NCBI RefSeq assembly: GCF_000688335.1
Contig: NZ_JHZX01000001.1
Span: 3,782,001-3,846,000, forward strand
Length of the DNA stretch: 64,000 nucleotides
Source of the DNA: Sediminibacter sp. Hel_I_10
GTDB taxonomy: Bacteria > Bacteroidota > Bacteroidia > Flavobacteriales > Flavobacteriaceae
Reading direction: 5' to 3'
Shown: piece after piece, positions 1 to 64,000 of the stretch
How positions within the stretch are numbered: the first letter of the stretch is position 1
Layout of the letters: every line of letters begins with the position of its first letter
The notes under the pieces: model-generated
Seen by the model: only the letters and a program-made list of their open reading frames with translations
The model's database searches: none
What the model was told of the DNA's origin: nothing
Program-made: the position numbers and the translations under genes

Positions 1-1
1 C

Positions 2-598
2 AGACATCCTGAAATAGAATATTTAGGATTTCCGTTTTCCATTTCAGAGAATTTTCAAATGCGAAATACCCATAAGACCATTGCGCAATCGGTAATCACG
101 CTTTCTGAAATTTTAGAACTTGCCAATAAGAATCATAAAAAAGTAGTGGTCTATATCTCTATGGGTTTTGGAAATCCCTATGGCGATCCCTGGAATGTGG
201 AGATCGTAGGAGAGTGGACAGAACGCTTGAGCGCTATGGGTGTAGAGATTTTATCGTTGAGTGATACTGTGGGGAGCTCAGACCCAGAGACCATTGATTA
301 TTTGTTTTCTAACCTTATTCCTAAATATCCCAAGATTGAATTTGGGGCACATTTGCACACCACGCCAACTACTTGGTTTGAAAAAATTGACGCTGCCTAT
401 AACGCTGGATGTATGAGATATGATGGCGCCATACAAGGCTTTGGAGGTTGCCCGATGGCAAAGGATGAACTTACGGGAAACATGCCTACAGAAAAATTAC
501 TATCTTATTTTACTTCAAAAAAAGAAAATACCTTGCATGCTATGAGTTTTGAAAGTGCTTATAACGAGGCTACAAAAATCTTCAAAGCTTATCACTAA
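2..598 (+). CDS. Hydroxymethylglutaryl-CoA lyase, C-terminal part (5' end outside window)
   Basis: The reading frame is open from base 2, before any start codon, so the gene begins upstream of the window; about 198 residues are visible. HMG-CoA lyase splits HMG-CoA into acetoacetate and acetyl-CoA, the last step of leucine breakdown, in the cytoplasm. The TIM-barrel end carries the metal-binding HLH motif (FGAHLHTT) and the family signature GGCPMAKDELTGN, whose cysteine is the catalytic Cys of the family. The end of the protein looks complete. No terminator hairpin is evident directly after the stop. Homocitrate synthase-type relatives share the fold, but the GGCP...GN signature favours HMG-CoA lyase. 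Confidence 0.9.
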   Translation, partial: RHPEIEYLGFPFSISENFQMRNTHKTIAQSVITLSEILELANKNHKKVVVYISMGFGNPYGDPWNVEIVGEWTERLSAMGVEILSLSDTVGSSDPETIDYLFSNLIPKYPKIEFGAHLHTTPTTWFEKIDAAYNAGCMRYDGAIQGFGGCPMAKDELTGNMPTEKLLSYFTSKKENTLHAMSFESAYNEATKIFKAYH

Positions 599-612
599 AG
601 ATAACAACTTAT

Positions 613-698
613 AAAGTTTATTTTTTATAATTATCTTTTTTTTCAAGACCTTATTGAGGTGTTTAAAAGTTTATTTAAACTTAATCTAAATAAACTTT
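613..698. promoter_or_regulatory. Candidate operator: AAAGTTTATTTA direct copy and perfect inverted repeat
   Basis: A 12-base arm AAAGTTTATTTA (666-677) and its exact reverse complement TAAATAAACTTT (687-698) are separated by 9 bases. A further direct copy of the first 11 bases lies at 613-623. The right arm overlaps the -33 TTTG (696-699) of the promoter of the next gene, a position where a bound repressor would block transcription. Regulation by iron is inferred from the genes downstream; the regulator is unknown. Confidence 0.5.
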
Positions 699-726
699 GA
701 TGATTAAAAGATGTGTTTTATTTTTG
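696..726 (+). promoter_or_regulatory. Bacteroidota-type promoter of the DUF4856/iron cluster
   Basis: TTTG at 696-699, a 19-base spacer and TATTTTTG at 719-726 match the TTTG-N19-TAnnTTTG consensus of Bacteroidota primary-sigma promoters. A leader of about 55 bases would follow before the ATG at 787. Confidence 0.7.
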
Positions 727-786
727 CAATCAAAATGCAATAATTGTTTGTATCAAGTCTAAATAAAAACAGTCAATTAACAACAC

Positions 787-1986
787 ATGAAAAAAATCGC
801 CTTAAGTTTATTAGCCATTTCAGCTTTATTTACGTCATGCTCTAATGATGATGACAATACTATAACACAACCACAAGTGCTAGCTCCTGTAAGCTATACG
901 TTTGAGAGAAACGGAGAGTCTACAGTAGATTTCAACGGTCAAACCACACGAATTGCTATGGCTGGTGAATTGGCGTCAGCACTATTGGTAGAATCAAATA
1001 CAGAAACGCAACTAGATGGCATGTTTGCTCATGTTGAAGGAAACAATGATTTTGAAGATGCAGATTTAAACGCATCAGATAAAAGTGTTAGGTCTAAAGT
1101 TGCTGCGTCTAAAGATTATTTTTCTTCTAACGTAACACTTTCAAACACTATAAAAGCAGATTTTGATTTCTGGATTGAAGATCAAGCCAACAACGTTTTC
1201 CCAAATTGGAATAGCATTGCAACCGCAGGAAATGCAGGACAATTGCAACAAGCAGGTGGTGGCGCCATACGATATATAAACGCCAAGGGTTTTGAAAACA
1301 ATCAATTGGTCTCTAAAGGATTAATTGGTGGATTAATGATTGATCAAATCCTAAATAACTACTTAAGTACGGCAGTTTTAGACGAAGGTTCTAATATTGA
1401 AGATAATAATTCTGGTGTTGTAGTAGTAGACAAGACTTACACAACTATGGAGCACAAATGGGATGAAGCTTTTGGATATTTGTATGGTGCAGAAGCAGAT
1501 GCATCAATGCCTGTTTTAGGAGCAGATTCTTTTCTTAATGAGTATTTAGATCGTTTGGAGGCAGATGAAGATTTCTCAGGAATCGCGCAAACTGTTTTTG
1601 ATGCCTTTAAATTAGGCCGTGCTGCTATTGTTGCTAAAGATTATGATTTAAGAGATGCACAAGCAAACATTATAAAAACCAACTTGTCATTAATACCTGC
1701 TGTAAGAGCAGTACACTATTTACAAGCAGGAAAAGTGAAATTAGATGAGGGTGATATGGCTAGTGCATTTCACCAGCTCTCTGAAGGTTTTGGATTTGTC
1801 TACAGCTTACAGTTTACAAGACAACCAAACTCAGCTAATCCTTATTTTACAAATGCAGAAGTCATGGCTTATATCGCAGAACTTTCAGCAGAAAATGGGT
1901 TTTGGGATGTTACACCAGAAACTTTAGAGAGCATCTCTCAAGAAATTGCTGCACGTTTCAACTTTACTGTTGAAGCAGCAAACTAA
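787..1986 (+). CDS. DUF4856 family lipoprotein
   Basis: 399 residues with a type II signal peptide: MKKIALSLLAISALFTSC, lipidated at Cys18 and followed by SNDDDN, an acidic stretch of the kind often seen on flavobacterial lipoproteins. The mature part resembles the DUF4856 family of Bacteroidota, mostly helical proteins of about 400 residues with no known function. Its helices with conserved Trp/Asn/Gly pieces are reminiscent of imelysins, but no relationship is proven here. It is the first gene of a run with an imelysin lipoprotein, a gamma-carboxylase-like enzyme and a TonB receptor, so a role in iron or other metal uptake at the outer membrane is inferred. A palindromic operator candidate sits at its promoter. 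Confidence 0.8.
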   Translation: MKKIALSLLAISALFTSCSNDDDNTITQPQVLAPVSYTFERNGESTVDFNGQTTRIAMAGELASALLVESNTETQLDGMFAHVEGNNDFEDADLNASDKSVRSKVAASKDYFSSNVTLSNTIKADFDFWIEDQANNVFPNWNSIATAGNAGQLQQAGGGAIRYINAKGFENNQLVSKGLIGGLMIDQILNNYLSTAVLDEGSNIEDNNSGVVVVDKTYTTMEHKWDEAFGYLYGAEADASMPVLGADSFLNEYLDRLEADEDFSGIAQTVFDAFKLGRAAIVAKDYDLRDAQANIIKTNLSLIPAVRAVHYLQAGKVKLDEGDMASAFHQLSEGFGFVYSLQFTRQPNSANPYFTNAEVMAYIAELSAENGFWDVTPETLESISQEIAARFNFTVEAAN

Positions 1987-2025
1987 ATACTGAGTTGATC
2001 TCAAAAGCAAATAGTTCTCATTAGG

Positions 2026-2052
2026 TTGAACGTATTTGCATGTTTATCTTTG
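2026..2052 (+). promoter_or_regulatory. Promoter of the imelysin gene
   Basis: TTG at 2026-2028, 16 bases, then TATCTTTG at 2045-2052. This places the transcript start after about 2055 and excludes the in-frame TTG at 2026 as start codon, fixing the start at the ATG at 2077. Confidence 0.65.
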
Positions 2053-2076
2053 CAAAATGAAAAAGAAAAAGAAATT

Positions 2077-3201
2077 ATGATGAAGAAAATTGTTTTAAGC
2101 TTATTTACAATTGCGCTATTAATTGCCTGTTCAGAGTCTGATGACTCTGGATCTGGAACATCGTCAGATGGTTTTGACCGTCAAGCCATGTTGACCAATT
2201 GGGCAGATAATATTATTGTTCCAGCTTTTCAAGATTTAAATTCAGATTTAGCAGTATTAAAAACGGATAAAGATGCGTTTTTAGCAACTCCAAATCAAAC
2301 CACTTTAGATGCTTTAAGAACCTCTTGGTTAGAATCTTATAAGACTTGGCAGTATGTAGAGATGTTTGATATTGGTAAAGCAGAAGAGCTTAACTATGCA
2401 GATCAAATGAATATTTATCCTGCAAACATTACTAATATTCAAAATAATATTGCTCTTGGAGCGGGTAATTACAATCTGGCGGCACCAAGCAATAATTCAT
2501 CTGTGGGTTTCCCTGCTGTAGACTATATGTTATATGGTATTGCAAATACTGATGCAGAGATTATAGGCGCATTTTCAACCGATTCAAATTTTGAGAATAA
2601 TAAGACATATTTGTCTAATCTTATAGATAGAATGGATGCTTTGAGCCTTTTAATAACTAACGATTGGTTGACAAACTATCGAGATGTTTTTGTTAATAGT
2701 ACAGCAAATACAGCTACAAGTTCTACAAATAAATTGACCAATGATTTCATATTTTACTATGAGAAAGGATTGAGAGCTAATAAATTTGGTATTCCGGCAG
2801 GTGTATTTTCATCAACGCCTTTAAATACTAAAGTAGAAGCATTTTATAATGAAGAAGTATCTAAAGTTTTGGCTGATGAGGCTTTAAAAGCGGTACAAGA
2901 TTTCTTTAATGGTAAAGCTTACAATTCAGCGTCTACTGGAGAAAGTTTTCATTCGTATTTGGATTATTTAAATACTATCAAAGAAGGTGAGGATCTAAGT
3001 ACGATCATAAATAATCAATTTAATACCGCAGAGGGAAAAATTCAAGTTTTAGATAATAATTTTTCACAGCAGATCATCACTAACAATAATAAAATGACTG
3101 AGGCTTATGATGAACTTCAAAAAGCAGTGGTCTTGTTAAAAGTAGATATGGTGCAAGCCTTAAATATAAGTGTTGATTTCATTGACGCAGATGGCGATTA
3201 A
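2077..3201 (+). CDS. Imelysin-family lipoprotein (IrpA/EfeO-like, probable iron binding)
   Basis: 374 residues from the ATG at 2077 (2080 is also possible). A type II signal peptide ends in LLIAC, followed by SESDDSG. The mature part is helical and shows the imelysin hallmarks: LTNWADNIIVPAF near the start and the GFPAVDYMLYG motif at about residue 144, the counterpart of the GxHxxE/GFxAxE motif of the family. Bacteroidota imelysins commonly carry such altered residues, so the metal-binding residue set is uncertain. Imelysins are iron-regulated periplasmic or surface proteins. It has its own promoter and is followed by a strong terminator, so it can be expressed apart from the downstream membrane genes. 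Confidence 0.85.
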   Translation: MMKKIVLSLFTIALLIACSESDDSGSGTSSDGFDRQAMLTNWADNIIVPAFQDLNSDLAVLKTDKDAFLATPNQTTLDALRTSWLESYKTWQYVEMFDIGKAEELNYADQMNIYPANITNIQNNIALGAGNYNLAAPSNNSSVGFPAVDYMLYGIANTDAEIIGAFSTDSNFENNKTYLSNLIDRMDALSLLITNDWLTNYRDVFVNSTANTATSSTNKLTNDFIFYYEKGLRANKFGIPAGVFSSTPLNTKVEAFYNEEVSKVLADEALKAVQDFFNGKAYNSASTGESFHSYLDYLNTIKEGEDLSTIINNQFNTAEGKIQVLDNNFSQQIITNNNKMTEAYDELQKAVVLLKVDMVQALNISVDFIDADGD

Positions 3202-3223
3202 TAACTATTAACATATGATACTT

Positions 3224-3266
3224 AAGATTCTTTAGGGACATAATTCTCTAAAGAATCTTTTTTTTT
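3224..3266 (+). terminator. Intrinsic terminator directly before a start codon
   Basis: AAGATTCTTTAG (3224-3235) pairs perfectly over 12 bp with CTAAAGAATCTT (3248-3259), with a 12-base loop and a run of T to 3266. The ATG of the next gene begins at 3268, one base after the T-run. Either it separates the lipoproteins from the membrane genes, or it acts as an attenuator with partial read-through. Confidence 0.85.
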
Positions 3267-3267
3267 A

Positions 3268-4635
3268 ATGACCACAACAATCAAAACATATCTCAATACA
3301 ACTACCAATGCTGCGCCTCTTGCAGTATTTCGTGTATTTTTTGGTATCATGATGTGTTTTAGTCTTATCAGGTTCTGGTATCACGGCTGGATTGAAAAAT
3401 TTTATATTCAACCTAAATTCCATTTCAAATATTATGGTTTTGAATGGGTCAAATCTTTAGGAGAGTATAATTATCTGCTCTTTTTTTTCTGCGGAATCGC
3501 TGCGCTTTTTGTCGCATTGGGATTAAAATACAGAATAGCTATTATCGCCTTCTTTTTGAGTTTTACTTATATTGAACTCATTGACAAAACCACCTATCTC
3601 AATCATTACTATTTTATAAGTGTACTTAGTTTTTTAATGATTTTTCTACCTGCAAACGCTAAATTTTCAGTAGATAATTTACTTCGGAAAAACAGCTACC
3701 AAAACATCCCAAATTGGACGATAGATAGCATTAAATTATTATTAGGTATCGTCTATTTCTACGCAGGAATTGCAAAATTAAATAGCGATTGGTTACTTAG
3801 GGCAATGCCTTTAAAAATGTGGTTGCCCTCAAAATACGACTTACCGTTTATAGGTCATAATCTCATGCAACAAGATTGGTTTCATTACGCGATGAGCTGG
3901 TCTGGAATGCTATATGACCTCGCAATTCCGTTTTTGTTATTGTATAAGCGCACTCGTGTTTTTGCCTTTGTTTTAGTGGTTATTTTCCATGTGTTTACAC
4001 GTGTCTTATTCTCCATTGGCATGTTTCCATATATTATGATTGTTGCGACATTAATCTTTTTTGATGCTAGCGTTCACGAAAAAATAATTGCCATAATCAA
4101 GCGTACGATCAAACCTTTCCGAAGAAAAGTGAAAGCGTTCCAAACAATTGAAACGTACCGGTTTTCAAACCGAAAGATTATAGTCTCAATTATTGCTGTG
4201 TTCTTTGCATTTCAGATGGTATTTCCATTTCGGTATTTGTGTTATAAGAACGAATTGTTTTGGACGGAGGAAGGCTACAGACTATCATGGCGAGTTATGC
4301 TCATGGAGAAAGCAGGATTGGCAACGTTTAAAGTCGTAAATTCTAAAACCGGATCGTTTTTCTACGTGGAAAACTCTGATTTTTTATCAGCACTTCAAGA
4401 AAAGCAGATGAGTTTTCAACCTGATTTTATTTTAGAATACGCGCATTTTTTAGGAGATCATTTTACAGCCCAAGGCCATGAAAACGTGCAGATTTTTGTA
4501 GATAGTTTTGTGGCATTAAACGGTAGATTGAGTCAGCAGTATATTGATCCAACCGTAGATTTATATCAAGAAAAAGAATCATTTAAACCCAAAGATTGGA
4601 TATTACCATTTAAAGATGAGATTAAAGGATTTTAA
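3268..4635 (+). CDS. Vitamin-K-dependent gamma-carboxylase-like integral membrane protein (HTTM domain)
   Basis: 455 residues. The N-terminal ~280 residues form a multi-helix HTTM membrane domain; the C-terminal ~150 are soluble. Resemblance to human GGCX runs along the whole length: DKTTYLNHYY, SVDNLL, VYFYAGIAKLNSDW, FSIGMFPYIM, a YRLSWRVML stretch and the late VDSFVALNGRLSQQYIDP segment. His113 and Lys170 fall where GGCX has His160 and the catalytic base Lys218. GGCX carboxylates Glu side chains using reduced vitamin K, CO2 and O2; flavobacteria hold menaquinone in the inner membrane. Whether this protein carboxylates Glu is unknown; some bacterial homologues may do only part of the chemistry. 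The ATG at 3268 is the only plausible start. The gene overlaps the TonB receptor by 20 bases, so the two are probably translated from one mRNA. Confidence 0.85.
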   Translation: MTTTIKTYLNTTTNAAPLAVFRVFFGIMMCFSLIRFWYHGWIEKFYIQPKFHFKYYGFEWVKSLGEYNYLLFFFCGIAALFVALGLKYRIAIIAFFLSFTYIELIDKTTYLNHYYFISVLSFLMIFLPANAKFSVDNLLRKNSYQNIPNWTIDSIKLLLGIVYFYAGIAKLNSDWLLRAMPLKMWLPSKYDLPFIGHNLMQQDWFHYAMSWSGMLYDLAIPFLLLYKRTRVFAFVLVVIFHVFTRVLFSIGMFPYIMIVATLIFFDASVHEKIIAIIKRTIKPFRRKVKAFQTIETYRFSNRKIIVSIIAVFFAFQMVFPFRYLCYKNELFWTEEGYRLSWRVMLMEKAGLATFKVVNSKTGSFFYVENSDFLSALQEKQMSFQPDFILEYAHFLGDHFTAQGHENVQIFVDSFVALNGRLSQQYIDPTVDLYQEKESFKPKDWILPFKDEIKGF

Positions 4636-7042
4636 ATTAATTATAGCGTTTATTTTATTCAGTTTGCCAATTTTTGGCCAGACTGAAATTTCGGGTTATA
4701 TCACAAATGCAAATAACAACGAGGTCATCTCAAATGTTCAGGTGTATGATAAGGTTTCGGGGTTGTTGACCACCTCAGATGGTAATGGGTTCTATCAATT
4801 GTTTACTGATAAATCACAATTGACTTTAGTGTTTTACATTTCAGAATTTGAAATTTTAGAATTAGAGCAAACGGTTACAAAAGATATAGCGCTTAATATT
4901 ACGCTACAGCCTTTGCAAGAAAACCTTTCAGAAATAATAATTAACGCAAGACGTGCAAAAGTTTTTGAGCTCAATAGATTAAAAGACGTTGAAGAAACTG
5001 CCATTTATGCTGGTAAAAAAACAGAGGTTATTCTCGTGGATCAATCTATGGCAAATTTGGCCACCAATAATACGCGCCAACTTTATAGTCAGGTTGCAGG
5101 GTTGAATATTTACCAAAATGATGATGCAGGACTGCAGCTCAATATTGGAGGTCGTGGTCTAGACCCAAACCGAACCGCCAATTTCAATACCAGACAAAAT
5201 GGTTATGATATTAGTGCAGATGTTTTGGGGTATCCAGAGAGTTACTACACACCAGCGGCAGAGGGTTTAAAAGAAATTCAAGTGGTAAGAGGTGCTGCCT
5301 CGCTTCAATATGGAACGCAGTTTGGCGGACTCATCAACTTTAAAACAAAAGATCCGAACCCCAGTAAACCCTTAGAGTTAATTTCGAGAAATACATTGGG
5401 CAGTTTCGGTTTGTATACCAATTTTACAAGCTTGAGCGGCACCAAGGATAAATTTAGTTATTACACGTATTTCAATTACAAAAAAGGGGATGGGTTTAGA
5501 CCAAATTCTGAGTTTGAATCTAAAAATGTTTTTGCACATTTAGGTTACAAGTTCAATGAAAAAACGAATATTTCGGCAGAGTTTACCCATTTATATTATC
5601 TCGCTCAACAAGGTGGCGGATTGACAGATTCACAGTTCAATGAGGATGCTCTTCAAAGTAACAGATCGCGCAATTGGTTTAAGGTGAATTGGTTGTTGTA
5701 TAACCTAAAGTTGAGTCATAAATTTTCAGAAAAAACAAACTTTACCTTTAATGCTTTTGGGCTTAATGCGTCGCGCGATGCACTGGGTTTTAGAACCAAT
5801 CGGGTAGATCAAATTGATCCTAATGAAGAGCGCGATTTGATTAAAGGAGATTTTAAAAACTATGGAGCCGAGGCTAGATTGCTGAGTGAGTATAAGTTTT
5901 TTGGAAAAGAAGCGACATTCCTAATTGGTTCTAAATTTTACAAAGCGAATAATAACGAACAACAAGGTCCTGGATCTGATGGTATTGGGCCAGATTTTGA
6001 ATTCTACAATGATCAGTTTCCGAATTATCCATCACAGTCAAACTTTGATTTTCCTAATCTCAATGTGGCTGTTTTTGGCGAAAATATCTTTTATCTAAAT
6101 GATAAATTCTCGGTAACCCCTGGTTTTCGTTTTGAATATATAAAAACAGAAAGCGAAGGTTTTTTCAAACGCATCAACACTGACGCGGCAGGTAATGTAA
6201 TCTTTGAAGAAACGATTGAAGACAATCGTGATTTTGAACGCAATTTTGTTTTATTGGGTGTTGGGCTAAGTTATAAACCAACAACGGCCTTAGAAATTTA
6301 CGGAAACATATCGCAGAATTATCGATCGGTCACATTCTCAGATATTAACATTAATAATCCTGCTTTTGCAGTAAATCCCAATATTACAGATGAAGATGGT
6401 TTTACCGCAGATTTAGGCTTTAGAGGAAACTATAAAAATATAATCTCTTACGATTTAGGCGCTTTTGCATTGTTCTATAATGGACGAATTGGTTTTATAC
6501 AGAAAGAATTTGATAATGGAAGAATTATTAGTGAACGGGGCAATATAGGAGATGCAAGAATAGTAGGCATCGAATCTCTGGTGGATTTTAATCTGAAGAA
6601 AATTTTGAAAATGACTAATGATTTCAGCTTAAATTATTTTGTAAACGCATCTTTTATTTCTTCGGAATATACCCAATCGCAACAAGCAGGATTAGAAGGC
6701 AATGACGTAGAATTTGTGCCGGATGTAAATATCAAAACTGGATTAAGATTTGGATATAAAAATCTTCAGGCGAGTGCACAATATTCCTATTTAGGACGTC
6801 AATTTACAGATGCAACCAACTCTCAAGAAGCTAATTTAAGTGGTGTAATTGGTGCCATCCCACAATATGATATTTTGGATGTATCTTTATCTTATACTTA
6901 CAAACGATTTAAATTAGAAACCGGAATCAATAACCTTTTGGATGAGATCTATTTTACGCGAAGGGCTACTGGTTATCCTGGACCTGGAATCATTCCATCT
7001 TCACCGCGAAATTATTACGCGACCTTGCAGGTAAAATTTTAA
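4616..7042 (+). CDS. TonB-dependent outer-membrane receptor (FecA-like)
   Basis: 808 residues. A signal peptide of about 21 residues ends in FSLPIFGQ, followed by a carboxypeptidase-regulatory-like beta domain (about 23-108, common on Bacteroidota receptors), a plug domain (about 130-250, with LNIGGRGLDPNR and IQVVRGAASLQYG), and a 22-strand type barrel ending in the usual terminal Phe (LQVKF). The plug resembles ferric dicitrate/siderophore receptors more than SusC. There is no N-terminal signalling extension and no anti-sigma gene nearby, so no FecIR-type loop. The start lies inside the end of the gamma-carboxylase gene. Substrate is not readable from sequence; iron is inferred from the imelysin upstream. 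Confidence 0.9.
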   Translation: MRLKDFKLIIAFILFSLPIFGQTEISGYITNANNNEVISNVQVYDKVSGLLTTSDGNGFYQLFTDKSQLTLVFYISEFEILELEQTVTKDIALNITLQPLQENLSEIIINARRAKVFELNRLKDVEETAIYAGKKTEVILVDQSMANLATNNTRQLYSQVAGLNIYQNDDAGLQLNIGGRGLDPNRTANFNTRQNGYDISADVLGYPESYYTPAAEGLKEIQVVRGAASLQYGTQFGGLINFKTKDPNPSKPLELISRNTLGSFGLYTNFTSLSGTKDKFSYYTYFNYKKGDGFRPNSEFESKNVFAHLGYKFNEKTNISAEFTHLYYLAQQGGGLTDSQFNEDALQSNRSRNWFKVNWLLYNLKLSHKFSEKTNFTFNAFGLNASRDALGFRTNRVDQIDPNEERDLIKGDFKNYGAEARLLSEYKFFGKEATFLIGSKFYKANNNEQQGPGSDGIGPDFEFYNDQFPNYPSQSNFDFPNLNVAVFGENIFYLNDKFSVTPGFRFEYIKTESEGFFKRINTDAAGNVIFEETIEDNRDFERNFVLLGVGLSYKPTTALEIYGNISQNYRSVTFSDININNPAFAVNPNITDEDGFTADLGFRGNYKNIISYDLGAFALFYNGRIGFIQKEFDNGRIISERGNIGDARIVGIESLVDFNLKKILKMTNDFSLNYFVNASFISSEYTQSQQAGLEGNDVEFVPDVNIKTGLRFGYKNLQASAQYSYLGRQFTDATNSQEANLSGVIGAIPQYDILDVSLSYTYKRFKLETGINNLLDEIYFTRRATGYPGPGIIPSSPRNYYATLQVKF

Positions 7043-7166
7043 TATAATTTTTTAGTCCATTCATCTGAAACAAATGATGTCTATTTTAATTAAAGAGAGA
7101 TAGTTGTATTTCTCGAAAAATAATTTCATTTTAGTTATCTCTTAATAACTTGATATATCTACCATC

Positions 7167-7604
7167 ATGAAGTTTTTGTTTCAATGTATAATTTTTTGTC
7201 TTTTATTAGTATCCTGCGGTGCTAAAAACCCAAAAATATTAAGCTCATCTACCAATAGCGTAAAATCATCTAGTGGTTATACGCCGTTTTTTGATATTAC
7301 AGCGTATTCAGAGGATGAAGAGTATGGGTTAATTGGGGAGAAACCGGTAAAAGTAGGTGAGATGAGCGTCCAAAATCAGTTACGTTATCTATCGTCTTTA
7401 GCTGGTCCCAATGGAGAAGAATTAAAGTTTCATAGAAGAGGATCTTGCTGCGGTTACAAAAGCGAAGGCGCTGCATTTGGATCTGCGCTAGTTGATGTTT
7501 ATGATGTAACTTATGATGGATTAAAGAAGCCCATTCAAATTTATATCAGTTTCTATGATTTTGAAACCTTATATATTCCTAAAGGTTTTACAAAGAGACT
7601 CTAG
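7167..7604 (+). CDS. Small hypothetical lipoprotein
   Basis: 145 residues with a type II signal peptide ending LLLVSC (Cys17). The mature protein is short and mixed alpha/beta, with a conserved-looking block FHRRGSCCGYKSEGA carrying a Cys-Cys pair, then a strand-rich tail ending IYISFYDFETLYIPKGF. The pattern recalls small flavobacterial lipoproteins of unknown function. It lies between the TonB receptor and guaB, 124 bases after the former, without a clear TAnnTTTG promoter. I assign no function. Confidence 0.75.
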   Translation: MKFLFQCIIFCLLLVSCGAKNPKILSSSTNSVKSSSGYTPFFDITAYSEDEEYGLIGEKPVKVGEMSVQNQLRYLSSLAGPNGEELKFHRRGSCCGYKSEGAAFGSALVDVYDVTYDGLKKPIQIYISFYDFETLYIPKGFTKRL

Positions 7605-7621
7605 ATATCGTATAAAAAACT

Positions 7622-7652
7622 TATCTTTGCACGCAATTATAAGCGTAATTGC
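7622..7652 (+). promoter_or_regulatory. guaB promoter and leader hairpin
   Basis: TATCTTTG at 7622-7629 is a good -7 element; no clear -33 TTG. The leader holds a perfect 7-bp inverted repeat, GCAATTA (7633-7639) and TAATTGC (7646-7652), ending three bases before the ATG, which could affect translation initiation. Confidence 0.6.
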
Positions 7653-7655
7653 AAC

Positions 7656-9128
7656 ATGACAGCACACGAAAATAAAATTGTTGGAGAAGGTCTTACTTAT
7701 GACGACGTACTCTTAGTTCCAGCATTTTCAGAAGTTTTACCGAGAGAGGTAAATATTCAAACAAAATTCACGAGAAACATTACTATCAATATTCCTGTAA
7801 TTTCTGCAGCGATGGATACGGTTACCGAAAGTAAAATGGCAATTGCCATGGCGCAAGAGGGAGGTATTGGCGTGCTGCACAAAAACATGACCATTGAGCA
7901 GCAGGCAGAAAAGGTGAGACGGGTTAAACGTGCCGAAAGCGGTATGATTATCGATCCTGTAACTTTACCGATGACGGCTGTTGTTGCTGATGCAAAGGCA
8001 AACATGGCCGAGCATGGTATAGGAGGTATTCCCATCATAGACGAGGAAGGAACTTTAAAAGGAATCGTGACCAATCGTGACTTACGTTTTGAGCATGCTA
8101 ATAACCGCCCTATTGTGGAGGTAATGACCGCCAAGAATTTGGTCACCGCAGCTGTGGGTACGTCTTTAAAAGATGCCGAAAAAATATTACAGCAAAATAA
8201 AATTGAGAAATTGTTGATTGTTGACGATAACTACAAATTGGTGGGGTTGATCACATTTAGAGATATTACTAAAGTGGTACAAAAGCCAAATGCAAATAAA
8301 GACTCCTTCGGAAGATTACGTGTTGCTGCGGCTATTGGAGTTACTGGAGATGCAGTAGAGCGCGCATCTGCCTTGGTGAATGCTGGTGTTGATGCGGTGA
8401 TTATTGATACAGCTCACGGCCATACTAAAGGAGTGGTTACAGTGCTAAAAGAAATTAAAAAGAAATTTCCAACGCTAGAAGTTATTGTTGGTAATATCGC
8501 TACTGCAGAAGCGGCGAAGTATTTAGTAGATGCAGGTGCAGATGCAGTGAAAGTTGGTATTGGTCCAGGTTCTATTTGTACAACTAGAGTAGTTGCAGGT
8601 GTTGGATTTCCGCAGTTTTCGGCAGTTTTAGAAGTTGCTGCTGCAATTAAGGGTACCGGTGTTCCTGTAATTGCAGACGGTGGTATTCGCTATACAGGAG
8701 ATATCCCGAAGGCCATAGCTGCAGGAGCCGATGCCGTAATGCTCGGTTCTCTTTTAGCGGGAACGAAAGAAAGTCCTGGAGAAACGATTATTTATGAAGG
8801 ACGAAAATTCAAGTCTTATCGTGGTATGGGATCTGTTGAAGCGATGAAAAAAGGGAGTAAAGACCGTTATTTTCAAGATGTAGAGGATGATATTAAAAAA
8901 TTGGTTCCGGAAGGGATTGTAGGCCGTGTACCGTATAAAGGTGATTTGGTGGAAAGCATCCATCAGTTTATCGGCGGTTTAAGAGCAGGGATGGGCTATT
9001 GTGGTGCTAAGGATATCGAAACCTTAAAGGAAACGGGACGTTTTGTAAAAATCACAAGTTCTGGTATTCATGAAAGTCATCCACATGACGTCACTATCAC
9101 CAAAGAAGCGCCTAATTATTCAAGATAA
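7656..9128 (+). CDS. guaB: IMP dehydrogenase
   Basis: 490 residues, the normal length. It oxidises IMP to XMP with NAD+, the committed step of GMP synthesis, in the cytoplasm. The TIM barrel starts with [18 protein letters not shown]; two CBS domains are inserted at about 95-215 ([19 protein letters not shown] and [17 protein letters not shown]). The catalytic loop is GPGSICTTR with Cys308, followed by [12 protein letters not shown] and the flap YRGMGS. The C-terminus is complete. It has its own promoter and a strong terminator, so it is probably monocistronic. Confidence 0.97.
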
Positions 9129-9150
9129 GAAAACCTATATATTACAATAA

Positions 9151-9183
9151 AAAAAACAGCTTCGACACGGAGCTGTTTTTTTT
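9151..9183 (+). terminator. guaB terminator
   Basis: AAAAAACAGCT (9151-9161) pairs with AGCTGTTTTTT (9171-9181); 11 bp with a 9-base loop and a T-run of eight. Confidence 0.9.
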
Positions 9184-9304
9184 GTAAAGACACTATCTCA
9201 CTAGAGTCATTCGAAATACACTTGTGGTAAAATCTTAAAGGCGGGATATGCATTCAGCTGTTTTTAATTCGAAGCGTTTCTTGTTTTTAATAATGGAATG
9301 TCTT

Positions 9305-9357
9305 AAAAAAAATCTGCCATCTTTCCGCATCAAAGGATGCAGTAGGAAGGCAGATTT
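9305..9357 (-). terminator. Terminator of the coiled-coil membrane protein gene
   Basis: AAATCTGCC (9310-9318) pairs with GGCAGATTT (9349-9357), continued inward by an imperfect stem closing on GCATC/GATGC. On the minus strand the hairpin is followed by eight T. It lies 40 bases after the stop of the gene at 9397. Confidence 0.75.
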
Positions 9358-9396
9358 AAAGGATTACAATTCGCTTACGTTTCCGTAGCAAAGTGA

Positions 9397-9996
9397 TTAA
9401 CTATTCTTTTGCTTATTGATTTCGTCTTGTAATTGGCGTCTCACTTTTTGCTCACGCTCTAAAGCAATACGTCTATGCTCTTCAAATTCCTCTTCGGTTT
9501 CTGCCAGAGATATTTTTGCTTGTCTAGTTACAGCATTGCTATTTTTAAATCGGTAGATAAAAAACAGAAGTAAGATCAACAAAATACCAATGATGGCCCA
9601 CATTAAAGAGCTATAACCGCTTTTACTCATTTGCGCACCAAAAAGAGACATACTATCTTTTTCTGAGATGGTATTGTCAAGATCTTTTTTGGTATTGGAG
9701 AGATTGCCCTGCAATTCTGAAATTTCAGAAGCCTGTGTATCTACAATAGCTTGAGTATCTACTAAACTTTTTCTAATGGCTTGTAAAGAATCCATGGTGT
9801 GAGCCTTAAGATCATACATCCACGTTTTTTTAACAACTTTAAAGTCTTGAAAACTATTTGATTTTTGAATGACATATTCAAATTGGTTGTCAATTGTACC
9901 TTCATTTAAAGATAAATTATCTTCGTCTTGTGCGCTTAAGATTGAAAAACTAAACACACAAAGTGCTGTAAATAAGAGGGATTTAAAAGAATTCAT
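9397..9996 (-). CDS. Exported coiled-coil protein with one C-terminal membrane helix
   Basis: 199 residues from the ATG at 9996; a frame-open ATG at 10038 would add a polar stretch before the signal peptide and is rejected. The signal peptide ends FSILSAQ. A polar segment follows, then a coiled coil at about 70-115 (repeated ISELQGNLSNTKKDLDNT-like heptads), a transmembrane helix (WAIIGILLILLLFFIYRF) and a charged C-terminal coiled coil (EEFEEHRRIALEREQKVRRQL). Function unknown. Similar flavobacterial proteins are sometimes labelled tRNA methyltransferase in databases; nothing here supports that. Possibly a periplasm-spanning or scaffold protein. Confidence 0.75.
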   Translation of the reverse strand: MNSFKSLLFTALCVFSFSILSAQDEDNLSLNEGTIDNQFEYVIQKSNSFQDFKVVKKTWMYDLKAHTMDSLQAIRKSLVDTQAIVDTQASEISELQGNLSNTKKDLDNTISEKDSMSLFGAQMSKSGYSSLMWAIIGILLILLLFFIYRFKNSNAVTRQAKISLAETEEEFEEHRRIALEREQKVRRQLQDEINKQKNS

Positions 9997-10129
9997 TTTG
10001 GTTGGATTCGTTTTAACGATTGGATTATAAGCCGACAATATAATAAATTTATGGGTATTAATAGGCTATTGTATTAACAATTAGTCCCACCATTGGCGGG
10101 ACTAGTTCATATACGTAAGCGGTCAAGTT

Positions 10130-10870
10130 TTAGATGTTAAGCGTACTTAATTCAGTAGTATTTTCTATAGCAGTTGAGTCTAAACTGTATTGATATAGAC
10201 CTTCTTCGCCAATTAAAATCAATTGATCTCCATTAATAATCACGTCAAAAGCGTCTTTATCTATAGAGTGCACTAAGGTTGAATTTTCAGGATTAGAAAC
10301 ATCAAAAATTTTCACCTCGTCGTCACAAACAAATAAATAGTCATTATAAAGTCCAAGACCAATGGGTTTAGTAAGGTTTCTAGAAGAAATAAGAATGGGT
10401 TGAAGTACATTGGTTACGTCATAAATCTCTAATACGTTTATGGTAGTTCCGCATCCAATATCGGCGTGCAAGGTCACAAACGCATGCGTGTCATTAGCTA
10501 CCACAGGATCACAGGCCGTAAAATGCTGTACATCTGATAGGTATTGAGGTTCTTCAGCATTATCGACACTATAAATATACATTCCGTTTTGTGAACCTAT
10601 ATAGAGGTAGGCTTTGTAATTAAAAATGGTTTCTATTCGAAATCCAATATTAACAGTATTGATCTTTACTGGGTTTGCCTGATCAACAATACTAAATACA
10701 TTTAAGCGACTATCATCCACCGTATAAAGGTAATCACTATAAAGTGCAAATCTGGCAAGAGATCCTGCGTTACCAGTATCGCTATTAGAATTTGTGGGAG
10801 ATCCTGAATCGCCATCGTTGCTACAAGACAAGACTAAAATTGCTAAAATAAATAGACTATATGTTTTCAT
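10130..10870 (-). CDS. LVIVD-repeat lipoprotein (beta-propeller)
   Basis: 246 residues with a type II signal peptide ending LAILVLSC (Cys16), then a Gly/Ser/Asn/Thr linker. The rest is built of LVIVD-type repeats, seen as LYTVDDSRLNVFSIVDQANP, LYIGSQNGMYIYSV and LFVCDDEVKIFDVSNPEN, which form blades of a beta-propeller. Such proteins sit on the cell surface; what they bind is unknown. It follows another LVIVD lipoprotein by 17 bases and is surely co-transcribed with it. Confidence 0.8.
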   Translation of the reverse strand: MKTYSLFILAILVLSCSNDGDSGSPTNSNSDTGNAGSLARFALYSDYLYTVDDSRLNVFSIVDQANPVKINTVNIGFRIETIFNYKAYLYIGSQNGMYIYSVDNAEEPQYLSDVQHFTACDPVVANDTHAFVTLHADIGCGTTINVLEIYDVTNVLQPILISSRNLTKPIGLGLYNDYLFVCDDEVKIFDVSNPENSTLVHSIDKDAFDVIINGDQLILIGEEGLYQYSLDSTAIENTTELSTLNI

Positions 10871-10887
10871 GTGTTCTGTTTTTAAAA

Positions 10888-11415
10888 TTAGTTATTCTCT
10901 AATATGCTCCACCCAACAATCACTTCATTGTCTTGAAGATCATAATAGCTAAAGCCTTGTGGTGAGAGTAACTGCGGAAAAGCGTCTGCTACGCGTTTAG
11001 TAATCTCCATGGTACCTGCTTGGGCGTCTATGGAAAGGGCTACTAAATCGGTAGCATTATTTACATATAGTGTAGATCCCTTTATAGCAAGATCAGATGA
11101 TCCTAAAACATTGATAAATGCTACATTTTGTGGATTTGAGGGATCAGTATTGTTGATGACATGAAAGCCTTTATCTTTTTCGTGGATAAAAATAAATTGG
11201 TCTTTCACATAAATTTTTCCTGAATTTAGAATGGGCTCGGGACTGTTTTGAAACGTGGTTGTTGCTTCAAAAGCATCTCGCTGCATAATGATGGGTTGGT
11301 AGTTGTATTGACTTTCTATAGGGCCAAAATCATCATCGTTTCCTCCTGTATACCAACAGGATTGAAAACATAAGCTACAGATTAAAAGTAGCACAAGGGT
11401 TGGTTTTAATGTCAT
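10888..11415 (-). CDS. LVIVD-related lipoprotein
   Basis: 175 residues from the ATG at 11415, chosen because it starts the signal peptide MTLKPTLVLLLICSLCFQSC; an ATG at 11463 would put 16 polar residues before it. The segment from PEPILNSGKIYVKDQF to LVALSIDAQ has LVIVD-like strands (GFHVINNTDPSNPQNVAFI). Only about two blades are present, so it may complete a propeller together with the next gene product or be a shortened family member. Function unknown. Confidence 0.75.
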   Translation of the reverse strand: MTLKPTLVLLLICSLCFQSCWYTGGNDDDFGPIESQYNYQPIIMQRDAFEATTTFQNSPEPILNSGKIYVKDQFIFIHEKDKGFHVINNTDPSNPQNVAFINVLGSSDLAIKGSTLYVNNATDLVALSIDAQAGTMEITKRVADAFPQLLSPQGFSYYDLQDNEVIVGWSILENN

Positions 11416-11486
11416 AAAGGTCTTGGTTAATGGATTACTCCCTATAGATGCACTAGAAGTCAAAAGGTTGCTTGCACTTTAAAAGA

Positions 11487-11518
11487 AAAAATCCCGTTTT
11501 GAAAAAAACGGGATTTTT
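11487..11518 (-). terminator. Terminator of the GAPDH gene
   Basis: A perfect 14-bp stem, AAAAATCCCGTTTT (11487-11500) with AAAACGGGATTTTT (11505-11518), and a 4-base loop. T-runs lie on both sides, so it can act in both directions. Confidence 0.9.
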
Positions 11519-11545
11519 AATAACACTTAAAATTAAGAATGGATC

Positions 11546-13003
11546 CTAGTAATACGTATAGCGTCTTACTTTGGCAATGTATTTTGCCAAACGAATGACT
11601 TGATGACTGTATCCATATTCGTTATCATACCAAATATACAAGATGGCATTTTTTCCATCTGCACGAACAATGGTAGCTTTACTATCATAGATAGCAGGAG
11701 CAGAGCTGCCAACGATATCGCTGGAAACCAATTCATCATTCATCTCATATTTGATTTGCTCTACAAGGGCACCTTCTAAAGCGTATTTTTTCATAATGGT
11801 ATTGATACCTTCTACTGTAGTTTCAGAATTGAGCTCTAAATTTAATATGGCTAAAGACCCATTAGGTACGGGAACTCTAATAGCATTTGAGGTCAATTTT
11901 CCTTCAAATGAAGGCAGTGCTTTGGTCACCGCTTTTCCTGCACCAGTTTCTGTAATGACCATATTTAAGGCGGCAGCTCTACCACGACGGTATTTTCCGT
12001 GGAAATTGTCTACCAGGTTTTGATCATTAGTATAGGCGTGAATGGTTTCTAAATGCCCACTTAACACACCAAATGAATCTTCCATAGCCTTTAAAATAGG
12101 CGTAATGGCATTTGTTGTACACGATGCGGCTGAGAAGATATCTACTTTATCAGGATGGTGCTCTGTGTGATTAACACCATGCACAATATTAGGAATCTCT
12201 TTTCCTGGAGCCGTCAACAATACTTTGGCGACACCTTTGGCTTTTAAATGTCTGCTTAAGGCCGCTTTATCTCTAAAAGCACCTGTGTTATCAATAATAA
12301 GCGCATCTGATATGCCATAAGCGGTATAATCAATAGATTCAGGTGTATCTGCGGAAATGATCTTTACTGTAGTTCCGTTAATAATAAGCGCTTGGTTCTC
12401 TATATCGGTAAGAACGGTTCCAGAAAAATCGCCGTGTACAGAATCATTGCGTAAAAGCGAAGCTCTTTTTTGCAGTACCGTGGCATCAATTTTACCGCGG
12501 GTAACAATCGCTCTAAGACGCATTTGACTGCCTTTACCAGTTTTGGTCATTAATTCTCTGGCTACTAAACGACCAATACGTCCAAAACCGTAAAGAACGA
12601 CATCTTTTGGTTTGATGGCCTTCGTTTTTTTGGCATCTGATAATTTATCAGCTACAAACCCCGTCGCATTGCTATATTTTTGATCTTCTAGATGAAACTC
12701 ATAAGTAAGTTTCCCAATATCTAATTTTGCCGGTGGTAAATTAAGCGTTTTGATGGCTTGAGCAATTTCTACCGAATCAAAGATAGAAATAGGCTTGCCA
12801 ACAAACTCACCTGCATACTCATGAAGGTTTAAAATTTCGCTCACATTGCGATCAATAAGTTGATTTCTAAAAAGCACCAGTTCAATGGAGTTTTCATACC
12901 AAAGATCACTAACAATCTTGATGAATTCTACTGTTGCTCTTCGACGATCGGCCTGAAAGGCGAGCTCGTTTTCGTAAGTTCCGATTAAAGACATTGTTTT
13001 CAA
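11546..13003 (-). CDS. Glyceraldehyde-3-phosphate dehydrogenase, long form
   Basis: 485 residues against about 335 for the common glycolytic enzyme. The extra ~130 residues are an N-terminal helical extension of unknown role. The Rossmann motif is GFGRIGR at about 139-145 and the catalytic loop is SAASCTTNA with Cys295; the C-terminus WYDNEYGYSHQVI is canonical. It interconverts glyceraldehyde 3-phosphate and 1,3-bisphosphoglycerate with NAD(P). This long form is found in Bacteroidota and several marine bacteria, often beside a second short GAPDH; a gluconeogenic role is possible but not shown. MKTM offers two starts, three codons apart. The leader has a 6-bp inverted repeat GTATGC/GCATAC (13010-13029). 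Confidence 0.93.
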   Translation of the reverse strand: MKTMSLIGTYENELAFQADRRRATVEFIKIVSDLWYENSIELVLFRNQLIDRNVSEILNLHEYAGEFVGKPISIFDSVEIAQAIKTLNLPPAKLDIGKLTYEFHLEDQKYSNATGFVADKLSDAKKTKAIKPKDVVLYGFGRIGRLVARELMTKTGKGSQMRLRAIVTRGKIDATVLQKRASLLRNDSVHGDFSGTVLTDIENQALIINGTTVKIISADTPESIDYTAYGISDALIIDNTGAFRDKAALSRHLKAKGVAKVLLTAPGKEIPNIVHGVNHTEHHPDKVDIFSAASCTTNAITPILKAMEDSFGVLSGHLETIHAYTNDQNLVDNFHGKYRRGRAAALNMVITETGAGKAVTKALPSFEGKLTSNAIRVPVPNGSLAILNLELNSETTVEGINTIMKKYALEGALVEQIKYEMNDELVSSDIVGSSAPAIYDSKATIVRADGKNAILYIWYDNEYGYSHQVIRLAKYIAKVRRYTYY

Positions 13004-13059
13004 TATTTTGTATGCCGTTTAGAGCATACCCATTTAGTAAAAAAAATTATTTCAGATTG

Positions 13060-13067
13060 CAAAAATA
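13060..13067 (-). promoter_or_regulatory. -7 element of the GAPDH promoter
   Basis: CAAAAATA on the plus strand reads TATTTTTG on the minus strand, 56 bases before the start codon. No well-spaced -33 TTG was found. Confidence 0.5.
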
Positions 13068-13106
13068 GTATTATTCAAACGTTTTCGTAAGCTATTTTAA
13101 AAATAA

Positions 13107-13144
13107 AAAAGCCTTCGGGAATTTTTACATTTCCGAAGGCTTTT
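13107..13144 (-). terminator. Terminator of the HtrA protease gene
   Basis: AAAAGCCTTCGGGAA (13107-13121) pairs with TTTCCGAAGGCTTTT (13130-13144), with one G-T pair; T-runs in both directions. Its right arm contains the recurring word TTTCCGAAG. Confidence 0.9.
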
Positions 13145-13167
13145 AAATTAGTATTGAGGGTGTAATA

Positions 13168-14598
13168 TTAATCTGGTTTTGTGAAATAAACCTCTTTTTC
13201 CTCCATGCTACTATCTATGATATATTTCAACTTTTCTAGACTGTTTATGGCATCGCCATAGCGTTCTTTAAAGTCTGCAATATCTTCTACATTTTTAATT
13301 TCTAAATCATTAATACCTGTAATAATGGCACCTCTTGCAATTCCTAATCGTTTGTATAGAAACGCATTTTCAGTATCGGTGACCATCACGCCTTTATCAA
13401 TGTCATATTTTTGCTTGAATTCTGAAGACAGATTGCGTAATTCCATTTCCATAAAGTCAACGCTTATAATATCGCTTTTTGATAATTTGACCGGAATCGT
13501 TTTTAGAGTATTATCTCTCAACACTTCTACATTGACGATATCCTCTGGACGTTTTGTTTTTAAGTATCCGCTTAAGTCTGAAAATTTAGAAACTTCTACA
13601 TTGTCTAACTTTTTGATAATATCGCCTGATTTGATTCCAGATTTTTTAGCTCCAGAATTATCTTCTACGGCACTCACATAAACCCCGTCAATTTCATTAA
13701 TACCTTTTGAAATAGCTTCTTCAGAATTTCTGTTCAAAATAGATACCCCAAGAATCCCGTTTTGTACGTCTCCAAATTCTATGATATCCTCAACTACTTT
13801 TCTTGCAATATTACTTGGCACCGCAAAAGAGTATCCTATGTAAGACCCAGTTTGAGAGGTAATAGCCGTATTGATTCCAATAAGCTCACCTTTCGCATTA
13901 ACTAAAGCACCTCCAGAATTCCCTGGATTTACCGCGGCATCGGTTTGTATAAATGATTGTGAATTTTTACCAGATAAGTCTCTCGCTTTAGCGCTAATAA
14001 TTCCTGCGGTTACAGTAGAGGTTAGGTTGAACGGATTTCCAACGGCTAAAACCCATTCGCCAACTCTCGCATTGTCTGAGTCTCCAAATTGTATGGATGG
14101 TAACTCATCATCGGCCTCAATTTTTAAAAGTGCGATGTCGGTTTTCTCATCTGTACCAATGAGTTTGGCCTCATAAACACGGTTATCATTTAAGGTAATT
14201 GAGATTTTATTAGAGCCCGCAATCACGTGATTGTTGGTAATGATATAGCCGTCAGGAGAAATAATCACCCCACTTCCTGTGCCTATTTGTGTTCTCGGTT
14301 GTGCTTGTTTTCCGTAGAAAAAATCTTGCAAACTCGGTGCCGATGATACAATGGCTGTATTTTTAACGTGCACTACAGCATGAACGCTATTTTCAGCAGC
14401 TTTAATAAAATCGGGTGCTTCAGCAGTAGACACTCCTGCAATTCCAGAATTGTATGCCGTAGGAATAAACGATGTGGATTGTGTGACGTTAGTGTCTTGG
14501 GCTAAAGCCCCTTCTTGGTCAATAATTAAGAGATAGGCAGATAATGATATTACTCCACCTAGCACAGAAACAAATACTAAGGATAAAATCTTTTTCAT
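13168..14598 (-). CDS. HtrA/Deg-family serine protease with PDZ domains
   Basis: 476 residues. An N-terminal hydrophobic segment (residues 5-25) is a signal peptide or membrane anchor. The trypsin-like domain has the full triad: His124 (TNNHVIAG), Asp154 (TDIALL) and Ser228 (GNSGGALV). A PDZ domain follows (about 280-370, NGILGVSILNRNSEEA), then a second, more divergent one to the end. It degrades or refolds damaged proteins in the periplasm. It is transcribed alone, with its own terminator. The family name is certain; whether it corresponds to DegP or DegQ is not. Confidence 0.93.
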   Translation of the reverse strand: MKKILSLVFVSVLGGVISLSAYLLIIDQEGALAQDTNVTQSTSFIPTAYNSGIAGVSTAEAPDFIKAAENSVHAVVHVKNTAIVSSAPSLQDFFYGKQAQPRTQIGTGSGVIISPDGYIITNNHVIAGSNKISITLNDNRVYEAKLIGTDEKTDIALLKIEADDELPSIQFGDSDNARVGEWVLAVGNPFNLTSTVTAGIISAKARDLSGKNSQSFIQTDAAVNPGNSGGALVNAKGELIGINTAITSQTGSYIGYSFAVPSNIARKVVEDIIEFGDVQNGILGVSILNRNSEEAISKGINEIDGVYVSAVEDNSGAKKSGIKSGDIIKKLDNVEVSKFSDLSGYLKTKRPEDIVNVEVLRDNTLKTIPVKLSKSDIISVDFMEMELRNLSSEFKQKYDIDKGVMVTDTENAFLYKRLGIARGAIITGINDLEIKNVEDIADFKERYGDAINSLEKLKYIIDSSMEEKEVYFTKPD

Positions 14599-14714
14599 GA
14601 TGTTTGTTATATTATAATTAGGTAACGATTAAAATTAATTATTTATTGAATTTTGAATTTAACTTTAACGATTTTTAACGCGTCAAAAAGTGATTGTTAA
14701 CGCCCGTTTAACAG

Positions 14715-14746
14715 TTGATGAATTCCCAACAGAATGTCTATATTTG
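14715..14746 (+). promoter_or_regulatory. Promoter of the dapF operon
   Basis: TTG at 14715-14717, 21 bases, then TATATTTG at 14739-14746. The ATG at 14755 is only 8 bases after the -7 element, so the mRNA should have a leader of a few bases. An ATG at 14734 lies before this element and cannot be in the transcript. Confidence 0.7.
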
Positions 14747-14754
14747 CATCCTTT

Positions 14755-15540
14755 ATGACACTTACATTTTATAAATATCAGGGTACGGGCAACGACTTTG
14801 TGATGGTTGATAATCGTCGCAATGTTATAGGCAATTATAATGCCAAACAGATTGCCTTTTTGTGCGATAGGCGTTTTGGTATAGGAGCCGATGGTTTAAT
14901 TTTATTAGAGAACCACGAAAGCGCCGATTTTAAAATGATCTATTTTAATTCTGATGGAAACCAAAGTTCCATGTGTGGCAATGGTGGCAGATGTATTGTT
15001 GCTTTTGCCAAGTTTCTCAGCATCATTGAAGATGAGGCCAGCTTTGAGGCCATTGACGGGATGCACCAAGCTAAAATTGAAAACGACATTGTACATCTGC
15101 AAATGCAAGATGTTAGTACCTTAGAAACTTTTGACACACATACGTTTTTAGATACAGGTTCACCGCACCATGTTGCACTTACCGAAAATTTAAAAGGTCT
15201 TGATGTTAAGGTAGAAGGTGCAAAAATTAGATTTGGAACGCCTTATGGGCGCTCGGGTACTAATGTAAATTTTGTGAGTAAATTAGATACAGCTGAGTTT
15301 GCTGTACGTACTTATGAGCGTGGTGTAGAAGATGAGACGCTGTCGTGTGGTACAGGAGTAACCGCGGTAGCACTGGCCATGAATTCTATTGGCAAAACAG
15401 ATCAAAACTTAGTCACCCTTCAAACTATGGGTGGAGCGCTACAAGTGTCTTTCGAAAAAGAACAAAAAGCATATACAAACATCTGGCTCATTGGCAAAGC
15501 AACTCAGGTTTTTAAAGGAGACATAGAATGGACACTTTAA
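14755..15540 (+). CDS. dapF: Diaminopimelate epimerase
   Basis: 261 residues. It converts LL- to meso-diaminopimelate for lysine and peptidoglycan, in the cytoplasm. Both catalytic cysteines are present: Cys74 in MCGNGGR and Cys198 in ETLSCGTG; the N-terminal YQGTGNDFV is the family start. The start was chosen after the promoter (see 14715). It overlaps the acetyltransferase by 13 bases and heads a tight run of four genes, three of which concern the cell wall or envelope. Confidence 0.97.
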   Translation: MTLTFYKYQGTGNDFVMVDNRRNVIGNYNAKQIAFLCDRRFGIGADGLILLENHESADFKMIYFNSDGNQSSMCGNGGRCIVAFAKFLSIIEDEASFEAIDGMHQAKIENDIVHLQMQDVSTLETFDTHTFLDTGSPHHVALTENLKGLDVKVEGAKIRFGTPYGRSGTNVNFVSKLDTAEFAVRTYERGVEDETLSCGTGVTAVALAMNSIGKTDQNLVTLQTMGGALQVSFEKEQKAYTNIWLIGKATQVFKGDIEWTL

Positions 15541-16055
15541 AAGGAAATCTCATATTTTTAAGGGCTTTAGAGCCTGAAGATCTCGACTATATTCATGCTA
15601 TAGAAAATGATGAAGATGTATGGGAGTTGAGCAATACGGTTACACCATATTCTAAATTTTTAATTCAGGAATATTTAGATAGCGCACATAGAGATATCTA
15701 TGAGGTAAAACAATTGCGCTTGGTGATTTGTCGTGTTGAAGATGAACACCCTATTGGATTAATTGATGTTTTTGATTTTGATGCGAAGCATAGACGCGCA
15801 GGCATTGGGATCATTATTAAATCTGCAGAAGATAGGCACAAAGGTTTTGGAAAAGAGGCTCTACAATTATTAATGGCGTATTGTCACGAACATTTGGACC
15901 TACATCAACTGTATTGTAACATTTCCGAAGCTAACGAACGTAGTTTAAAGCTCTTTAAAAGCGTTCAATTTGAAATTATTGGTCTCAAGAAAGATTGGAA
16001 TTACATCAAGGGACACTACCAAAACGAATATAGTTTACAACGAATTTTTAGCTAA
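15528..16055 (+). CDS. GNAT-family N-acetyltransferase (RimL/Acetyltransf_3 type)
   Basis: 175 residues. The N-terminus (LKGNLIFLRALEPEDLDYI) and the acetyl-CoA loop region RRAGIGIIIKSAEDRHKGFGKEAL are typical of the RimL-like GNAT group, which acetylates protein N-termini, amino groups or antibiotics. The substrate cannot be told. The ATG lies within the last codons of dapF, and the stop overlaps the start of mltG by one base (TAATG), so translation is probably coupled. Confidence 0.88.
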   Translation: MDTLKGNLIFLRALEPEDLDYIHAIENDEDVWELSNTVTPYSKFLIQEYLDSAHRDIYEVKQLRLVICRVEDEHPIGLIDVFDFDAKHRRAGIGIIIKSAEDRHKGFGKEALQLLMAYCHEHLDLHQLYCNISEANERSLKLFKSVQFEIIGLKKDWNYIKGHYQNEYSLQRIFS

Positions 16056-17098
16056 TGTATATTAAGAAAATACTTTGGACCATTACACTTATAGGATTAG
16101 TAGCAGCTGCTATTTTTGCCTACTATATTTATAATGCCATGCTGTCTCCTAATACAGCCTTCAATAATGAACAGGCTTATATTTACGTGCCAACCAACGC
16201 CTCTTATGCTGATGTCGTAGAGCAATTAGAACCTTTGTTGGACGATTTAGAATCTTTTGATGCTCTAGCGAAACAGAAAAAGTATAATACCAATCTTAAA
16301 GCGGGTCGTTTTGCCATTAAAAAAGGCATGACGAATAATGACATTATCAATTCTATACGAAGTAATAACTTACCGGTTCAATTGGCATTTAATAATCAAG
16401 AATCTATTGCAAAACTGGCAGGGCGTGTAAGTCAGCAAATTGAGGCAGATAGTAGTGATCTTTTAGAAGCAATGACGGATGAGGCGTTTTTGACGAAGAG
16501 CGGATTCAATAAAAAGTCAGCCTTAGGCATGTACATTCCCAATAGCTATGAATTTTTCTGGAATAGTTCTGCGGAAACGTTTAGAGACCGGATGCTAAAG
16601 GAGTACAATAGGTTTTGGAACGAGAGCAGAAATGCAAAGGCCAAAGCCATTGGATTATCAAGAGACGAAGTCATGACCTTAGCGTCTATAGTTCATGAGG
16701 AATCTAAGCAACCGAGTGAACAACCCCGAATTGCAGGTGTTTACCTAAATAGAATTCGAATTGGAATGCCGCTTCAAGCTGATCCTACATTAAAGTTTGC
16801 AGCCTATCAATTGCCACAATATAAAAATACAGTCATTAAGCGGGTGCTTAATGTTCATAAAGAGATAGCCTCTCCTTATAATACCTATAAAAATTCAGGC
16901 CTACCTCCTGGGTTAATTACCATGCCAGATATTACTGCTATAGACGCTGTGCTTAATCCCGAAAAGCACAACTACATCTATTTTGCTGCAGATGCTAAAA
17001 AAATAGGCTATCATAAATTTGCTAAAACTTTAGCACAGCATAATCAAAATGCAAGAGAATACCAGCGTTATTTGTCTGCTCAAGGTATCAATAAGTAA
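16055..17098 (+). CDS. mltG: Endolytic murein transglycosylase
   Basis: 347 residues. One N-terminal membrane helix (about 8-29) anchors a periplasmic YceG domain. The catalytic region is ASIVHEESKQPSEQPRIAGV with Glu215/Glu216 and the following YLNRIRIGMPLQADPT; the standard motif has Glu-Lys-Glu-Thr, so His-Glu-Glu-Ser is a local variant often seen in Bacteroidota. MltG cuts nascent glycan strands and sets their length. It sits in an operon with dapF, fitting a cell-wall role. Confidence 0.93.
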   Translation: MYIKKILWTITLIGLVAAAIFAYYIYNAMLSPNTAFNNEQAYIYVPTNASYADVVEQLEPLLDDLESFDALAKQKKYNTNLKAGRFAIKKGMTNNDIINSIRSNNLPVQLAFNNQESIAKLAGRVSQQIEADSSDLLEAMTDEAFLTKSGFNKKSALGMYIPNSYEFFWNSSAETFRDRMLKEYNRFWNESRNAKAKAIGLSRDEVMTLASIVHEESKQPSEQPRIAGVYLNRIRIGMPLQADPTLKFAAYQLPQYKNTVIKRVLNVHKEIASPYNTYKNSGLPPGLITMPDITAIDAVLNPEKHNYIYFAADAKKIGYHKFAKTLAQHNQNAREYQRYLSAQGINK

Positions 17099-17099
17099 A

Positions 17100-18011
17100 A
17101 TGAAAATTTTTGTATTTGTGCTAGGGCTTTCTTTTATGACATTATTGTCATATCAAGCCCAGTCTCAAATACAAAACGTTTTAAAGCCGAGTGATACTTT
17201 AAACAGCACAAGATTACAGACAGTGGTGATTGCAGAGGCCTCATTGGCCGCAGTTACCTTAGTGGGCTTAGATCAACTATGGTATGCTGATTATAAAAGA
17301 TCTTCCTTTAAAACCATAGACGACTCCAGCGAGTGGTTGCAGATGGATAAACTAGGACATGTCTTTTCTTCTTATCAATTGGGAAGGTTAGGAGCCAACG
17401 TAATGAATTGGACAGGAAGCGGTAAAAAGAGTCAACTACTATATGGTTCTACTTTAGGCTTCAGTTTTTTAACCGCTGTAGAGATTTTTGATGGATTTTC
17501 AGAAGAATGGGGGTTTTCTTGGACAGATATGGCGGCCAATGCAGCTGGAACCGGACTTTATGTTGGGCAAGAACTTTTATGGGATGAACAGCGCATTACT
17601 ATGAAATATTCATTTCACAGTACCCGATTTGCCAGTCAACGTCCTGATAAATTGGGCAAGGGATTTTCAGAAGAATTTTTAAAGGATTATAACGGCCAGA
17701 CTTATTGGTTGAGCGCCAATGTGCATTCTTTTTTGAAGTCATCTAAGATTCCAAAATGGATCAATGTTGCAGTTGGATATGGGGCAGAAGGCATGTTAAC
17801 GGGTAACGACGAGAATTTAAACGGTAGGTTTCCTAATCAAAATAGGCAGCGTCATTTTTACTTAAGTCTGGACATGGATCTATCTCGAATAGAAACAAAT
17901 TCTCACCTTTTGAAAACAATTTTTGACGTTTTGAACGTGATAAAAGTGCCATTTCCGACCTTGGATTTCAACGGAAAAAACGGCATAAAACTACACTACA
18001 TCTACTTTTAA
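17100..18011 (+). CDS. DUF2279 family exported protein
   Basis: 303 residues from the ATG at 17100, one base after the mltG stop; this ATG begins the signal peptide MKIFVFVLGLSFMTLLSYQAQSQ. An earlier in-frame codon inside mltG is rejected. The mature part has the DUF2279 pattern: QMDKLGHVFSSYQLGRLG, then AVEIFDGFSEEWGFSWTDM and AANAAGTGLYVGQE, with short hydrophobic segments. The family is related to the small YfiM lipoprotein and has no known activity. Its His and Asp/Glu residues (DKLGH, EIFDG) look like a metal site but this is a guess. Confidence 0.85.
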   Translation: MKIFVFVLGLSFMTLLSYQAQSQIQNVLKPSDTLNSTRLQTVVIAEASLAAVTLVGLDQLWYADYKRSSFKTIDDSSEWLQMDKLGHVFSSYQLGRLGANVMNWTGSGKKSQLLYGSTLGFSFLTAVEIFDGFSEEWGFSWTDMAANAAGTGLYVGQELLWDEQRITMKYSFHSTRFASQRPDKLGKGFSEEFLKDYNGQTYWLSANVHSFLKSSKIPKWINVAVGYGAEGMLTGNDENLNGRFPNQNRQRHFYLSLDMDLSRIETNSHLLKTIFDVLNVIKVPFPTLDFNGKNGIKLHYIYF

Positions 18012-18053
18012 CAGCACTTTAACTTCTAATTTTCAGTAATTTAAAAAAAGGCG

Positions 18054-18061
18054 TATATTTG
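18054..18061 (+). promoter_or_regulatory. -7 element of the lysozyme-like gene
   Basis: TATATTTG. The in-frame TTG at 18059 lies inside it, so the start is the ATG at 18119. The leader contains GTGAGA (18074-18079) and TCTCAC (18098-18103), able to pair. Confidence 0.6.
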
Positions 18062-18118
18062 CACGCTGAAATTGTGAGACCATTTAGTCATCTAATTTCT
18101 CACATAAAATTAGCAGTT

Positions 18119-18799
18119 ATGTATAAAAAAATAAGTCATTATTTTGCTATCCCTCTAGCTATTTGTTGTTCATTATTTATGGCCCTCAAACCAAGTCCGG
18201 AACTCGACAGAACTTTATATTCTACCGAGGGAATGGAATTTGATTACTCAATGTCTGAGGAAATAGCCATGAGTACAGAATCTAGTTCTATTGATTCTGA
18301 GATCACTCCACACGCCGCAGATCATATTTATGTACCGTATCTGGGTAAATCCTATAACGGCTTCAAGGAAGCCCTAGCATTTAAGGAATCTCGTGGTGAT
18401 TATTTTACCGTTAATACCTTAGGGTATTTAGGAAAGTACCAATTTGGTGCAGAAACTCTAAAATTGATAGGGATTTATAATCCAAATCAGTTTTTGTACA
18501 ATCCACAACTGCAGGAAAAAGCCTTTTTGGCCAACGCTGCACGTAACAAATGGATATTAAGAAAGGATATCAAGCGTTTTGTTGGCAAAACAGTAGATGG
18601 CATTAAGGTAACCGAGTCTGGTATTTTAGCAGCCGCTCATTTAGCTGGTCCTGGAACCGTCAAAAAGTATTTAAGAAGTAATGGAAACTATAATTTCTCT
18701 GATGCTTATGGCTCTTCTGTAAAACACTATATGAAAAAGTTTTCTGGATATGATACCTCGTTTATCGTTGCAGAAAAGCGTGCGAAGGCGATTTTATAA
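18119..18799 (+). CDS. Exported lysozyme-like/lytic transglycosylase-like protein
   Basis: 226 residues. The N-terminal hydrophobic stretch (residues 7-23) is a signal peptide or anchor. An acidic linker follows, then a domain from about residue 74 (YLGKSYNGFKEALAFKESRGDY) with Glu90-Ser91-Arg92-Gly93, the ES pattern of goose-type/SLT lysozyme folds, then GKYQFGAETL and a C-terminal helix set (ILAAAHLAGPGTVKKYL). It probably cuts peptidoglycan. Activity is inferred from the fold only; relatives are often annotated as peptidoglycan-binding proteins although no LysM motif is visible. Confidence 0.75.
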   Translation: MYKKISHYFAIPLAICCSLFMALKPSPELDRTLYSTEGMEFDYSMSEEIAMSTESSSIDSEITPHAADHIYVPYLGKSYNGFKEALAFKESRGDYFTVNTLGYLGKYQFGAETLKLIGIYNPNQFLYNPQLQEKAFLANAARNKWILRKDIKRFVGKTVDGIKVTESGILAAAHLAGPGTVKKYLRSNGNYNFSDAYGSSVKHYMKKFSGYDTSFIVAEKRAKAIL

Positions 18800-18823
18800 T
18801 ATATTTAGAAATTAAAATACGAT

Positions 18824-18855
18824 GAAAACCTGCCTTAAAAGGCGGGTTTTTGTTT
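18824..18855. terminator. Shared terminator of two convergent genes
   Basis: AAAACCTGCCTT (18825-18836) pairs with AAGGCGGGTTTT (18839-18850) with one wobble pair. It ends at the stop codon of the minus-strand gene at 18855 and has T-runs on both strands. Confidence 0.8.
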
Positions 18856-19970
18856 TAAAAGGATTTTGTGACCACACCTTTTTGAGGTATGGTCTCTGTA
18901 GATACTATTTCGAAATCAACCACACCAATGACTAATTCTTCTTCGGTAATAATTTCGACTTTCCAGAGTCCTTCTTTAACGTTATTCTTATAGGTGTAAC
19001 CTCTAAAACCTCCATCTCGACCGCCTGTAACATCAAAGCCAATATCTTCGGTAATCTGCCAAACTTCAGTTTGAGGATCGTACCACTGCCAACGGTGATA
19101 GATTTGCTTTTTTAAATCGGTAGGTGCAAATACCGAGGAAAAAATATAAACACTTTCATCTGCGTGTCGACGAAATTTGATTTGATGTGCGCGCCAAAAG
19201 ATATACCATTCGTCTTTTTCGTAAGTCACCAAATACTTGCCATTGGTTTTTTGAACATTATGCGCTACCAAGCCCGTTTCTAAAGCTAAAGGTACTGGCG
19301 GAATAAGTTTAAAATAATAAAAGATATTGATAGTTAGATATATGCCGAGAACCATAGTAATAAGTTTACTAAGGTTTATTTCGGCTCTAGTACTCGGGCT
19401 AGAGGCATAAATAAACGTAATGAGCGTTAGGGTACAGCCTAAGCTCACTAATCCCGAAATGACAAAAATAGTAGTGTTCATGTCCTTAAATAGGACTGGG
19501 ATCATAAACGTGAAGAAGGTAAAACTGATAAAGAAATAAACAGTGAACTGTAGGTACTTGTTTGAGATTCGCTTCTTAAGAAATTCGTTGGCTACTAATA
19601 GTAAAACCAATATAATAAAGAAGGACATGGTTTTGGAAAGCGAGACTGTTCTAGAGAAATAAATAACATATGCACTTGAGAGTCCTCCAAAAAAGAACTG
19701 AATGGCCAGCGGGAAATAAACTTCAAAGCGTCCTATAAACGTACCAACCCATTTACCATCATCCATTAAGTTAAAAAGATAAAGTGTAATTGTTAACGAC
19801 GTCATGTGCAAGCAAAGCACAAAAATGTCATAGGTACGATCAATACGACCTAAGGTTAACGTATCAAAAATAAAACCACCAATAAAAAAGAGTATTGGGG
19901 CATACTTTTGATGCTTAACTACAAACTTTCTAAAAGCGCTATTTCTATATCTTACCAGAGCTCGTTTCAT
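18855..19970 (-). CDS. Membrane protein with C-terminal DUF2914 domain
   Basis: 371 residues. About seven or eight hydrophobic helices fill residues 25-225 (for example YAPILFFIGGFIFDTLTLGR and FFIILVLLLVANEFL). The last ~120 residues are soluble and resemble DUF2914: YEKDEWYIFWRAHQIKF, YHRWQWYDPQTEVWQ and GGRDGGFRGYTYK. The domain is Trp-rich and beta-like and may bind a ligand outside the membrane. Function unknown. It has its own promoter at 19988 although it lies only 40 bases after the gene at 20011. Confidence 0.82.
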   Translation of the reverse strand: MKRALVRYRNSAFRKFVVKHQKYAPILFFIGGFIFDTLTLGRIDRTYDIFVLCLHMTSLTITLYLFNLMDDGKWVGTFIGRFEVYFPLAIQFFFGGLSSAYVIYFSRTVSLSKTMSFFIILVLLLVANEFLKKRISNKYLQFTVYFFISFTFFTFMIPVLFKDMNTTIFVISGLVSLGCTLTLITFIYASSPSTRAEINLSKLITMVLGIYLTINIFYYFKLIPPVPLALETGLVAHNVQKTNGKYLVTYEKDEWYIFWRAHQIKFRRHADESVYIFSSVFAPTDLKKQIYHRWQWYDPQTEVWQITEDIGFDVTGGRDGGFRGYTYKNNVKEGLWKVEIITEEELVIGVVDFEIVSTETIPQKGVVTKSF

Positions 19971-19987
19971 AATTTTAAAAGGACCTC

Positions 19988-19995
19988 CAAAGATA
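19988..19995 (-). promoter_or_regulatory. -7 element of the DUF2914 gene
   Basis: CAAAGATA on the plus strand is TATCTTTG on the minus strand, 18 bases before the start codon. Confidence 0.55.
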
Positions 19996-20010
19996 GATAA
20001 TTGGGAGTCA

Positions 20011-21108
20011 TCATTGAGATTGAATGTTAATCCGTTTCAATAATTTTCTAACCATTTTATATAAAAAAGCATTCGTTTTCACATAATAAAATGCGATCAT
20101 ACAAACAACAATCATAAATAGAATGGCACCAATCACGGCTTCTAATGGATCTAAAGATTGATTGTAAAAATGCTTTAGCCCCAAACCTGTAAAACTCCCA
20201 AAAATGATGATAAAATGAATGACATAAATGGAAAGTGTTTTTTGTCCGATCTTACTAATCAGTTTATGTTTTAAATAAGGTTCGGCAGCATAGAACAATC
20301 CTAATAATAGTAGCACATTTCCGAAGCGCATAAAAAGATAATTATAGAAAGCAACGTCCTTAAGTAATTGGATATTTGTAAGCTCATAAAGTTGTATTAA
20401 GAACCATGAGGAGTAGTTGAGTAGCAAAAAGCCAGAAACGAAGAAGGCTATTATAGTGAACAATCGAAATTTTGCTTTATGCAGATGATTAAAAAAGAGT
20501 GTCGCTAAAAACCCTCCAAATGCCGTAAATCCGAACCAAGGAAGAATAGTGAAAATTGATCCATTGGCTTTGGTCATGTAGTTGGCAAAGAACTTTGGCA
20601 GGTAGTCTAAATGTAAATTACGGTATAAAGGTTCTGTAATAAAGCAAAAGAGTCCTAAAACCACTAATACGAAAGAGAGTATTTTGGGATGGTTTCTAAA
20701 AAGCACATAACAGCCAATAAGCATAATGAGTGATAACCCAATACATTGTAATACATCAACAACTAAAAAGTAATTATAAAAACGGCCTTTAAGCCAACTA
20801 AAAATATCCATGCGTAGCGCATAACCAATAACTAAGAGCAATAACCCTCGATATAGCCCTTTTTTGATTCTGCTGTTATCGTTTTGCTTTGCTTTTGCCT
20901 TTAATAACAGGTATAAGAACACCAATCCTGATATGGTAAAAAATGTAGGGGCAGTGATCCCCCTAAAATAGGACCAAATTTGATAGGCCGTGTTGGTGTT
21001 GTCTCTATATATTGGGTTTAATAGAGTATCTATAAAATGCCCTTGTAGCATCATTAAAATAGCAAATGCCCTAACTGCATCTATAAAAAAAAGGCGGTCG
21101 GTTTTCAA
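20011..21108 (-). CDS. Membrane acyltransferase-like protein (DUF1624/heparan-N-acetyltransferase type)
   Basis: 365 residues with about ten membrane helices. The N-terminus RLFFIDAVRAFAILMMLQGH carries the R-x-x-x-x-D-x-x-R-x-x-A pattern and the histidine shared by acyltransferase-3 and DUF1624 proteins, which move acyl groups from the cytoplasm onto sugars at the membrane. GITAPTFFTISGLVF is the next conserved loop. The substrate is unknown. It is divergent from the symporter gene at 21225; the shared 116-base region has no exact TAnnTTTG element in either direction. Confidence 0.8.
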   Translation of the reverse strand: MKTDRLFFIDAVRAFAILMMLQGHFIDTLLNPIYRDNTNTAYQIWSYFRGITAPTFFTISGLVFLYLLLKAKAKQNDNSRIKKGLYRGLLLLVIGYALRMDIFSWLKGRFYNYFLVVDVLQCIGLSLIMLIGCYVLFRNHPKILSFVLVVLGLFCFITEPLYRNLHLDYLPKFFANYMTKANGSIFTILPWFGFTAFGGFLATLFFNHLHKAKFRLFTIIAFFVSGFLLLNYSSWFLIQLYELTNIQLLKDVAFYNYLFMRFGNVLLLLGLFYAAEPYLKHKLISKIGQKTLSIYVIHFIIIFGSFTGLGLKHFYNQSLDPLEAVIGAILFMIVVCMIAFYYVKTNAFLYKMVRKLLKRINIQSQ

Positions 21109-21224
21109 GAGTGTATTGGGTGGTAAAGCGAAATTGGTTGTTGTTTAAAACGTTAAATATACTTTTATTTTTTTACGTCAAGCAAACCGAAAGTTTTATC
21201 TTGACAGATATTTATTCAGATGAC

Positions 21225-22598
21225 ATGAAATCCATTGACCATATCATTTCAGAATTCTCATCTTTAGCTTGGGGATTGCCGCTATTGATCTTATTGATTG
21301 GTGGTGGTTTATACCTTTTGGTAAGATCCAGATTTTTACCTTTCACATTCTTTGGTCATGCACTGAGAGTCTTAAGAGGTAAATATGATGATCCCAATGA
21401 CCCTGGGGAAATTTCTCATTTTAAGGCCTTAACCACAGCTTTGTCTTCTACTATTGGTATGGGTAATATTGCGGGAGTGGCATTGGCAATTTCTGTGGGC
21501 GGACCAGGCGCCATGTTTTGGATGTGGGTTAGTGCTATTGTAGGAATGAGTACTAAGTTCTTTACATCCACTCTAGCAATTATGTATCGAGGCAAGGATA
21601 GTAATGGCGAATTACAGGGCGGACCCATGTATTTTATTGTTGAAGGTCTAGGAAAACAGTGGAAGCCACTGGCGATCATGTTTAGTGTCTTTGGGATGTT
21701 GGGCGCATTACCTGTGGTAAACGTTAATCAACTGAAACAAGCAGTCAATGATATTCTTTTGGTGCCTAATGGTATTGAAGTTAGCCTCTATACTAACTTG
21801 GTCATTGCAGCTATTTTGGTCGTTTTGACCTCTATAGTCATTTTAGGAGGCATCAAGCGTATTAGTACGATAGCTTCAAAACTGGTTCCTGCCATGGTGG
21901 TTTTATATTTTGGTTTGGTACTCATTATTCTTGGTATTAATTATACCGAAGTACCCAAATACCTGCAGTTGATCATTACCGATGCCTTTTCGGCCGATTT
22001 CATTAAGGGAGACGCCTTTTTAGGCGGAATGCTAGGTGCACTTATCTTATTAGGGATACGTCGTGGTGCGTTCTCAAATGAAGCTGGTATTGGCACGGCA
22101 CCTATGGCACACGGTGCAGCAAAGACGGCAGAACCAGTTAGGGAAGGGTTGGTAGCCATGTTAGGCCCTGCTATAGATACGCTGGTGATTTGCACGCTAA
22201 CGGCCTTAGCTATTTTAGTCACGGGGGTTTGGCAAACCACTTCAGATAACGGTGTTACCTTAACAGCTTCTGCTTTTGAAGACGCCATGCCAGGTATTGG
22301 TCAATACGCATTAATGATTTGCGTTTTCATATTCAGTATCTCATCGTTGTTCTCTTATTCATATTATGGCTCTAAATGCATGTCTTTTTTATTTGGCGCA
22401 AAACACAAGCATTATTACAATTATTTTTACATACTGAGCATCATATTGGCAGCAACCACCGATTTTAGGACCATGATCAATCTTATTGACGGCGTTTTTG
22501 CGCTCATGGCAATCCCTACAATGACGGCTACATTAATTATGGCCCCAAGAGTCGTTAAAGAAATTAAGGCCTATAAAAATAGATTAAAAAAAGTTTGA
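21225..22598 (+). CDS. Sodium:alanine symporter family (AGCS) transporter
   Basis: 457 residues from the ATG at 21225; an upstream GTG at 21111 would add 38 residues unlike the family start and is rejected. About eleven membrane helices. AGCS signatures: FKALTTALSSTIGMGNIAGV, VGGPGAMFWMWVSA and GGPMYFIVEGLG, and IRRGAFSNEAGIGTAPMAHG. It imports small neutral amino acids such as alanine or glycine with Na+ across the inner membrane. The C-terminus is complete. Confidence 0.93.
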   Translation: MKSIDHIISEFSSLAWGLPLLILLIGGGLYLLVRSRFLPFTFFGHALRVLRGKYDDPNDPGEISHFKALTTALSSTIGMGNIAGVALAISVGGPGAMFWMWVSAIVGMSTKFFTSTLAIMYRGKDSNGELQGGPMYFIVEGLGKQWKPLAIMFSVFGMLGALPVVNVNQLKQAVNDILLVPNGIEVSLYTNLVIAAILVVLTSIVILGGIKRISTIASKLVPAMVVLYFGLVLIILGINYTEVPKYLQLIITDAFSADFIKGDAFLGGMLGALILLGIRRGAFSNEAGIGTAPMAHGAAKTAEPVREGLVAMLGPAIDTLVICTLTALAILVTGVWQTTSDNGVTLTASAFEDAMPGIGQYALMICVFIFSISSLFSYSYYGSKCMSFLFGAKHKHYYNYFYILSIILAATTDFRTMINLIDGVFALMAIPTMTATLIMAPRVVKEIKAYKNRLKKV

Positions 22599-22622
22599 GA
22601 ATAAGGCTCTATAATTAATACG

Positions 22623-24794
22623 CTATTTCTTTTTTAATAAGATTTTCTCGTTTGTGAACTGATTGGCTTCATCTAAAAATGCAATCATCTTGTCCCAATT
22701 AGAATTTGGCTCGTAATAGCTTTTGTATTGTTTAGAAGTTGTTATTACCAACTGATTGCCTTTGATCTCTGCTATACTTATAAAAGCACCTGTAGTGTTA
22801 TCAACATTTTTGTTCAGCTTATCTAGGCCTGAGACTTCATAGCCCTCTGGAATATTAAAGGTAATTTCATAATTGAAACTTCTAGGATAGGGGAGATATA
22901 TATTTTCTGTGCGTTCGCGTTCTTTAGTAGTTAAATCTATTTGACCTCCAATTAATTTTCCAATTTCGATAATGTAATTTGGCCCAGCTTTTTTGATCAG
23001 CGCATTTTTTCCTTTAAAGCTTTCGGTAAAAGAAAAATAGGAATCTAAACTATAACGACCATTAGCATTGATATTATAAGTGTAATCTTCTAAGTCATCT
23101 ACAAAATATTCGCTTTTAGCACTGTTTTCAAAACGCTCTTTTTGTTTGGTTTTTAATTTTTCAATAAGGGCATCCAGTTCCTTTTGATATTTTTCCTTGG
23201 TATTCTTTCTTCTAACCATGTCCACCCAAGATTGCGTTTCATATTTTTTATAGTCTTCGGAAGTGTAATCGCTGTAGATTAAACGATCGTATTGTTGGTC
23301 ACTCTTTTCATGTCCTTTAAAGCTATTAATGGCGGTCAATTCGAATCCGTCAAAATCAGGATTAAGAGTTAAGGTCATTTCCTTTTTAGTTTCATTGTCT
23401 TCAAATGTGGAAGAAGGCAATTTACCCGTAGCAACTTCATCAATACGGCTTCTAGTGGCCGATAATAAATAGACATCTGTACCTTCCATTAAAGGTGTAA
23501 ACTCATTGATATTGGTGTGAGGTCCAAAAAATGACGCATAAAGTGGTTTATTGGCATTCACTTTAACCATTACCTCAATATTTTTCTCAATAAGTAAGTC
23601 ATCCAATGCGCCGTCATAACGTCGTTTTCCTACTACAATGTCGTAATCAATTTTTTGTTTTCTTAAAAACTCCGTAAAATGTCTGATAAATTGTTTTTGA
23701 CTCTGAATAAAGACAACGTTATTTCCATAGACCATAAACGGGTAGGGATCTATTTTAGATTCTTTAGCATAAAACGCCTCAAGAAAACGGGTGAGGTAAT
23801 AATGCCTCATGTAGTAATATGCCGCAGTAACCTTATGCGCATCATCTACAAATGTTTCTCCTTTTAGAAAATCCTTAACATCACCAACATCACCATCTGG
23901 CCGAAAACGGTTATCATAAAGATCTAGCACCTCTTCCTTACTTACACTTTTTTTAATGATCTTTTCATCATCGGGAAGAAAGGCTAGAGCACGGTCTTCA
24001 AATTTACCTGATCTTGCAAAATATACTTGAAACTTATAAGATGGTAACTCTACCAAAGGATAAAACCAACGCGTGTATTCGCCTTTAGGGATGTTACTTT
24101 CGGTTAATTCGTAACGTCTCATGCTTCGTTTTTCAGTAGGGATCTCTTTTAGATCTGGAGCATCATTGTAAGAATTGAAATTGATAAAAAAATCATTCTC
24201 TGTCTCGAAGAAGAGTTTATAGTCCATAATAGGGTACTCTTCTCCTAAAGGCTTTTCTACAGGATCAAAACCAAAGGCATAGGTGCTTTTAAAAGGTTCT
24301 TCGGTATAATAGAAATAATCAATAATATCTCCCACCTCAAGACTGGAAATGGCAATTTTAGTTTCTCCATCAACTTCTATGGCTTCTTTTTCTGTATCGA
24401 TCTTAGTCTCCCTGCCATCTGGTTTTACAATTTTGATGCCCACCAAAGTGGTTCCTTTTCTAAACCAACTGTTTTGACCTTTGCTTGAGTAAAATCGTTT
24501 TTTATAAGAAAACTCAGAAAATTCTTCAACTGCGGCGATATCTAATAATTTAATACGCTTTCTAACTGAAGTGGTATAATTGACCTTTTTCCCAAATTTG
24601 TGGAAATCGTAATTTTCGTTTTTATAAATAATTACCGCAGATTCCTTCTGAAAGGATTCTGGAATTTCGGTTATAGATTTGAATAGATCATCTGGTCCCC
24701 AAAAAAAGTTTTCAATTTCTTCATGATTCTTAGTTTGGGAAAAGGCAGTAACTGCCATTAAAGCACATAAAATGGAGGTGATTTTTTTTAACAT
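22623..24794 (-). CDS. Exported DUF3857-type protein lacking a transglutaminase active site
   Basis: 723 residues from the ATG at 24794, which begins the signal peptide MLKKITSILCALMAVTAFSQ. Order: a beta-rich N-terminal DUF3857-like domain (about 40-270), a helical middle region where family members carry a transglutaminase core (about 310-460), and a beta-rich end. The mature protein has no cysteine at all, so the catalytic Cys-His-Asp set is absent. It is the downstream partner of the gene at 24808 (13-base gap) and shares its ending (NWDKMIAFLDEANQF... against EQWNNFIDQLNAIYNE...). It is likely an inactive paralogue with a binding role; its function is unknown. Confidence 0.8.
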   Translation of the reverse strand: MLKKITSILCALMAVTAFSQTKNHEEIENFFWGPDDLFKSITEIPESFQKESAVIIYKNENYDFHKFGKKVNYTTSVRKRIKLLDIAAVEEFSEFSYKKRFYSSKGQNSWFRKGTTLVGIKIVKPDGRETKIDTEKEAIEVDGETKIAISSLEVGDIIDYFYYTEEPFKSTYAFGFDPVEKPLGEEYPIMDYKLFFETENDFFINFNSYNDAPDLKEIPTEKRSMRRYELTESNIPKGEYTRWFYPLVELPSYKFQVYFARSGKFEDRALAFLPDDEKIIKKSVSKEEVLDLYDNRFRPDGDVGDVKDFLKGETFVDDAHKVTAAYYYMRHYYLTRFLEAFYAKESKIDPYPFMVYGNNVVFIQSQKQFIRHFTEFLRKQKIDYDIVVGKRRYDGALDDLLIEKNIEVMVKVNANKPLYASFFGPHTNINEFTPLMEGTDVYLLSATRSRIDEVATGKLPSSTFEDNETKKEMTLTLNPDFDGFELTAINSFKGHEKSDQQYDRLIYSDYTSEDYKKYETQSWVDMVRRKNTKEKYQKELDALIEKLKTKQKERFENSAKSEYFVDDLEDYTYNINANGRYSLDSYFSFTESFKGKNALIKKAGPNYIIEIGKLIGGQIDLTTKERERTENIYLPYPRSFNYEITFNIPEGYEVSGLDKLNKNVDNTTGAFISIAEIKGNQLVITTSKQYKSYYEPNSNWDKMIAFLDEANQFTNEKILLKKK

Positions 24795-24807
24795 GGTTGG
24801 CGTTGGG

Positions 24808-26727
24808 TTAGTCTTTGGTAAGAATGATCTGTTCGTTATAAATGGCGTTGAGCTGATCAATAAAATTGTTCCATTGCTCAAAATCTGTAGTTTCTATTTT
24901 AGCATTTTTAATACGAAACATCTTTTTATAGACTAGTGCGTCATTTTCTTTTTTGAATTGCACTTGCATATCATAGTTGTCGCTAGACACCGTAATGTCT
25001 TTAGGTAAATGTGAAACTTTGTAACCTTCGGGAATGTTTAGTGTAGTTACAGACTCAAGATCCTTTTTAGAGTTGAACATAAAATCTGTAAAGCGTTTTT
25101 CCATTTTATGTGATGACAATTCTTTGTCAAAATCAAGATCAATGTAGATGTCATCATCAAATGAGGACACAGCATTTTTTATAATCACATCATAAGCAAT
25201 GTCAATATTTTTATCGCGGTCTAAAAGGTCGGAAGTATTGATGTTGGTCACCTTAATATTACTGTTGCCATTGTTGAGATAATATTCTAAGAACTCGTCT
25301 TTATTGTCATTTTTTAAGGTGTTAAAATAATAAAGAAGTCTCGATCTACTTTCTCCTTGGTAAATCTTATCTACAGAACCCGTGATTTGTTCATCTTCGG
25401 AAATGTTAAGCACATAAGAAAACTGTTCTTTATTGAACTCGGCTTCCGCTTGTGGCACGTGCTGCAAAATAAAGTCCTCTCCATTTTCAATCAATACTTG
25501 CTTACCTTGAATACGGTCTGCATATTCTCCAAAGGCATTAAACTTTTCCGTAGCATCCAAAAAAACCGTATGTCCATCTTTAAACAAGGTGCAAATCATA
25601 TGATTGTCTACAGACAGATTTGGCGTAGAATAATCATAGGCAATGTGCTTAGTGCCAATCCAGGTCAATCTCGCATCAAATCCTGCTTCTACAAGCATTT
25701 GTTTAGTTAAGTTGGCCATCCCTTTACAGTCTCCATAACGCTTGTTAAACACATTTGCCGCTTCATCTGGTTTAAAGCCTGCAATGCCATCTTCAAAAGC
25801 GATATAACGAATGTTGTCTTGAACCCAATAGTAGATGTTTTTTATTTTCTCATCATCAGTGGCTGCATTTTCAGTAAGTTCTTTAACCTTCGCTTTAATA
25901 TCGGTATTATCATTATCTAAACTATTGACCAAAGAAATGTACCAATTGTATAAGTCTTGGGTAGAGTTAAAAAGCGTTACATTTTGGTCATCATCTTGAA
26001 ATGATTTTGCTAAAATTAGTAGATGCGGATAGATGTAAGTTGGCCCAGGAGCGTTGGCTTCTTTGTACATCGCTGGGATGTTAGACATGGTATAGGTATA
26101 TATTTTGTCATCATCACCATTAGTGACCGACGTTTTAATATCGAACCCTTCAAAATTCATGGGTTTTAGCTCAACATCAAGCCAATTAGGTACGGTAATT
26201 TCGATGCTTTTATTTGCAATTGGATATTCATCATTAAAATAAAGTTTTGTAAAGTACTTTATATCTTGATAGTGTTTTTCAATATGGGTGAGATAGCGGT
26301 ACCCTTTTAAAGGAAAATCGATATTGGTATACATCACACGGCTATCGTTATGAAAGAGGTCATTACTTTTATAGGCTTCATCTTTTACATAGAACCCTGC
26401 AGTCTTTTCATTACGATACTCAATTTTAAACGTTTCTATCGTAGACTCACCATCATAGAAGCAGTATTTTTGAATATCTGCACGAGAGTCTATGTTAATC
26501 ATGTTTTCTTCGGAAAGATGAATGACTTCAACCTTGGCATCTCGAGAATTGAGGTCAAAAGTCACCTTGTCTGTACTGCTTATAAGAGCAACATTATCAT
26601 CAGGAAATAAGGCCTTAAGCTCGTTTGCGGTAGTTAAATCTTCAGAGGTGGGTTCTATACGTTTCTGTGCAAACGCACTGCAAGAAAGCAGTACAAAAAG
26701 AAGCATAGTTTGGGCAAAATGCATCAT
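24808..26727 (-). CDS. Exported DUF3857/transglutaminase-like protein
   Basis: 639 residues. A signal peptide ends LLSCSAFAQ. DUF3857 covers about 40-240; a transglutaminase-like core follows (about 280-410) with all three catalytic residues: Cys in RYGDCKGMANL, His in VDNHMICTLF and Asp in FLDATE, and the NIRYIAFEDG lead-in. A C-terminal DUF2569-type beta region ends the protein. Such proteins are periplasmic or surface-bound in Bacteroidota and may cleave or cross-link peptides; no substrate is known. It heads a two-gene operon with its degenerate paralogue. Confidence 0.85.
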   Translation of the reverse strand: MMHFAQTMLLFVLLSCSAFAQKRIEPTSEDLTTANELKALFPDDNVALISSTDKVTFDLNSRDAKVEVIHLSEENMINIDSRADIQKYCFYDGESTIETFKIEYRNEKTAGFYVKDEAYKSNDLFHNDSRVMYTNIDFPLKGYRYLTHIEKHYQDIKYFTKLYFNDEYPIANKSIEITVPNWLDVELKPMNFEGFDIKTSVTNGDDDKIYTYTMSNIPAMYKEANAPGPTYIYPHLLILAKSFQDDDQNVTLFNSTQDLYNWYISLVNSLDNDNTDIKAKVKELTENAATDDEKIKNIYYWVQDNIRYIAFEDGIAGFKPDEAANVFNKRYGDCKGMANLTKQMLVEAGFDARLTWIGTKHIAYDYSTPNLSVDNHMICTLFKDGHTVFLDATEKFNAFGEYADRIQGKQVLIENGEDFILQHVPQAEAEFNKEQFSYVLNISEDEQITGSVDKIYQGESRSRLLYYFNTLKNDNKDEFLEYYLNNGNSNIKVTNINTSDLLDRDKNIDIAYDVIIKNAVSSFDDDIYIDLDFDKELSSHKMEKRFTDFMFNSKKDLESVTTLNIPEGYKVSHLPKDITVSSDNYDMQVQFKKENDALVYKKMFRIKNAKIETTDFEQWNNFIDQLNAIYNEQIILTKD

Positions 26728-26876
26728 AAGTAAGTAGTTAGGACTGCTAAAATAAGGTTTCGGTTGTAATACCGAAATTTTTAGATTGATTTTCTTTAGA
26801 AATCACAAGCCTTCATTAGAATTTATTAAATTGAGGTGCGAACAAAAACCGAAACCTTCGGAAGAAAACAAAACAC

Positions 26877-28784
26877 ATGAGTAACTACCACATCAAACAT
26901 TTAGAAGAATATTACCAAGTATATCGTAAATCTATAGAAAATCCAGAACTGTTTTGGGAAGAGATTGCAGAAGAACACTTCTTATGGAGAAAAAAATGGG
27001 ACAAGGTGCTTCAATGGGATTTTACAAAACCTGAAGTGAAATGGTTTGAAGGTGCAAAGCTTAACATCACAGAGAATTGTATTGATAGACACTTGGCGAC
27101 TAGAGGCGAGAAAACAGCGATACTCTTTGAACCTAATGACCCCAATGAGGCGGCAGAGCATATCACCTACAGACAGTTGTATGAACGTGTCAATAAAATG
27201 GCAAACGTACTTAAGGGTAAAGGGGTGAAAAAAGGGGATAGGGTCTGTATCTATTTACCAATGATTCCAGAATTGGCCATTTCAGTTTTAGCTTGTGCGA
27301 GAATTGGTGCCATACATTCAGTAGTATTTGCAGGATTTTCGGCCAACGCTTTGTCAAGCCGTATTAAGGATTCAGACTGTAAAATGGTGATTACAAGTGA
27401 TGGTGGCTATAGAGGTGCCAAGACCATAGATTTAAAAGGGATTGTAGATGACGCTTTAAAGGAGTGCCCTAATGTAGAAACCGTTTTAGTGGTTAAGCGT
27501 ATTTCCGCAGAAATATCCATGAAAAATGGTCGTGACTTATGGCTACAACCGCTGCTAGATGATGCCTCGCCAGAAGGAACTGCAGAAGTCATGGATGCCG
27601 AAGACCCTTTATTTATACTATATACCTCAGGATCTACAGGTAAACCAAAAGGGATGGTACACTCCATAGCGGGATATATGATCTATGCGGCTTACACGTT
27701 TAAAAATGTATTTCAATATCGAGAAAACGATGTCTATTGGTGTACCGCAGACATTGGTTGGATTACGGGACATAGTTATATTGTATACGGCCCCTTGTGT
27801 AATGGCGCAACAAGCGTTATGTTTGAAGGTGTGCCAAGTTATCCGGATTTTGGACGTTTCTGGGAGATTGTGGCTAAACATAAAGTCACTCAATTTTACA
27901 CGGCACCAACCGCAATTAGAGCATTGGCTAAAGAAGGTGTTTCTCACTTAGAGGCACATGATTTAAGTTCTCTAAAAGTTTTGGGTACTGTTGGAGAACC
28001 CATTAATGAAGAGGCATGGCATTGGTATGATGATAATGTGGGCAAAAGAAAGGCTCCTATTGTAGATACCTGGTGGCAGACGGAAACGGGAGGCATCATG
28101 ATTACACCGATTCCATTTGCAACACCTACAAAACCAACTTATGCCACACTGCCCTTTATAGGCATTCAACCTGCATTGATGGATCAAGAGGGTGCTGAAA
28201 TTCACGGGAACCAGGTAGACGGACGTCTTTGTATAAAATATCCATGGCCAAGTATGGCTCGAACCATTTGGGGCAATCATGAACGTTATAGAGATACTTA
28301 TTTCTCTGCCTTCAAGAACATGTATTTTACCGGTGACGGTGCGCTAAGAGATGAAGTAGGATATTACAGAATTACAGGTCGTGTAGATGATGTGATTATT
28401 GTTTCTGGTCATAACTTGGGAACAGCGCCTATTGAAGATGCCGTAAATGAACATCCTGCCATATCAGAAAGTGCCATTGTTGGTTTTCCGCATGATATTA
28501 AAGGTAATGCGCTTTATGGTTTTGTGACGTTGAAGGATACGGGCGAAACACGAAACCATGACAATTTGAGAAAGGAAATCAATCAAATTATTACAGAGCA
28601 GGTAGGGCCTATTGCTAAGTTGGATAAAATTCAATTTACAAAAGGGCTTCCAAAAACAAGAAGCGGTAAAATTATGAGACGCATCTTAAGAAAGATCGCC
28701 CAACATGATACCGGTAATCTCGGAGATATAAGCACACTGTTAAATCCAGAGGTTGTAGATGATATTATCAACAATGCACAATAA
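26877..28784 (+). CDS. acs: Acetyl-CoA synthetase (AMP-forming)
   Basis: 635 residues, family length. It activates acetate to acetyl-CoA through acetyl-AMP in the cytoplasm. Motifs in order: N-terminal NYHIKHLEEYYQVYRKSIENP, AMP-binding TSGSTGKPKGMVHS, WWQTETGG, TGDGALRDEVGYY and the C-terminal PKTRSGKIMRRILRKIA with the lysine that is acetylated for control in this family. No acetyltransferase or deacetylase gene adjoins it. Upstream bases contain no clear TAnnTTTG element. Confidence 0.97.
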   Translation: MSNYHIKHLEEYYQVYRKSIENPELFWEEIAEEHFLWRKKWDKVLQWDFTKPEVKWFEGAKLNITENCIDRHLATRGEKTAILFEPNDPNEAAEHITYRQLYERVNKMANVLKGKGVKKGDRVCIYLPMIPELAISVLACARIGAIHSVVFAGFSANALSSRIKDSDCKMVITSDGGYRGAKTIDLKGIVDDALKECPNVETVLVVKRISAEISMKNGRDLWLQPLLDDASPEGTAEVMDAEDPLFILYTSGSTGKPKGMVHSIAGYMIYAAYTFKNVFQYRENDVYWCTADIGWITGHSYIVYGPLCNGATSVMFEGVPSYPDFGRFWEIVAKHKVTQFYTAPTAIRALAKEGVSHLEAHDLSSLKVLGTVGEPINEEAWHWYDDNVGKRKAPIVDTWWQTETGGIMITPIPFATPTKPTYATLPFIGIQPALMDQEGAEIHGNQVDGRLCIKYPWPSMARTIWGNHERYRDTYFSAFKNMYFTGDGALRDEVGYYRITGRVDDVIIVSGHNLGTAPIEDAVNEHPAISESAIVGFPHDIKGNALYGFVTLKDTGETRNHDNLRKEINQIITEQVGPIAKLDKIQFTKGLPKTRSGKIMRRILRKIAQHDTGNLGDISTLLNPEVVDDIINNAQ

Positions 28785-28961
28785 TTCATTTGTTATACGA
28801 TTTTCTCACTTATAGCAGTAGAAGGGGTATTTGGATCACCATATGATAAACATTTATGAAAGTTTTAATTTGAAATGAGTTAAGGATCCCATTTATTGCA
28901 ACAAGCGATAGATGGTATTGAATGTATCTTTAAGTATTATTAATTTTAAAACGAAAACATT

Positions 28962-29147
28962 ATGAATAGCGATCAATTTGAAGGAAAATGGAAACAGATT
29001 AAAGGTGATTTCAAAAAGAAATATGGTAAGATCACTGATGACGAGTATGCAGAAGCAGAAGGCAACATGGATAAGCTTGCCGGCAAGATGCAAGAGAAAT
29101 ATGGTAAGTCTAAAGAAGACGTTAAAAAAGAAATCGATAACTGGTAG
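28962..29147 (+). CDS. CsbD-family stress protein
   Basis: 61 residues, very hydrophilic and helical: MNSDQFEGKWKQIKGDFKKK, then AEGNMDKLAGKMQEKYG. CsbD-like proteins accumulate in stationary phase and under general stress; their molecular role is unknown. The nearest -7-like sequence is TATCTTTA (one mismatch) about 30 bases before the start. Monocistronic, with a strong terminator directly after. Confidence 0.92.
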   Translation: MNSDQFEGKWKQIKGDFKKKYGKITDDEYAEAEGNMDKLAGKMQEKYGKSKEDVKKEIDNW

Positions 29148-29167
29148 AATTTTCAGTTTCGATTGAG

Positions 29168-29198
29168 AAAAGCGCTCCCTACAAAGGAGCGCTTTTTT
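29168..29198 (+). terminator. Terminator of the CsbD gene
   Basis: AAAAGCGCTCC (29168-29178) pairs with GGAGCGCTTTT (29186-29196), 7-base loop, followed by more T. Confidence 0.95.
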
Positions 29199-29221
29199 GT
29201 TTCATCAAATAAAAATTAAAA

Positions 29222-30049
29222 ATGAGATCAATACGTATAATGATTCTTTTAATGGCGTTAGTGCTATGTAGTTGTGCCTCTCAAAAGCATAAGAATATTG
29301 CTTACTTAAATACCGAAGCACCTCAAGAGGACTTGAAGCTAAATGTATTTGAACCTAGGGATCTAGAATCAAAACGTCCAGTGGTGATTTTTGTTCATGG
29401 CGGTAACTGGAATTCTGGAAATAAAAACACCTATGGTTTTTTAGGAAGAAATTTGGCTAAACATGATGTCATTACTGTTATTCCCAGTTATACCTTAAGC
29501 CCTCAGGCTAATTTTGATACTATGGCTTCTCAAGTTGCACAGGCTTTTATTTGGACCAGGGATCATATTTCAGAATATGGCGGAGATCCAGCGCAAATTT
29601 ACCTTATGGGGCATTCGGCAGGTGGCCATTTGATAGCATTGGTATGTACCAATCCAAAATACCTTGATAATCCGAAAGCTATTAAAGGTGTGATTTTAAA
29701 CGATGCTGCTGGTTTAGATATGTATACTTATTTACAGGAACATCCTCCAACAATCGCAAACAACTATCGTTCTACTTGGACGACGAATCCTGAATTATGG
29801 AAGCAAGCGTCTCCTGTATATCACCTTTCTGAAGAGATGCCGCCATTTATGATTTACGTTGGAACAAAATCCTATGAAAGTATAATTAGACAAAACGCAA
29901 CATTTCTCAATGCACTTCAAGAGTACCAGCCTGACGTGACGCCAATTTATCTCAATAAGAAACACGTCCCCATGATGACGCAGTATTTCTGGCCTTGGAG
30001 CAATCGCTATGATGAGGTTTTAGATTTTATTTTTAAAGAGAAGCACTAA
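29222..30049 (+). CDS. Alpha/beta-hydrolase lipoprotein (esterase-like)
   Basis: 275 residues with a type II signal peptide ending LVLCSC. The fold is an esterase of the BD-FAE/carboxylesterase type: oxyanion loop VIFVHGGNW (residues 55-63) and nucleophile elbow GHSAGG with Ser132; a late DVTPIYLNKKHVPMM gives the probable catalytic His. It should hydrolyse a small ester at the cell envelope; arylformamidase-like chemistry is an alternative for this sequence group. No partner genes are evident. Confidence 0.87.
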   Translation: MRSIRIMILLMALVLCSCASQKHKNIAYLNTEAPQEDLKLNVFEPRDLESKRPVVIFVHGGNWNSGNKNTYGFLGRNLAKHDVITVIPSYTLSPQANFDTMASQVAQAFIWTRDHISEYGGDPAQIYLMGHSAGGHLIALVCTNPKYLDNPKAIKGVILNDAAGLDMYTYLQEHPPTIANNYRSTWTTNPELWKQASPVYHLSEEMPPFMIYVGTKSYESIIRQNATFLNALQEYQPDVTPIYLNKKHVPMMTQYFWPWSNRYDEVLDFIFKEKH

Positions 30050-30094
30050 GCATGACTTCATAAGTCAGGAAGTTTTGATACTGTTGATAACACT

Positions 30095-30790
30095 TTACGT
30101 CATCATCTTATCTTTAAAAGCAGTAATGTTTTCTAAAGCTTCTCCTTTTACCAACCACGATACACCAAAGGCAATAACAGCTATGGTTTCAAAGATATAG
30201 ACGTAAAAATCATTGATTAAAAAATTGATGTTTTTCCTTTCTAGAAGGATGCCAACAATTAAGAGTGCAACGGATACAAACACCACGTTACCGCAGATTT
30301 TGTAAATGGAATTGTGTAAATCTTTATGTCCTCTAGTAAATTTATATTTTGACATCCAGCCCATACATAATATAAAAACACCTGCACTCACTAAATGTAT
30401 GGTTCTAAATGTAGCATGATCATGACCAAATAGCGGATAGTGTTTTGTGATACACAGCTGATCGATTGCTATACTTGTGCTGCCCTCACAAACTGTAGGT
30501 ATAAATACCACGATGAGTGCGGCAAATCCGCCAATATTAGTTAAAAAGTCATCGCTAATTTGCTCTGTCTCCACATCTTTCTTGTACCCTTTGTATGAAA
30601 TTAAAAATAAAGCGAAAGCAGACAGTATGATTATGAAAAACAATGAGGATAGTGTAGCATAGTAATAATGACTTAGAGAAGACAAGAACTCTCCTATGGC
30701 AATAGGCAATATAATAGGCAGACATAGTCCCAATGCGCCTATGAGTTTTCGTATTCTATAATCTGAAATATGAAGCGGTTGATCTTGCAT
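30095..30790 (-). CDS. Integral membrane protein, DUF998-like
   Basis: 231 residues with about six membrane helices. The N-terminus ISDYRIRKLIGALGLCLPII, the loop SLSHYYYATLSSLFF and the later HLVSAGVFILCMGWMS resemble DUF998-type proteins, which have no known function. The assignment is from general pattern only. It is flanked by unrelated genes on the opposite strand. Confidence 0.65.
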   Translation of the reverse strand: MQDQPLHISDYRIRKLIGALGLCLPIILPIAIGEFLSSLSHYYYATLSSLFFIIILSAFALFLISYKGYKKDVETEQISDDFLTNIGGFAALIVVFIPTVCEGSTSIAIDQLCITKHYPLFGHDHATFRTIHLVSAGVFILCMGWMSKYKFTRGHKDLHNSIYKICGNVVFVSVALLIVGILLERKNINFLINDFYVYIFETIAVIAFGVSWLVKGEALENITAFKDKMMT

Positions 30791-31022
30791 AAACTTAAAG
30801 GGTGCTTTTAGCTTTATCTAAGTTAATAAATATTAATTAGTTGTTTGTGATTTGAAAATTTTAATAATAGAAAAGAGGTCTGAAAACACAAGCTTTCATA
30901 GGTTAATTTATAATGATATTTTAACTTAAAAATTTTCGGAAATTTTGAGTTTGGTTAACCATTTTTTAAACCTTGGTTAACTTTTAACTTCTTTAAATAG
31001 TTGGTCTTTGCAAAAAAAACCA

Positions 31023-31652
31023 ATGGAATTATTTTTAATCAGTTTCGGAGCTTTGTTTTCGATTATGAACCCTCTCGGAACCGTACCTGTGTTTGTGGGA
31101 TTGACTACAGATGCTACAAAAAAAGAACGGGCAGTCATTGCATTTTGGACGGCAATAGATGTATTTGTAGTGCTTTTGCTATCATTTTTTTTAGGTAAGT
31201 ATATTTTGAGTTTTTTTGGCATTAGCCTTAACGCACTCAAAATTGCTGGAGGTTTAATTATCGCCTCATCCGGATTTGCGTTGCTCACTGGTAAATTTCG
31301 CGAGCATAAGGGGATGAAACGAGATCGTGTTCAAAAAGACATTCATACAAGAGATTCTATTTCTTTAACGCCTTTGGCAATACCTATGTTAGCTGGCCCT
31401 GGAACCATTTCCTTATTGATCGCCTATAATCAGGAGTATCAAACCAGTATTGAAATCGTCACCATACTTGTAGCTATGATTGTAGTTACCGGTTGTATTT
31501 ATTTAATATTGAAGAGCGCTCACCTTATTGTGAAAATACTAGGAGCTTCGGGTATCAACGGACTCTCAAGAATTATTGGGTTTATTGTAATTGCTATTGG
31601 GGTTGAATATATTATTTCCTCAGTAGTAGAAATTGTAGAGCGATTTCTATGA
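31023..31652 (+). CDS. MarC/SNARE-like family membrane protein
   Basis: 209 residues from the ATG at 31023. A TTG at 31008 is in frame, but it is part of GGTCTTTG, the likely -7 region, so it is rejected. Six membrane helices; family signatures FGALFSIMNPLGTVPVFVGL, then TPLAIPMLAGPGTISLLI. MarC proteins were once thought to be drug exporters, but their function remains unknown. The stop codon ends on the base just before the last base of the convergent MFS gene. Confidence 0.9.
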   Translation: MELFLISFGALFSIMNPLGTVPVFVGLTTDATKKERAVIAFWTAIDVFVVLLLSFFLGKYILSFFGISLNALKIAGGLIIASSGFALLTGKFREHKGMKRDRVQKDIHTRDSISLTPLAIPMLAGPGTISLLIAYNQEYQTSIEIVTILVAMIVVTGCIYLILKSAHLIVKILGASGINGLSRIIGFIVIAIGVEYIISSVVEIVERFL

Positions 31653-32861
31653 TTAGGCCTTCAACGATCGTCTATGGTGATTTTTTAAGGCTAATAATGT
31701 TACTAAAGATAATACTCCAAATACTGAAAATCCAATAAACAATGGGAGTACAGACGTTTTAACAAAACCTCCTATAAAATTTGCTATTGGAACTGCCATC
31801 ACGGTAGAGACAAAACCATTAATAGCTGCGCCAATACCGGCTATATGACCTAAAGGCTCCATAGCTAGAGATCGTAAGTTTCCGAAGAGAAACCCAACGC
31901 AGAAAAACTGAAGCAGAAAAAAAGTTATTAAAATTTCAATGGGTGGATTATCTCCAGAACTGTAGATCAACACATATAATATGGATATGGCAGCATACCC
32001 AATAGTAGCGGCGTAAGCGATATTAAAAGACCCAAACCGCATGACCAATTGGCTGTTGGCAAACGTTGCAAAACCTACGGAAAAAGCAGTACTCGCAAAG
32101 ATGTATGGAAAGAGTTCTCCTAAATCATATTGTACTTGAAAAATCTGCTGAGACGTACTCAAATACACCATAAAAGATCCTGTGATAAAGCCACTCATTA
32201 AAGTGAAGGCAACCGCATCTTTGTATTTTAAAAACTCTTTGGTTCCCGTTAAGAATATGCGAGGTCTAAATTTTACCCGTTTAGCGCTAACTAAAGTTTC
32301 GGGCTGCCGTAGCCAAAACCAGATGACGATAAGCGTACCGATGATGAGGTTAACGTTAAAGATGGCTTTCCAATCAAAAATATTCATTAAAAACTGTCCG
32401 TAAGTAGGGGCCACTATAGGTACCAAAATAAAGAACATTACAATGATAGAGATGATCTTTGCCATAAAATCGCCACTGTAAGAATCTCGTGTCATAGCAA
32501 TGGCCATAGTTCTTGGAGAGGAAAGACCAATTCCCTGAAAGACGCGGGCTACAATCATAATTTCAAAATTATTGGTCGTAACGCAAACAATACTTGAGAT
32601 CAAAAAAATCGCAAAACCAATATAAACCATAGGTTTTCTGCCCCAACTATCTGATAAAGGACCAAATATAAGCTGTCCAAAACCAATACCTAAAAAGATC
32701 ATGGTAATCAATAATTGACGATCACTAATTACGGTAACCCCTAAGTCTCTGCTAATGTCTGGTAATGCAGGGAGCAAAGCATCAATAGATAATGCCACTA
32801 TTGACATTAAAGAGGCCATTAATGCTACAAACTCGTATTTGAACTTTGGGTTCTTTTCCAT
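31653..32861 (-). CDS. MFS multidrug exporter, Bcr/CflA type
   Basis: 402 residues with twelve predicted helices. The first loop FGQLIFGPLSDSWGRKPMVY is the MFS motif A of drug:H+ antiporters, and the IDALLPALPDISRDL start matches the Bcr/CflA group. It probably exports drugs or metabolites across the inner membrane. It converges on marC with no base between the two stop codons, and its start codon lies only a few bases from its promoter. Confidence 0.9.
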   Translation of the reverse strand: MEKNPKFKYEFVALMASLMSIVALSIDALLPALPDISRDLGVTVISDRQLLITMIFLGIGFGQLIFGPLSDSWGRKPMVYIGFAIFLISSIVCVTTNNFEIMIVARVFQGIGLSSPRTMAIAMTRDSYSGDFMAKIISIIVMFFILVPIVAPTYGQFLMNIFDWKAIFNVNLIIGTLIVIWFWLRQPETLVSAKRVKFRPRIFLTGTKEFLKYKDAVAFTLMSGFITGSFMVYLSTSQQIFQVQYDLGELFPYIFASTAFSVGFATFANSQLVMRFGSFNIAYAATIGYAAISILYVLIYSSGDNPPIEILITFFLLQFFCVGFLFGNLRSLAMEPLGHIAGIGAAINGFVSTVMAVPIANFIGGFVKTSVLPLFIGFSVFGVLSLVTLLALKNHHRRSLKA

Positions 32862-32865
32862 AATG

Positions 32866-32873
32866 CAAAAGTA
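32866..32873 (-). promoter_or_regulatory. -7 element of the MFS gene, almost touching the start codon
   Basis: CAAAAGTA on the plus strand reads TACTTTTG on the minus strand. It ends 4 bases before the ATG, so the mRNA would be leaderless or nearly so. Confidence 0.5.
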
Positions 32874-33291
32874 ACTTAAATGATTTTATTTTAACGGTTT
32901 GAAATATGAACAATATCGATCATAATGTTTGCTCTAACACAGGCATTAAGGCTTATAATTAATGATTTTATTGGCTTTAAATGCTGGTTTATATTTAGAA
33001 ATGCCAGTCTGAGAATAAAGATCTAAGCGACGCTTTTGAGAGTGAATTTAAAATACCAATGTAATACCGTATCGTCAGATTTTTAATTATAAGATGTTTT
33101 ATTGACAGACAGTGATACTAACATTATCATGCGACCTTATATTTTGTAGATTAACATATGAGATTTAAAAAGCTATTATAAATATTTATTTATAATAGCT
33201 TTTTAAAGATAATTTTTAGGTGCTGATAATGGGTTATATATAATTTTTTATTGAGTTTAGGCTAAACCTCTTTTCAGAATTTATACTCTAA
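32874..33291. other. Non-coding stretch between the MFS gene and the carboxylase operon
   Basis: About 420 bases with no supported gene on either strand. It holds the upstream region of the MFS gene, the long hairpin at 33167-33204 and a short palindrome GTTTAG-G-CTAAAC near 33255. I see no RNA gene that I can name. Confidence 0.6.
33167..33204 (-). terminator. Long perfect hairpin, probable terminator of the carboxylase operon
   Basis: AAAAAGCTATTATAAAT (33167-33183) and its exact reverse complement (33188-33204) form a 17-bp stem with a 4-base loop. It is AU-rich, with T-runs on both strands, about 90 bases after the stop of the carboxylase beta gene. Confidence 0.7.
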
Positions 33292-34833
33292 TTATAGTGG
33301 GATGTTACCGTGTTTACGTTCTGGACGCAAAACCTCCTTGTTCTCTAGCATCGAAAACGCTTTAATCAATTTTCTTCTCGTATCTTTTGGTAAAATCACT
33401 TCATCTATAAATCCGCGTTCTGCAGCGCTGTAAGGATTGGCAAACAATTCGGCATACTCAGTTTCCTTTTCTTTCCATTTGGCATCTTTGTCTTCTGCTT
33501 GATTAATTTCCTTTTTAAAGATGATTTCCGCAGCACCTTTTGCACCCATAACAGCAATCTCTGCGCTTGGCCATGCAAAGTTCATATCGCTACCAATATG
33601 TTTGGAGTTCATAACGTCATACGCGCCACCATAAGCCTTTCTAGTAATCACTGTGACTCTTGGCACGGTCGCCTCACTAAATGCATATAACAGTTTAGCA
33701 CCATGAACAATAATGCCGTTCCACTCTTGGTCTGTACCAGGTAAAAATCCAGGAACATCCTCTAAAACCAATAATGGAATATTGAAAGCATCGCAAAAGC
33801 GAACAAAACGTGCTGCTTTCTTCGCACTATTGACATCTAAAACTCCTGCCAAGTACATGGGTTGGTTGGCAATTATACCAATACTTTTGCCTGCTAACCT
33901 AGCAAACCCTACGATGATATTTTCGGCATGATCTTTATGGATTTCATAAAAAGAATCGGCATCAATAATGCCTTTAATAACCTCGTGCATGTCGTAAGGT
34001 TGGTTGGTATTTGCTGGGATAATGTCAGAAAGTGATTCTCTAAGTTCATCGCCTAGCTTAAAAGGAATAGCCTTTGTAGTTTCTTTGTTATTTTGAGGGA
34101 GATAACTCAGTAGTTGTTTTAAATCTTCTAAACAAATGACGTCATTTGCCGAAGTTTTATGAGCTACCCCAGACTTTGTGGAGTGCGTACTAGCGCCTCC
34201 CAACTCTTCTGAAGTCACATTTTCGTTTGTCACCGTTTTGACCACATTAGGTCCTGTAACAAACATGTAACTGGTATTTTCAACCATCAATGTGAAATCG
34301 GTCATGGCAGGAGAATATACAGCACCTCCTGCACATGGCCCCATGATAGCAGATAATTGCGGAATAACCCCAGAGGCCTGTACGTTTCTAAAGAAAATGT
34401 CGGCATAACCTCCAAGAGAACGAACGCCTTCTTGTATACGTGCACCACCAGAATCATTGAGCCCAATAATAGGTGCACCAACTTTAACCGCCAAATCCAT
34501 CACCTTACAAATCTTTTCAGCATGGGTCTCTGAAAGCGAGCCGCCAAAAACCGTGAAGTCTTGAGCAAAAATATAGATGAGTCGCCCGTCAATTGTACCG
34601 TAGCCAGTAACCACACCGTCTCCATAAAACTGCTGCTTATCCATACCAAAACTCTTGGTACGGTGAGTTACCAAGGCACCAATTTCTTCAAAAGAACCTT
34701 CATCTAAAAGATAAAGAACACGCTCTCTAGCGGTAAGTTTCTTTTTTTCGTGCTGTTTATCAATTCTTGCTTGTCCGCCGCCTAAATATGCGGAAGATAG
34801 TCTCTTATTAAGATCTTCTATTTTTTCTTTCAT
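33292..34833 (-). CDS. Acyl-CoA carboxylase, carboxyltransferase beta subunit (propionyl-CoA carboxylase-like)
   Basis: 513 residues from the ATG at 34833; the in-frame ATG at 34854 adds seven residues outside the family start. Both crotonase-like halves are present: [39 protein letters not shown] and [15 protein letters not shown] in the first, and [28 protein letters not shown] and [13 protein letters not shown] in the second. It transfers CO2 from carboxybiotin to an acyl-CoA, most likely propionyl-CoA. It follows the biotin carboxylase gene by 74 bases. Unlike typical Bacteroidota clusters there is no carrier-protein gene between them. Confidence 0.92.
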
Positions 34834-34907
34834 AATCGATTTTCTAGGAAACACAATTGTTTAAAATCGTGTGGTTTGCTAATTTAACGCGTGTACTACC
34901 AACTACA

Positions 34908-36347
34908 TTAATCGGGTAAACGCAACAACTTTTGCTTAGCCATATGAGATTTTATGGCGATTAATGCCGCTATTCTGGCTTCGCTTTTTTGTTGTTCAAT
35001 TAATTTTTCTGGAGCATAATGATTTTTGACAAAATGGGTGTCAAAATTTCCACTACGGAAAGCGTCATGCTCACATACGTAGGTTCCAAAGGGTAAAGTG
35101 GTCTCTACACCTTCAATCTCATAAGCAGCAATGGCTTCTATCATCAATTCAATGGCTTCTTCTCTGGTATTGCCGTAGGTGATTAATTTTGCGAGCATGG
35201 GATCATAATAAATGGGGATATCCATGCCTTGTTCAAAACCATTATCTACTCTAATGCCTTTGCCTGTAGGCAGTTTATAGGTATCTAGATGCCCCACGCT
35301 CGGTAAAAAATCATTGAGAGGATCTTCGGCATAGACTCTTAACTCTAGAGCATGGCCTGTTATTTTTAAATCAGACTGCTTGAAAGGTAAGGTCTCACCG
35401 CGAGCTACTTGTATTTGAAGTTCTACTAAATCGGTATTGGTTACCAACTCTGTAACGGGATGCTCTACTTGAAGCCTTGTATTCATTTCGAGAAAGTAGA
35501 AATTGTGTTGCTCATCTAAAAGAAATTCAACCGTTCCGGCACCAATGTAATCACAAGCTTTGGCCACCTTGACTGCGGCTTCGCCCATTTTCTGTCTCAA
35601 GCTTGAAGTTAAAACACTAGATGGTGCTTCTTCCACAACTTTTTGGTGACGTCTTTGAATACTGCATTCGCGCTCAAAAAGATGAACAATATTACCATGC
35701 GTATCGGCCATGATTTGAATTTCAATGTGTCGGGGGGTGGCTACATATTTTTCTATAAATACTGAGCCGTCCCCAAATGCATTTATAGCTTCGCTAATAG
35801 CTCTGTCCATTTGAGATTCAAACTCCTTAGCATTTTCAACAATACGCATCCCTTTACCACCGCCTCCTGCAGAAGCTTTAATGAGTATAGGAAAACCAAT
35901 GGCATTGGCTATTTTTTTTGCTTCCGGAATGTCTGTAATGGCTTCATCGGTTCCTGGGACCATAGGAATATCATAGGCTTTGACCGCCTCTTTAGCTGCC
36001 AATTTACTCCCCATGATTTTAATGGCTTTAGACTTTGGACCAATAAAAGTGATTTGATTGGCTTCACATAATTCTGCAAAATCAGCATTTTCACTAAGAA
36101 ACCCATATCCTGGGTGTATAGCATCTACATGCATTTTTTTTGCAACTTCTATTATTTTCTCACCTAATAAATAAGATTTATTTGAGGGGGCTTCTCCAAT
36201 TAAAACGGCTTCGTCAGCAAACTTGACGTGTGGAGATTGTCTGTCAATCGTTGAGTACACCGCTACGGTCTTAATCCCCATTTTTTTCGCGGTTTTCATA
36301 ACCCGTATGGCGATTTCACCTCGATTGGCAATAAGTATTTTTTTCAT
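34908..36347 (-). CDS. Biotin carboxylase subunit of an acyl-CoA carboxylase
   Basis: 479 residues. ATP-grasp enzyme that carboxylates biotin on a carrier protein. Motifs: ILIANRGEIAIRVMKTA, HPGYGFLSENADFA, the ATP loop KASAGGGGKGMRIV, ERECSIQRRHQKVVEEAP and the MNTRLQVEHPVTE active-site block. It is about 30 residues longer than accC, with a lysine-rich helical tail that ends LLRLPD. There is no biotinyl motif (AMKM), so the carrier protein must be encoded elsewhere. The gene has a -7-like element at 36421 and forms an operon with the beta subunit. Confidence 0.92.
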   Translation of the reverse strand: MKKILIANRGEIAIRVMKTAKKMGIKTVAVYSTIDRQSPHVKFADEAVLIGEAPSNKSYLLGEKIIEVAKKMHVDAIHPGYGFLSENADFAELCEANQITFIGPKSKAIKIMGSKLAAKEAVKAYDIPMVPGTDEAITDIPEAKKIANAIGFPILIKASAGGGGKGMRIVENAKEFESQMDRAISEAINAFGDGSVFIEKYVATPRHIEIQIMADTHGNIVHLFERECSIQRRHQKVVEEAPSSVLTSSLRQKMGEAAVKVAKACDYIGAGTVEFLLDEQHNFYFLEMNTRLQVEHPVTELVTNTDLVELQIQVARGETLPFKQSDLKITGHALELRVYAEDPLNDFLPSVGHLDTYKLPTGKGIRVDNGFEQGMDIPIYYDPMLAKLITYGNTREEAIELMIEAIAAYEIEGVETTLPFGTYVCEHDAFRSGNFDTHFVKNHYAPEKLIEQQKSEARIAALIAIKSHMAKQKLLRLPD

Positions 36348-36420
36348 GCTATAAATTGAATGCCCTAAAGTTCAGGATGCTGAAGTGTTATTCAACATCT
36401 GATAGGGATGAGTTTATTTT

Positions 36421-36428
36421 CAAAAATA
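36421..36428 (-). promoter_or_regulatory. -7 element of the biotin carboxylase operon
   Basis: CAAAAATA on the plus strand reads TATTTTTG on the minus strand, 73 bases before the start codon. Confidence 0.45.
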
Positions 36429-36581
36429 ATGAAAACAAAACAAACTAAAACGATTTCGGAATTGGTATTAACACTTCCAAAACATGTCGCTTAATGAAAT
36501 TGCAGTACCTCTAAAGCGTAATCCTTTGAAAGCTGTTGTTATCATTTCAGCTAAAAAGAAAGACGTATTTTAAAGTGTTAT

Positions 36582-36905
36582 CTATTTAAACATATCCATT
36601 CCAGGAATGTTAGGCATGCCATCTTTAGCAGCGGCAGCAACTTCTGTTTCATTGATAGTGGTGGCACGTTCTATGGCCTTATTTAAGGTAAGGATAAGAT
36701 AATCTTCTAGCATTTCCTTATCTTCTAAAAGGCTATCATCCACATCTATAGATTTAATAGTTCGGTTAGCGGTAATCGTAATTTTTAATTTACCATCATT
36801 GCTCGACTCATCGATAAGAACGGTATTCATGCGTTCTTTAGTTTCTTCTACTTTTTTCTGGGTTTCTTTGAGCTTACCCATCATGCCCATCATATCTCCA
36901 AACAT
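36582..36905 (-). CDS. YbaB/EbfC-family nucleoid-associated protein
   Basis: 107 residues, the normal size. The Met- and Gly-rich start [20 protein letters not shown], the strand [20 protein letters not shown] and a C-terminal Gly/Pro/Met tail ([10 protein letters not shown]) are family features. YbaB proteins bind DNA as dimers. In many bacteria the gene sits beside dnaX and recR; here it stands alone between the carboxylase operon and oligopeptidase B, divergent from the latter. Confidence 0.93.
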
Positions 36906-36932
36906 CGTATGTCTAATTAAAATTGTTCAAAG

Positions 36933-36940
36933 CAAAATTA
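36933..36940 (-). promoter_or_regulatory. -7 element of the ybaB-like gene
   Basis: CAAAATTA on the plus strand reads TAATTTTG on the minus strand, 27 bases before the ATG. Confidence 0.55.
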
Positions 36941-36968
36941 CTAAATTGCCTCACCATAAAAAAGAAAA

Positions 36969-39029
36969 ATGAAGAAGACCATTTCAGCACCTATCGCAAG
37001 ACAAATTCCGAAGACGTTAGAAATACATGACGACATTAGGATTGATAATTATTTTTGGCTAAACCAAAGAGAAGACCAACAGGTTTTGGACTATTTAAAC
37101 GCCGAAAATGAGTATTACGAGCAGGAGACTGCTCATACCAAGGATTTTGAAAATGTGCTTTTTGAAGAAATGAAAGCTAGAATTAAGGAGGACGATTCGT
37201 CGGTGCCTTATAAATACAACGGGTATTGGTACATTGTTCGTTATGAAAAGGGAAAGGATTATCCTATTTATGCGAGAAAAAAAGAAGACCTAGAGGCTCC
37301 CGAAGAATTGTTATTTGATTGCAATGTGATGGCAGAAGGTCATAGCTACTTTAGATTGGTGGGATTGAGTGTAAGCCCAGATAATTCTATGATTGCTTTT
37401 GGTTTAGATACTGTTGGAAGACGCCAGTATACACTTCAAATTAAAAGTTTAGTTACTAACGAAGTCTTTTCAGATGTTATAGATAACACAACAGGATCTT
37501 CAACTTGGGCCAGTGACAATAATACATTGTTTTATACTAAGAAGGATGAAAAAACACTGAGATCTGATAAAATTTACAAGCATAAAATTGGGCAGAAGAG
37601 TGATGATGATACTTTAGTTTTTCATGAAACGGATGATACGTTTGGTGTTGCTGTTTATAAAACGAAATCTAGAAAATACATCATTATCGCCTGTTACAGC
37701 ACAATGACCAATGAGTTTCATGTATTAGATGCCAATACGCCCAATGCTGATTTTAAAGTATTTCAAAAACGAGTTAGGGGATTAGAGTATAGTATTGCAC
37801 ATTATGAAGATCGATTTTATATTCTCACCAATTTGGATAAAGCCATTAATTTCAAACTCATGAAAACGTCTGAAGATGACACTGAAATTGAGCATTGGAC
37901 AGAGGTCATTTCCCATAGAGAGAATGTATTACTTGAAGATATTGAAATATTCAAGGAGTATTTGGTGATCAGTGAACGCAGTAACGGTTTGAATCAAATT
38001 CGTGTAAAACGTTGGGACCAAAAGGAGGATTATTATTTACCGTTTGACAATGAAACTTATACTGCCAATACAGGAACTAACGTTGAGTTTGATACTGAAA
38101 TCTTAAGATACGGCTATAATTCTATGACGACGCCGTCATCGGTTATCGATTTCAATATGAGAACCCATGAAAAGGATATTAAGAAAGAGCAAGAAGTACT
38201 AGATCCTAATTTTAATAAGGATGATTATGTTTCTGAGCGTCTTTGGGCAACGTCTAGAGATGGTACTAAAATCCCGATGTCTTTGGTGAGGCGAAAGGAC
38301 GCTAAGTTAGATGGAAACACGCCTTTGTTACAATATGCCTACGGAAGTTATGGTTCTACCATTGATCCCTATTTTTCTACCATCCGTTTAAGTTTGTTAG
38401 ACCGCGGTTTTATTTATGTGATCGCACATGTGAGAGGCGGGGAGTACTTAGGGCGCCAATGGTACGAAAATGGAAAGCTATTGAGCAAAAAAAACACGTT
38501 TACTGATTTTATTGATTGCTCAAGATTTTTGATTGATATGGGGTACACTTCCGAAGCACACCTTTATGCTATGGGAGGGAGTGCAGGAGGTTTATTGATG
38601 GGTGCCATCATTAATGAAGCCCCTCATTTATATAATGGTGTCATCGCGGCTGTGCCTTTTGTAGATGTAGTTACCACAATGTTAGACGACTCTATTCCTT
38701 TAACAACTGGAGAGTATGACGAATGGGGAAATCCCAATGATAAGTCTTACTATGAATATATAAAATCCTATTCTCCATACGATCAAGTAAAAGAACAAGC
38801 TTATCCAAATTTGTTAGTTACAACTGGACTACATGACTCTCAAGTGCAGTATTGGGAGCCTGCGAAATGGGTTGCTAAGTTGAGAACTTATAAACAGGAT
38901 ACTAACAGGCTTTATCTCGTAACTAACATGGATGCGGGTCACGGCGGTGCTTCTGGGCGTTTTGAGGCTTTGAAAGAAGATGCGCAAGAATTTGCATTTC
39001 TTCTCGACTTAGAGGGAATTACTGGCTAA
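36969..39029 (+). CDS. Oligopeptidase B-like serine peptidase (S9A)
   Basis: 686 residues, family length. An N-terminal seven-bladed propeller (about 70-400) covers a C-terminal alpha/beta-hydrolase domain. The active site is Ser538 in MGGSAGGLL, Asp in LHDSQVQYWEP and His in DAGHGGASGR. AHVRGGEYLGRQWYENGK is the conserved loop before the nucleophile. No signal peptide, so it is cytoplasmic. It cuts short peptides after basic residues. Monocistronic, with a divergent neighbour. Confidence 0.94.
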   Translation: MKKTISAPIARQIPKTLEIHDDIRIDNYFWLNQREDQQVLDYLNAENEYYEQETAHTKDFENVLFEEMKARIKEDDSSVPYKYNGYWYIVRYEKGKDYPIYARKKEDLEAPEELLFDCNVMAEGHSYFRLVGLSVSPDNSMIAFGLDTVGRRQYTLQIKSLVTNEVFSDVIDNTTGSSTWASDNNTLFYTKKDEKTLRSDKIYKHKIGQKSDDDTLVFHETDDTFGVAVYKTKSRKYIIIACYSTMTNEFHVLDANTPNADFKVFQKRVRGLEYSIAHYEDRFYILTNLDKAINFKLMKTSEDDTEIEHWTEVISHRENVLLEDIEIFKEYLVISERSNGLNQIRVKRWDQKEDYYLPFDNETYTANTGTNVEFDTEILRYGYNSMTTPSSVIDFNMRTHEKDIKKEQEVLDPNFNKDDYVSERLWATSRDGTKIPMSLVRRKDAKLDGNTPLLQYAYGSYGSTIDPYFSTIRLSLLDRGFIYVIAHVRGGEYLGRQWYENGKLLSKKNTFTDFIDCSRFLIDMGYTSEAHLYAMGGSAGGLLMGAIINEAPHLYNGVIAAVPFVDVVTTMLDDSIPLTTGEYDEWGNPNDKSYYEYIKSYSPYDQVKEQAYPNLLVTTGLHDSQVQYWEPAKWVAKLRTYKQDTNRLYLVTNMDAGHGGASGRFEALKEDAQEFAFLLDLEGITG

Positions 39030-39044
39030 TTCAAAAAAAAGTAT

Positions 39045-39052
39045 TAATTTTG
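39045..39052 (+). promoter_or_regulatory. -7 element of the cysteine-synthase-like gene
   Basis: TAATTTTG, 53 bases before the ATG at 39106. Confidence 0.6.
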
Positions 39053-39105
39053 CAAGGTTTTAGGCTTCAGATTTCTATTTGATTTGAAGTCGATAAATAG
39101 CATTT

Positions 39106-40143
39106 ATGGAAAAAGACATTCAAGTATTTGATAACGTTTTACAATTAATTGGTAAAACCCCTCTTATCAAATTAAACAAAATGACCGAAGGATTTCAAGG
39201 CGATTTTTTCGCGAAGGTAGAAGCTTTCAATCCAGGTCACTCGTCAAAAGATAGAATTGCACTACACATTATCGAAGAAGCTGAAAGGCAGGGCATCCTA
39301 AATCCAGGAGATACCATTATTGAAACGACTTCGGGCAACACTGGTTTTAGTATTGCCATGGTAAGTATTATCAAGGGGTATGATTGTATTTTAGCGGTGA
39401 GCTCAAAATCGTCTGCAGATAAAATCGACATGTTAAAGAGCATGGGCGCTCAAGTTTATGTTTGTCCGGCAAATGTTAGTGCAGATGATCCACGTTCTTA
39501 TTACCAAGTAGCCAAGCGCTTACATGGCGAAATCAAAGGGTCAATATACATCAATCAGTATTTTAACCAATTGAATATCGATGCGCATTACCAAACAACT
39601 GGTCCTGAAATTTGGGAGCAGACCAAAGGGCAAATCACGCATTTAGTGGCTTGTAGTGGTACTGGAGGAACAATATCTGGAATTGCTAAATATTTAAAAG
39701 AACAAAACAAAGACGTTAAAGTGATAGGCGTTGATGCTTTTGGATCTGTATTAAAAAAATATCATGAGACTCGTGAGTTTGATGAAAAAGAGATTTATCC
39801 TTACCGCATTGAAGGTTTAGGTAAAAACCTAATCCCAACAGCTACCGATTTTGATTTAATTGATAAATTTATTAAGGTAACCGATGAAGAGAGTGCCCAT
39901 ACAGCAAGAGAGGTCTCTAGATCAGAAGGTATGTTTGTGGGTTACACAAGTGGTGCTGCGATGCAAGCGTTAAAACAATTAAATGCCGAAGGAGAATTTA
40001 AGGAAGGAGACAAGATTGTGGTGATTTTCCCAGATCACGGTTCGCGATATATGAGCAAAGTCTATAGCGACAAGTGGATGGAAGATCAAGGCTTTTTTGA
40101 TAGTAAGACCATTGCCTCTGAAACTATTCAGTATATAAAATAA
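39106..40143 (+). CDS. PLP-dependent cysteine-synthase/CBS-like enzyme, probable cysteate synthase
   Basis: 345 residues. Fold-type II PLP enzyme: Lys48 in GHSSKDRIA binds [14 protein letters not shown] is the substrate loop and [10 protein letters not shown] the phosphate cup. The usual NPGGSVKDR of cysteine synthase reads NPGHSSKDR here, a marked change next to the PLP lysine. The next gene encodes an alpha-oxoamine synthase of the sulfonolipid type. In Bacteroidota a cysteine-synthase-like enzyme that makes cysteate from O-phosphoserine (or a similar donor) and sulfite supplies that pathway, so cysteate synthase is my preferred reading. Cystathionine beta-synthase or plain cysteine synthase remains possible. 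It is transcribed separately from the next gene. Confidence 0.8.
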
Positions 40144-40164
40144 TGATTATCTAAAGATTAAGAC

Positions 40165-40199
40165 ATCCTATCGCGTTTAACTGCGATAGGATTTTTTGT
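40165..40199 (+). terminator. Terminator after the cysteine-synthase-like gene
   Basis: ATCCTATCGC (40165-40174) pairs with GCGATAGGAT (40183-40192), 8-base loop, then a run of six T. Confidence 0.95.
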
Positions 40200-40258
40200 A
40201 TTTTGATGTCTATCATTTGTGATTGATAAAATTATTATGTGGTCACCATAATAATAAC

Positions 40259-40266
40259 TAATTTTG
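40259..40266 (+). promoter_or_regulatory. -7 element of the alpha-oxoamine synthase gene
   Basis: TAATTTTG, 31 bases before the ATG at 40298; it gives this gene its own transcript after the terminator at 40165. Confidence 0.6.
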
Positions 40267-40297
40267 TAGCAACTAATTTGACTAAAACTAGCTTTTA

Positions 40298-41557
40298 ATG
40301 AAGGATTTATTTGAAAAGATTTATAGAGATAAAGGGCCTTTAGGAAAATGGGCCTCTCAAGCAGAAGGTTACTTTGTTTTTCCTAAACTGGAGGGCCAAA
40401 TATCCAATAGAATGAAATTTCAAGGAAAGGAGGTCGTTACCTGGAGTATCAATGATTATCTAGGACTTGCGAACCACCCAGAAGTGAGAAAGGTAGATGC
40501 AGAAGCTGCTGCACAATATGGCTCAGCATACCCAATGGGTGCAAGAATGATGTCTGGACATACAGACCTTCATGAGCAATTACAAAAAGAACTTGCTAGT
40601 TTTGTGAGTAAGCAAGCCGCTTACTTATTAAATTTTGGTTACCAAGGTATCATGTCTACTATTGACGCTTTAGTGGCTAAAGATGATATTATTGTTTACG
40701 ATGTAGATTCTCACGCCTGTATCATTGATGGTGTAAGACTCCACATGGGAAAACGTTTTACTTACAAGCACAATGATATTGAGAGTTTAGAGAAAAATCT
40801 TGAGCGTGCCACTAAAATGGCAGAGCAGACAGGAGGAGGTATTTTAGTGATCTCTGAAGGGGTTTTTGGAATGCGAGGTGAGCAAGGTCGTTTAAAGGAA
40901 ATTGTAGCGCTTAAAAAGAAATTTAATTTTAGATTTTTAGTTGATGATGCGCATGGTTTTGGGACCCTTGGTAAGACAGGTGCTGGTGCTGGAGAAGAGC
41001 AAGGTGTACAAGACGATATTGATGTTTACTTTGCAACCTTTGCGAAATCTTTAGCAAGTACAGGTGCATTTATTGCAGGCGATAAAGAAATTATTGATTA
41101 TTTAAAATATAACTTACGTTCGCAGATGTTTGCAAAATCGTTGCAAATGCAATTGACCGTTGGAGCGTTAAAGCGCTTGGACATGTTGAGAACGATGCCA
41201 GAACTTAAAGAAAAGTTATGGGAAAATGTAAACGCACTTCAATCTGGATTAAAAGATAGGGGTTTTGACATTGGAACTACGCAAAGTTGTGTAACACCAG
41301 TATATTTAAAAGGAAGTATTCCAGAAGCTATGGCCTTGGTTCGGGATCTTAGAGAAAATTATGGAATATTCTGTTCTATAGTAGTTTATCCTGTAATACC
41401 TAAAGGGTTAATTTTACTAAGAATGATTCCTACAGCTACGCATACCTTACAAGATGTAGCTGAAACCTTAGACGCTTTTGATGCAATTAGAACGCGTCTT
41501 GAGAATGGAACTTACAAGCGACTTTCTGCTGCTGTTATGGCTGCAATGAGGGAGTAG
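40298..41557 (+). CDS. Alpha-oxoamine synthase, probable cysteate fatty-acyltransferase (sulfonolipid synthesis)
   Basis: 419 residues. Fold-type I PLP enzyme of the serine palmitoyltransferase/KBL/BioF family: NDYLGLANHPEV near the start, His139 stacking over PLP (DVDSHACIIDG), the LVDDAHGFG loop (Asp217, His219) and PLP Lys250 in TFAKSLASTG. It condenses an amino acid with an acyl thioester and releases CO2. Related flavobacterial enzymes use cysteate and make 3-ketocapnine, the base of the sulfonolipids needed for efficient gliding. The neighbour at 39106 supports cysteate as substrate; serine (sphingolipid) or glycine are alternatives. The ketoreductase and N-acyltransferase of the pathway are not in this window. 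Confidence 0.85.
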   Translation: MKDLFEKIYRDKGPLGKWASQAEGYFVFPKLEGQISNRMKFQGKEVVTWSINDYLGLANHPEVRKVDAEAAAQYGSAYPMGARMMSGHTDLHEQLQKELASFVSKQAAYLLNFGYQGIMSTIDALVAKDDIIVYDVDSHACIIDGVRLHMGKRFTYKHNDIESLEKNLERATKMAEQTGGGILVISEGVFGMRGEQGRLKEIVALKKKFNFRFLVDDAHGFGTLGKTGAGAGEEQGVQDDIDVYFATFAKSLASTGAFIAGDKEIIDYLKYNLRSQMFAKSLQMQLTVGALKRLDMLRTMPELKEKLWENVNALQSGLKDRGFDIGTTQSCVTPVYLKGSIPEAMALVRDLRENYGIFCSIVVYPVIPKGLILLRMIPTATHTLQDVAETLDAFDAIRTRLENGTYKRLSAAVMAAMRE

Positions 41558-41580
41558 TAGTTTAAATTATAATTAAAAAG

Positions 41581-41618
41581 AAAACCGATAATCTCATTTA
41601 GAGTTTATCGGTTTTTTT
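41581..41618. terminator. Bidirectional terminator overlapping the end of the permease gene
   Basis: AAAACCGATAA (41581-41591) pairs with TTATCGGTTTT (41605-41615); T-run of eight on the plus strand and T4 on the minus strand. The right arm and loop lie within the last codons of the minus-strand permease, whose stop is at 41594-41596. Confidence 0.85.
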
Positions 41619-42901
41619 TCTGTTGTATTAAAAAAATGTTTGTAAATAAATTCGACGAAGAAACATACGCCAACTATCGAAAGGGCTACAATAACTCCTG
41701 TTGGATTGCTTTTAAATTGCTGAAATATCAATACTACTAATGATATGATGCACAGTACAAATCCAAATAAAGGAACCCATCTATTGGCGCCAATTTTATC
41801 ATGAATTTTAAAGCCTGTATAGTTTACTGCAGAAAAAACAATAAGGAACCCGACGCTACCAGCCGTAGATATGCTTTCCAAGTTTAATAGATTAACCAAT
41901 GTTAAGGTGGCTACTGCTGTAATGATTAACCCGATGGGTTGGTTCCAGAGTTGGCTAGTGAGCTCATGAGGTAATTCATCATCTTCCGCAATAACATAAC
42001 TTACACGACTACCACCATAAAGCGAAGCATTTATTGCTGAAAATGTAGAAATCAAGGCAGCTATCGTCATTACTGTAAATCCGGCTTGTCCCAACATGGG
42101 TTTTGAGGCTTCGGCGAGGACATACTCTTGGGAAGATTTGATGGTATCAAAGGAGAGTGAACCAACTGTAACTATAGAAATAATGATATAAAGTAAAATC
42201 ACAAAGCCAATGGAGTAGTAATAAGCCTTTGGAATGTTTTTCTTAGGGTTAATGAGGTCTGATCCAGAATTCGCTATAAGCTCAAAGCCTTCATAAGCTA
42301 CAAAAATCACCATTCCTGCAGTTAGGATTTGCATCGGACTTTCCCAATTAGAGACCATAAGTTGTGAAGTGTTTGCATTTCCGAAGAGTCCATAAATACC
42401 AATCCCGATAAAAGCGATAAGAATTATCAATTTTATAGCTACCGAATAAGATTCAATTCTGCTCACCACTTTAATGCTGTAATAGTTAATTAGGGTTGCC
42501 AAGATAACAATGGCACTAGAGTAAATATGCGTGTCTATAGTTTGGCTTCCTGTGATATCAAAAAGATTGGGAGCATAAGATCCAAATGCCGAAGCATATA
42601 AAGACAGCATGATGATGTAACTTACCCAAAGAAGGTTATTGATACCGCCGCTAAAGATTGTTTTACCGAAGCCTTCATTAATATACTTTACAGTTCCACC
42701 TTTATCGGGGTAGGTCAAAGTCAATTTTACATAACTGTAAGAGGTGATAAAGGCAACAATGCCTGCAAATAAGAAGGCAACGGGTGTTGCACCCTTAGAT
42801 AAGGAGACAGCTAAACCAAGAACGGCAAATATACCGCCACCTACCATCCCGCCAATTCCAATGGCCATGGCGTCTTTTAGTTTGATTTTATCGTTGCCCA
42901 T
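41594..42901 (-). CDS. APC-family amino-acid permease
   Basis: 435 residues with about twelve membrane helices. The start IKLKDAMAIGIGGMVGGGIF is the helix-1 signature of the APC superfamily, and VIFVAYEGFELIANSGSDL is the helix-6 region. It should take up amino acids or amines with protons across the inner membrane. It lies 40 bases after the GNAT-like gene and is probably the last gene of a three-gene operon. Its last codons are part of the terminator hairpin. Confidence 0.9.
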   Translation of the reverse strand: MGNDKIKLKDAMAIGIGGMVGGGIFAVLGLAVSLSKGATPVAFLFAGIVAFITSYSYVKLTLTYPDKGGTVKYINEGFGKTIFSGGINNLLWVSYIIMLSLYASAFGSYAPNLFDITGSQTIDTHIYSSAIVILATLINYYSIKVVSRIESYSVAIKLIILIAFIGIGIYGLFGNANTSQLMVSNWESPMQILTAGMVIFVAYEGFELIANSGSDLINPKKNIPKAYYYSIGFVILLYIIISIVTVGSLSFDTIKSSQEYVLAEASKPMLGQAGFTVMTIAALISTFSAINASLYGGSRVSYVIAEDDELPHELTSQLWNQPIGLIITAVATLTLVNLLNLESISTAGSVGFLIVFSAVNYTGFKIHDKIGANRWVPLFGFVLCIISLVVLIFQQFKSNPTGVIVALSIVGVCFFVEFIYKHFFNTTEKKPINSK

Positions 42902-42941
42902 CAGTCTTTTTGATGAAATGATTTTATTCAGAAAATAAAGT

Positions 42942-44063
42942 CTAAATAAGTGATTTTCTTAAGGTTTTTCTACGTTTATATACTTTGGGATCAAAGTGTT
43001 TCCAGATTTTGTGAATCGCTTCATTATCCTCTAATTCGGGAGTTCTAAAACAGGTCTGAATCCCCTTTTCTGTAAACGTTTCGTAATACTCATTAAAGAT
43101 CACAGCATGAACACCTTTGTTCTGGTACTCAGGATGGATCCCGATAAGGTAAAAAATAACGTCTTTACTATTCTTTTTCGCATTCAAAATATAACTGAAC
43201 CCAAAAGGAAAAAGCTTGCCGTTTGCCTTTTTCAAAGCTTTAGCAAAGGCTGGCATCACAATAGCAAAACCAACAAGTTCATCATCTTTGTCAACCACAA
43301 ATTTGATGTATTCTGGATTTACAAAACTGATGAATTTTTGTTTGAAATACTCCTTTTGAACATCTGTAATAGCAACAAATGAAGCTAAAGATGAGTAGGT
43401 GGCATTAAACAAGTCAAACATTTTATCGGCATAAGGCATGACCTCTTCCGTTTTGGTAAAGACCAATGCTTTAAGTCCGTAGCGTCTCTTGATGAGCTCT
43501 TGTGCTTTTTTAAAAGTCTCGGGCTTAACATTGGCAAACGGGAAGGTGCTTTCAGAATAGTGTTTTTCAATAACGTACCCATGCGCTTTATAATGATCTA
43601 TATAATAGGGGTCATTGTACCATGTAATCATTGGTGCGATAGAGTCGAAACCTTCGGTCATGACGCCAACCTTATCAAGGTTTGAAAATCCAACTGGCCC
43701 TTCCGTAAATTCTAATTGATTTTCTTTTCCTATACGTTCTACTTCAGCAAGAAGTGCTTTAGAAACGTCAAGGTCATCGATGAAGTCAAACCATCCAAAA
43801 CGCATTTTCTTTTGTTGCTGCTCTTTGACTTCTAACCAATTGATAATTGCGGCAATGCGACCTACAAGTTCACCATCTTTAAATGCTAGGAAAAAACGCG
43901 CTTCGGCATCTTGAAAAATAGGGTTTTTGCTTTTATCAAAGGTCTCTAATTCTTGTTTGATTATTGGTGGAACCCAATATTTAGAATTTTTATAGATTTT
44001 AAAAGGAAATTTTACAAATTGGGTAAGTTCCTTTTTAGACTGGATTTCTTTTACTTCAATCAT
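42942..44063 (-). CDS. GNAT-fold N-acetyltransferase-like protein
   Basis: 373 residues, twice the size of a plain GNAT domain. The N-terminal part has FVKFPFKIYKNSKYWVPPI and AEARFFLAFKDGELVGRIAA; the C-terminal half has a second GNAT-like stretch with FYLIGIHPEYQNKGVHAVIF, the acetyl-CoA loop. Proteins of this build are widespread in Bacteroidota and not characterised. It starts 12 bases after the outer-membrane protein gene and precedes the permease, so the three are likely one transcript; how their functions connect is unclear. Confidence 0.8.
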   Translation of the reverse strand: MIEVKEIQSKKELTQFVKFPFKIYKNSKYWVPPIIKQELETFDKSKNPIFQDAEARFFLAFKDGELVGRIAAIINWLEVKEQQQKKMRFGWFDFIDDLDVSKALLAEVERIGKENQLEFTEGPVGFSNLDKVGVMTEGFDSIAPMITWYNDPYYIDHYKAHGYVIEKHYSESTFPFANVKPETFKKAQELIKRRYGLKALVFTKTEEVMPYADKMFDLFNATYSSLASFVAITDVQKEYFKQKFISFVNPEYIKFVVDKDDELVGFAIVMPAFAKALKKANGKLFPFGFSYILNAKKNSKDVIFYLIGIHPEYQNKGVHAVIFNEYYETFTEKGIQTCFRTPELEDNEAIHKIWKHFDPKVYKRRKTLRKSLI

Positions 44064-44075
44064 AGTATTTCGGAC

Positions 44076-45050
44076 TTAAAGGCTGCCGTCATCATCAACG
44101 TCATTTGTTCTTTTCTTTTTGCCCTTTTTAGTTTTTGGTTTTCTTTTATCGGCATCCTCCACAGAGTTGCCATTGTCAATTTCTTTATCCTGATGAAAAT
44201 CAAAGCGGTAGGATGCGCCAAAATTGACACCAAAAACTGATGGAGTGTCTTTTGCATTGAACGTTAAAGCGGTATCTAACTGGAAATTCTTACTCATTAA
44301 ATAACCGCCTCCAAAACGAAAGAGATTGTCTGCATAAAAATCGCTTTGGATGCCTTGCGTTTCAGCAAAAATCACCCATTGAGGATTAAAGGAATGTGTA
44401 AGTGTCACGATGTATTGAAAGTCTGAGTAGTCTGTGCCTATTCTATCTTTAAGAAAATTCATGACTAAAACCCAGCCACCAGAAAAATTATTTTGGGTTG
44501 CAATCATCACTTTTGGACTAAAACCTTCTACACCAGGCGCAGTGTAAGGATTGTCTGCTGTATCAAAATTAGCACCACCATAGATGGAGATCGCAGGTAT
44601 TAGTGATTTCCATTTAAATCCTCTATTGGCATAATAACTATATAAATTAGGCTTTTCTTCTCCTGCCTTTTTGTAGGGATCATAAATCAAGTATTTAGCT
44701 CCAATAGTGAAATTTTTAAAATTAGACCTTTTGGTATCGGCACTAATCAAAGATCGATTATCGGTAAAGGTATCATTTTGATAAATCCCTTCAATATTGA
44801 TTTCTAACTCCTCAAAGAACAATCCGTAACGTGCCGTAAAATCTGCTCCAAACCCTGAGACCTCATATTTAAGAGGTGTATGCTCTTCTTTTACAATATA
44901 AGGGCCTACTTCAAATTGAAGCACATTGGTGCCCACAGAAAATGCACTTTTTGAAACACCAGGTCTATTGGAGTTGATCACATCTGTATACTGTGCAAAA
45001 CCAAGGTACGACACGAGGAATAGGAGTGCAGGCAGTAAAGTCTTTAACAT
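44076..45050 (-). CDS. Outer-membrane beta-barrel protein (MetA-pathway/phenol transporter-like)
   Basis: 324 residues from the ATG at 45050 that begins the signal peptide MLKTLLPALLFLVSYLGFAQ. An ATG at 45095 lies before the promoter and is rejected. The mature part has alternating strands typical of barrels and the start INSNRPGVSKSAFSVGTNVLQFEVG, as in the putative phenol-degradation outer-membrane family. The last ~40 residues are unusual: Asp/Lys/Arg-rich (DKEIDNGNSVEDADKRKPK, then RTNDVDDDG), probably a periplasmic or surface tail that binds ions or wall. Substrate unknown. Confidence 0.8.
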   Translation of the reverse strand: MLKTLLPALLFLVSYLGFAQYTDVINSNRPGVSKSAFSVGTNVLQFEVGPYIVKEEHTPLKYEVSGFGADFTARYGLFFEELEINIEGIYQNDTFTDNRSLISADTKRSNFKNFTIGAKYLIYDPYKKAGEEKPNLYSYYANRGFKWKSLIPAISIYGGANFDTADNPYTAPGVEGFSPKVMIATQNNFSGGWVLVMNFLKDRIGTDYSDFQYIVTLTHSFNPQWVIFAETQGIQSDFYADNLFRFGGGYLMSKNFQLDTALTFNAKDTPSVFGVNFGASYRFDFHQDKEIDNGNSVEDADKRKPKTKKGKKKRTNDVDDDGSL

Positions 45051-45073
45051 AAGTGTAGGGTTTCGATGAAGGT

Positions 45074-45081
45074 CAAATATA
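45074..45081 (-). promoter_or_regulatory. -7 element of the outer-membrane protein operon
   Basis: CAAATATA on the plus strand reads TATATTTG on the minus strand, 23 bases before the ATG at 45050. Confidence 0.6.
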
Positions 45082-45135
45082 GAGATTTTAAACAATTTTT
45101 AAGTATTTATACTACATTTTAAAAACAGATAATTG

Positions 45136-45143
45136 TATTTTTG
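45136..45143 (+). promoter_or_regulatory. -7 element of the DUF4834 gene
   Basis: TATTTTTG. The in-frame TTG at 45141 is its last three bases, so translation starts at the ATG at 45159. Confidence 0.6.
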
Positions 45144-45158
45144 AGCAAAATTGAAGTC

Positions 45159-45440
45159 ATGCTACAAACCGCGTCTTTAATGGGGTTTTTGAGAACGATA
45201 TTAATTATTTTATTAATATACTATGGTGTAAAAATCTTAGCGAGATTGTTTGCACCATATTTTTTGCGATACATGTCTAAAAAAATGCAGGAGCGTTTTG
45301 GTGGCCAATTTCAGCAGCAACAAAGACAGCGCACCCAACAAAAGAAAGAAGGAGAAACCATAATTGATAAAGTTCCTAAGTCTCATCAAGAATCAGATAA
45401 GACCGTGGGTGAATATATTGATTATGAAGAGATTGATTGA
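45159..45440 (+). CDS. DUF4834 family small membrane protein
   Basis: 93 residues from the ATG at 45159. One membrane helix (LRTILIILLIYYGVKIL), then a basic, Gln-rich tail (FQQQQRQRTQQKK) and an acidic end (VGEYIDYEEID), the standard DUF4834 pattern. Function unknown; the family is confined to Bacteroidota and often lies, as here, before yfhO-like genes. The charged tail faces the cytoplasm or periplasm; the sequence does not tell which. Confidence 0.85.
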   Translation: MLQTASLMGFLRTILIILLIYYGVKILARLFAPYFLRYMSKKMQERFGGQFQQQQRQRTQQKKEGETIIDKVPKSHQESDKTVGEYIDYEEID

Positions 45441-45571
45441 AATCGAGCTTTTGTTTCGAGGTTTGACTTTTTTTGGAAAGACGATTAGATGTCATCCTTT
45501 TTAATACTGTTAAAGGGGATTTTCCCAAATATTGATTACATTTCATCTTTCAACATATTTAACTAGCTTTC

Positions 45572-48010
45572 ATGTCCTTACCTTTTAAAAAAATCCTACC
45601 GCATGTTCTTGTTGTTGTAGGATTTATTATTATTTCATTAGCTTATTTTAGTCCAGTATTACAAGGCAAAGAGATTCTGCAAAGTGATATCATGCACTAC
45701 ATTGGTATGGCTGAGCAACAAAAGGAATTTAAAGCCTCTACAGGAACAGAAACCTATTGGACCAATAGTGCTTTTGGAGGCATGCCTACCTATCAATTGG
45801 GTGCTAGATATCCACATAATTATATTAAAAAGTTAGATCTCACTTTACGTTTTTTACCACGTCCCGCAGATTATCTATTTATTTATTTATTAGGTTTTTA
45901 CATCCTGTTATTGGCATTAAAGGTTGACTTCAAATTGGCGGCTCTCGGAGCCTTGGCTTTTGGTTTTTCAACCTACCTCATTATTATTTTAGGAGTGGGG
46001 CACAACAGTAAAGCGCATGCCATTGCTTACATGCCTTTGGTTTTGAGTGGTATTGTTCTTACGTTTCGAAAGAAATATATTTTTGGGTTTTTATTAACCG
46101 CCGTAGCCTTGGGGTTAGAACTGGTCGCTAATCATCCGCAGATGACCTATTACTTGCTGTTTTTGGTAATCATTTTAGGGATGGCTTATTTGATTGATGC
46201 ATTTAAGAAACAGGCGTTGCCACATTTTTTTAAATCTGTTGGGATTATGGCTGTTGCTGCCATTATTGCCATAGGTTTAAATGCGACCAATCTCATGGCG
46301 ACGCAGCAGTATGTCAAAGAAAGTACACGCGGACAAAGCGATTTGACCATTAATGCCGATGGGTCTCCTAAAGAGGTGACCTCAGGATTGAGTAAAGATT
46401 ACATTACAGAGTATAGTTACGGGTTGCTCGAAACCTTCAATCTGTACATTCCGAGGTTTTTAGGCGGTGGTAGTGGAGAAGACGTTGGTAAAGACTCTGC
46501 TTCTTATGAATTTTATAAAAACATAGGTGCTAATCCTACACAGGCCTTACAAGAAGTTAAAAACACCCCTACATATTGGGGTGAGCAAACCATAGTTGAA
46601 GCACCAGCCTATATTGGAGCTGTTGTGCTGTTTTTGTTTGTATTCGCGTTATTTATGGTTAAAGGGCGTTTAAAATGGTGGCTTGTGGGCGGTACAGTAT
46701 TTTCACTTATTCTATCTTATGGAGATAGTGCTCCATTTGCGTTTTTGACAAATTTCTTTATCGATTATGTGCCACTTTACAATAAGTTTAGAGCGGTAAG
46801 TTCCATTCAAGTCGTATTAGAGCTATGTATTCCTGTGTTGGCAATTTTTGGATTAGTCAAGCTTTTTAATGATTTTGAAAGTGATGATAAAAAGTTGAAG
46901 GCACTTAAAATTTCCGCAGCCATTTGTGCCGGACTCGCCCTTATGTTTTTGCTTTTCAAATCTGCAATGTTCGATTTTGTTGGTGCCAACGATGGTTACT
47001 ACAGAAACGCTTACGGCGAATACGGCCAAGCTTTTGTAGATGCTCTTAAAGAAGATCGAAAAAGCTTTTTTACGCAAGACACCCTGAGAACATTGATTTT
47101 GGTACTACTATCTGCTGGGGCCATCTTTATGTTTTTAAAGAAAAAAATAGGTCAAAATTTAGTGATAGGAATTTTTGCATTGTTGATTCTTTTTGATTTG
47201 GTAGGCGTTGATCGTCGTTATGTCAATACCGATAATTTTGTATCATCACTACAGGTAAATAAGCCTTATCAGGCCAATGCTGCAGATAAAAAGATTATGG
47301 AGGACAAGGATTATTTTAGAGTTCTTGATGTCTCTCAAGCCAGTCGAATGCCAGCCAGAGCAGCTTATTTTCATAACTCTTTAAGCGGGTATCATGCCGC
47401 GAAGTTGAAACGATTTGATGAAATTTATGATTTTCATATTGCTAAGAATAATGTGGAAGTTTTAGATATGTTCAATACGAAATACGTGATTGTTGAGGAT
47501 GAGTCTGGACAGGTTACTGCGAGCACCAATTATACCAGTCCCAATGGCAATGCTTGGTTTGTTTCTGAAATAGAACTCTTGAATTCTGCCAATGCCGAAA
47601 TTTTAGCTCTTGATAGCCTGAATACGAAAAGAAAAGCGGTGACGACGGTTTCAGAATTGAAAACAGAACAATTTATTTCAGATTCTACAGCGACCATTAG
47701 GTTGACAAATCATCAACCTAATGCCCTCTCCTATAAAAGCAGTAATCCTAATGATGGGTTTGCAGTGTTTTCGGAAATGTATTATTCGAAAGGATGGACT
47801 TCTTACCTCGACGGTAAAGAAGTCCCCCATTATCGAGTGGATTATACCTTAAGAGGCATGCCTATTCCTAAAGGAAATCATGTTATTGAATTCAAATTTG
47901 AGCCACAAGTCGTTCAAACAGGAAGTAAAATTGCTTTAGCCAGTTCGGTGTTACTTGGGCTCTTAATGATTGGCGGAATTTTTCTGAACATTAAACGAAA
48001 AAGGGAATAG
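45572..48010 (+). CDS. YfhO-family polytopic membrane protein
   Basis: 812 residues with about thirteen hydrophobic helices and a large C-terminal soluble domain (about 560-780). The start VLQGKEILQSDIMHYIGMAEQQKE, with SAFGGMPTYQL, is typical of Bacteroidota YfhO proteins, which resemble GT-C glycosyltransferases. In Firmicutes YfhO adds sugars to lipoteichoic acid; here a role in decorating a surface glycan or lipid is inferred. It lies 118 bases before a glycosyltransferase and then a flippase. Confidence 0.88.
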   Translation: MSLPFKKILPHVLVVVGFIIISLAYFSPVLQGKEILQSDIMHYIGMAEQQKEFKASTGTETYWTNSAFGGMPTYQLGARYPHNYIKKLDLTLRFLPRPADYLFIYLLGFYILLLALKVDFKLAALGALAFGFSTYLIIILGVGHNSKAHAIAYMPLVLSGIVLTFRKKYIFGFLLTAVALGLELVANHPQMTYYLLFLVIILGMAYLIDAFKKQALPHFFKSVGIMAVAAIIAIGLNATNLMATQQYVKESTRGQSDLTINADGSPKEVTSGLSKDYITEYSYGLLETFNLYIPRFLGGGSGEDVGKDSASYEFYKNIGANPTQALQEVKNTPTYWGEQTIVEAPAYIGAVVLFLFVFALFMVKGRLKWWLVGGTVFSLILSYGDSAPFAFLTNFFIDYVPLYNKFRAVSSIQVVLELCIPVLAIFGLVKLFNDFESDDKKLKALKISAAICAGLALMFLLFKSAMFDFVGANDGYYRNAYGEYGQAFVDALKEDRKSFFTQDTLRTLILVLLSAGAIFMFLKKKIGQNLVIGIFALLILFDLVGVDRRYVNTDNFVSSLQVNKPYQANAADKKIMEDKDYFRVLDVSQASRMPARAAYFHNSLSGYHAAKLKRFDEIYDFHIAKNNVEVLDMFNTKYVIVEDESGQVTASTNYTSPNGNAWFVSEIELLNSANAEILALDSLNTKRKAVTTVSELKTEQFISDSTATIRLTNHQPNALSYKSSNPNDGFAVFSEMYYSKGWTSYLDGKEVPHYRVDYTLRGMPIPKGNHVIEFKFEPQVVQTGSKIALASSVLLGLLMIGGIFLNIKRKRE

Positions 48011-48127
48011 CATAAGGCTCAATCAAGAGGTCTTTTTTGAGATATTTGTGCTATTGTTTTCAAATAAATCAGCATAAGGGTTTAGCCTTAGCTTTAAAAA
48101 GAGGTCTTACTCCAGCAAAAGTTCAAT

Positions 48128-49402
48128 ATGAAAAAAGCACTCATTATTACATATTATTGGCCACCTGCTGGAGGTCCAGGAGTGCAACGTTGGCTCAAAT
48201 TTGTAAAATACCTTCCAGACTATGGCGTGGATCCCATTGTGTATTGTCCTGAAAACCCTAGTTATCCAATTGTAGACGAAAGTTTACTTCATGAGATTCC
48301 CAATACGGTTCAGGTATTGAAGCAACCCATTAACGAGCCTTATCGTTTCGCTAAGGTGCTCTCTCAAAAGAAATCGAAAAAAATTAGTTCTGGCGTAATT
48401 CCTAAACCTCATAATCAAACATGGGTTCAAAAACTAATGCTTTACGTGAGAGGTAATTTTTTTATTCCCGATGCAAGAAAAAATTGGATAAAACCTTCCG
48501 TAGCATTTCTTTCAGAGTATTTGAGCCAACATCAAATAGATACGCTCATCACATCTGGCCCACCGCACAGTCTCCATTTGATTGGTTTGGAATTAAAAGC
48601 GAAATTTGGAATCAAATGGCTGGCAGATTTTAGAGATCCATGGACCACGATAGGCTATCACAAACAATTGAAACTAACAAATTCTTCTCAAGAAAAACAC
48701 CTGCAATTAGAACGTAAAGTATTGCAATCTGCAGATCATATTATTGTGACCAGTGACAATACTAAAAAAGAATTTGTATTAAAAACAGATAGCCCAATTA
48801 CGGTAATTACTAATGGTTACGACAAGGTAATACAAGACCAACCTGCTAAAGATGATCAATTCACACTGTCTCATATAGGATCTTTACTGTCAGAACGTAA
48901 CCCTCTAAAATTATGGGAAGCAATAGCAGAGCTCATCGCAGAACATCCTGAGTTTAAGGATAAATTTGAGCTTAAGCTCATAGGCATTACGAGTGAAGCG
49001 GTTCTTGAGTCTCTCCACCATCTCGGATTAAGTGATTACGTTAAAAATATAGGATATGTGTCACATAAAGAGGCTGTTATAGCGCAAATGACTTCTCGCG
49101 TATTGCTCATGGTAGAAATAGACTCTGAAGACACCAAAGTAATTATTCCAGGGAAATTTTTTGAATACATGGCTTCAGGCACACCTATCTTAGCGGTCGG
49201 TCCCAAAGACACCGATGTGGAACGTATTTTGAGAAACACAAATACAGGCGGCTATTATTACTACGATCAAAAACAACAGATGAAGTCTCAGATTTTATTG
49301 TATTTTGAGGCTTATAAAACCAATTCTCTATTTGTAAATGCAAGAAATTTGGATCAATTCACACGTAAATCATTGACTGCAGAACTAGCTAAACTCGTTT
49401 AG
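48128..49402 (+). CDS. Glycosyltransferase family 4-like protein
   Basis: 424 residues. GT-B fold: N-terminal ITYYWPPAGGPGVQRWLKF (the glycine-rich acceptor loop), SGPPHSLHLIGL, WLADFRDPWT, then the donor domain with TNGYD, SHIGSL and the late FFEYMASGTPILAVGP motif whose glutamate holds the nucleotide sugar. It adds a sugar to a surface polysaccharide or lipid. Co-directional with yfhO-like and flippase genes (53-base gap to the latter). Confidence 0.9.
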   Translation: MKKALIITYYWPPAGGPGVQRWLKFVKYLPDYGVDPIVYCPENPSYPIVDESLLHEIPNTVQVLKQPINEPYRFAKVLSQKKSKKISSGVIPKPHNQTWVQKLMLYVRGNFFIPDARKNWIKPSVAFLSEYLSQHQIDTLITSGPPHSLHLIGLELKAKFGIKWLADFRDPWTTIGYHKQLKLTNSSQEKHLQLERKVLQSADHIIVTSDNTKKEFVLKTDSPITVITNGYDKVIQDQPAKDDQFTLSHIGSLLSERNPLKLWEAIAELIAEHPEFKDKFELKLIGITSEAVLESLHHLGLSDYVKNIGYVSHKEAVIAQMTSRVLLMVEIDSEDTKVIIPGKFFEYMASGTPILAVGPKDTDVERILRNTNTGGYYYYDQKQQMKSQILLYFEAYKTNSLFVNARNLDQFTRKSLTAELAKLV

Positions 49403-49455
49403 TAATAGATCAAAGTATGGTGATACAAATAGTAGAGATTTTGTTTTAAGAGCAC

Positions 49456-50919
49456 ATGGGCATCGTTATCAAGCAATCGTTTAGTAATACCATAACCACT
49501 TACCTTGGTTTTGGTCTTGGCGCTGTGAGTACTTTATTTCTGTATACTAATTTTATAAGTGATGTTTACTACGGCCTTATAGCCTATATTCTTTCTGCAG
49601 CCAATATCATGATGCCGCTCATGGCTTTTGGCGCACACAATACCATTGTTAAATTTTATTCTTCGCTTAGAACCAAAAATTCACTCAACAGTTTTTTAAC
49701 ATTAATGTTGTTTTTGCCCTTAGCACTTACAATCCCTGTCGGCCTAATTGGTTATATAGCATATGATGCTATTGCAGGCATTATCTCTACAAAAAATGAG
49801 ATTGTAGGTCATTATTTATGGTATATTTTTATCACGGCCTTGTCTATGGCGTATTTCGAGATATTCTATGGTTGGGTAAAAGTGCAAATGCAAACTGTTT
49901 TTGGAAACTTTATGAAAGAAGTGTTTCATAGAGTGGGAGCAATGCTCTTATTATTCGCGGTGTATTTTGAATGGATTTCGGCGGATCAATTTATCATTGG
50001 CCTAGTTGGTACCTATGTGCTGCGAACGTTTATTATGATGCTCTATGCCTTTAGTAAACGACTACCCGTGTTTAAGTTTGATCGCATAGATAAATTAAGC
50101 TCTATTATTAAATATTCTACCTTAATCATTGTCGCTGGTTCTGTTTCTACCTTGATTTTGGACTTGGATAAAGTGATGCTTAATAATTTTATTAACTTAG
50201 AAAAAGTAGCCTATTATAGTGTCGCCGTTTTTATTGCCACAGTTATAGCAGTACCGCAACGTGCCATGCATCAAATTCTTTTGCCTTTAACGGCACAGTT
50301 TTTAAATGCTAAGGATAAGGTGGCTCTAAAAGATTTATATCAAAGAAGTTCTTTAACGCTCTTTGTTGTTAGTGGTTTGGTCTTTTTATTGATTGTTCTT
50401 AATATCAATCAGCTCTACGAGATTATTCCAGAGAAATTTGGAGGAGGTTTAGCCGTGGTATTTTTAATTAGTATTGCGAAACTGTATGACAATCTGTTGG
50501 GCAACAACAATGCCATATTATTCAATAGCGACTACTATAGAGTAGTATTGATTTTTGGATTCTTACTCGCTATTTTAGCAGTTATTCTCAATCTATTTTT
50601 TATTCCTAGATATGGAATAAATGGTTCAGCCTTAGCCACATTTTTAGCGGTTTTTATCTACAATTCAATAAAAATATACTTTGTAAAACTTAAATTTAAA
50701 ATGCTTCCTTTTACTTCGGAAACTTTAAAGGTGGGGCTTTTAATTACAGCGCTGACGCTTTTATTTTACTACTGGGAATTTCCTTTTGATGCTTATTCAA
50801 ATATTCTATTGAAATCTTTAGCCGTGAGTGTTGTTTATGGATTGGTGATTTTAAAGCTTCACATTTCCGAAGACATATCGTCTATGATTCTAAAGATCTT
50901 AAAACCAAAATCAAAATAG
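49456..50919 (+). CDS. Polysaccharide/lipid flippase (MATE/Wzx-like)
   Basis: 487 residues with about fourteen helices, of the polysaccharide-biosynthesis (Wzx) type. It starts IKQSFSNTITTYLGFGLGAV and contains PQRAMHQILLPLTAQ in the middle region. It should flip lipid-linked sugars across the inner membrane. It stands next to a single glycosyltransferase, and no polymerase or sugar-nucleotide genes follow, so this is not a full capsule locus. Confidence 0.88.
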   Translation: MGIVIKQSFSNTITTYLGFGLGAVSTLFLYTNFISDVYYGLIAYILSAANIMMPLMAFGAHNTIVKFYSSLRTKNSLNSFLTLMLFLPLALTIPVGLIGYIAYDAIAGIISTKNEIVGHYLWYIFITALSMAYFEIFYGWVKVQMQTVFGNFMKEVFHRVGAMLLLFAVYFEWISADQFIIGLVGTYVLRTFIMMLYAFSKRLPVFKFDRIDKLSSIIKYSTLIIVAGSVSTLILDLDKVMLNNFINLEKVAYYSVAVFIATVIAVPQRAMHQILLPLTAQFLNAKDKVALKDLYQRSSLTLFVVSGLVFLLIVLNINQLYEIIPEKFGGGLAVVFLISIAKLYDNLLGNNNAILFNSDYYRVVLIFGFLLAILAVILNLFFIPRYGINGSALATFLAVFIYNSIKIYFVKLKFKMLPFTSETLKVGLLITALTLLFYYWEFPFDAYSNILLKSLAVSVVYGLVILKLHISEDISSMILKILKPKSK

Positions 50920-50940
50920 CGTTTTGGATTCTTAGTATAA

Positions 50941-50967
50941 AAAAAGATTCCCGCCTAAGCGGGAATC
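50941..50967 (-). terminator. Terminator of the basic secreted protein gene
   Basis: GATTCCCGC (50946-50954) pairs with GCGGGAATC (50959-50967), 4-base loop CTAA; the preceding A-run gives a T-run on the minus strand. Confidence 0.85.
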
Positions 50968-51045
50968 AATGAGAAAGTCCCATAAGGTGCTTTAAGGCAT
51001 ACAACTTAAGGGACAATCTACTAACCAACCAAAACAATCAATAGG

Positions 51046-52137
51046 TTACGAGCGTGATCTCGAAGATCTCACACTTTTATTATTTTTGTTACTTCTTGCC
51101 GGCGCATTAGATAAAGAACCTCGATTTCTTGTAGTATTTGATGAACTACTTCTTACAGATCTTGTGTTTCTATTATCGGCTTTACGAGATATACGAGAAT
51201 TTGAACTGTTTGGTTTTCTAACAGATGTGGTTTTAGATCTCGTGGCATTAGTTCTAGGTGTTACCGTCCTTGAAGATCGGTTAGCACTGGTATTGTTTGA
51301 GCGGCTTCTAGTATTAGTATTTACTGCTCTATCGTTGTTACTTCTATTTGATCTTGAAACCGATGCATTACGATTGGTTTGTCTCGTTGGAGCATTTGCT
51401 GCAGAACGGTTTCGTGTTGAAGCTGTTGCTTCTTGTCTGTATCTATTGTTGATAGAAGAATTTCTACGTCCTGTAGTCGCTACGGCACCTCTTCTGCTAT
51501 TTACGCGTACTGGTTGTCTATAATTATTAGCATAAGGTCTGTAGTACGCATGTCTCACTGGCACATAATTTCTTCTATAGGGTCTTGTGTTTACAATACA
51601 ATACTGTCTTGCAGGCACAACGTAATAATTATGCCAAGGTCTATAGACATAACTTCTGTTGTAAACATTGATAAAACCAGTATAGTGAGAGAAAGCTCTA
51701 TGTGTGTTGTAATACACATATAATCCTCCAACTCGATTAATACGGTCAAAGTTGTTATATCTAATAATAACGTCACCTACTTGGTTAACACGACCATAAT
51801 AATCATAAAACACTGGTACGTTTTCAATTTGTACGATGGCACCAAAATCATCATACTGCACGTAAGGATTGTAATCATATCCAGTGTTAAAACTTATGGA
51901 GACGTTAGGCGTATTAATGCCTACATTAACATTTGGGCCATAATTAGGCATGTAAAAGTCAAATTGACCATCTGGGAAAACAGAGAATTCTACTCCTCCT
52001 TCAACGAAAATGAAAGAATTGCCGTAACCTCTATTATAACGATTAGAAGAATTTGAATCTGAGGTCTCGATAGATGTTGCGTTCGCTCCTGTGACTACTA
52101 AGAGCATCGCCGTAAATAGTGTTGCTAATTTTTTCAT
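51046..52137 (-). CDS. Secreted protein with very basic Arg/Ser/Asn-rich disordered tail
   Basis: 363 residues. A signal peptide ends LVVTGANA. Residues ~35-170 are aromatic- and Asn-rich with strand-like repeats (VNVGINTPNVSISFNTGYD, VGDVIIRYNNFDRI). From ~170 there is a Tyr/Arg segment (YRRNYVPVRHAYYRPY), then ~150 residues made almost only of Arg, Ser, Asn, Thr and Lys, with hardly any acidic residues (NRSNNDRAVNTNTRSRSNN). Such a tail must be disordered and strongly cationic outside the cell; binding to nucleic acid, polysaccharide or the wall is a guess. I do not recognise a named family. The opposite strand shows a long open frame that is only a shadow of this composition. Confidence 0.8.
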   Translation of the reverse strand: MKKLATLFTAMLLVVTGANATSIETSDSNSSNRYNRGYGNSFIFVEGGVEFSVFPDGQFDFYMPNYGPNVNVGINTPNVSISFNTGYDYNPYVQYDDFGAIVQIENVPVFYDYYGRVNQVGDVIIRYNNFDRINRVGGLYVYYNTHRAFSHYTGFINVYNRSYVYRPWHNYYVVPARQYCIVNTRPYRRNYVPVRHAYYRPYANNYRQPVRVNSRRGAVATTGRRNSSINNRYRQEATASTRNRSAANAPTRQTNRNASVSRSNRSNNDRAVNTNTRSRSNNTSANRSSRTVTPRTNATRSKTTSVRKPNSSNSRISRKADNRNTRSVRSSSSNTTRNRGSLSNAPARSNKNNKSVRSSRSRS

Positions 52138-52150
52138 GATCGTAAAGTTT

Positions 52151-52179
52151 TAATTGTTACGATAGGATAAAAACAATTA
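52151..52179. repeat. 8-bp inverted repeat upstream of the basic secreted protein
   Basis: TAATTGTT (52151-52158) and AACAATTA (52172-52179), 13-base spacer, 14 bases before the start codon on the minus strand. It could be an operator or a leader hairpin. Confidence 0.4.
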
Positions 52180-52381
52180 GCGTGCCAAAAAACCGAATCA
52201 AGTATTATGTTTCTGATATACAGATGAATAAAATATTTTATTGAGTTTCGATAAGCTTAAAATATAATTCAGAAGCCATTGAAATGTAAATAAATCATCA
52301 AATTTTTGTTAATATATATCTTCGGTTTTATACATTTCAATTTGATAAAACTGTAATTTCGTTTTTACCTAAATAAACATA

Positions 52382-53155
52382 ATGACATTGACAGAATTCG
52401 CACCTATCATAGAAGTTATTGAGGAAGCCTACGAAATCCCGCACCTCAATGCGACGCGAAAAATATCGGCAGTTTTGCCATACGATTATTATCAAACCGA
52501 TAAGCGCTATCCGGTACTATATCTTCAAGACGGACAAAATCTATTTAATCCATTAGCTCTCTATGGAGATTGGGCCATAGATAAGTCTATGGAAAAATTG
52601 GCCGAGGAAGGTATGAGCGATATCGTAATTATTGCCATTGATCATGGTGAAGAGGAACGTATTAATGAGTATTTGCCTTATTATCACCCAAGATTTGGAG
52701 AAGGAAAAGGGAACTTTTACATCCAATTTATGATTGAGCGCCTGATACCCTATATTAACAATAACTTTAGAACTTTAACCGATTTTGAAAACACAGGAAT
52801 TGGTGGCAGTTCTATGGGTGGACTTATAAGTCTTCATGCAGGGCTTTCTAATCCTGGAGTATTTGGGAAAATGATGATTTTTTCACCAAGCTTATGGATC
52901 TCTAAAACTATTTTTAATAACACCAAGTCTTTTGAGCCGTTAGAGGAATCAAAGATTTATCTTTATTCTGGCGGAAAAGAGAGTATAGAACACCTGCCAA
53001 ATGCTCAAAAACTAGGGAGCATTATCAAAGAAAAAATGATCAAAGGCCATCGCATCGATTTTCATTTTTCCATTAATGAAATGGGGAATCATGCGGAAGT
53101 CCATTGGCGCGAAGAATTTCCTAAGGCCGTAAAATGGCTTTTTTTTAACTCATAA
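52382..53155 (+). CDS. Alpha/beta-hydrolase of the putative esterase (Fes/IroE-like) family
   Basis: 257 residues without signal peptide, so cytoplasmic. The lead-in RYPVLYLQDGQNLFNP, the nucleophile elbow GGSSMGGL with Ser144 and a late NEMGNHAEVHWREEF with the likely catalytic His are those of the esterase family that includes enterochelin and S-formylglutathione hydrolases. Substrate unknown. The stop is two bases before the aminopeptidase start, so the two form an operon. Confidence 0.87.
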   Translation: MTLTEFAPIIEVIEEAYEIPHLNATRKISAVLPYDYYQTDKRYPVLYLQDGQNLFNPLALYGDWAIDKSMEKLAEEGMSDIVIIAIDHGEEERINEYLPYYHPRFGEGKGNFYIQFMIERLIPYINNNFRTLTDFENTGIGGSSMGGLISLHAGLSNPGVFGKMMIFSPSLWISKTIFNNTKSFEPLEESKIYLYSGGKESIEHLPNAQKLGSIIKEKMIKGHRIDFHFSINEMGNHAEVHWREEFPKAVKWLFFNS

Positions 53156-53157
53156 CT

Positions 53158-54573
53158 ATGACATACCAGCAAGCTAAAAACTTAACGACTTCAACAGATT
53201 ATATTCTCCCTTGCCGTGCTTCGGAAATAGATCAAATCAAGAGTTATATTCCTATAGAAAAACCAGATTTTGACGGCGCTTTTGGAAGCTATCAATTGCT
53301 TTATGGCGCTGATGGTAATCGAATTTACCTTTTAGGTTTAGGAGGAGATAAGCACACTCCCAAAATAGAGGAGGCGTTTAGAAAATTAGCTTTTGAAACT
53401 CAAAAATTCTGGGGGAAGAACATTCAGGTATACGCTGAGAGCTTAACCCATCACGATATTAAAAAGGCTGTTATTGGTTTGGAAATGGCGACATATCATA
53501 TTGCTGCTTTTAAATCTGAAATAAAACAGCAAGAAGCGCCAACAATAACATTTGTTTCAAGTTTTAAAGACATTGCTACAATTTTAAAGGAAGGTCAGTA
53601 CACTGGAGCAACTATTAACCGCATAAAATCATTGGTTGATGCTCCTCCAAATGTCAAAACTCCGGAATATTTAGGGGATTGGGCAAAGTCTTCCGCAGAA
53701 AACTCAAATTACAAATGCACTGTTATTAAAGGAGAAGCTCTAAAAAATCAGGGGTTTGAAGCAGTGATTTCCGTAGGGAAAGGAAGTGTTCACCCACCAG
53801 TTGTGATCGTATCTGAATATTATGGTGCAAAAAAAGATGCGGTAGATATCGCATTGGTAGGCAAGGGCATTACGTTTGATTCTGGAGGTCTGTCTATTAA
53901 ACCCTCAACCAATCTTCATTACATGAAAAGTGATATGGGAGGTGCAGCCGTAGTACTGGGTGTTATTGAGCTTATAGCAAAATTGAAGCTGAAAATTAAT
54001 GTGGTTGGAGTAGTAGCTTCCGCAGAAAATGCAGTAGATGGTAACAGCTATCGTCCTGGAGATGTGATTAATTCGTATTCAGGCAAAACTATTGAAATCA
54101 TAGATACCGATGCCGAAGGACGTTTGGTTCTAGCAGATGCTTTGAGTTTTGTAAATCAAAAATTTAAACCCACATATTTAATTGATTTGGCAACTTTAAC
54201 CGGTGGTGTTGTTCGTGCCTTAGGGTATTCCGCAGCAGGCATGTTTACCAAAAACCAAGAGATGGCCGAAGAAATGTCCAGCTTAGGAAATACGGTGCAT
54301 GAACGTGTTTGGCAATTGCCATTATATGAGGATTTTGAAAGTGATCTTCACTCTGATATAGCCGACATTAGAAATTTTAGTGGCAAGTCCATAGCAGGTG
54401 CTATCAATGCCGCAAAATTTTTAGAAGTTTTTACAGACGCACATTACCGTTGGATGCATTTGGATATTGCTGGAGTTTCTTTTGGAGATTCTCCCTATGC
54501 TAAAATGAAAAGTGCTTCAGGTTATGGCATCCAATTGATTACAGCATTTATAACGTCTAAAGTCTCAAAATAA
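53158..54573 (+). CDS. Leucyl aminopeptidase (M17)
   Basis: 471 residues. The C-terminal catalytic domain has GKGITFDSGGLSIKPS (metal-ligand Lys and Asp), MKSDMGGAA and DTDAEGRLVLADAL. The last is normally NTDAEGRL; the Asn to Asp change does not touch the metal ligands. The N-terminal domain is short and divergent, as in many Bacteroidota. Two-metal enzyme, cytoplasmic, removing N-terminal residues from peptides. Co-transcribed with the esterase upstream. Confidence 0.94.
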   Translation: MTYQQAKNLTTSTDYILPCRASEIDQIKSYIPIEKPDFDGAFGSYQLLYGADGNRIYLLGLGGDKHTPKIEEAFRKLAFETQKFWGKNIQVYAESLTHHDIKKAVIGLEMATYHIAAFKSEIKQQEAPTITFVSSFKDIATILKEGQYTGATINRIKSLVDAPPNVKTPEYLGDWAKSSAENSNYKCTVIKGEALKNQGFEAVISVGKGSVHPPVVIVSEYYGAKKDAVDIALVGKGITFDSGGLSIKPSTNLHYMKSDMGGAAVVLGVIELIAKLKLKINVVGVVASAENAVDGNSYRPGDVINSYSGKTIEIIDTDAEGRLVLADALSFVNQKFKPTYLIDLATLTGGVVRALGYSAAGMFTKNQEMAEEMSSLGNTVHERVWQLPLYEDFESDLHSDIADIRNFSGKSIAGAINAAKFLEVFTDAHYRWMHLDIAGVSFGDSPYAKMKSASGYGIQLITAFITSKVSK

Positions 54574-54695
54574 TATCAGATTTTTCGTAATTTTAACGGG
54601 ATATCTTATTTGATATTTTTAATTCAGATGGTGATGATATCAATTTAAAAATATGATTATCAATTTATGAAATACTTTAATTAAACTAAAAACAC

Positions 54696-55895
54696 ATGTC
54701 AAAGCTGCAATTGAATTTTCTCTGTATTTCTACATATTACAAGGGTGTTGATTTTTTGAAAACCTGTAAAGCCGATGGGAATCATGTGTATTTATTAACC
54801 AAAAAGAAATTGGAACATGAGGCTTGGCCTTGGGAAGCTATAGACGATGTATTTTACATAGAAGATTGGAATCAAAATGACGTTGTAAAAGGGATTGCCT
54901 ATCAATTTAGAAACATAAAGTTTGATCGTTTTGTGGCTTTAGATGATTTTGATGTGGAAAAAGTTGCCTTGCTGCGGGAGCATTTTAGATTACCAGGTAT
55001 GGGAAGAACAACGGCCCATTATTTTAGAGACAAGTTGGCAATGCGCATGAAGGCTAAAGAAGAAGGCGTGAATGTACCTGAGTTTACGTCGCTTTTTTAT
55101 GATAATGATATCAATGCTTACGCAGATCGTGTGGAGGCACCTTGGTTACTTAAACCTCGTATGGAAGCCAGTGCTACGGGAATAAAAAAAATTCATAGTA
55201 AAGAGGAGCTATGGCAAATTGTAGACGGATTGGGAGATGAGCGCGACAATTATTTAATTGAAAAGTTTGCTCCTGGAGATGTATATCATGTTGACGGTCT
55301 CAATAACGAAGGAAAAGTGGTGTTTTCTAGAGTAAGTAAATATTTAGACACTCCTTTTGAAGTGGCTCACGGCGGCGGTATTTTTAGATCAGCAACTTGT
55401 GAGATCGGCTCTAAAACAGAAAAAGCACTTCAGAAAATGAATGCTCAGGTGATGAAAGCCTTCGGAATGCAGTTTGGGGCATCACATACAGAGTTTATTC
55501 AAAGTAAGTCAACCGGTGGACTGTTTTTTCTTGAAACCTCTTCTAGAGTTGGTGGTGCTAACCTTGCAGAAATGGTTGAAGCCGCTTCTGGCGTAAATCT
55601 GTGGGGAGAATGGGCTAAAATTGAAGCTGCCAACTTGCGCGGGTTATCCTATAGTCCTCCTAAATTGAAAAATAAATATGCAGGAATTGTTGTATCTCTT
55701 AGTCGTTTTGAACATCCAGACACCTCTAATTTTAAAGACGCTGAAATTGTTTGGAAAATGCATAAAGATTGGCACATCGGCATAATCGTGGCGTCAGATT
55801 CTAGCCAACAGGTATTCGATCTTCTTGAAAAATATACCCAAAGAATTGCTAAGGAGTTTCACGCCAGCATCCCCGCTCCTGATAAATCGTTATAG
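54696..55895 (+). CDS. ATP-grasp domain ligase of unknown substrate
   Basis: 399 residues. The ATP-grasp fold runs from about residue 100: LPGMGRTTAHYFRDKLAMRM, WLLKPRMEASATGIKKI (ATP-binding lysine), YLIEKFAPGDVYHVDGL and FLETSSRVGGANLAEMVEAA with the Mg-binding glutamate. It should join a carboxylate to an amine through an acyl phosphate, like the purine and carbamoyl-phosphate enzymes; no substrate can be named. It stands alone between the aminopeptidase and two small genes. A weak hairpin ACTATCT/AGATAGT (55918-55939) follows the stop. Confidence 0.85.
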   Translation: MSKLQLNFLCISTYYKGVDFLKTCKADGNHVYLLTKKKLEHEAWPWEAIDDVFYIEDWNQNDVVKGIAYQFRNIKFDRFVALDDFDVEKVALLREHFRLPGMGRTTAHYFRDKLAMRMKAKEEGVNVPEFTSLFYDNDINAYADRVEAPWLLKPRMEASATGIKKIHSKEELWQIVDGLGDERDNYLIEKFAPGDVYHVDGLNNEGKVVFSRVSKYLDTPFEVAHGGGIFRSATCEIGSKTEKALQKMNAQVMKAFGMQFGASHTEFIQSKSTGGLFFLETSSRVGGANLAEMVEAASGVNLWGEWAKIEAANLRGLSYSPPKLKNKYAGIVVSLSRFEHPDTSNFKDAEIVWKMHKDWHIGIIVASDSSQQVFDLLEKYTQRIAKEFHASIPAPDKSL

Positions 55896-56227
55896 ACTTC
55901 TTTCAAATTTATATTAAACTATCTTTTTAAACAGATAGTGAATATGCCTTAATCTAAACCTTATTAAGGTGTTGTGACTTCCACGTTAAAGAATGGCACT
56001 AGGTTTAAATTAATAAGTATCTCACCTTTCTATTTTTTATCTTTTCACTGAGAAATTGCTATAAATCAATCTTTTTATAGAGTTTTTTACCCGTATTCTA
56101 TTTGGGCTTTTTTTTAAAGTTTATAATAAAATCTTACCTCAATTATAAAAATGGGTTAACGTTAAAATCGATAAAACACACACTTCAACGATAAAACACT
56201 GAGATTTGTTATCCTAATAATATATGG
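55896..56227. other. AT-rich intergenic region without a recognised gene
   Basis: About 330 bases. It holds a weak hairpin after the ATP-grasp gene and CCTTATTAAGG (55959-55969), nearly repeated at 649-659. No exact TAnnTTTG element is seen before the small gene at 56228. Confidence 0.5.
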
Positions 56228-56389
56228 ATGTTTGAGTTAGCAATAGGGATAGGTTTAGGAGTTTTAGGATTTATGATCTTAAAAGTTTTGTTTAAAGATG
56301 TTTTAGAAATCGATAATAAAGTAAACTATGAGAACAAGTATAAAATACCAAGTCGGTTTAGAAACCCTTCAAAAAATTCTTCTAACTAG
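56228..56389 (+). CDS. Possible 53-residue membrane microprotein
   Basis: The ATG at 56228 opens a 53-codon frame: a hydrophobic N-terminus (MFELAIGIGLGVLGFMILKV) that would span the membrane once, followed by a polar tail ending NPSKNSSN. It ends inside the next gene, overlapping it by 62 bases in another frame, a layout typical of coupled small genes. The hydrophobic-then-polar pattern argues against chance, but length and lack of a known family keep confidence low. Confidence 0.4.
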   Translation: MFELAIGIGLGVLGFMILKVLFKDVLEIDNKVNYENKYKIPSRFRNPSKNSSN

Positions 56390-56786
56390 CCTAAAGGCAG
56401 AGGCTTCTTACGAGCACTTGATGTCACAAACTAAAAATGAAATCATTTTTAAGTGGCTAGAAAACCGTAAGGAATGCACAACAGACTTTATTCTTAAGGT
56501 CTTAACCCAATTAGAGAATATGGAAGCAACTGCTCCACAAATCTCTAACATTCAATATAAATTATTTAAGTTACTATCAGATATTAAGTCTTTGATTTTT
56601 CCTAAAGGAGATGCAGATATCATTCGAGAAGGTATCAACGTGGATGGCCAATACCTCAAAGGCCTAAATGAAGTCCTTAAGGACCCTACTATTACAGATA
56701 CGCTATACAGCTTATATAGCAAACAGATAGAATTACTTAGAGCTTCAGTAAAACAAGTAGAAACAGATCAAATTATTCTTCAGTAG
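56328..56786 (+). CDS. Small helical protein, DUF2383/PA2169-like
   Basis: 152 residues, all helical and without signal peptide. The order of helices (LETLQKILLTSLKAEASYEH, EIIFKWLENRKECTTDFI, IREGINVDGQYLKGLNEVL, TDTLYSLYSKQIELLRASVK) is that of DUF2383/PA2169 four-helix bundles, which resemble ferritins, but the metal-binding residues of ferritins are not all visible. Function unknown. The start overlaps a possible microprotein gene. Confidence 0.65.
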   Translation: MRTSIKYQVGLETLQKILLTSLKAEASYEHLMSQTKNEIIFKWLENRKECTTDFILKVLTQLENMEATAPQISNIQYKLFKLLSDIKSLIFPKGDADIIREGINVDGQYLKGLNEVLKDPTITDTLYSLYSKQIELLRASVKQVETDQIILQ

Positions 56787-56918
56787 TCAAGGTTTTTATT
56801 TCAAATTATTTTCCAGTTTTTAAGTTGCAATGCAACGCTTTTTAGGGTTTCATAATTGAGCTATCTTTTTCTCTTTTTAATATTATAGTTCTATGTCAGT
56901 ATAACTATATTTATTTTG

Positions 56919-56926
56919 TAAATTTG
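56919..56926 (+). promoter_or_regulatory. -7 element of pyrG
   Basis: TAAATTTG, 20 bases before the ATG at 56947. The short leader contains TGCG (56929-56932) and CGCA (56941-56944), which can pair, ending 2 bases before the start, comparable to guaB. Confidence 0.65.
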
Positions 56927-56937
56927 CCTGCGTTTAA

Positions 56938-58587
<1,650 letters not shown>

Positions 58588-58649
58588 TTGGATAGTTTTT
58601 TGGTAAACAAAAATCATATGCTCTAAAAACGTTTCAGGTGATATACCGA

Positions 58650-58657
58650 TATTTTTG
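58650..58657 (+). promoter_or_regulatory. -7 element of yidC
   Basis: TATTTTTG. It overlaps an in-frame TTG (58655), which is therefore not the start codon. Confidence 0.6.
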
Positions 58658-58684
58658 GGACCGAGATGTTTGAATTTAATGACT

Positions 58685-60577
58685 ATGGAAGAAAAGAAAT
58701 TTGACTTAAAATCGATCATAGGCTTTGTGCTTATTTTCGGAATTTTAATCTTCATGATGTGGAAAAATCAGCCCACACCTGAAGAATTAGCAGAACAAGA
58801 GCGGCAAGAACAGATTGCTGCAGAGAAAAAGGCAAATGCTGAAAAAGGCGATACAGATGAAAAAGTAGTTGTAGCCGAAGATTTTTCTAACGGAAACGGG
58901 ACAGATTCAGTACAGCTAGAAAATTTAAAAAATAAATTAGGAGCCTTTGCTTATTCGGCAACACTTCCATCGGCTAATGAAAGTGAAACGACTGTTGAAA
59001 CCGACGTGTTATCGCTAAAATTCAACAATAAAGGTGGATTTCTTTCCGAAGTAAAATTAAAGAACTACGTTGATTATGACTCGGTTCCTATTTATCTTAT
59101 TCAAGATGGTAATGAGTTTTTCAACATCAATTTTGGCACTGCAGACAATCGTATTTTAAATACCAAAGACCTTTTCTTTGAACCAACGGTCACTAAAAAC
59201 GGAGATAATACGGTGGTATCTATGAAACTGAAGGCTTCTGGCAATCAGTTTTTAGAATACCGTTATGAACTTCAGCCAGATAATTACATGATGGATTTCT
59301 CTATCAGATCTAAAGGTTTAGGCTCGGTAATCAACAGCTCTCAAAATATTGATTTGGACTGGAAACTTAAAACTTACCGTCATGATCAAAGCATTAGTTA
59401 TGAAAATAGATATACGCGATTAACTTACATGCATGACGGTGATAAGATCAGTAAACTTAATCAAACTGGTACTGAGGAAGAACTTATAGAAGATGTCAGA
59501 TGGTTGTCTTATAGACAGCATTTCTTTAGTTCTATTCTTGTAGCAGAACAGCCTTTCAAATCTGCAACAATCTCTACAATGGATTTAGTTGAAGACGAAG
59601 AAGTAGATTCTGTATTTACAAAACAATATACATCAAAACTACCATTAACTTTTACAAATGGCGAGGCCAACAACAATTTTAAGTTTTACTTTGGCCCAAC
59701 AGATTCAAAGATCCTAAAGCAATACGATTATGAGCTCGATGAAAGTATCCCGTTTGGATGGGGTATTTTTGGGTGGATTAATAAATCTTTATTTATTCCG
59801 CTATTTAGCTTTTTAAGTGGCTTTTTACCTTACGGTATCGCCATTATTGTAATGACCGTTCTTATTAAGTTAATGATGTCGTTTGTACAATATAAGCAGT
59901 TCTTGTCTCAAGCTAAAATGAAGGTGCTTAAGCCAGAATTAGATGCAATTAGAGCGAAGCACAAAGACAACAAAATGAAGGCACAGCAAGAAACCATGGC
60001 CTTACAAAATAAGGCAGGAGCAAGCCCTCTAGCGGGATGTTTGCCTGGTCTTATTCAACTGCCTGTATTTTATGCGTTATTTATGTTTTTTCCAACGGCT
60101 TTCGCTTTGCGTCAAAAGAGCTTTCTTTGGGCAGACGACTTATCGTCTTATGATGTGATTGCACAATTGCCGTTCACTATTCCGTTTTATGGTAGTCACG
60201 TGAGTTTGTTTCCAATATTGGCAGCAATTGCTATTTTCTTTTACATGAAAATGACCACAGGACAACAAGCAGCATCACAACCTACACAAGAAGGAATGCC
60301 AGATATGGCGAAAATGATGAAATACATGATCTATTTCTCCCCGCTGTTGATGTTGGTGTTCTTTAATAAATATGCTTCGGGATTGAGTTTATATTATTTT
60401 ATTTCTAACTTAATTAGTATTGGGATCATGCTCGTGATCAAGAATTTTATTTTAGATGAAGATAAGATCCATGCGCAGATTCAAATGAATAAGAAAAAGC
60501 CTAAAAAACAAAATAGGTTTCAGAAGAAAATGGCAGATATGATGGAGCAAGCCGAACAGCAGAAGAAAGGAAGATAG
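58685..60577 (+). CDS. yidC: Membrane protein insertase YidC
   Basis: 630 residues from the ATG at 58685 (58679 is also possible); MEEKKFDLKSIIGFVLIFG is the usual start. One N-terminal membrane helix, a large periplasmic beta domain (about 80-350), then the conserved 60KD core with KLMMSFVQYKQFLSQAKMKV, MKAQQETMALQNKAGASPLA and GCLPGLIQLPVFYALFMFF. The C-terminal tail is Lys/Gln-rich. It inserts and folds inner-membrane proteins alone or with Sec. A strong terminator follows. Confidence 0.97.
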   Translation: MEEKKFDLKSIIGFVLIFGILIFMMWKNQPTPEELAEQERQEQIAAEKKANAEKGDTDEKVVVAEDFSNGNGTDSVQLENLKNKLGAFAYSATLPSANESETTVETDVLSLKFNNKGGFLSEVKLKNYVDYDSVPIYLIQDGNEFFNINFGTADNRILNTKDLFFEPTVTKNGDNTVVSMKLKASGNQFLEYRYELQPDNYMMDFSIRSKGLGSVINSSQNIDLDWKLKTYRHDQSISYENRYTRLTYMHDGDKISKLNQTGTEEELIEDVRWLSYRQHFFSSILVAEQPFKSATISTMDLVEDEEVDSVFTKQYTSKLPLTFTNGEANNNFKFYFGPTDSKILKQYDYELDESIPFGWGIFGWINKSLFIPLFSFLSGFLPYGIAIIVMTVLIKLMMSFVQYKQFLSQAKMKVLKPELDAIRAKHKDNKMKAQQETMALQNKAGASPLAGCLPGLIQLPVFYALFMFFPTAFALRQKSFLWADDLSSYDVIAQLPFTIPFYGSHVSLFPILAAIAIFFYMKMTTGQQAASQPTQEGMPDMAKMMKYMIYFSPLLMLVFFNKYASGLSLYYFISNLISIGIMLVIKNFILDEDKIHAQIQMNKKKPKKQNRFQKKMADMMEQAEQQKKGR

Positions 60578-60610
60578 TTAATTGTTTTCTGATATATATT
60601 CCTCAATAAG

Positions 60611-60643
60611 AAAATCCGATACATGAAGTATCGGATTTTTTTT
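60611..60643 (+). terminator. yidC terminator
   Basis: AAAATCCGATAC (60611-60622) pairs with GTATCGGATTTT (60628-60639), 5-base loop, followed by more T. Confidence 0.95.
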
Positions 60644-60911
60644 GTGCTCATGCATCAACACCAAGTAGCTTTTAGATTGGATCATTAGCACAACTGAAAT
60701 CGTAAGCTTTAAATAGTTTTCTCTGTTGGAATAAACAATTATTCTTAACACTATTCGAACAGCAGCTAAGGATTAAAAATTGGTACATAATATATTCATT
60801 TACACTTCAATCTTATTGATACCCAAGACAGATTGGTATCGTTTAAAATGACTATGGCTTATGTAAGGTGTGAATTTAAAATTATGGATAGAGCTATTTT
60901 TTAAGACGCAT
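60644..60911. other. Intergenic region between two terminators
   Basis: With the flanking terminators this makes 387 gene-free bases. No coding frame is convincing. A 6-bp inverted repeat GATACC/GGTATC (60818-60840) is the only structure I see. The region belongs to neither neighbouring transcript, as both genes end towards it. Confidence 0.5.
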
Positions 60912-60948
60912 AAAAAAAGCACCTCAAAATGAGATGCTTTTGTTTTAT
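60912..60948 (-). terminator. Terminator of the fasciclin gene
   Basis: Read on the minus strand, AAGCATCTCA pairs with TGAGGTGCTT (one G-U pair), followed by a run of T, 17 bases after the stop codon at 60965. Confidence 0.85.
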
Positions 60949-60964
60949 TTATCTTTGAATTAAA

Positions 60965-62017
60965 TTAATCTTCTTGTAGTGGCAACAGGACTTGATCAAT
61001 TGCGTGTACAACCCCATTGGTCGCTTGTATATTTACTAATTCTGGTATGATATTACTTACTCTATCATTATCGTCAGTAACCGTTAATTCTGTTGCATCC
61101 AAACTAATATTTCCTCCCAAAGATGGGAACGATCCATTTAATCCAGCTAATCCAGATGATTGTACGTTACCAGCGCCTGTAATATGGAAAGTCAAAATAG
61201 CATCAACAGTGGCAGTATCTACATCACCTAATGCTGTTTCCCCCGAAGGATCCAAATCAAGTAATAAAGCTTCGAAAGCCGCATTTGTAGGCGCTAATAT
61301 TGTAAATGGTCCAGCGGTCGCATCCGAAACTGTAGGGATATAGCCTCCTGAAACAGTTGGAGTTCCTGAATCCGCAGATGCTAATGCAGCAACCAAACTT
61401 GATAAGTTAGGATTAGCTAATGCATGATCTGCAATAGTTGGAGGCATAATTACAGAATTAACAATATGCACAACTCCGTTGGTAGCCATAATATCTGCTG
61501 TAATTACGTTTGCTCCAGCGTTGATATCGGTACTATTTTCTGCACCCCCATTTAATTCAACGACATTGCCATTAATATTAAAATACAAACTTAAGTTTTG
61601 GTCGTCGGCACCTGAACCCAAAGTGTTTACGTATCCAGATCCAGCAGTTGTAAGATCACTAGCCATAATTGTTTCGCCACTAATGACATGGTTTAATAAT
61701 ACGTTTTCTAATATATCATCAGGCACATCAGCCAAAGTCGCCCAGCCATTTGCACTTAGAAGTGCGGCAAGAGCATCATTTGTAGGTGCGAAAACGGTAA
61801 AAGGACCGTCACCTTGAAGAGTCATATCCAAATCTGCTTCTTCCAATGCAGCCACTAAATTAGTTAAATCAGCACTAGCATCTGCAGTCGCAAATATGTT
61901 TAGCAATGTTGGCTCAGGAACCGGTGTTGTTGCGTCGTCGTCATCGCTACAAGCTTGAAAAGCAAATACCACAAATAATAGTGGTAATATTTTAATCGTT
62001 TTTGAAATAATTTTCAT
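60965..62017 (-). CDS. Lipoprotein with two fasciclin (FAS1) domains
   Basis: 350 residues with a type II signal peptide ending VFAFQAC, followed by SDDDDA. Two FAS1 domains, about 38-190 and 200-348. Each has the FAS1 H1 pattern (GPFTVFAPTNDALAAL and GPFTILAPTNAAFEAL) and the H2 pattern (TNGVVHIVNSVIMPP and TNGVVHAIDQVLLP). FAS1 proteins mediate adhesion or matrix contacts at the cell surface. The start is unambiguous. Monocistronic, divergent from the MORN gene at 62084. Confidence 0.93.
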   Translation of the reverse strand: MKIISKTIKILPLLFVVFAFQACSDDDDATTPVPEPTLLNIFATADASADLTNLVAALEEADLDMTLQGDGPFTVFAPTNDALAALLSANGWATLADVPDDILENVLLNHVISGETIMASDLTTAGSGYVNTLGSGADDQNLSLYFNINGNVVELNGGAENSTDINAGANVITADIMATNGVVHIVNSVIMPPTIADHALANPNLSSLVAALASADSGTPTVSGGYIPTVSDATAGPFTILAPTNAAFEALLLDLDPSGETALGDVDTATVDAILTFHITGAGNVQSSGLAGLNGSFPSLGGNISLDATELTVTDDNDRVSNIIPELVNIQATNGVVHAIDQVLLPLQED

Positions 62018-62083
62018 TCTTTTGAGTTTTTTGTGAATAGTTATTATTAATAATTAAGTTAGTCTGTTCAGTAAATTTACGAA

Positions 62084-62793
62084 ATGGTTAAACATTTAGA
62101 CGTCGCAATTCTTTTTTTTATATTTTCTTTAACAAGTGCACTCAGTGCTCAAAGTGTTAAAAATAGCTTTGATTCAGAGGGGAAAAGGCACGGTGCTTGG
62201 CGTAAAAATTTTGATAAAACCAATCAACCCAGGTACGAAGGTGAGTTTGATCATGGTAAAGAAATCGGACTATTTAAATTCTACACTCTTAATAAAGGTA
62301 AAAGTGTTTTAAGTGCTACCAAGCAATTTAATAAAGAGAATGATAATGCAGAGGTTAAGTTCTTTTCGTCTTCAGGTAAGTTGATTAGTGAAGGCCAAAT
62401 GGACGGTAAGCTTTATATAGGTCAATGGACATTTTACCATAATAAGTCTAGTGCAGTCATGTCTAAAGAAACCTATAATAACAGTGGTCAATTAGAAGGA
62501 GAGAAAACGGTCTATTATCCTAGTGGTCAAATTGCAGAAACGTCACATTATCACAACGGAAAACTAAATGGTCAAACCTTAACCTATTCTGAAAACGGAC
62601 AGCTTTTAAACGATTTTCAGTATGAAGACAACGAACTTCAAGGGCAGCTAAATACTATGATGCAGACGGTCATCTAGCGTCTGAAGGACAATATCAGCAT
62701 GACCGCAAGCATGGTGTCTGGACCTATTACAAAAATGATCAATTTTTAGAAACAATTGATCACACGAGACGTTCTAAAAATCCAAAGAAGTAA
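62084..62793 (+). pseudogene. MORN-variant (YwqK-like) repeat protein, frameshifted near the 3' end
   Basis: The start at 62084 encodes a signal peptide (FFIFSLTSALSAQ) and MORN-variant repeats of about 23 residues (SEGKRHGAWRKNF, YPSGQIAETSHYHNGKLNG, ENGQLLNDFQYEDNELQG). This frame stops at 62675-62677, giving 197 residues. The repeat continues in the -1 frame: AKYYDADGHLASEGQYQHD, RKHGVWTYYKND, to a stop at 62791-62793. Restoring one base in the GGG at 62642-62644 would join the frames as LQG-AAKYYDADG and give about 236 residues. It is either a real one-base deletion or a homopolymer sequencing error. Relatives are labelled toxin-antitoxin YwqK antitoxins, which is not supported here by any toxin gene. 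Confidence 0.8.
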
Positions 62794-62886
62794 ATTTTCT
62801 TAATCCGTAGTCAAGTAATATTCAACTTCAAGTTAGACCTCGGTTATAAGTTTCTGGATCTATAAAACTGGCACACAAAATTTCCG

Positions 62887-62894
62887 TAAATTTG
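62887..62894 (+). promoter_or_regulatory. -7 element of mnmA
   Basis: TAAATTTG, about 85 bases before the start codon. Confidence 0.55.
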
Positions 62895-62982
62895 CAAATC
62901 GTAATAAGGTCAAGGAATTTTACATTTCGGTCTTTTGTAATGTAAGCCTTTAGACGTTATTTCGATTAAGACGTATATGGAA

Positions 62983-64000
62983 ATGAAAAGAGTAATTGTT
63001 GGTCTTTCTGGTGGAGTAGATTCTAGTGTTACAGCCTATTTGTTGAAGCAACAAGGGTATGAAGTTATTGGCTTGTTTATGAAAAACTGGCATGATGACT
63101 CTGTGACGATTTCAGATGAATGCCCATGGTTAGATGATAGTAATGATGCCATGCTAGTGGCAGATAAATTAGGAATCCCATTTCAGACTATAGATTTAAG
63201 TGAGCAGTACAAAGAGCGTATTGTGGATTATATGTTTGATGAATATCAAAAAGGAAGAACTCCAAATCCAGATGTGCTCTGTAATCGCGAGATCAAGTTT
63301 GATGTATTTATGAAAATAGCTCTAGATCTTGGAGCAGATTATGTGGCTACAGGTCATTATTGCAGAAAGGGCGAAGTCAAAAAAGAGGGTGAAACCTTTT
63401 ATCAGTTGCTTTCGGGCGTAGATACCAATAAGGATCAGTCTTATTTTCTTTGTCAATTATCTCAAGACCAATTAGCGAAAGCCTTATTTCCAATTGGAGA
63501 ACTTACAAAACCAGAGGTAAGAGCTATTGCAAAAGAACAAGATTTGATTACTGCCAATAAAAAAGATTCACAAGGACTTTGTTTTATAGGAAAAGTGCGT
63601 TTGCCAGAATTTCTTCAACAAAAATTAAAACCACGTGAGGGTATTATCGTAGAAATCGACAAGAATCATCACCATTACAACGATGAAACTCCTGAATTTA
63701 CGTCTAAGTTTGAGGAACTGAATTTTTTATCCAAAAAACCAGAGTATCACATTTCCGAAGGTAAAACCGTTGGCAAACATCAAGGCGCTCATTATTTTAC
63801 TAAAGGCCAGCGCAAAGGATTAGGTGTTGGAGGAATGGTTGAGCCACTTTTTGTGATTGAAACAGACGTTGATGAAAACGTGATTTATACGGGTCAAGGC
63901 CATTCTCATCCAGGTTTATCTAGAAGAGCTTTATTTGTAAACAATGACGAGTTGCACTGGGTAAGAGAAGATCTAGCTATTAAAGAAGGAGAGCAGATGA
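62983..64000 (+). CDS. mnmA: tRNA-uridine 2-sulfurtransferase, N-terminal part (3' end outside window)
   Basis: About 339 residues are visible, open to the window edge. MnmA thiolates U34 of tRNA for Lys, Glu and Gln, using ATP and sulfur passed from a cysteine desulfurase. The PP-loop is [16 protein letters not shown]; the family block [20 protein letters not shown] contains the first catalytic Cys, and [16 protein letters not shown] the second. [10 protein letters not shown] is the C-terminal tRNA-binding motif. The ATG at 62977 (two codons earlier, MEMKR) is an alternative start. Confidence 0.96.

Follow-up and report, generated by a model that had tools for sequence, protein, structure and literature searches.

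The window analysed here, a stretch of 64,000 nucleotides from Sediminibacter sp. Hel_I_10, encodes a true member of the vitamin K-dependent gamma-carboxylase (VKGC) family, and the corresponding gene belongs to a conserved operon together with genes for a DUF4856 lipoprotein, an imelysin-like lipoprotein and a TonB-dependent receptor (Table 1). This locus is probably an iron-regulated uptake operon of Bacteroidota that is under the control of Fur at least in part, and our observations suggest that bacteria may use vitamin K enzyme chemistry for iron capture. We know of no bacterial relative of human GGCX for which a function has been established, and this locus provides a testable setting, with an apparently complete catalytic site, a native quinone supply, candidate substrates encoded alongside and probable induction by iron starvation.

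Table 1. Features of the VKGC locus, with positions in the window
Feature	Position	Strand	Remarks
Fur-box-like site ATTTAAACTTAATCTAAAT	673..691	+	agrees at 16/19 positions with the Fur consensus predicted for Riemerella (PMC5609570)
DUF4856 lipoprotein, 399 aa	787..1986	+	lipobox Cys18, then SNDDDN
Imelysin-like lipoprotein, 373 aa from ATG 2080, DGD at C-terminal end	2080..3201	+	
Hairpin, 15 pairs, then T run; between imelysin and VKGC	3224..3259	+	z -5.87
VKGC-family integral membrane protein, 455 aa	3268..4635	+	HTTM 11-267, VKGC lumenal domain 302-451
TonB-dependent receptor, 808 aa	4616..7042	+	barrel and plug (Pfam)

The VKGC-family protein and its active site

The preliminary description of this DNA had proposed that the protein at 3268-4635 is gamma-carboxylase-like, beyond a generic HTTM protein, and this is indeed the case. 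Pfam detected both VKGC-family domains over the full length of the protein (HTTM with 261 bits, E 1.7e-77, and VKGC_lumenal_dom with 203.1 bits, E 2.8e-60; cut-off 27.7 bits for each), and a search of PDB sequences up to an E value of 10 matched human GGCX as the sole molecule, through 8 distinct sequences with E values of about 1e-41 (9e-42 to 1.4e-41). The predicted structure matched GGCX over the whole chain in VIA comparisons (Z 32.2, rmsd 3.1 Å over 427 aligned residues), with Z values of 21.4-32.2 for GGCX and of 6.3 for the next match, while 16/16 Foldseek matches at E <= 0.001 were GGCX (TMq 0.84) and the next match had an E value of 0.11.

Alignment to GGCX placed H113 and K170 at the positions of His160 and Lys218, as had been claimed, and N112 at that of Asn159. 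Equivalents of these three residues were kept in 97/97 homologues, the window protein included (72/72 cluster-type enzymes and 25/25 others), and those of the quinone pocket residues W223, G259, F286 and F299 were invariant in the same 72 and 25 proteins. In the account of GGCX residues given in PMC12589487, Lys218 is the active base, Asn159 has no stated role other than to contact the Glu side chain and His160 lines both the quinone and the Glu pocket; N158 and R436 hold the substrate backbone and M401 is part of the wall that separates these pockets. Judged from its sequence, the catalytic site of the bacterial protein is apparently complete.

The bacterial protein resembles human GGCX in its two domains (HTTM and VKGC lumenal), in its fold, in retaining Lys218/His160/Asn159 and in the greater part of the quinone pocket, whereas several other positions differ: in cluster enzymes, the N158 column holds Leu (72/72), the M401 column Val (72/72), the R436 column mostly Gln (60/72), the C99 column Phe (71/72) and the K217 column Ala (72/72), and at C450 the window protein has Phe, with Cys outside the five commonest residues of that column. 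The residues of the C99-C450 disulfide and of the K217 coupling of GGCX are thus absent from the window protein. Since the alignment ends together with the bacterial protein at GGCX 505-507, while GGCX reaches 758, part of the propeptide-binding domain and arch is missing, and neither is complete in the bacterial protein (domains according to PMC12589487). Its gene also differs from that of human GGCX by its location in an iron-linked operon, in a genome without VKOR (see below).

Gene neighbourhood and probable iron regulation

The open reading frames at 787-1986, 3268-4635 and 4616-7042 of the preliminary description were all recovered, and the 20-base overlap of the last two (4616-4635) is real. 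The two genes that were said to precede the VKGC gene do so, with Pfam matches to DUF4856 (E 4.3e-151) and Peptidase_M75 (E 2e-23). The mechanical ORF of the imelysin gene opens at TTG 2026 and ATG 2077 is possible beside ATG 2080; since a lipoprotein signal results from them, on reading of the sequence, one of these two ATG codons is the likelier start.

We surveyed 395 genomes of the phylum Bacteroidota and found 97 VKGC genes, 72 of which share their stretch with a window-type TonB receptor; 70 of these 72 also share it with an imelysin and at least 61/72 cluster loci carry DUF4856 or a remote homologue in lead position, showing that the association of these genes is non-random. Two of the outcomes that were to refute the preliminary reading, loss of His113/Lys170 among homologues and a chance association with the neighbours, therefore did not occur. 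The full gene order was found in 71/80 named loci, Olleya and Zobellia among them, these 80 having been the best of at least 581 relatives, and VKGC was present in 53/58 genomes that bear DUF4856, with DUF4856 occurring without a PF22777 match in 5/58. DUF4856 and IPPA-type imelysins were also found without a linked VKGC. This genome and others carry a second, unlinked VKGC paralogue, which lies behind the same ribF-like gene in 16/24 such loci.

Fur-box-like sites were defined by at least 15/19 matches to the Fur consensus predicted for Riemerella (PMC5609570). The site in the window ends 95 bases upstream of the first gene, and such sites were found upstream of DUF4856 in 75/77 named loci versus 41/602 control genes, for 45/48 DUF4856 genes of a second set whose species may overlap with those of the named loci, and in 0/24 cases within 200 bases upstream of the non-cluster VKGC paralogues. 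The operon is predicted to be regulated by iron in this organism.

In Riemerella anatipestifer, Table 4 of PMC5609570 lists one run of locus tags (RAYM_09779-09794), named TonB-dependent receptor, vitamin K-dependent gamma-carboxylase, putative lipoprotein imelysin and hypothetical protein, among putative Fur-regulated genes. These four similarly named genes were up 2.11-3.07-fold on iron restriction; they changed 1.36-1.93-fold in a fur mutant in iron-rich medium and their iron response was kept (2.70-3.07-fold) when fur was absent (PMC5609570). Iron restriction thus had the main effect on them and fur a modest one. The run, known here from a table entry that gives names without sequence, shares its gene types and its response to iron restriction with the window cluster and is most likely the same operon, in which case the hypothetical protein would be DUF4856; it differs by the small effect of the fur deletion and by the fact that no Fur box is listed for it in PMC5609570.

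This entry also bears on the claim that no system of this kind had been described. PMC5609570 was the only article in open-access PMC in which gamma-carboxylase, TonB-dependent and iron occurred together, and its main text uses the word carboxylase once, in Table 4; the word was absent from PMC7567364, PMC13066512, PMC4758666, PMC5561996, PMC9331221, PMC9478572 and PMC9723704. The claim needs amending in one respect, by the Riemerella run listed in that table.

The hairpin between the imelysin and VKGC genes is probably a partial terminator that would reduce the expression of the downstream genes. Hairpin-plus-T-run sites were found 3' of imelysin in 58/77 loci versus 4/77 shuffles, as would fit lipoproteins made in larger amounts than the enzyme and the receptor.

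Candidate partners and possible chemistry

The two lipoproteins are probably displayed at the outer membrane. The DUF4856 structure was predicted with a pLDDT of 94.2 and had no PDB match by Foldseek (best E 0.7), and its best VIA Z values (7.5 for catenins and 4.6 for imelysin) are within the range that is uninformative for helical models, so that a known fold was rejected for this protein. No mention of DUF4856 was found in open-access PMC literature. The imelysin-like protein carries GFPAVD (GxxxxD) where the IPPA type is expected to have GxxxxE rather than GxHxxE, and its profile matches the Psychrobacter imelysin 3pf0 of the PDB up to the C-terminal end of 3pf0. The receptor, with 97.3 bits against the FecA-type ferric dicitrate receptor NF041676 (cut-off 1100), appears siderophore/FecA-like through family matches that all lie below their cut-offs.

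We consider it an even bet that an active VKGC enzyme performs a menaquinol-driven carboxylation of a partner lipoprotein within this iron-uptake operon. The DUF4856 and putatively IPPA-type imelysin lipoproteins would capture iron for the FecA-like TonB receptor, while the inner-membrane VKGC protein would oxidise menaquinol with O2 at K170. The strong base arising from this oxidation would act with H113 and N112 to carboxylate Glu residues on a partner in transit through the periplasm. One of the two lipoproteins is the likeliest partner, and its malonate-like Gla groups would hold Fe(III) or a different cation. Family, fold, the conservation of active-site residues and of the operon, and the Fur-box-like site are computational results, while display of the lipoproteins at the surface, catalysis, regulation in this organism and the choice of partner are putative; the preliminary interpretation is supported in part. 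In favour of this reading we count family and fold, the invariant catalytic and quinone-pocket residues, the gene linkage (with the two Roseivirga loci that have DUF4856 and VKGC), the iron link, menA and the hairpin sites. Against it count the missing part of the propeptide-binding domain and arch, the altered N158, R436 and M401 columns, the scarcity of VKOR, the failure to find a VKGC-specific Glu, the DUF4856 and IPPA-type imelysin genes without a linked VKGC, the modest fur effect in Riemerella and the Leptospira homologue. The wider proposal that, in Bacteroidota, menaquinol-made Gla on surface lipoproteins captures iron (or bridges cations) for a TonB uptake system under iron regulation is more tentative and falls a little short of even chances. 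Such a Gla-based iron capture would cover 72 cluster loci in the 395 sampled genomes.

If the partners do carry Gla, vitamin K-dependent carboxylation would be placed in bacterial metal uptake, a use other than clotting; this would hint at the purpose of the reaction outside animals and reveal an unsuspected protein modification in a bacterial group that is common in marine and fish-associated settings. Should they lack it, the system would reveal other chemistry of the GGCX fold with quinol and oxygen. That a cofactor is at hand, as was proposed, is borne out by the menaquinone pathway gene menA in this genome. The recycling enzyme VKOR was absent from this genome and found in 5/30 VKGC-bearing genomes tested and in 3/6 genomes without VKGC; a VKOR-based recycling was thus discarded, VKOR being absent here and in 25/30 of the VKGC-bearing genomes tested.

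Alignments of the operon proteins revealed no Glu whose invariance depends on the presence of VKGC. In DUF4856, E333 (126/126) and E170 (124/126) are nearly invariant, and these columns hold Q,E,E,E,R and A,E,D,D,E, respectively, in the five DUF4856 proteins whose genomes lack a PF22777 match; with only these five divergent proteins, a VKGC-specific signal is suggestive at best and was left out of account. Imelysin E271 (391-residue numbering) was rejected as a candidate, being invariant throughout alignment A1, three of whose imelysins have no VKGC linked to them. The C-terminal DGD of imelysin was also rejected as a VKGC-specific carboxylation target: this tail is found in all 70 VKGC-cluster imelysins (69 aligned, one of them with DGDS, and the fragment of L107), but DGD also ends 3pf0 and the imelysins of four operons (L157-L160) that have no adjacent VKGC gene but whose genomes (G282, G182, G108 and G187) carry VKGC elsewhere. 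A DGD or DGDS end is lacking in 18/25 imelysin-like ORFs, with both fragments and whole proteins among these 18.

Considering that the quinone pocket and the Lys218 equivalent are invariant, while N158 and R436 are altered and the propeptide-binding region is partly missing, the enzyme may instead perform a menaquinol-dependent oxygenation without protein carboxylation, the base or electrons derived from quinol and O2 acting on iron, the ferric ligand or a small metabolite. Oxidative enzymes are indeed found in related places: in a Tenacibaculum locus, imelysin and receptor are separated by an FA_hydroxylase, and L110 has a di-haem oxidoreductase together with imelysin, VKGC and a receptor-like protein. 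The link between imelysin and peroxidase was stressed by Xu et al. (PMC3143127). We nevertheless regard this alternative as rather unlikely, since the equivalent of Asn159, the Glu side-chain contact in GGCX, is invariant in 97/97 homologues; His160 alone provides no argument against it, because this residue lines both pockets. L110, where both proteins are present, also speaks against VKGC being a plain substitute for the di-haem peroxidase of imelysin operons.

The partner could also be the TonB-dependent receptor rather than a lipoprotein, with carboxylation shaping its ligand site or plug: exactly 20 bases are common to the ORFs of VKGC and receptor, here and in 28 named loci (mechanical starts), and this pair is kept in L094, a full stretch in which no imelysin was found, the imelysin of that genome being on another contig. 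This is quite improbable, as two Roseivirga loci have DUF4856 and VKGC without imelysin or a window-type receptor in the stretch, while L289 and L290 have DUF4856 and TonB receptors matching the receptor profile without VKGC. A substrate outside the operon, such as a general set of exported proteins, with an enzyme that is merely co-regulated with iron uptake, would be compatible with the unlinked paralogue behind the ribF-like gene, whose existence here and in other genomes implies that not every member of the family is linked to iron, and with L084, where one cluster-type VKGC copy lacks the usual neighbours; this is very unlikely, however, given that cluster-type VKGCs retain these neighbours even where their identity to the window protein falls to 39%. 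An enzymatically dead VKGC protein, serving in the structure or assembly of the receptor complex, could account for the partly missing propeptide-binding region and the missing C99-C450 pair, yet it is the least likely of these readings when the equivalents of K218, H160, N159, W223, G259, F286 and F299 are invariant in 72/72 cluster enzymes.

Related systems

Operons of the ICMP / di-haem oxidoreductase / IPPA imelysin type (PA4370-4372 type, PMC3143127) and EfeUOB share with the window cluster a putatively IPPA-type imelysin with DGD and a link to iron. They differ in that neither VKGC nor DUF4856 was found in the comparable L157-L160, where the middle gene was judged by length and start only. 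With respect to the FEA1/phytotransferrin proteins of iron assimilation, the DUF4856 lipoprotein weakly matches the NCBIfam model FEA1_rel_lipo (NF038033, E 1.9e-9 over residues 219-343), but it is not a member by this model, because its score of 36.7 bits compares with a cut-off of 250; FEA1 was not among the matches listed in the DUF4856 fold searches. The VKGC homologue of Leptospira is reportedly altered and probably not a protein carboxylase. It is, like the window protein, a bacterial member of the family (PMC4555120).

The carboxylase-family enzyme and its active site

The four genes named in the preliminary description, encoding a DUF4856 lipoprotein, an imelysin lipoprotein, a protein of the vitamin-K-dependent gamma-carboxylase (VKGC) family and a TonB receptor, were all recovered as open reading frames (ORFs) with matching Pfam assignments, and the last two indeed overlap by 20 bases. 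The GGCX architecture attributed to the VKGC protein was likewise borne out: it carries both Pfam family domains (HTTM and the lumenal domain), the only molecule that phmmer retrieved from PDB sequences was human GGCX (8 sequences with E about 1e-41, VKGC residues 6-448 against GGCX 52-505), and a fold search with its AlphaFold model (pLDDT 86.7, from the window protein and 49 relatives) gave 16 entries at E <= 0.001, all of them GGCX. With VIA, the model matched GGCX at Z 32.2 and 3.1 A over 427 residues, while the first row other than GGCX had Z 6.3. Unlike GGCX, the bacterial protein ends where the match does, near GGCX 505-507, so that it lacks the arch as well as part of the propeptide-binding domain.

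Functional residues, listed from excerpts of the 2025 GGCX cryo-EM paper (PMC12589487), were compared in an alignment of the GGCX stretch with all 97 VKGC proteins of 395 evenly drawn Bacteroidota genomes, the window's included. Seventy-two of these share their stretch with a window-type receptor (cluster VKGC) and 25 do not, among which L124 is split into two ORFs and L084 is of cluster type by the tree. The equivalents of the base K218 and of H160, N159, W223, G259, F286 and F299 are invariant (97/97), so the window's His113 and Lys170, previously placed at GGCX H160 and K218, are conserved in all of these homologs. The F294 equivalent is kept in 72/72 cluster and 21/25 other proteins, and the Y395 column holds Tyr (58/72) or Phe (14/72) in cluster VKGC versus His in 23/25 others. 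According to the same excerpts (PMC12589487), GGCX H160 lines the quinone pocket as well as the Glu pocket, N158 and R436 keep the backbone of the substrate in place, M401 sits in the wall separating the two pockets, N290 lines the isoprenyl tunnel and K217 serves domain coupling; in cluster VKGC, N158 becomes Leu (72/72), R436 Gln (60/72), M401 Val (72/72), N290 Thr (71/72), K217 Ala (72/72) and C99 Phe (71/72). By this residue pattern, the base survives together with most of the quinone pocket, and the substrate contacts have partly moved.

Conserved neighborhood and two kinds of VKGC

PF22777, the profile used for finding VKGC, matched 97 places in 82/395 genomes, and the surroundings of all 97 were compared, some being cut by contig ends. 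A window-type receptor was found in 72, together with imelysin in 70 of these, the genes adjoining one another. DUF4856 was detected by phmmer in 48 of the 72 cluster loci; in 13 others, the lipoprotein gene preceding imelysin was joined to DUF4856 by hhalign (13 proteins run as one set, probability 99.9, E 2e-32), with the Pfam DUF4856 model above cut-off in 3 of the 7 scanned. The remaining 11 include contig ends and L110, which has a di-haem oxidoreductase at DUF4856's place.

The gene order that had been proposed for a survey proved non-random: among the best 80 of at least 581 named relatives, chosen by similarity, 71 loci have exactly DUF4856-imelysin-VKGC-receptor. Among the others, one differs only in that its receptor gene is split, and contig ends truncate three. 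Three loci of Tenacibaculum (L198, L201, L204) have another membrane gene at VKGC's place and VKGC behind the receptor, and two of Roseivirga have DUF4856-VKGC and neither imelysin nor receptor. VKGC also occurs in 53/58 genomes with DUF4856 and in 72/90 with imelysin; Fisher values for this co-occurrence ignore shared ancestry and are not usable as probabilities.

A FastTree tree of 101 VKGC sequences gave two separate groups without interleaving, its deepest splits being poorly supported. One holds the 72 cluster proteins, the lone copy L084 and the Persicobacter plasmid copy; the other holds 24 other copies and those of the Paracoccus and Bernardetia plasmids. The window's genome has one VKGC of each kind. 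No imelysin, DUF4856 or receptor matches were found in the stretch around its second copy, which is followed by a gene that, from its sequence, is presumably serS-like. Directly upstream of this copy lies a gene that we take from its sequence to be ribF-like, and the ribF-like gene holds this position before second-kind VKGC in 16/24 loci. We regard the find as a familiar enzyme family in a novel type of setting.

Coordinates of the core genes and of other features in the window and related loci
Feature	Location	Context	Basis or remark
DUF4856 gene	window 787-1986 (+)	core gene	
Imelysin gene	window 2080-3201 (+)	core gene	
VKGC gene	window 3268-4635 (+)	core gene	
TonB receptor gene	window 4616-7042 (+)	core gene	
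Fur-box-like site	window 673-691	upstream of DUF4856	16/19 bases match predicted Riemerella Fur consensus
15-pair hairpin and T run	window 3224-3259	between imelysin and VKGC	computed from window sequence
145-aa lipoprotein-like ORF	window 7167-7604	directly after receptor	no Pfam match; homolog at same place in L031
Second VKGC copy	L038:7110-8459	window's genome, G000:C1:1710340	
Tandem pair of DUF4856 genes	L031:3028-5833	ahead of imelysin	close relative
325-aa membrane protein	L198:4427-5404	between imelysin and TonB receptor	FA_hydroxylase by Pfam (only L198 scanned)
Alphaproteobacterial VKGC-family gene	L293:5923-7314	Paracoccus albus plasmid p1; adjoins divergently transcribed DUF393 gene	K218/H160/N159 equivalents kept
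Two imelysin-like ORFs, another gene between them, then cluster-type VKGC	L294:2192-7308	Persicobacter psychrovividus plasmid pPP1	no DUF4856 or receptor matches by profiles

Iron control and expression along the operon

Fur-box-like sites were defined as at least 15/19 matches to the predicted Riemerella Fur consensus (from excerpts of PMC5609570) within 200 bases upstream. Such a site precedes DUF4856 in 75/77 named loci, compared with 41/602 other genes of the same loci, and 45/48 DUF4856 genes of the 395-genome draw. Before second-kind VKGC, it was found in 0/24 cases within 200 bases (best 13) and in 2/24 within 1300. In the Riemerella excerpts (PMC5609570), the putative Fur-regulated genes of Table 4 include those for the receptor, VKGC, imelysin and a hypothetical protein; they rise 2.11-, 2.64-, 3.07- and 2.41-fold, respectively, under iron restriction and 1.90-, 1.39-, 1.93- and 1.36-fold upon fur deletion in iron-rich medium, keep an iron response (2.70-3.07-fold) in the fur mutant, and have no Fur box in Table 5. 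These expression data are less clean than the site counts. The operon's iron link is thus strong, and good in our overall judgement; Fur control, given the modest fur effect and the missing box, may be only partial.

In the named loci, a hairpin below -8 kcal/mol with a T run, sought in the 110 bases after each gene, followed imelysin in 58/77 (mononucleotide shuffles, 4/77), DUF4856 in 44/78, VKGC in 0/79 (a region that is mostly receptor-coding) and the receptor in 8/74. Some sites fall within the next gene because 24/74 imelysin-VKGC gaps are of 10 bases or less (mechanical starts). This pattern suggests that expression may fall along the operon, with an excess of the lipoproteins over a scarcer enzyme and a scarcer receptor. 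Two or more acidic residues occur within seven after the lipobox Cys in 67/71 DUF4856 and 67/75 imelysin proteins (raw counts with no background rate, from proteins with a lipobox found); surface-lipoprotein export signals of Bacteroidota contain acidic residues of this kind.

Candidate substrates and the cofactor

Comparisons of conserved Glu residues and of tails gave no decisive sign of a modified partner among DUF4856, imelysin and the receptor. DUF4856 E333 is invariant and E170 nearly so, and imelysin E246 and E271 (391-residue numbering) are invariant; at least E271, and partly E333 and E170, also occur in homologs without linked VKGC. A C-terminal DGD ends the imelysins of VKGC clusters, the window's included, and is missing from 18 other imelysin-like ORFs; it is not tied to VKGC, being present also in four operons without VKGC (L157-L160) and in PDB 3pf0. 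Gene arrangement points in three directions. The Roseivirga DUF4856-VKGC pair argues for DUF4856 as the partner; imelysin is favored by its pairing with VKGC in L110 and on the Persicobacter plasmid, two places in which profiles found no DUF4856; and the VKGC/receptor gene overlap argues for the receptor. The DUF4856 model is confident and has no convincing PDB fold match; given its weak match to an NCBIfam FEA1-related lipoprotein (E 1.9e-9), it may be a bacterial relative of the iron-assimilation proteins known from algae. Phytotransferrin, a distant algal relative, binds ferric iron with carbonate, according to excerpts of PMC7676907.

With high confidence in the family identity, the retained catalytic residues and the conserved operon, a good iron link, and a probability of about one half that VKGC carboxylates the protein of a neighboring gene, the earlier reading is partly supported: enzyme, residues, operon and iron link stood, and the modified partner did not emerge. 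Bacterial gamma-carboxyglutamate serving iron is a bold reading; the data are compatible with it and stop short of demonstrating it.

As for the cofactor, menA is present in the window's genome. VKOR was not found there and is present in 5/30 tested VKGC genomes; an epoxide, if made, would therefore be lost or otherwise reduced. Paracoccus is known for ubiquinone rather than menaquinone, and its plasmid copy, with catalytic residues kept, cautions that the VKGC quinone may vary.

The 145-aa ORF after the receptor probably lies outside the conserved four-gene core. At two loci (L289 and L290), DUF4856 adjoins a TonB receptor in stretches where no VKGC or imelysin was found, and these offer a natural comparison for what VKGC adds.
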